DNA from: a virus
DNA: 20,382 nucleotides
IMG/VR virus record: IMGVR_UViG_3300000557_000038
Span: 1-20,382 of that record
Strand: one strand, 5' to 3'
The number at the start of each line of letters is the position of its first letter. Position 1 is the first letter of the stretch. The position numbers and the translations under genes are program-made. This document shows, piece by piece, positions 1 to 20,382 of this stretch. A model generated the notes under the pieces. The model was given only the letters and a program-made list of their open reading frames with translations, had not been told where the DNA came from and searched no databases.

Positions 1-723
1 AGAGGCAGTAAAAACATAATAATTTTCTTCAGGTTCTTCTTCAGGTTCTTCTTCGGGCTCACTAGATTCTATACCTTCCAAATAATATATATATGTCATA
101 TCTGCGGTCAAATCTTTGGGAGTATAATCAAAAGATTGACTTGATACAATATTCATATTAGAGGAATTTATTTTATATAAAGTATTTCCATCACTAGAAT
201 AAACATAATTATTTAGATATACTATTTTTCTATTATTTGGTGAACTTGCAAAATTTTCTATAACATTACTCATTTCTAAGTTTTGTAAATTTATTTTTAT
301 AACGCAATCCCCTCATTCCTCATTTGTTACATAATAACCAGTATAGTTTAGATATCCGTTTACAAAAACAAATCCATTATTAATGTCAAAGGTCGCATCA
401 TAAAAAAACGCATTATAACTGGCATCTCATGAAAGTTCGGGGTCAGGATTTGCTATGGCTTTTACATCTATTATAGGCAATCCTGATGACATACTAATTT
501 TATATATAACACCCCTATAACCAATGGCTATAATATTATTTTGATATTCTGCCGCCTTTACTATACCTTGGGGGTCTATTCAAAAATCTAAAGATAAATT
601 TCTTTCATCAACTATTTGTAACGTTTTAGGCTCTACTTTATAAACAGATGATATTATAAAGTTAGATTCAAAACTTGATGTTTCTTCACTTCCAGATGTA
701 GTTATAAGTTTTTTATATGTCAT
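1..723 (-). CDS. Putative tail adhesin with EEEP linker (partial, 3' end outside window)
   Basis: The first 241 codons of a gene that runs off the left edge. It starts MTYKKLITTSGSEETSS after an AAAGGAAATTAA ribosome-binding site. Residues about 20-220 are beta-rich, with short repeated elements such as YKVEP, VIYKISMSSG, CVIKINLQNLE and LYKINSSNMN, each pairing a reporter strand with a following loop, as in beta-propeller blades. Three UGA codons are read as Trp (DFW, LSW, EEW). Near the edge the protein enters an acidic EEEPEEEPEE linker like that of the gene at 2125-3543, so another domain is expected beyond it. The leader and first codons nearly copy those of the upstream gene, which makes the two paralogous cassettes. 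No family can be named with confidence. A receptor-binding or accessory tail protein role is inferred from position at the end of a baseplate operon. Confidence 0.8.
25..60 (-). repeat. EEEP-coding 12-bp tandem repeat
   Basis: On the minus strand, 12-nt units (GAA GAA GAA CCT/CCC) encode a Glu-rich, Pro-punctuated linker. It resembles the 15-nt EEEEP array at 2749-2844 but lacks one Glu codon per unit. Both sit between a beta-rich N-terminal part and a downstream domain. Copy-number change would alter linker length without shifting frame. Confidence 0.8.
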
Positions 724-740
724 TTAATTTCCTTTATATA
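699..740 (-). repeat. Duplicated leader/start region (copy B)
   Basis: A 42-bp segment holding the ribosome-binding site, start codon and first codons (MTYKK.IT) of the gene at 1-723. It matches 2076-2117 at 40 of 42 positions; the second copy has the same role for the gene at 763-2100. It supports gene duplication, or recombination at a shared 5' end. Confidence 0.85.
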
Positions 741-771
741 TTTCCATTAATATCTAATTTAACTATTTTTC
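736..771 (-). repeat. 36-bp repeat spanning the end of the 763-2100 gene (copy A)
   Basis: Matches 984-1019 at 35 of 36 positions. In the internal copy the sequence encodes KIVKLDTNGN in frame. Here it is read in another frame, so its TAG becomes the stop codon of the 763-2100 gene and the rest forms the intergenic leader. This looks like the scar of a recombination or duplication between propeller repeats. Confidence 0.8.
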
Positions 772-2100
772 AGGGATATTTATTAATCCATATGGTGTAT
801 TTAAAGGAATCATCCCTCAACATCTATATTCTGACCATGTTTCATTATCTTCGTGTGTATCTATCAATACATTTAAATCTAAATCATATATTATTATCTG
901 GTCATTATCTGCCGTCCAAATTTTATTTCCTTTTTTTCTCATATCAGTTATGTAATGTGAGCTGTCCAGATATGCAGTTTTTAATATATTTCCATTAGTA
1001 TCTAATTTAACTATTTTTCTACTATCTCTAAGAATATACATATTATTATTATCATCTACTAAAAATTTGTCATATATATGGTCACGGAAACCTCCAATAT
1101 ATTCACCATCAAATAAATCTACTTTTTCATATATTAAATTACCATTAGTATCAAATTTTCAAAAATTTGTCCTATAAGCCTGTACGCCATATTCTATGAC
1201 TTCATAGTCATCGCCAAAAACACAAATTTCATCATTATTATTTATGCCTACAATCATAAATGACCATCTTTTACTCGTTGACGTTTCAGGATATTCCCAA
1301 CTTTCATACCCTCATTGAAAATTACCATTTTTATCAAATTTATATAAATTTACATCTTGATAATAACCAATACCATATATATTATCATTACTATCAAGAG
1401 CAATAGATCCTAAATTTTGATTTCAATAATAAGCATCACAATCAGGAATTCTACCTATTGTATATGTTTCTCATAAAAAATTTCCATTTGCATCAAATTT
1501 TATTAAACAGATATAACTATCTGTTTCTAAAGTATATCCACAATATTCTATAGTTTTTGTAGAATCATATCTAGGAGTGTTGCCACTTCATTTTGTAATA
1601 ATAAAATTATTTTCACTATCTATCTTAAAATTAAGAATATTGTTCTGATCATAAGCCACATGTTCAGTACTAGTTCATAAATAATTTAAATTTTTATCAA
1701 ATTTACTTATTTGACAGTCATATCATTCATCAAGAAATACTATATTATCATTACTATCTATCCCTGCCATTGGCGCGTTTCCACTAGCCCCTTTATTAGA
1801 CAATATATACATTGGATGACCGTCCATTTGTCAAATCCTATCTTCATAAATATCAGTTCCAAGTGAATTTATAGGAACAAGTCCATGCTCCTTGTCAAGG
1901 GATGATAGTGATTTTATTGAAGCAGGAGCTGTTCCTCCTTGTGATGGATAATCAATTATGCCTATAGCTTCTATATAAATTGGCTCTTCAGGAATACTTA
2001 ACTCTTTACTAGTAAAGGTATATATATATCCATCATTTGCATGAACCACACATCCTAACTGCTCATGCTTGTATTTAGTTATAAATTTTTTATATGTCAT
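763..2100 (-). CDS. Beta-propeller repeat tail adhesin
   Basis: Encodes 445 aa beginning MTYKKFITKYKHEQLG after AAAGGAAAATAA, reading UGA as Trp and stopping at TAG. After about 90 residues of unclear beta structure it carries repeated blades with the consensus K-F-D-x-N-G-N-x-x-W: SKFDKNLNYLW, IKFDANGNFLW, YKFDKNGNFQW, WKFDTNGNLIY and VKLDTNGNILK. Each is followed by an I-x-x-D-S-N-D-N-I-type strand (GIDSNDNIVF, ALDSNDNIYG, LVDDNNNMYI). This is the pattern of SBBP/NHL-like beta-propellers, which are binding scaffolds. No signal peptide or transmembrane segment is seen. Given its position after the fibre and gpI-like genes, a receptor- or glycan-binding virion protein is inferred. The C-terminus lies in a duplicated DNA segment, so it may be a truncated or reshuffled form. 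Confidence 0.85.
984..1019 (-). repeat. 36-bp repeat, in-frame internal copy (copy B)
   Basis: Partner of 736-771, with one mismatch. Here it is translated as part of a propeller blade (KIVKLDTNGN), so this copy is likely the source and the terminal one the derived copy. Confidence 0.8.
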
Positions 2101-2117
2101 TTATTTTCCTTTATATA
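2076..2117 (-). repeat. Duplicated leader/start region (copy A)
   Basis: Partner of 699-740 (40 of 42 identical). It includes the AAAGGAAAAT ribosome-binding site, the ATG and the first codons of the gene at 763-2100. Confidence 0.85.
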
Positions 2118-2124
2118 ATTAAAA

Positions 2125-3543
2125 CTATGGACAAGTGCCTCATTGTGGATGTAAATGGTCATCTCCTTCAAACCCTGACCTTGCAGCAAAAAATGTAGGA
2201 TAATAATCAATCAGTGTAACACACCAACCAGATAAATTTTGACTAAAATTTGTTGCACCATTAAACATATTAGTCATCTCGGTAACATTACTTGTATCCC
2301 AATTTCCTATATCTTGATTGAAAGATTCTGCTTCATAAAACATATAACCCATATTAGTAACATTACTTGTATCCCAACCGCTAATATCCTGATTGAAATT
2401 TGTAGCACCATAAAACATATGACTCATATAAGTAACATTACTTGTATCTCAATTTCCTATATCTTGATTGAAAGATTCATTATATTGAAATGTTCCCAGC
2501 ATTCAAATAACGTTGCTTGTATCTAAATGACTTATATCCTGATTAAAATATTGTCAATTGAATGCATCACTCATATCAGTAACAAGAGAAGTACATATTT
2601 TAGTAAAATCCTCTTCATTAGGGTTCATATTACTAAGCATATCATCATTTATAGCTGTATATGTTACACCATTTACTTCACCTGTATCGCCGGGATTGAC
2701 CTTTTCAGTATCACAATAAATAATGCCGCCTTCTTCTCAGAATAATAGTTCTTCTTCAGGTTCTTCTTCTTCAGGTTCTTCTTCTTCAGGTTCTTCTTCT
2801 TCAGGTTCTTCTTCTTCAGGTTCTTCTTCTTCAGGTTCTTCTTCACCATCATGAAGTGTAATCAATTCTCCTTCAGTCGTTGATATATAAAGGGTTAATG
2901 TTTCGGCTCCGCCGCCAACAACAATTTGTACATCATCTCTTTCTATAGCCTCAACAACATATGTTCCTCCAGATAATTGTATAGTATAATCAGCTGATGG
3001 TAATGTATCTGTTCCTTCTATGTCTTCAAACGTGATATGTCTTGTTTGTCCTGCTGAAATAAATAAATTAGTCATAACTTCTTCTATTAATACTTGTTCT
3101 GTATCTAAATCACTTATAGTTAATAATATATCTAATTCTATATCTTGGTCTGCTATATTAGTTACAGCTCCGTATACTGTAATTAATTGACCATATTCGG
3201 TCACACTTCCCATTTCTGGACTAAATATTTGTATTCTATATCCTGTTTCTACACCGTCTGTTATGACTCTTATAGATTCAGCCCAAGCACTAGAACCATA
3301 ATTTTCACTATTATGTCTTACCCTAAATACGTATTCAATATTATAATTTAAAGCCTCTTCTCAAGGTATTTGAATTTGTTCTAAATTTTCTGTATCATTT
3401 ATTGAACTTCATACCAATGTTTTATTTAAGTCATTCAATCTAATTTCTCAATCACTACTTACATGATTATCAGTACCCTCATTTAAATCCATAGGATTTG
3501 TTTTTAGTAAAGGGTATATATTTAGTATTGCAGCTTTAGCCAT
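2125..3543 (-). CDS. Tail adhesin: FnIII-like domain, EEEEP linker, DUF285/BspA repeats
   Basis: Encodes 472 aa, starting MAKAAILNIYPLLKTNP after AAGGAG and ending TAG. Residues about 10-110 look like a fibronectin-III domain (WEIRLND, PWEEALNYNIEYVFRVRH, SSAWAESIRV). Residues about 111-225 form a second beta-sandwich (VTNIADQDIELDILL, FISAGQTRHITF). Residues 233-265 are an acidic EEEEP linker. The rest has five 25-residue DUF285 (BspA-type) repeats of the form FNQDIxxWDTSNVTxMxxMF, closing with SGWCV and WGTCP, an ending typical of secreted DUF285 proteins. Tryptophan is encoded by eight TGA and four TGG codons. DUF285 proteins are known as surface adhesins in mycoplasmas and other bacteria. 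Here the gene follows a gpI-like gene, where P2-type phages keep the tail fibre gene, so host recognition is the likely job (inference). Confidence 0.9.
2197..2560 (-). repeat. 75-nt tandem repeat array (DUF285 units)
   Basis: Five units of 75 nt. The diagnostic Trp codons fall exactly 75 nt apart: TGA at 2449-2451, TGG at 2374-2376, TGG at 2299-2301 and TGG at 2224-2226. The outermost unit has TTA (Leu) at 2524-2526. The equivalence of TGA and TGG within near-identical units shows directly that UGA is read as Trp. Confidence 0.9.
2749..2844 (-). repeat. EEEEP-coding 15-bp tandem repeat
   Basis: Five perfect head-to-tail copies of a 15-nt unit (2761-2835; four GAA codons plus CCT) with partial units on each side, giving six prolines in an otherwise all-Glu tract. 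It joins the beta-sandwich part of the adhesin to its DUF285 repeats. Perfect copies suggest recent expansion and easy copy-number change, always in frame. Confidence 0.95.
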
Positions 3544-3554
3544 TTTTTTCTCCT

Positions 3555-4502
3555 TTAGTCTTCAACATGTGAAATAAAGATAATATCTGTTTCGGGTTTT
3601 GATTTTCTTGGATATGAATTAAAATGATTAAATTTTAATTCCTTTTCATATGTTTTTTCTCATCTTTCATATACATTTAATCTATTATTAGAATTTTTTG
3701 TTATTATATTTCATATGTTATATAAACCAGAATAAGTTCCTTTCTGTTTCAATAACCATATTAATCTAGTAATAAATCATCTTTTGGCATCGTCGTCAAT
3801 AAATTCTATCTTTTTGAAATCCACTCCAAAATATGAAATTAAATATTCCAAACATTCATCTAGACAATTAACAGGATCTATTAAATTTCATATATTTTTT
3901 TGAGCATGATATACCTCATTATATATCATATCAAAATTTATATATACAAAATCTTTTAATTTTTTTGTTTGTTGGTGTGGAGGTATACAATCTACTACAT
4001 AATTTCATATGTTATAATGGTTTATATATCACTCATCCCCATCTTTATGGTATATTTGACCTATATATAATAAATCTTTATTATAATTAATTAATTTGTT
4101 AAAATCAAAAGATTGATTATATTTATCTGATATATGGTTATATCCAACCTCTTGCATCCATAAATGAAAATGACTATCATTTTTAAAGTATATTTTTGTT
4201 CCGTTATGTAATCAATCACTATCTGGTATGGTAATTAAAAATCTATTATCATCTTTTAGTAATTTTTTTTTGAAGGTGAAAGAAACAGGTATTAAATTTT
4301 TGTTTTCGTCTTCTATATAAAAATTTAGTAAATCTGTAAGTTGAACAAATATAGCATTAACTCTGCTGCCTACTATATATGAATTTTCAAAATTAATATT
4401 TGATTTATGTATATATTTATCTTTATATTGTTCCGTAGGGTTTATAAAAACAAAATGTATATAATTTTTAAATATAAAATGAGGTATTTCACTAAATTGC
4501 AT
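3555..4502 (-). CDS. P2 gpI-like baseplate/tail protein
   Basis: Encodes 315 aa, starting MQFSEIPHFIFKNYIHF after AGAGGAATAATT, two bases after the preceding stop. The C-terminal third has the signature of the phage tail protein I family: NCLDECLEYLISYFGVDF, then AKRWFITRLIWLLKQKGTY followed by SGLYNIWNIITK. In P2-type phages gpI sits at the baseplate rim and connects to the tail fibre. The N-terminal about 130 residues resemble no gpI I know and may be a separate beta-rich attachment domain. Many Trp are UGA. Its place just before the adhesin at 2125-3543 fits the P2 order J-I-H. The family call rests on the C-terminal motif only. Confidence 0.75.
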
Positions 4503-4504
4503 AA

Positions 4505-5116
4505 TTATTCCTCTATAATAGTAACAAAATCCTCAATTAATTTTGGAAATTGGTCTCTATTTAATAATATTCCTCTTAATCTGTTTTCCATTTCCGAAGA
4601 AAAGGATTCTTCTATGTACATGGGGTATTTATTTTCAATATTAGGTTCAAATATATATTCCGGTTCTGTATTAGTAGGAGTGCATAAAAATTGATTTCTC
4701 ATTACAAAATTTTTTATACCCTTTGTGTTATTAAATTCATTATCTGATACATGAATTATATAATTATGTATATTTCTAAAATCAATTATATCATTAAATT
4801 CTCTGTTTTCAGGACTAAAGTATTTTTTTAATTTCCCCATAATATGATTATTAACTAATTGTTTAGAAAATCCAGTTTTATATCTAACTCCAAATTCAAA
4901 TCCAAAATGAACAAACTTTGGGGCTATAAAGACTTCTTTGGTATTTATATATTTTCTGGGCTCTAAATACAATAAAATATGATTTTTAAAATCTTCATCA
5001 TACTTCATTGGTATATCTAGCTCAATTCCGTTTCAATTATACGGAATCCCATATACTAAATGGTCATCAAGTATGGGATGTACCGTTATATAAACATTAT
5101 TTGTTATTTGTCCCAT
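4505..5116 (-). CDS. Putative detached C-terminal part of a gp6/J-type baseplate wedge protein
   Basis: Encodes 203 aa, starting MGQITNNVYITVHPILDDHL after AGAGGATATT. The central part, about residues 60-115 (FIAPKFVHFGFEFGVRYKTG, then KLKKYFSPENREFNDIIDF), resembles the C-terminal region of T4 gp6/P2 J proteins: a beta-strand pair, then a helix that leads to L-x-x-Y-F-x-P and a following I-D-F-x-x-I strand. The large gp6-like protein at 9074-13639 has the N-terminal and middle gp6 motifs but not this region. A split wedge protein whose halves are made from two genes is therefore inferred. Alternatively it is an independent small baseplate protein with a similar fold. It is followed after two bases by the gpI-like gene. 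Confidence 0.6.
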
Positions 5117-5127
5117 AATATCCTCTA

Positions 5128-6444
5128 TTATCCTATTATTTTTACAACCGTATTTATAGCTATAAATGTTGTTAGTTTTATTGTATCTTTATCTAAAGAC
5201 TCTATTTCTATATCATTTGTTACTTTTCTAACGTCCAAATCCCAGCATATTACTGAAGGGAAATCATTATTAATATCATGATGTACATTATATGAATACT
5301 CATTTCCTGATAATCATTCGGTAGCAGATATTATTTGTGTATATGAAGACGGTATATTACCACTCAATTCATGGGTATGAGAATCTTCATATACAGTATT
5401 ATGTGAATCTCTACTAATAGATGTGGGAGTTCCAAGTATAATAGCCCTTGATTCTGTGATATCACCACCACCAAGCATACCATCTCCTGCTGATAATTCT
5501 ACAGTACTATGATCAATGTGTTCATTTTGATCATAATTTATTTCACTATGATTTATATCACTAGCACTTAATGATATAGTCATGCTTTCTGTGATATTGC
5601 CACCGCCTGATAATAAACCATCTGTATATACAACCACTTCACTATGGTCAATAATTCTATCATGAGATGTATAGTCTAATATATCTCCTAAATTTTTTGA
5701 TTCTCACTTTTCTGATGCTGAAAAAACTAATATATTATGTTCAAGAGGCTCTACTGCATCTACATCATTAACATCATTTATATTCGCATCTAATGATATA
5801 GTTATATAAGTAGCATTTCTTTCTGTATTAATACCTGTATCACCAGTTATAACAACATCCAATTCTGCTGTAACATCATCGCCGGTATCTTCAAAACTAT
5901 CTTTAATTTTTCAATATAAATAATTATCCTTTTCTTCTAATTCACTATGAATCTTTTCAGCACTTCATAGGTCTATATTTTGTGTACCCGAATCGTTTAT
6001 TTCTCTATGGATAGTAATATCACTTACGTGGTCATAAGCAAAAGAAGACCATTCTGTATCAAAATCTATAGCTGTACTTTTTATGAGTACATCATTACTA
6101 CCTCCGCCTTCTGGAACAAATTGTCCTATTTCAAATGGTGGAAAAATATTTATTTCATCTATTTCACCATAAGACAACTCTCCTTTTTCCCATTTAATTT
6201 TAAATTTTTGAGTAAAGGGATATCCGTTTACTTGATCCCTATAATCAGCAACAAAAAATTGAAAAAAACCAGAAGCGTTTGTTATTAATTGAGGCGATTC
6301 ACTAATAACATCAGATCCATGTTCACTAGTATATACTACTACATCATTTTCTGTACCAGCTTCATATATAAAAATCAATGCGTCCTCGATAGGTTCTCCT
6401 GACGCATCAACCAAAAATTGTCAATAATGATATCTATTAGACAT
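5128..6444 (-). CDS. Tail fibre protein
   Basis: Encodes 438 aa, starting MSNRYHYWQFLVDASGEPI after AAGGAG and ending in tandem stops TAA TAG. Residues about 8-100 look like a carboxypeptidase-regulatory or Ig-like N-terminal module (VDASGEPIEDALIFIYEAGT, then NASGFFQFFVADYRDQ) that often anchors fibres. Residues about 270-330 hold two copies of the fibre-shaft motif: GLLSGGGNITESMTISLSAS and GMLGGGDITESRAIILGTP. This G-G-G-[DN]-I-T-x-S form is common in phage tail fibres and is linked to trimeric beta shafts. The C-terminal about 90 residues (from QIISATEWLSGNEYSYNVHH) resemble the short beta-sandwich found at the tips of some fibres. Receptor contact is inferred from family and context. Confidence 0.8.
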
Positions 6445-6469
6445 TATGTTACTTCTCCTTTAGTATTAT

Positions 6470-9055
6470 TTATATAAAAGTCTTTGATATTTTTAAAAAT
6501 AAATTCATTTCAAATTGTTTAGGCTTATAGATACCATAAGTATCAAATTCTACCAAAATGTTACCATCATTATTTATTATATAGAAATCTTTTATATTTA
6601 CATCATCTATAATATTTTCTTCTATTTTATAAGTTATATATATATAATCATCATCATCGTCTATATTTATAGTTGGAAATTCATTATCGCCTATTACTAG
6701 TAACGAATTAGCCATTTCATCATATAAATTATCCAGATAACCGGGCTCATAATATATTTTAGTTCTTCCTAGACTATGTTTAAAAAATTGCGGTTCATAT
6801 GTACTAATTCATCTATTGCTTGTATCTATTCTCGGAGAAAACAGAATTTTATAAATAGGTATTTTATTAACCGGAGAAAACATTTGTCATAATTCATATA
6901 ATGAATCTATTATATCCTTAGAAACAATTGCGTTTTTTTCTAATGGTTCTGTTGATAAGTCCATTTCAATTACATAAAACAAACTCATTCTCCACTCTTC
7001 TTCATCTAATCATAAATTATTATAAAATTTTGTATATCATTTTTCTCCTGCTCCAGATTCTAAATCCTCATATTCATATAATTTTGTATACATGATATCC
7101 ATATAATCAAATGTTGTTATTATAAGGTCTTGTATCACTTCATATGGGACGCCAACATCGACATATACATTAAGGTCTTGTATTACTTCATATGGAAGTG
7201 ATGTATCTATTATTCCATATTCTGAAAGTATAGAAATATCATGAATATCTCTATCTTTATTTTCATATCAAACTATTTCACCTTCATTTTGCCCATCTAA
7301 TATGTATTCTGCTATTACTTGTGAATCCACGGAAACTAAATTATTGAAATCACCTTTTATCAATAATGAAACATTTGAATTCATGGTATTATATATTTCA
7401 TCTATTATCGGCGTATTACCATCAAATATAACTTTATAAATTTTATTTGTCGTTTCAGAACCTATATAAAGAATATTTCCTATATTAACAAAACTTGATG
7501 GGATAATATCATCTTCCCCATCCTTAAAATCATAAGACTCATTAACGCTCATATTTCAAGTAGAATGTCTTAATATTTTACCGGGAGATATAGAATAAAA
7601 AGTAAAATCAGAATGTCTTAAATAGATAAATCCTTGAGTAATAGCAGCATCTGTATATGTTCCAGAAAGAGACAAATCACTAGTATGATTTCTAGATACA
7701 TATCCTTCACCTATAACATAAAAATCGCCATATTGGTCAGTAAGAACATCATAAATTTCTCCATTAAGTGTTGCTGAATTTTGAGAATTATCTATAGTTA
7801 CAATTTCTAAGGTATCTGGATCTACTATAGAAAGAACTCTATATTCATCATCGCCAACTGTATGTGTTGCCTGTGCTATTAGATGGTTTGTATAGTTACT
7901 ATTCTCATCTGATTCCCATTTCATATAAACAATCTTATAATCATTGTTTGTATAACTATGGACTATGGAAAAATCTTCTGGATCAATTTTAAAACTAGTA
8001 TGTCCGTCATTAGTTTCGGCAGAAAAATATATATATCTATTTCCGCCAATTACTAAATTGTTGCCTCTTAAATGGTCCCCTGTTACAACGCCATCTATAG
8101 TCAATTGTTTTTTTACAGGACTTTCTTCCTCAACTCATTTTTTTTCAAGTATTGGCTGTGTTGAATCTTTATACAATTTATATATAAATTCTGTAATTTC
8201 ATAATTAGCCGGCTCTATTCATGTAACTTGGTTATCGTGTCCATAATATGAATGTATAATTTCAGGTCCATTAACATCAATGATATCTACTTGGTCGTTA
8301 TAATCACCGCCTCATAAATATCCATTTTTATCTATTAACAATGATCTGTATGATCAATTGTTTGACCAAACTTCAGAAAAATCTGATATATTAAGTTTTT
8401 TTGTCCAACTATATCCAGATATATATAAATAGTTATTAGAATCTATGGACATGCCGGGAGCACAATCTCCGACATCTAAGCTTAATTCGGACTCCATTGT
8501 AGATGAATTTACTTTATATATATATTCTGAACCGCCGTAATCTGGGCCTGTATATAAATAGCCATCATGATATAATAACATTCTTACATGACTATTTCCA
8601 ACATCAAAATAATCTACTAACGACATATCAGAAGGGTCGATTTTGGATAAAATGCCGTCAAACCCGCCCGAATATATATATGTCCCATCATTAGTTATGG
8701 CTCTTACGTTATTTGTATGTCCTGTATATTCATCTACATATGATAAATCACTGATATTTAATTTTTTTACATCATTATCTGTTCCTATAAAAACATAATC
8801 ACCTAATATTGTTACACACCTTACAGAATTAAATGTATAATTGGCAACCTCATTAAATGTTATTATATCAATTTTTCTAATTGAGGAATCATATGACCCT
8901 GTATATACATAACCATCTTTATATGCTGCTGCTATAACATTATCTGTATGTCCTGTAAATTTTTGAAATTCTTCATAAGTATTTACGTCTATTAGATGAA
9001 CGCTATTATCTAAACTAGTCGTAATCATCATATATTTTTCTGATTTATTAATCAT
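6470..9055 (-). CDS. WD40-like/beta-propeller baseplate-associated protein
   Basis: Encodes 861 aa, starting MINKSEKYMMITTSLDNSVH after AAGGATGTATTAA and ending TAA. Residues 1 to about 270 form WD40-like blades: FTGHTDNVIAAAYKDGYVYT with SYDSSIRKIDI, YTGHTNNVRAITNDGTYIYS with GFDGILSKIDP, and later YYGHDNQVTWI. The GH dipeptides and the S/G-x-D-x-x-[IL]-x-x-[IW] strands are classical, though several Trp ends are Ile. Residues about 318-595 look like a second propeller (DGHTSFKIDPEDFSIVHS, NILYIGSETTNKIYKVIF). Residues 596-861 differ: a Trp/Tyr-rich helical part (LWLDEEEWRMSLFYVIEMDL) and FSPVNKIPIYKILFSP, of the kind that tethers phage adhesins to baseplates. WD40 propellers bind proteins or glycans. 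A receptor-binding or structural wedge role is inferred from the neighbours. Confidence 0.85.
7123..7195 (-). repeat. 25-bp direct repeat coding for PYEVIQDL
   Basis: Copies at 7123-7147 and 7171-7195, offset 48 nt (16 codons), with one mismatch. Both encode PYEVIQDL in frame. The intervening codons differ, so this is an old or partial 16-codon tandem duplication at the junction between the second propeller and the C-terminal part. Confidence 0.8.
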
Positions 9056-9073
9056 TTAATACATCCTTATAAA

Positions 9074-12000
9074 TTAATATTGTCCACTTGATTTACATCC
9101 ATCAGATCCTCTAATATGTCTAACGCTTGGTCAATTAGTATATGATGCATTATCAAGTTCATCTGTATCCAAAAATTCATCTCTCAAATAAGATGAACTT
9201 TTAGTTGGATTGTCTATCCAATGATTTAATCACCATTCTCATCCACCAAAATCAGGCAATCTTCCCAGTCCAAATGGCAATGGGGCCATAAATCAATCAA
9301 ATATTTGAGCCATTCAATTTCTATGTTGGGATGTAACAGGTATGCCCATATGTTCTAATACGGCATTATAAAATGATGTAGATTCTATCATTTGATCAAT
9401 TCCAAATATACCATATTTCCTATAACTGCCATCAAAATAATCAACTGAGCCCGGAGTAACAAATGCCAATTCACAAGTAGGCTCTGGTTCTATAGGTTCA
9501 GTTGGTGTGTATCTTCCTTCTGCATCTATTATTCTATCTGCTTCAGTATATACAACAATACCTGAAGGTGTATCTCATCCACTAATATCAGTAAATTCAA
9601 TTGTATAGTTTTGTCCTATAGTAACGTCATCTCATACATATCCATGTGCCCTAGTAGTATGATAAGGGTCCGGCTGCCCGGGTGTATATGTAGGATCATT
9701 TAATTTAGCACGAGCATTATTTCTAACTTCGGATGGAGAACTAGGATTTATAACTACTCTGATACCAGCATCGGGCTCTGGCGGTGGTGGAGGCGGTACA
9801 TATGGCTCACTATAAGTACCTGTTACTAATACTTCCTGACCAGCTACAACATTAACAGATTGTGCCCCGGGCGTATCTCATCCACTAACATCGCTAAATT
9901 CAACTGTTACAGTTCCTTCATCTACTCCTGTAATAGCTTCCATATGCCCCATTCAAGCAGAATCAATAGTTACGATTCTCCATTTTCCTGTTCCTTGGAC
10001 ATCAGATGGTCTTAATTCCCCACGAATAGACCCTGTGGTTGGCTCTTCATATTCATATTCTCCTTTTGCTTGTACAGTTTCGTTTTCAATAACATCTATA
10101 TAATTATTGCTTGGAGTTTCTCATCCATCTATATCACTATAAACTACTGTATATGAGCCAGGATCTAAATCTTCATATCTATATCCATCAGAGCGTCATA
10201 CTTCATCAGAATTTAATTTACCTTTCGCCCCTGCTGATCTAGCACCACTTGGCTCAATAACAATTCTTAATTGGCCTGTTGGAGGACCTTCTCCTGCAGT
10301 TACAGATAAATCAGGGGTTAATACGTAAACTTCTGGCTCAACTGATTCATATTCGCCAGTTATCTGCACTTCTTGTCCTGCTTGAACCTGTACAAATTTA
10401 TTTTCAGGTTTAAATTGACCATCAACAACTTTAAATTCTACATAATAAGATCCTTCACTTATATAATAAGGTTCATCTGAATGATATTTTCAAGAATGTT
10501 TGGATGTTATCTTTCCTGCCCCTCTATCCCTTATACCTGTTGGTTCAATGTTTATTTTTAACCAACCTTTTGCTATTGAATCATCTGAATATATGCCTTC
10601 TACTACTGTAGTTTCATCAGTGTTTATTCTTACTTGTTTATTTGAAGGTTCTACATATCCATCAATTTCTTCATATTGAATAAATGTAGTACCAGACGGC
10701 AAATCAATTGTATCGGTGCTTTGTCTCCATTGTCCATTTATTATTCTTCATCTTGCATAATGAGATACTGCTGTTGGACTTATAAGTACCTGTAATGACC
10801 CATATTCTTCTGTTTCGTCTTTATAAGCGTTCCCTGTTACTTCTTCAGCCCCTCTGCCTATATATATTTCTTCTTCTTCAGGGGTTATTCATCCATCTAT
10901 ATCTTTATATTCAATTGTATAAGTACCAGAAGGAAGTTCATCATATACATAATTATCATCACGCCATTCTGTTTCTCACGGAGCAATAATTCTTGCTTGT
11001 CCTCCTTCGTTTCTAGCCCCTGAAGGTCTAATATGTATAGTGATAGATCCTAAAACATCTAGTATATCTTCATATTCTCCGATAGCAAGAACCTCTTGTC
11101 CTGCTTCAACTTCGACCTCAACTAATGTCTGTTCTATAACTCATTCCGTTTCATCACCGATTTTTTTAAATTCGATCATATGAGTACCGGGGCTAACATC
11201 GTAAACAGTATTATGTTTACCTCAATCCTCATAACCAACAGGTCTTCCTGCCCCTCTTTCTCTAATATCGGGATGGTCTGGATTAACATATATTATTACA
11301 CTTCCTAATTCTGCTGTATAATTGCCCTGTACAGGCAAAGTTTCTCCTGCAACAATATCTACTTGTAATGCGGAAGGTCTTGTTCAATTATCTATTTCTT
11401 TAAATTCAATCGTATAGGTTTTAGGTACAAGATTTGTATATATATATCCATCATCCCTTCAATCAAGTTGACCTACAATTCTTGCTTGAGCGCCCGCATT
11501 TCTTGCTAAACTAGGCTCTAATGATATTAATAAATTACCTACAGTTTCTTGATCTTCTGTGTAAGAAGCTGTAACAACTCTTTCTACATCAGTTACAGAT
11601 ATATCCATCATTAACGAAGGCCTTTTTCAACCTTCTATTTTTTTAAACTCCATAGAATAATTACCTGTATCTAAATTATGTCAAACATAATTATGAGGCC
11701 TAAATTCACTATCGATTCCTAATAATCTAGCAACTCCTGTAGGGTCTTCTTCAAATATTTCATCAGGACCATTTTCTATATAGACTCTTATGGAACCTTT
11801 TGTTTCATCTATATATTCACCTATGGCTAATATTTGTCCTGTTTCGATTTCTATACCAGTAACCAACGAACTTACTAATTCTCATCCTTCTACAGATTTA
11901 AATTCTACATTATAAGTTCCTGGCGGTAAATTTTCATAAACATATCCGTGAGGCTTAAATTCCCCTTCATCATCTACAAGTTTTCCTCCGCCATTATTTC

Positions 12001-13639
12001 TTACATATTCATCGTCTGGATCTAATCAAATCATTATGGACCCAAAAGCAATTTCTTGATATGTTCCTATAATTAATGACTGTTGATTAGGATAAATTTG
12101 CACAAATATGTTACCCGGCTTTTTTCATCCATTTATAGTCATAAATTCAATTTCATATTCACCTTGAGCTAAATCTTCATAAATATATCCATGCGTTCTT
12201 CAACTAGTATCGCCTACCAATCTTGCCCTTCCTCCTGTTCTTGCTCCGGCAGGATTGATGTTTATTCTTAAAGAACCTGGCAATATTTCTTCATAATTTC
12301 CTATAGCTATAGCTTGTTCATCCTTAAATATAGATATAATTAAATTATCGGGCGTATATCATCCTTCTACATCTTGAAATTCTATATCATATTTTCCTGA
12401 CAACATATTTTCATAAACATGTCCATCGTTTTTTCATTCTTCTCTATCTATAAGTTTTGCTTTACCTTTTTCTTTTATTTCTTCAGGCTGTAAATCTATA
12501 ACAATAGAACCATAAAGTTCTAAGGGGTCTGATCATACATTCCCCTTGATAATATCTGGATGAGATTTTAAATGATTTCTATAATCCTCTACATTAACAT
12601 TTCTAATTTGAGATAAAATATTATATTCTGATATATTTTTAATTTGTTCTATAGTTTCTGGATCTGAAGAACCATAACTTGGATTATTGTTTATTATTTC
12701 TATATAATCCTCATCTATAGGTGTATTGTTTATATTTATTAATCCATAATCTTCATAAATAAAATCATTTACTATAGGATTTATCATAGGCACTTCTTTT
12801 ATATCCAAAGAAGTGTCTTTATTAAAGGTATTTGTAGTTACGTTGCCATTTCTTCCTAATGTATTATTAAATATAATTGAAATTCTAGCGTCTTTATTAG
12901 GGATATTATGTGATTTTGAAAATAGTATATTACATCTATTGAATTTATCGTATTCAAGTATATATACCTCGTTTAATTTACTTAATGGGGTTGCATATTC
13001 TTCAAATATTTCAACTCTTTTTCAAAGTTCACCATTAACATAAACTCATGGGTCTACACCAAAATCAATTGTTCCTATAGGTATCAAAATTCTATTATTA
13101 ATGATATTTTCTCCTGAAAATATTTTAATTAAAGGAGTCCCTTGTCTTACAGTTAGATTAAAACTATATTCATCACCTTCTAAATTACTAGGGATAACAA
13201 TAAATTGTTCTTTTACTGTTTGATAAGTAATTTCAGTAGGGCCTTCATACAATCCACTATTTATTTTATATCAAGCCGGAATAAATAATTCATCACCTTT
13301 GGATGGTAAATTTTCATCTTCATCATCTACTTTTATTACAACAGTTAAAATTAATGATGCTGATATATAACCTTTTGGATTATATCCTCTTATTGAAGCA
13401 ATACTGTGCATAGTTTCATATACTTCTGCACTTTGTGGGTATATATTTTTTACTATCTTATTTGAAAAGTAAGTTGACATATCAGTTAGATATGATACTA
13501 GCTCGATAAGCATAGTAATGTTTGAACCTTCATAATTATAATCCCTAAAGGTATCTGATTCTTTCATTAATTCAGATAATTTATTTTTGGCTGAATTAAA
13601 ATCAGTTTCTAAGTAAGATGGTATCAAATAATTTTTCAT
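9074..13639 (-). CDS. gp6/J-like baseplate wedge protein with twelve C-terminal PEGA-like repeats
   Basis: Encodes 1521 aa, starting MKNYLIPSYLETDFNSAKNK after AAAGGAATATTAATATT and ending TAA, with many UGA=Trp codons. Residues 1 to about 375 match the T4 gp6 / P2 J family: FRDYNYEGSNITMLIELVSY followed by a G-Y-N-P-K-G helix, then a QFIVIPSNLEGDEYSFNLTV-type domain, ISIIFNNTLGRNGNV, and SDPETIEQIKN leading to NVEDYRNHLKSHPDIIKGNV. In gp6 the family continues with Y-G-x-V-x-I-x-I-x-P. Here YGSIVIDLQP instead opens an array of twelve beta-sandwich repeats (residues 376 to about 1377). The C-terminus (about 1390-1521) is Trp-rich (GGWEWWLNHWIDNP) and unfamiliar. The usual gp6 C-terminal region is absent here but seems present at 4505-5116. 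gp6 forms the inter-wedge ring of the baseplate. The repeats probably project outward. Confidence 0.85.
9509..12514 (-). repeat. Twelve tandem PEGA-like protein repeats
   Basis: Repeats start at residues 377, 455, 533, 615, 701, 779, 864, 947, 1025, 1122, 1203 and 1292 of the wedge protein, each about 78-97 residues. The consensus is G-S-[IL]-x-[VI]-x-I-x-P-x-G-A-R, then A-x-[AW]-[RK], W-R-x-x-G-Y-x-Y-E-x-L-x-x-G-x-Y-x-[IV]-E-F-x-x-[IV]-x-G-W-x-x-P, then V-x-A-G-x-x-x-x-x-G-x-Y. This form is known from PEGA-like beta-sandwich repeats of bacterial surface and secreted proteins. Copies are strongly diverged in DNA, so the array is old. Proline or Glu/Pro spacers follow repeats 9 and 11. Confidence 0.85.
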
Positions 13640-13654
13640 AATATTAATATTCCT

Positions 13655-14035
13655 TTACGCTGCTTTTATAATTTCATCTATTATATATGGGTCAGGGCTC
13701 ATTATGTCCTTAATTTTAAATTTTAGAACAATATGGTACTGTCCTTTATCGGCCTGTGGAGTTATTAATAAATCTTCTATTATAACTCTATTGTCTCATG
13801 TTCTTATGGCCTGTACTAAGGCATTTCCTATATTTCTTGCTGTTGTTTTGTCTATAGGTTCAAATAAATAATCATATAAATTAAAGGCAAAATTAGGTAA
13901 ACGTCTTCTATTTCCTCTATTTGTTAAGAATATATTTTTTATAGACATTTTTACAGCGTCTTCATCTGTATAATCAAAAACATCACCATCATGTTTTTTC
14001 TCTAAATTTATATCAATATCTTTTCATCAAGTCAT
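13655..14035 (-). CDS. gp25-like baseplate wedge protein
   Basis: Encodes 126 aa, close to the usual gp25 length, after AAGGATATTATAAA. The family signature is clear: NIFLTNRGNRRRLPNFAFNL followed by YDYLFEPIDKTTA, matching the gp25/GpW 'GER...P.FG...LFEPID' motif, then TWDNRVIIEDLLI and a final beta pair HIVLKFKIKD. gp25 is a core wedge component of contractile tails that helps initiate sheath polymerisation; it is not enzymatically active despite its lysozyme-family label. Codons 3 and 4 are both TGA (Trp-Trp), so standard-code gene finding would lose the gene at residue 2. Its place between PAAR and gp6 fits P2 and T6SS gene order. Confidence 0.92.
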
Positions 14036-14065
14036 TTTATAATATCCTTACTATATTTATATAAT

Positions 14066-14353
14066 TTATCCACCAGCAAAAGAATCTGGCGATCCTGTTA
14101 CAACATAAGAACCACAAGTTATTAAATCTCCTACACGCCCTATAGGTTGTCCATTTACAAAAACCGTACTACTCCCTACGGCTAAATTTCCTGCATGTAC
14201 ACTTAATCCACAAGCATGGGGCGCTCAAGCATCCCCCATTCTATGTATTGGAATTCCATTTACATAAGCATCGGGAGACCCTTCTATACTTGGACGTGGA
14301 TGAAAACAATGATGTCCTGTACATAAAGATCCTAAATGCGCTATAGGTGGCAT
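14066..14353 (-). CDS. PAAR-domain spike tip protein
   Basis: Encodes 95 aa, starting MPPIAHLGSLCTGHHCFHPR after AAAGGAGTTAATT, and ends in GSPDSFAGG and TAA. PAAR features are strong: the N-terminal H-x-G-x-x-C-x-G-H-H-C zinc-ligand cluster, repeated V-N-G-x-P-[IV]-x-R-x-G-D (YVNGIPIHRMGDAW and FVNGQPIGRVGDLI), and the H-A-C-G and T-C-G turns. PAAR proteins cap the spike trimer with a zinc-bound cone and pierce the target envelope. It has no effector extension. One Trp codon is TGA. The partner is the gp5-like needle at 15955-17043. Confidence 0.95.
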
Positions 14354-14355
14354 AA

Positions 14356-14925
14356 TTAACTCCTTTTATCAATTTCTTCCATAAATTTTTCTACATTTTT
14401 TGTTAAATTTATAAATACGGAAATACCAAAAACTCCTATATATGTGGCTACAACAGGAGGCGCTGTTCCAGGCACTACACCTGTAACTGTTACGTCAAGT
14501 TGTCCTAATGTATATTGAGTATCTATATACCCATTTTCTTTAAGTTCCATGTTTGTAAGATAAGGGGATGCTGTCGGTGACGGCAATTTATCCCAATCAT
14601 CTACGGTATATTCATTATATTCTGGATCTAAATAAGAAATAGATTCTATTTTAGGAAAAATATCCTCATTACTTATATAATTTACTTCTAATACAGGACC
14701 ATTTTGTTTAATTTCTATATTTTTTATTTCTTCTAATCGTATACCTTCAAAATTTCAGGTTCATAATGGTCCTTGTAACGTTGTTGCTAAAACTCCAATT
14801 CCTTCATAACTATTTTCGTTAGTATTTATAACAGTATGGGCAACATTAGAATGAGGCAATTCAAGTTGTCCTAAAAATCCATCAAAAATATTTTGTACTG
14901 AAAAGGCTATTCATGGATCTACCAT
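14356..14925 (-). CDS. Baseplate-region protein of unknown function (189 aa)
   Basis: Starts MVDPWIAFSVQNIFDGFLGQ two bases after the preceding stop and ends TAA. The first half is rich in beta strands (GIGVLATTLQGPLWTWNFEG, KNIEIKQNGPVLEVNYI). It has a P-x-P-x-A-S-P linker near residue 115. Residues about 140-170 are hydrophobic and Gly/Pro-rich (VTVTGVVPGTAPPVVATYIG followed by VFGISVFINLT), possibly a membrane-contact or buried beta segment, and the protein ends in a short charged helix. I recognise no family. Its place between the spike and PAAR genes suggests a central spike or hub accessory. The GGA upstream is about 12 nt from this ATG, longer than elsewhere in the operon. Confidence 0.8.
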
Positions 14926-14927
14926 TA

Positions 14928-15239
14928 TTAATTTAATTCCTTTATATCTTCATATTCAATTTCTGGCGTAATAGGATGAAATGGTTTATGGTCGTTTATC
15001 TCAAGTCTTTCGCCTCTTAAATATAATGTTTTGTGAGATTGAATTTTTATATCTTCATCAGATTCCAAAAATACCTTTCCTTTTAATTTTATAACTGTAG
15101 TATATGAAGGATATATTTCTAATTTTCCATTAACATACTCCACAACACTACCATCAGGATAAATTTTAATATTTTTCAATAATTTATTTATAAACCATTC
15201 ACTTATTTTTGATAATGTATCCTTTTTGGCCATTAACAT
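14928..15239 (-). CDS. Small beta-rich baseplate-region protein (103 aa)
   Basis: Starts MLMAKKDTLSKISEWFINKL after GGAGATTAAT. A second ATG at codon 3 is possible but is further from the ribosome-binding site. After an N-terminal amphipathic helix come short alternating strands: IKIYPDGSVVEYVNGKLEIY, VIKLKGKVFLESDEDIKIQS, then LYLRGERLEIN. The rhythm recalls spike beta-helix or OB-fold extensions, so it may pack on the needle (weak inference). No family recognised. Confidence 0.75.
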   Translation of the reverse strand: MLMAKKDTLSKISEWFINKLLKNIKIYPDGSVVEYVNGKLEIYPSYTTVIKLKGKVFLESDEDIKIQSHKTLYLRGERLEINDHKPFHPITPEIEYEDIKELN

Positions 15240-15249
15240 ATTAATCTCC

Positions 15250-15945
15250 TTAAAAAAAATCTTCTGGGGCTTCGTTTTCTTTAGATACTACCTTTTTAGA
15301 ATCCTCAATCCTAGCCTTAGATTCTGTTTTTAAATTTTCATAATCGCCGTCTAATTCTTCAACAGTATGTTTGACTTCAGGCCTTATATCTGTGCCCTCT
15401 AAAAATTCATCTAAATCAAAATCTCCTTGAATGGTAAGTCCAGCAGCATCAACAAAATCATTAATTTCTTCATTATAATCATCTATTTCTTCTATAGGGA
15501 TACATTCAGCATCTGCCATACATCCTAATATCTCATCTGCTTTATTTATCATATCGGATATGCCTAATTTATCTAATAACTCACTATATTCTTTTGTTGC
15601 TCCTAACATATCCAATTCAGGAATTCCGTCAGGCATTGAATCGCTAAGATTTTTAGCCAAGTTGTTTTTCATATCATCTAAAGCATTCATAATTCCATCT
15701 AAACAAGATCCTGCAAAAGAATCTCTCATATCTTCGACCGTTTTTACTTTATCATCTATATCTCGTCTAGATTCTCTTATATGATCTTTTAATTCATCAA
15801 CATCTGACATAGGCTCATTTGCTCTATCATTTATCATATCTTTTGTTTCATTAGATTTATTGGTAACATCACGACGCGCGTCTCTTATCTTTCTTGATTC
15901 TTTTTTAATATCATTATTTAATTGTTTACATGTTTCTGTTTTCAT
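15250..15945 (-). CDS. Acidic, helix-rich coiled-coil protein of unknown function (231 aa)
   Basis: Starts MKTETCKQLNNDIKKESRKI after AGGATATATAT and ends EAPEDFF then TAA. It contains no tryptophan, unlike its neighbours. Residues 1 to about 75 and 195-225 are highly charged with heptad-like spacing (coiled coil). The middle (about 80-140) has amphipathic helices with IMNALDDMKNNLAKNL and SELLDKLGISDMINKADEIL. Cys occur at CLDG and GCMADAECIP. This is not a fibre or spike pattern. A hub accessory, chaperone or tape-measure-like plug is possible, but nothing identifies it. Confidence 0.8.
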   Translation of the reverse strand: MKTETCKQLNNDIKKESRKIRDARRDVTNKSNETKDMINDRANEPMSDVDELKDHIRESRRDIDDKVKTVEDMRDSFAGSCLDGIMNALDDMKNNLAKNLSDSMPDGIPELDMLGATKEYSELLDKLGISDMINKADEILGCMADAECIPIEEIDDYNEEINDFVDAAGLTIQGDFDLDEFLEGTDIRPEVKHTVEELDGDYENLKTESKARIEDSKKVVSKENEAPEDFF

Positions 15946-15954
15946 ATATATATC

Positions 15955-17043
15955 CTAATTGATATTTACTATAGATCCATTAACATTTACTATACCAGAT
16001 GCTATTATGTTACAATTTGCCCCTACATTTATGTTACAATTTGATCCTATATTAACATTATAATCTGTTCCAATAGTAACATCTTTATTAACGCCTATAG
16101 TTATAGAAGAATTTGTGCCTATATTTTTTTCTTCATTATTTCCTATGTCCAATAACCTGTCATTCCCTATTTCTTTTTCTTCATCATTCCCTATTTCAGT
16201 ATATTTATCATTTCCAATTTCGGTATATTCATCATTTCCGATTTTTTTTGTTTTATCATTATCTATTGTTGTATTATCGTCATTGCCTGTGTGTTTATTG
16301 AAATCCTTTAAAATTATATCATACCTATGGCCATTATTTTTTATAATTTTATTTCCTTCATTATCTATTTCTATATATGAATTTGATGGATGATATATAT
16401 GTAGTCTTGGGTCATCTGATGTATCTATTTCAATTATCAATCCACTATGGGTAGCATATACTATATTATTTGGATATTTTTCACTTGATTTTAAATAATA
16501 AGAATCGGGCTCACTTCAATTTCCTTGTCCTAATGCTAATTGAATACCCTTATCTAATTTACTTTGTTTATAATCAACTATAGTATCACTTGATTCGTCT
16601 CTTGACAATCTATGCCAATCAGGCTCATTTAATCTATTATCAGTAGGATATTGTTCATTAGGGTCACTAAATCCATGCTCGTCTTCATATCCATGATTTT
16701 TATCGGTAGGCAATCCTGGCGCACTTGCAAAAAATCTTGGATTTAAAATATGCCCATTTTCAAAAAATAAAAAAACATGACTTCCTTGTAATGGAACTGT
16801 CCATCCTCCAAACCCTGATACACTGCCTTCAAAAAGACTTAATGCTGGCTCGGCTCATGGCAATTCATCTGTAGGAATCCCATTTAAATCATCCTTTTCT
16901 TTTATTTCAGTATGAACCCCAAATATTCTTATTTTACATCTTCCCATTTTTTCAGGATCATTATTTTCTTCAACTACCCCTCTATAAATGCCCCATAACT
17001 TATCTTCTGGTGGTTGAAAATCAATTGGATTATTTTTTAACAT
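15955..17043 (-). CDS. gp5/VgrG-like spike protein, lysozyme-less
   Basis: Encodes 362 aa, starting MLKNNPIDFQPPEDKLWGIY after AGGAATAAATT and ending TAG. Residues about 15-115 form the OB-fold of T4 gp5 and VgrG: WGIYRGVVEENNDPEKMGRC, KIRIFGVHTE, and the second half with GGWTVPLQGSHVFLFFENGH. A loop region (about 125-190) is rich in acidic residues and P-T-D. From residue about 250 come octads of the form x-[IV]-G-[NTS]-[DN]-x-x-x that fold as the triple-stranded beta-helix needle. T4 gp5 has a lysozyme domain between OB-fold and needle. None is seen here. It should trimerise on the hub encoded just upstream and carry the PAAR tip. Confidence 0.92.
15985..16296 (-). repeat. 24-nt (octad) repeats of the spike beta-helix
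   Basis: About twelve to thirteen eight-residue units, e.g. EIGNDEYT, EIGNDKYT, EIGNDEEK, DIGNNEEK, TIGVNKDV, TIGTDYNV and NIGSNCNI. The early units are highly charged and nearly identical at DNA level, and the later ones are neutral and Asn-rich. Each octad is one strand turn in T4 gp5-type needles, so unit number sets needle length. Confidence 0.85.
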
Positions 17044-17052
17044 AATTTATTC

Positions 17053-18261
17053 CTAATTATTAGTCTTTGCTGATGAATGTAGAGCAGTTATATCACTATC
17101 TCCATATCCATTTTTTATTAATACCATTTTTTGTCTATATGTAGGTCTTGTATGTCCATCAAATATATGAGTTATTGATTTTACTAAATATTTTCCATGT
17201 AAATGTTTATTGTAGTGTTCTTCAATATCACCACTAGGCCAAAATATTTCTATCATACCTCCGCAATACCTATCCTCATGTCCTCTAACTGTTATAGATA
17301 TACATTGTTGGTGAGCATATTTTTTATTTCAATTGTTATGAAAGATTGTATCTATCTGGCCAATATCAGATTCGCCTATTGTTTGATAACTTACTCTTTT
17401 ATCAGATATATCAGGGAATAAAGTTTTTTTCCCTAATATTGTTTGTCTATCAACGCTTTCAGAATATTCAAATTCTTTATGTATAAATTGCTTTGTTTTA
17501 GAGTAATATCCCTTCTTTACTCCACCACTTAAATGTTTTAATGATGTCATATCAACGCCTGATATAGATCATTCTAAAATTTTATTATAATAAACAATAT
17601 TAGGGTCTTGAAAAATATATTCTCCGTTACTTGGAGGCATCATGTCTTCATTCATTAATAAAGATTCTAATGTTATAAAATTAGCACCATGAGTATTATT
17701 ATAAAATAAATATCCCGGCTCCCCTCCTTCACTCCCTGTTGCTCTTTTCATTAATCATAATAGAGTTGTGTTTACATTTCAAAATGGGATATAAAAAAAT
17801 TCTAACTCTTCGTTAGTGTCTTCAAATTCTCCCCATTTTTCTATATTTAGATAATGTTTTCCTATAAATTTAACAATATCAGAAATTTTTTCTTCTTTTC
17901 ATGATCTGGAATATTGAAAAAAATTCATCATAAAGAAAGATTCTTCAGCAAAGAACAATTCAATAATTTCAATATTTCCAGTACTTGAACTTACTTGGTC
18001 TATTTTACTAACTTTATATATTTTAAAACTTAAATGTTTTTCTTCTTCTTCACCATAAACCACTTTTATAACTTCATTTCCAGTAAGAGGACCAAATTCA
18101 AAAATTCCTCTACCATCAAAAATTATTATCTTTCCGACCATAGTAAAAGAAAAGATATCTTCTATAAAATATAATTGTTTTATTTCAGCAGCGTCTAATG
18201 TTATTTCTCCTGTGTCCATTGATAGAGCAACTGTAAATTCCCCTGTATGTTCTTGAGTCAT
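17053..18261 (-). CDS. gp27/VgrG-N-like baseplate hub protein
   Basis: Encodes 402 aa, starting MTQEHTGEFTVALSMDTGEI. The ATG overlaps the previous stop by one base (TAATG), so translation is probably coupled. It ends TAG. The N-terminal beta-rich domain contains FSFTMVGKIIIFDGRGIFEF, GPLTGNEVIKVVYG and IEIIELFFAEESFFM, resembling the tube-like domains of gp27/gpD hubs. The middle has SRSWKEEKISDIVKFIGKHY and the conserved hub stretch FYIPFWNVNTTLLWLMKRAT. The end has a third beta domain with ISITVRGHEDRYCGGMIEIF and KYLVKSITHIFDG. It should form the trimer joining the tube to the spike encoded next. Several Trp are UGA. The fold call is pattern-based. Confidence 0.85.
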
Positions 18262-18644
18262 TATAATTCTCCAACTTGTTCTACTTCTTTTAATAATTTA
18301 TATATATATACAGGTTTTAAAATTTTCAAAGAATCTCCTTCATTCAGTTCTTCAAAAGGGTTTATAACATCATTTGTTGTTGCTATAACCCATCATAAAC
18401 TATCTGTTTCATAAAAATTATAAGATATCGTATCCCATCATTGATCGTTTCCAATTTCATATAAAGTATAGTATCTTTTGTTATTAAATACATGGTCTTT
18501 CATCACATAACTTCTAAAAATATTTATAAGTAATTGATTTTCATCAAAATCCTTTAATATTTTATGGAGTTTTAAAAAAGAAGTATTTTTTAATTTTTGA
18601 CCCGTTTCTTTTCTAAAAGTTGTATTCGTTGGTTTTATAGTCAT
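18261..18644 (-). CDS. gp53-like baseplate wedge protein
   Basis: Encodes 127 aa, starting MTIKPTNTTFRKETGQKLKN. The C-terminal half carries the signature of T4 gp53 and related LysM-like wedge proteins: YYTLYEIGNDQWWDTISYNF, YETDSLWWVIATTNDVINPF, then NEGDSLKILKP. gp53 bridges neighbouring wedges and gp48/gp25 contacts during baseplate assembly. Both Trp-Trp pairs are encoded TGA-TGG, where the family has conserved Trp, so they also support the recoding. The start lies just after a G7 run that doubles as the ribosome-binding site, and the stop overlaps the hub start. Confidence 0.88.
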
Positions 18645-18656
18645 TTTTACCCCCCC
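18645..18656 (-). promoter_or_regulatory. G7-run ribosome-binding site overlapping a gene end
   Basis: The minus strand reads GTGGGGGGGTAAAAATG. The seven-G run (18650-18656) encodes the last residues (V-G-G) of the gp48-like gene and sits at Shine-Dalgarno distance from the gp53-like ATG. Such a homopolymer is odd in AT-rich DNA and is prone to slippage. Confidence 0.6.
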
Positions 18657-19435
18657 ACTCTAACTAATGATCCTTCTCCAAAACTATCTCTATATAATGG
18701 TGCGATATCTTTAAATGTTAATGTTAAATCTGTATGTATAGGATATCCATTTCTATATGGAGATTTTCACGTAGGCTGAACCGCTGTTAAAGCGGCATAT
18801 TCAATATGTATAAATGGCAAAGGTTCTGTTTTAATTTCAAAACATGCTGGAAATTTTATTAATATTGCAGAATCTTCTTCCATTTCAGGACAAGATAATT
18901 CTTGTAATTCTCTAATAGCTTTAAAAATATCTTCTGCTGTAGTGTTATTATCATAATGGGCCAATGAAAATGTAAAGGTATATTCTCTCCTATTACTATC
19001 TCTATAAACTAATGGAGAATCTACTCTTCAGCCCATTGAATCAACTAAATTTATTTCTCCTATTTCCTGAGCGCCCCTTAGTAAACCAGACCTACTATCA
19101 ATTGTTTGTTGTCCTTCTGGTATTCCCTCTAGAGCTCTTGATATTTTATCTTCTGCTGACCTAACTGCCTGATCTCCTATTTTTGAAACTTTATATAAAT
19201 TTGCTGCCTGTTGAGCAAGTCTGGTTGCTATAGATTCATATTCTTCTCAAGTATGAACAACATTTTCAGAAATTTCATTAGGAGCTAAGAATAATCAATC
19301 ATTTATTTTAGATGTACCGATAGGCGTATTATTACCCCTTACATAACCACTTTGAGTAGTTATTTCTTTGGCCACAATTGACATTGATAATATATCCTTA
19401 TCAGACAAATGTATAGGTATTAAATTATGTCCCAT
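18647..19435 (-). CDS. gp48/gp54-like tail tube cap or baseplate protein
   Basis: Encodes 262 aa, starting MGHNLIPIHLSDKDILSMSI after GGAGAA and ending TAA within the ribosome-binding region of the next gene. Following the tape measure, it resembles the T4 gp48/gp54 family. The C-terminal half has EYTFTFSLAHYDNNTTAEDI, KFPACFEIKTEPLPFIHIEY and AVQPTWKSPYRNGYPIHTDL, then TLTFKDIAPLYRDSFGEG, the pattern of a tube-like fold (long strands, P-x-x-[VI]-x-L-x-[LV]-x-F). gp48 and gp54 cap the baseplate and start tube growth. The N-terminal about 100 residues are helical (TWEEYESIATRLAQQAANLY). The assignment is from pattern and gene order. Confidence 0.75.
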
Positions 19436-19444
19436 TTCTTCTCC

Positions 19445-20382
19445 TTATAAAGATGACCCTAGTGTTGTTTTATTCATGAACACCATACCAAAGTTTTCAA
19501 TTTCATCGGGGGATTCGTTCATAACTCTGTTTTGGCCAGAATTGACATTTTGGCTATTAATAATTGATGTATTTATACTTTTAACCATATTATCATTATT
19601 CTTTCTGTTATTTTTTACTTCTTTTTTCATTTCTTCTAATATTTGATTATTAATTTTTGCACTTTCATTCATCACCTCTTTTTGCATTTTATATTTTTGA
19701 TTTTCAAGAGATAATAATTCAGAATTTAAATATATTATATTCTTTAACGATTCGTTATCCATTTTTTGAATGTTGGAAAATGCTTTATTTATTTGGGACT
19801 CATTATCATCTTTTACAATATCATCAACTCCTAATCCAACCGCTCTTAGTCCTCTTTGAGCAAAATTAGGCAGTTTTTCTCATACCCATTCCTTTACTTG
19901 ATCCCATCCCGGCAACATCCCTTTTATTCATTCAACTATTCTTCTAGGAATTTCAAGTACCGAAGATAGGGCATCCATCATTGCTGACATGCCATCATCG
20001 CCTAATCTTTCGGATATTCATTCTTTTACTTTACTTCATGACGGTAAGGCATCTTTTATTCAGTCAATTACTTTACTTGGAATATTAAATACAGATGTTA
20101 GTATAGATTTAAACATTCCTATAAAATTTGTTTCTTCATCAAAAAGACTTGTTATTCACTCATATGCCTTTTGAAATGGGGTAGTAATAGTATTTCATAC
20201 AAACGATATGCCAGATTTTATGTTGTTTAATAATGATTGAATAATTCCACTATCATCATCACTAGTAAAATTATCAAATAAATTATATACTAATCTAAAT
20301 GGCCATGTTATAACACCTCATCACATTGATATAGCAGTTTTAATACCGCCAAGGATAGTACTAAGAATACCGCTATCATCTT
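19445..20382 (-). CDS. Tape measure protein, C-terminal part (5' end outside window)
   Basis: The last 311 codons of a gene entering from the right edge, ending TAA. It has four degenerate about 45-residue repeats: DDSGILSTILGGIKTAIS..., DDSGIIQSLLNNIKSGIS..., FKSILTSVFNIPSKVIDWIK... and MDALSSVLEIPRRIVEWIKG.... Each pairs hydrophobic amphipathic helices with a Trp-rich W-[IV]-x-x-x-L/P element (DALPSWSKVKEWISERLG, GMLPGWDQVKEWVWEKLP). A charged coiled coil follows (ELLSLENQKYKMQKEVMNES to EEMKKEVKNNRKNND). The C-terminal region of tape measures typically contacts the baseplate hub. Position directly before the tube-cap gene supports this. UGA encodes most of the Trp in the repeats. Confidence 0.85.

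Follow-up and report, generated by a model that had tools for sequence, protein, structure and literature searches.

The wedge formed by gp6 and gp7 ranks with the best-conserved components of contractile injection machines. In T4, the baseplate ring is built of gp6 dimers, with two gp6 molecules per wedge and 12 per baseplate, and residues 334-660 of gp6 were crystallized alone and form the inter-wedge dimer (PMC3004832). Virion proteins that bear strings of Ig-like domains are known, namely T4 Hoc and a long Hoc (Muldoon, 10 Ig domains), for which a role in holding to surfaces has been proposed (PMC10385173). Hoc, however, is a capsid decoration attached through its own binding domain and encoded by a separate, nonessential gene, whereas in the locus described here the domain string is part of the wedge. 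No Hoc family was found in Pfam and PHROG scans of the window, that is, the whole stretch of 20,382 nucleotides that was analysed.

The lineage of related phages, reached through a gp5 alignment search, has the gene order gp25, gp6, gp7 and fibre. The order in the window was found to be gp25, gp6N-array-tip, WD40-gp7C, fibre, gp6C and gp7N, where N and C denote the N- and C-terminal parts (Table 1). A contiguous block comprising gp6C and gp7N is thus placed after the fibre gene and not between gp6N and gp7C, so that gp6 and gp7 are each divided at an internal linker. Both new junctions bear adhesin-type domains: gp6N continues into the twelve repeats and gp7C is preceded by a WD40 propeller, with the reading frame kept in both fusions. 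The sequence-only reading had drawn attention to the repeats, but it overlooked the split of gp6 and gp7, which is the larger finding. On the sequence of this one 20-kb metagenomic contig, the split and rearranged anatomy is well supported.

Table 1. Features of the rearranged wedge locus, in window coordinates
Feature	Position	Strand	Evidence or remark
gp25 wedge subunit, immediately upstream of gp6N here and in relatives	13655..14035	-	Pfam GPW_gp25 E 1e-11, phrog_261 E 2e-25
gp6 N-terminal half (residues 1-376), wedge-internal part	12512..13639	-	last residues '...NVWSDPLELY'
Repeat 1 (377-454)	12278..12511	-	leave-one-out E 1e-28
Repeat 2 (455-532)	12044..12277	-	leave-one-out E 9e-32
Repeat 3 (533-612)	11804..12043	-	leave-one-out E 2e-23
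Repeat 4 (615-697)	11549..11797	-	leave-one-out E 3e-20
Repeat 5 (701-778)	11306..11539	-	leave-one-out E 7e-27
Repeat 6 (779-860)	11060..11305	-	leave-one-out E 2e-17
Repeat 7 (864-942)	10814..11050	-	leave-one-out E 6e-27
Repeat 8 (947-1021)	10577..10801	-	leave-one-out E 6e-18
Repeat 9 (1025-1098), then 23-residue linker	10346..10567	-	leave-one-out E 1e-21
Repeat 10 (1122-1200)	10040..10276	-	leave-one-out E 6e-29
Repeat 11 (1203-1279), then proline-rich linker YVPPPPPPEPDA	9803..10033	-	leave-one-out E 5e-23
Repeat 12 (1292-1380)	9500..9766	-	leave-one-out E 2e-17
Trp-rich C-terminal domain (1389-1521), candidate distal tip	9077..9475	-	position only
WD40-type beta-propeller, N-terminus of ORF 6470-9055	8156..9055	-	Pfam WD40 E 4e-9 and several WD40 propeller models
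gp7/gpI-type C-terminal part (residues ~650-861 of ORF 6470-9055)	6473..7108	-	profile of 26 relatives
Tail fibre-type gene	5128..6444	-	blastp to gene after gp7 in L223, L153, L160, L155 and others
gp6 C-terminal half, separate gene	4505..5116	-	own ATG and Shine-Dalgarno-like GAGGA
gp7/gpI-type wedge protein N-terminal part, separate gene	3555..4502	-	profile of relatives E 4e-57

The array protein is encoded by a 1521-aa ORF at 9074-13639(-), which is a single frame from 13639 to 9074 when TGA is read as Trp (table 4) and is shattered by table 11 translation. Its residues 1-376 are the N-terminal half of a T4-type gp6; twelve beta-sandwich repeats follow (377-1388), and a domain of 133 aa forms the C-terminus. 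Two lines of sequence evidence support the reading of TGA as Trp. In the "GW" column of the repeat, the codon is TGA in all 10 copies with Trp there, and bacterial relatives have Trp; in the gp6 motif "NVW", TGA is used where relatives without in-frame TGA have Trp. Reading TGA as Gly was ruled out because the codon occupies Trp columns of the homologues.

The assignment of this protein to gp6 in the sequence-only reading proved right for the N-terminal half of gp6 only, which is genuinely of T4 type. It matched phrog_219 (E 1e-28, profile positions 8-357 of 598) and an 11-sequence gp6 model (E 6e-31, positions 11-362 of 600), and Pfam Gp6-like_1st (PF21379) scored 33.7 bits against a cut-off of 27; the helical N-terminal domain and the core are both present. 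By tblastn, gp6N had matches in 374 phage records; viral contigs searched with gp6N or gp5 as single proteins gave no match. The C-terminal half, however, is a separate gene: the ring/dimer domain of gp6 is missing from the array polypeptide and is encoded by ORF 4505-5116. An intact gp6 with the array as a C-terminal extension was therefore rejected, since the gp6 model match stops at position 362 and the remainder lies in that other ORF.

A profile of 17 relatives matched gp6C with an E value of 7e-48 (156 bits), the next-best ORF in the window reaching 0.27, and tblastn matched it to the relative L223 (E 2e-36). Its AlphaFold model (pLDDT 86) gave Foldseek matches to T4 gp6 (3h2t/5iv5) and to wedge proteins of contractile injection systems and phages, confirming by sequence and fold that this ORF is the other half of gp6. 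Its ATG and ribosome-binding sequence are placed exactly where gp6 homology begins. Compared with T4-type gp6 (PDB 5IV5, 3H2T; phrog_219), the two halves together cover the protein, the N-half at 11-362 and the C-half from 369, and the slot directly after gp25 is the same; the differences are two polypeptides instead of one, and an N-half with twelve extra domains and a tip. The break corresponds to T4 residues about 366-370, which differs from the N/C boundary of the T4 crystal fragment. It falls within a beta-hairpin of the C-terminal fold, and reassembly of gp6N and gp6C is therefore not guaranteed. An intron or intein between the halves seems unlikely because the array and two more open genes, each having a start and a stop of its own, lie in the interval.

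The N-terminal part of the gp7/gpI-type protein closely adjoins gp6C, as in relatives, and ends at a linker with a clean stop; its border with the DUF285 module is at about 3550. For the C-terminal part, the profile of 26 relatives matched only ORF 6470-9055 (residues 651-759, E 1e-26; end 789-860, E 9e-6). Both parts showed clear homology to the gene that follows gp6 in relatives; matches to named families of the gp7/gpI type were all weak (TIGR02242 in gp7N, E 3e-4; A-1(L) wedge gp32, E 0.006; Tail_P2_I, E 0.04).

Relatives such as L070, L223, L234 and L072 share the operon neighbours and are about 29-48% identical in gp6N and 26-42% in gp6C, but their gp6 is one ORF and lacks this repeat. 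A single ORF was found for all 40 distinct related gp6 genes with both halves visible (median 588 aa), and 33 of the 40 have no in-frame TGA and are therefore intact under either code, which excludes TGA read-through as an artefactual source of the intact genes. Likewise, gp7N and gp7C were together in one ORF in 30 distinct sequences. The sequences of the closest relatives, L067, L069 and L152, break off ahead of gp6 or within it. The repeat gave 0 matches in loci L067-L235 and none among the 40 distinct gp6, in agreement with the suggestion that ordinary gp6 homologues do not carry such an array.

The claim of twelve beta-sandwich repeats was borne out. When a profile was built from eleven repeats and used to score the one left out, the twelve copies gave 49-95 bits (E 2e-17 to 9e-32), whereas none of the shuffled versions, 500 for each repeat, exceeded 13.2 bits. 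The array occupies 9500-12511(-), so the span of 9074-12514 originally given to it does hold all twelve copies but also includes the non-repeat C-terminal domain. The latter gave no match to Pfam (E up to 10), PHROG or DUF4214, and a likeness to DUF4214 seen by eye was accordingly dropped. The description "PEGA-like" is usable only as a loose description of fold: Pfam PEGA (PF08308) matched neither the window, searched at E up to 10, nor the repeats, although control genomes did give matches, and membership of that family is ruled out by this profile search. A BFVD comparison of the repeats returned one protein named PEGA (E 3e-3).

The predicted model of the repeats consisted of all-beta domains (pLDDT 95.6) with modest inter-domain confidence (pTM 0.62). 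The solved folds nearest to the model of three tandem repeats were TIE, SdrD B domains and Gram-positive pilins (PDB 10PS, 6FWV, 7VCR; E 2e-8 to 2e-6), and Foldseek on the repeats gave 10ps at E 6e-7 and pilins at E 1e-6. These are cell-wall proteins with 9-16% identity, and in fold the modelled repeats resemble the stalk domains of Gram-positive adhesins. The SdrD B-like profile PF17210 placed the whole protein above cut-off but only over positions 50-72 of 112, and single repeats fell below cut-off. Predicted beta-sandwich segments were also matched (E 1e-7 to 2e-9) in BFVD entries named "Baseplate J like protein" (ctxc31, ct3r22) and "Baseplate wedge protein" (cttEB8), but with about 10% sequence identity and in other phage groups.

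By sequence, the repeats are members of an un-modelled repeat family found in large bacterial proteins. The bacterial surface-type repeat "GAQWR...VEFK.I.GW.TP" (~77 aa) is their nearest sequence family and occurs in Sedimentisphaerales, Hydrogenedentota, Lentisphaerae, Verrucomicrobia and Desulfobacteria, where it sits in large bacterial proteins and not, as here, in a virion baseplate protein. Of 46 genome loci, 41 gave profile matches (best domains at E 1e-22); the tandem arrays there reached 23 copies, and most domains spanned model positions 1-75. The array had no tblastn match in 50,697 phage records or in plasmids, and searches with two strict nucleotide patterns of the repeat gave none; a search with the bacterial repeat consensus picked up two human-gut phage records.

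By sequence, this is a rearranged wedge locus of the T4 superfamily, and we consider that gp6N and gp6C probably re-associate and that gp6N anchors a long stalk and tip domain. The two gp6 chains would be made separately and associate non-covalently, as would gp7N and gp7C, to give a normal (gp6)2-gp7 wedge in which gp6N keeps the wedge-internal contacts and gp6C makes the wedge-to-wedge dimer. The array would then be a stalk that leaves the gp6 fold at its middle and bears the C-terminal tip domain. The sequence-only reading had put the number of displayed domains at 72-144; with 12 gp6N per baseplate, by analogy with T4 (PMC3004832), ~12 arrays would display 144 domains, and these might bind multivalently to the host surface, extracellular glycan or mucus ahead of fibre engagement. 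With slightly less assurance, we favour a single block rearrangement that left both gp6 and gp7 as two-chain proteins, the freed internal ends docking adhesin modules and some 144 domains emerging from inside the gp6 fold.

As to function only, the array may instead be a passive spacer, a structural skirt or a Hoc-like decoration without specific binding, a possibility that is compatible with the split-wedge anatomy but which we hold to be the less likely one. Single copies of the same domain are found C-terminally on structural-type phage proteins (L061, L062, L063 and L064, two of them from human-gut records), and Hoc is nonessential under laboratory conditions; on the other hand, bacterial surfaces are bound by Hoc Ig domains (PMC10385173), a distinct Trp-rich domain lies at the far end of the array, and other receptor-type modules, WD40 and DUF285, are present in the same operon. 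It seems unlikely that the protein is an adhesin which took over the N-half of gp6 for anchoring, with intact gp6 and gp7 outside the window and the halves accessory or decaying. The window is 20 kb of a genome, and the gp6C branch is long (1.27 substitutions per site against 0.97 for the longest relative, gp6N being not unusual at 0.64), which could reflect relaxed constraint. However, gp6N is found at its usual place behind gp25, the reading frames of all four halves are open and their sequences conserved (for gp6C and gp7N, at the scores given above), and no second gp6 was found in the fetched flanks (<=10 kb) of any relative examined. Least probable is an assembly chimera, in which pieces of one or two related phages were misjoined and the split and permutation exist in no virion: the arrangement was seen once, on a single contig, and the related phages are diverse and mosaic (gp5 of L183 61% and x14928 72% identical, gp6N only 30%), but four clean domain-boundary ends (two in-frame fusions, the gp6C start at the point where homology begins and the gp7N stop at the linker) are not expected from a random mis-join, each half-protein occurs once in the window with no duplicates, and GC3 is uniform along the operon (0.13-0.20).

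If the two-chain reading is true, the natural four-chain wedge would point to the sites at which the machine accepts breaks and additions, knowledge relevant to understanding wedge assembly and to the engineering of phage tails and injection systems. It would also reveal a way for phages to acquire surface-binding arrays in genes other than those usual for fibres, and would add an un-modelled bacterial repeat to the domains that they display. Adhesin-type insertions or extensions of other kinds were observed in four related gp6: L157 has an FG-GAP propeller (Pfam E 4e-50), L155 and L233 each contain about 100-150 additional residues, and L068 is extended at its C-terminus.

The sequence-only reading had fused the repeats to a gp6 wedge protein; this stood for the N-terminal half of gp6 and failed for the whole. 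The gp6 model match in the array protein ends at position 362 of 600, and the sole other window ORF past the inclusion threshold, gp6C, begins at position 369 (domain E value of 0.0012). The phage's lineage of relatives was found by a gp5-based scan, and alignments of its gp6N and gp6C served for further scans that enlarged it. A profile built from 17 C-terminal halves of this lineage gave the gp6C ORF an E value of 7e-48 (next window ORF, 0.27), and the significant matches to its AlphaFold model (pLDDT 85.9, pTM 0.82) were essentially all baseplate wedge proteins, including T4 gp6 (3h2t, 5iv5). Profiles and model indicate that the array protein carries only half of gp6 and that the gp6C ORF encodes the rest. 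By alignment the cut falls at T4 residues about 366 to 370, which we read as a turn between two strands. Since gp6N ends in ...NVWSDPLELY and gp6C starts with MGQITNNVYITVHP, almost no gp6 residues were lost. Repeat 1 opens with a strand, GSIVIDLQP, similar to the gp6 strand displaced and, speculatively, standing in for it. The gp6C branch is long (1.27 versus 0.97 in the longest relative) and that of gp6N ordinary (0.64); the former fits either adaptation to the split or relaxed constraint.

Coordinates of features in the window and in compared loci
Feature	Location	Description
Gene	1-723	DUF6923 match, weak
Gene	763-2100	
DUF285 protein	2125-3543	adjoins gp7N directly
gp7N	3555-4502	
gp6C	4505-5116	
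Fibre gene	5128-6444	
WD40-gp7C	6470-9055	WD40-type propeller in first 300 residues
Array protein	9074-13639 (minus)	1521 aa; repeats at residues 377-1388
Trp-rich domain	after repeat 12	133 aa; C-terminus of array protein
PAAR-type gene	14066-14353	95 aa; between 14356-14925 and gp25
gp5	15955-17043	OB and trimerisation domains
gp6 with FG-GAP repeats	L157:328-3801	1158 aa
Broken gp7	L235:2737-6902	two ORFs
Broken gp7	L163:11757-14223	two ORFs
Mosaic relative	L183:2398-5149	
Lone repeat	L061:8849-10183; L062; L063:2721-3974; L064:13947-15224	C-terminal domain of structural, capsid-like protein; two are human-gut phage records

The partner wedge protein of gp6 is also split; its name, gp7/gpI, is tentative and comes from position and weak profile links. 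In the relatives, the gene after gp6 is a single ORF, the first part of which matches gp7N, and a part 8 to 500 residues further on matches residues about 650 to 760 of the WD40-gp7C ORF. Profiles of 26 relatives matched just these two window ORFs (E values of 4e-57 and 1e-26; C-terminal end, 9e-6). The fibre gene lies before gp6C in the window and after gp7 in the relatives. From these matches, the window order is gp6N-array / WD40-gp7C / fibre / gp6C / gp7N versus gp6N-gp6C / gp7N-gp7C / fibre in the relatives, with close adjacency preserved within the gp6C-gp7N block. Regional duplication followed by complementary losses would give this order, as would one translocation. The sequence shows clean starts and stops for the split wedge genes, along with their anatomy, homology and order.

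gp6 was one ORF in all 40 distinct lineage sequences with both halves visible (33 without in-frame TGA, seven recoded) and in further loci with T4-type gp6. The repeat model matched none of the lineage or further T4-type gp6 loci, in line with the earlier view of such an array on gp6 as unfamiliar, and literature searches, which covered open-access papers, turned up neither a split gp6 nor such an array on it. Among the loci compared, the window, one contig of an incomplete genome, is alone in its gp6 split and permutation. The lineage tolerates gp6 additions and gp7 breaks, since six FG-GAP repeats (beta-propeller) are inserted in the C-terminal half of gp6 in L157, gp6 of L155 and of L233 has about 100 to 150 additional residues close to the junction seen in the window, and gp6 of L068 has a C-terminal extension, while gp7 is broken in collinear order at the window's linker in L235 and elsewhere, within the gpI part, in L153, L154 and L163. 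Three loci (L170, L171, L174) encode gp7-type wedge proteins of 2338 to 2499 aa with very long insertions. The mosaic relative L183 shares 61% identity with the window gp5, 72% with the product of 14928-15239 and just 30% with gp6N.

The count of twelve repeats was upheld: in leave-one-out comparison with the other eleven, each scored 49 to 95 bits (best shuffle, 13.2 bits). Their identity to the reference repeat is 20 to 42% and the DNA repeats common to the copies are short and diverged, so the array did not arise by recent expansion. Its GC of 0.353 exceeds the 0.26 of the gp6 half; since third-position GC is alike (0.14 versus 0.13), there is no indication of recent import. Run on repeats 1 to 3 with natural relatives, AlphaFold (pLDDT 95.6, pTM 0.62) predicted all-beta domains with confidence and their mutual placement with uncertainty. 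The description "PEGA-like beta-sandwich" was thus borne out as to the all-beta domains and not as to PEGA, as the Pfam PEGA profile gave no match; among solved structures, the closest folds are those of the TIE protein, SdrD B domains and pilins. A family search with the Trp-rich domain found none.

When 84,980 bacterial and archaeal genomes were scanned with a DNA pattern, 46 loci emerged; by profile, 41 of them encode relatives of the repeat, mostly as full-length matches and with up to 23 tandem copies. Among viruses, four contigs and two phage records from the human gut also have one or two copies, and in several of these the repeat is the lone C-terminal domain of a structural-type protein.

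In T4, the N-terminal domains of gp6 form a within-wedge dimer on gp7/gp8, the C-terminal part (334-660), crystallised alone, is dimeric and joins neighbouring wedges, and gp6 dimers make the continuous ring of the baseplate (PMC3004832). The gp6N and gp6C chains would re-associate, with the array projecting from mid-gp6 as a stalk tipped by the C-terminal domain. The nearest functional analogue is Hoc, which decorates the T4 capsid as a chain of Ig-like domains, attaches to bacterial surfaces and has ten domains in phage Muldoon (PMC10385173). The most likely role of the array would be adhesion.

The window is a virus record of 20,382 bases. Its minus-strand operon breaks into fragments when read with table 11 and is continuous with table 4. 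TGA stands at the "GW" column in 10/10 repeat copies with Trp there, and bacterial relatives show Trp at this column; homology therefore confirms TGA as Trp. From right to left the operon runs tape measure (end), gp48/54-like, gp53, hub, gp5, three small genes, PAAR-type gene, gp25 and array protein. No lysozyme domain was reported in gp5, likewise in some Vibrio phage relatives. The PAAR-type gene falls below the 100-aa ORF listing. The DUF285 repeats (Pfam E value of 3e-58, Mycoplasma-type) follow an acidic EEPEEEEPEEE stretch, and their protein is likely another surface-binding one. The neighbouring genes 1-723 and 763-2100 share a leader, MTYKKxIT..., at their start and a propeller-like look, and possibly encode interchangeable tail tips.
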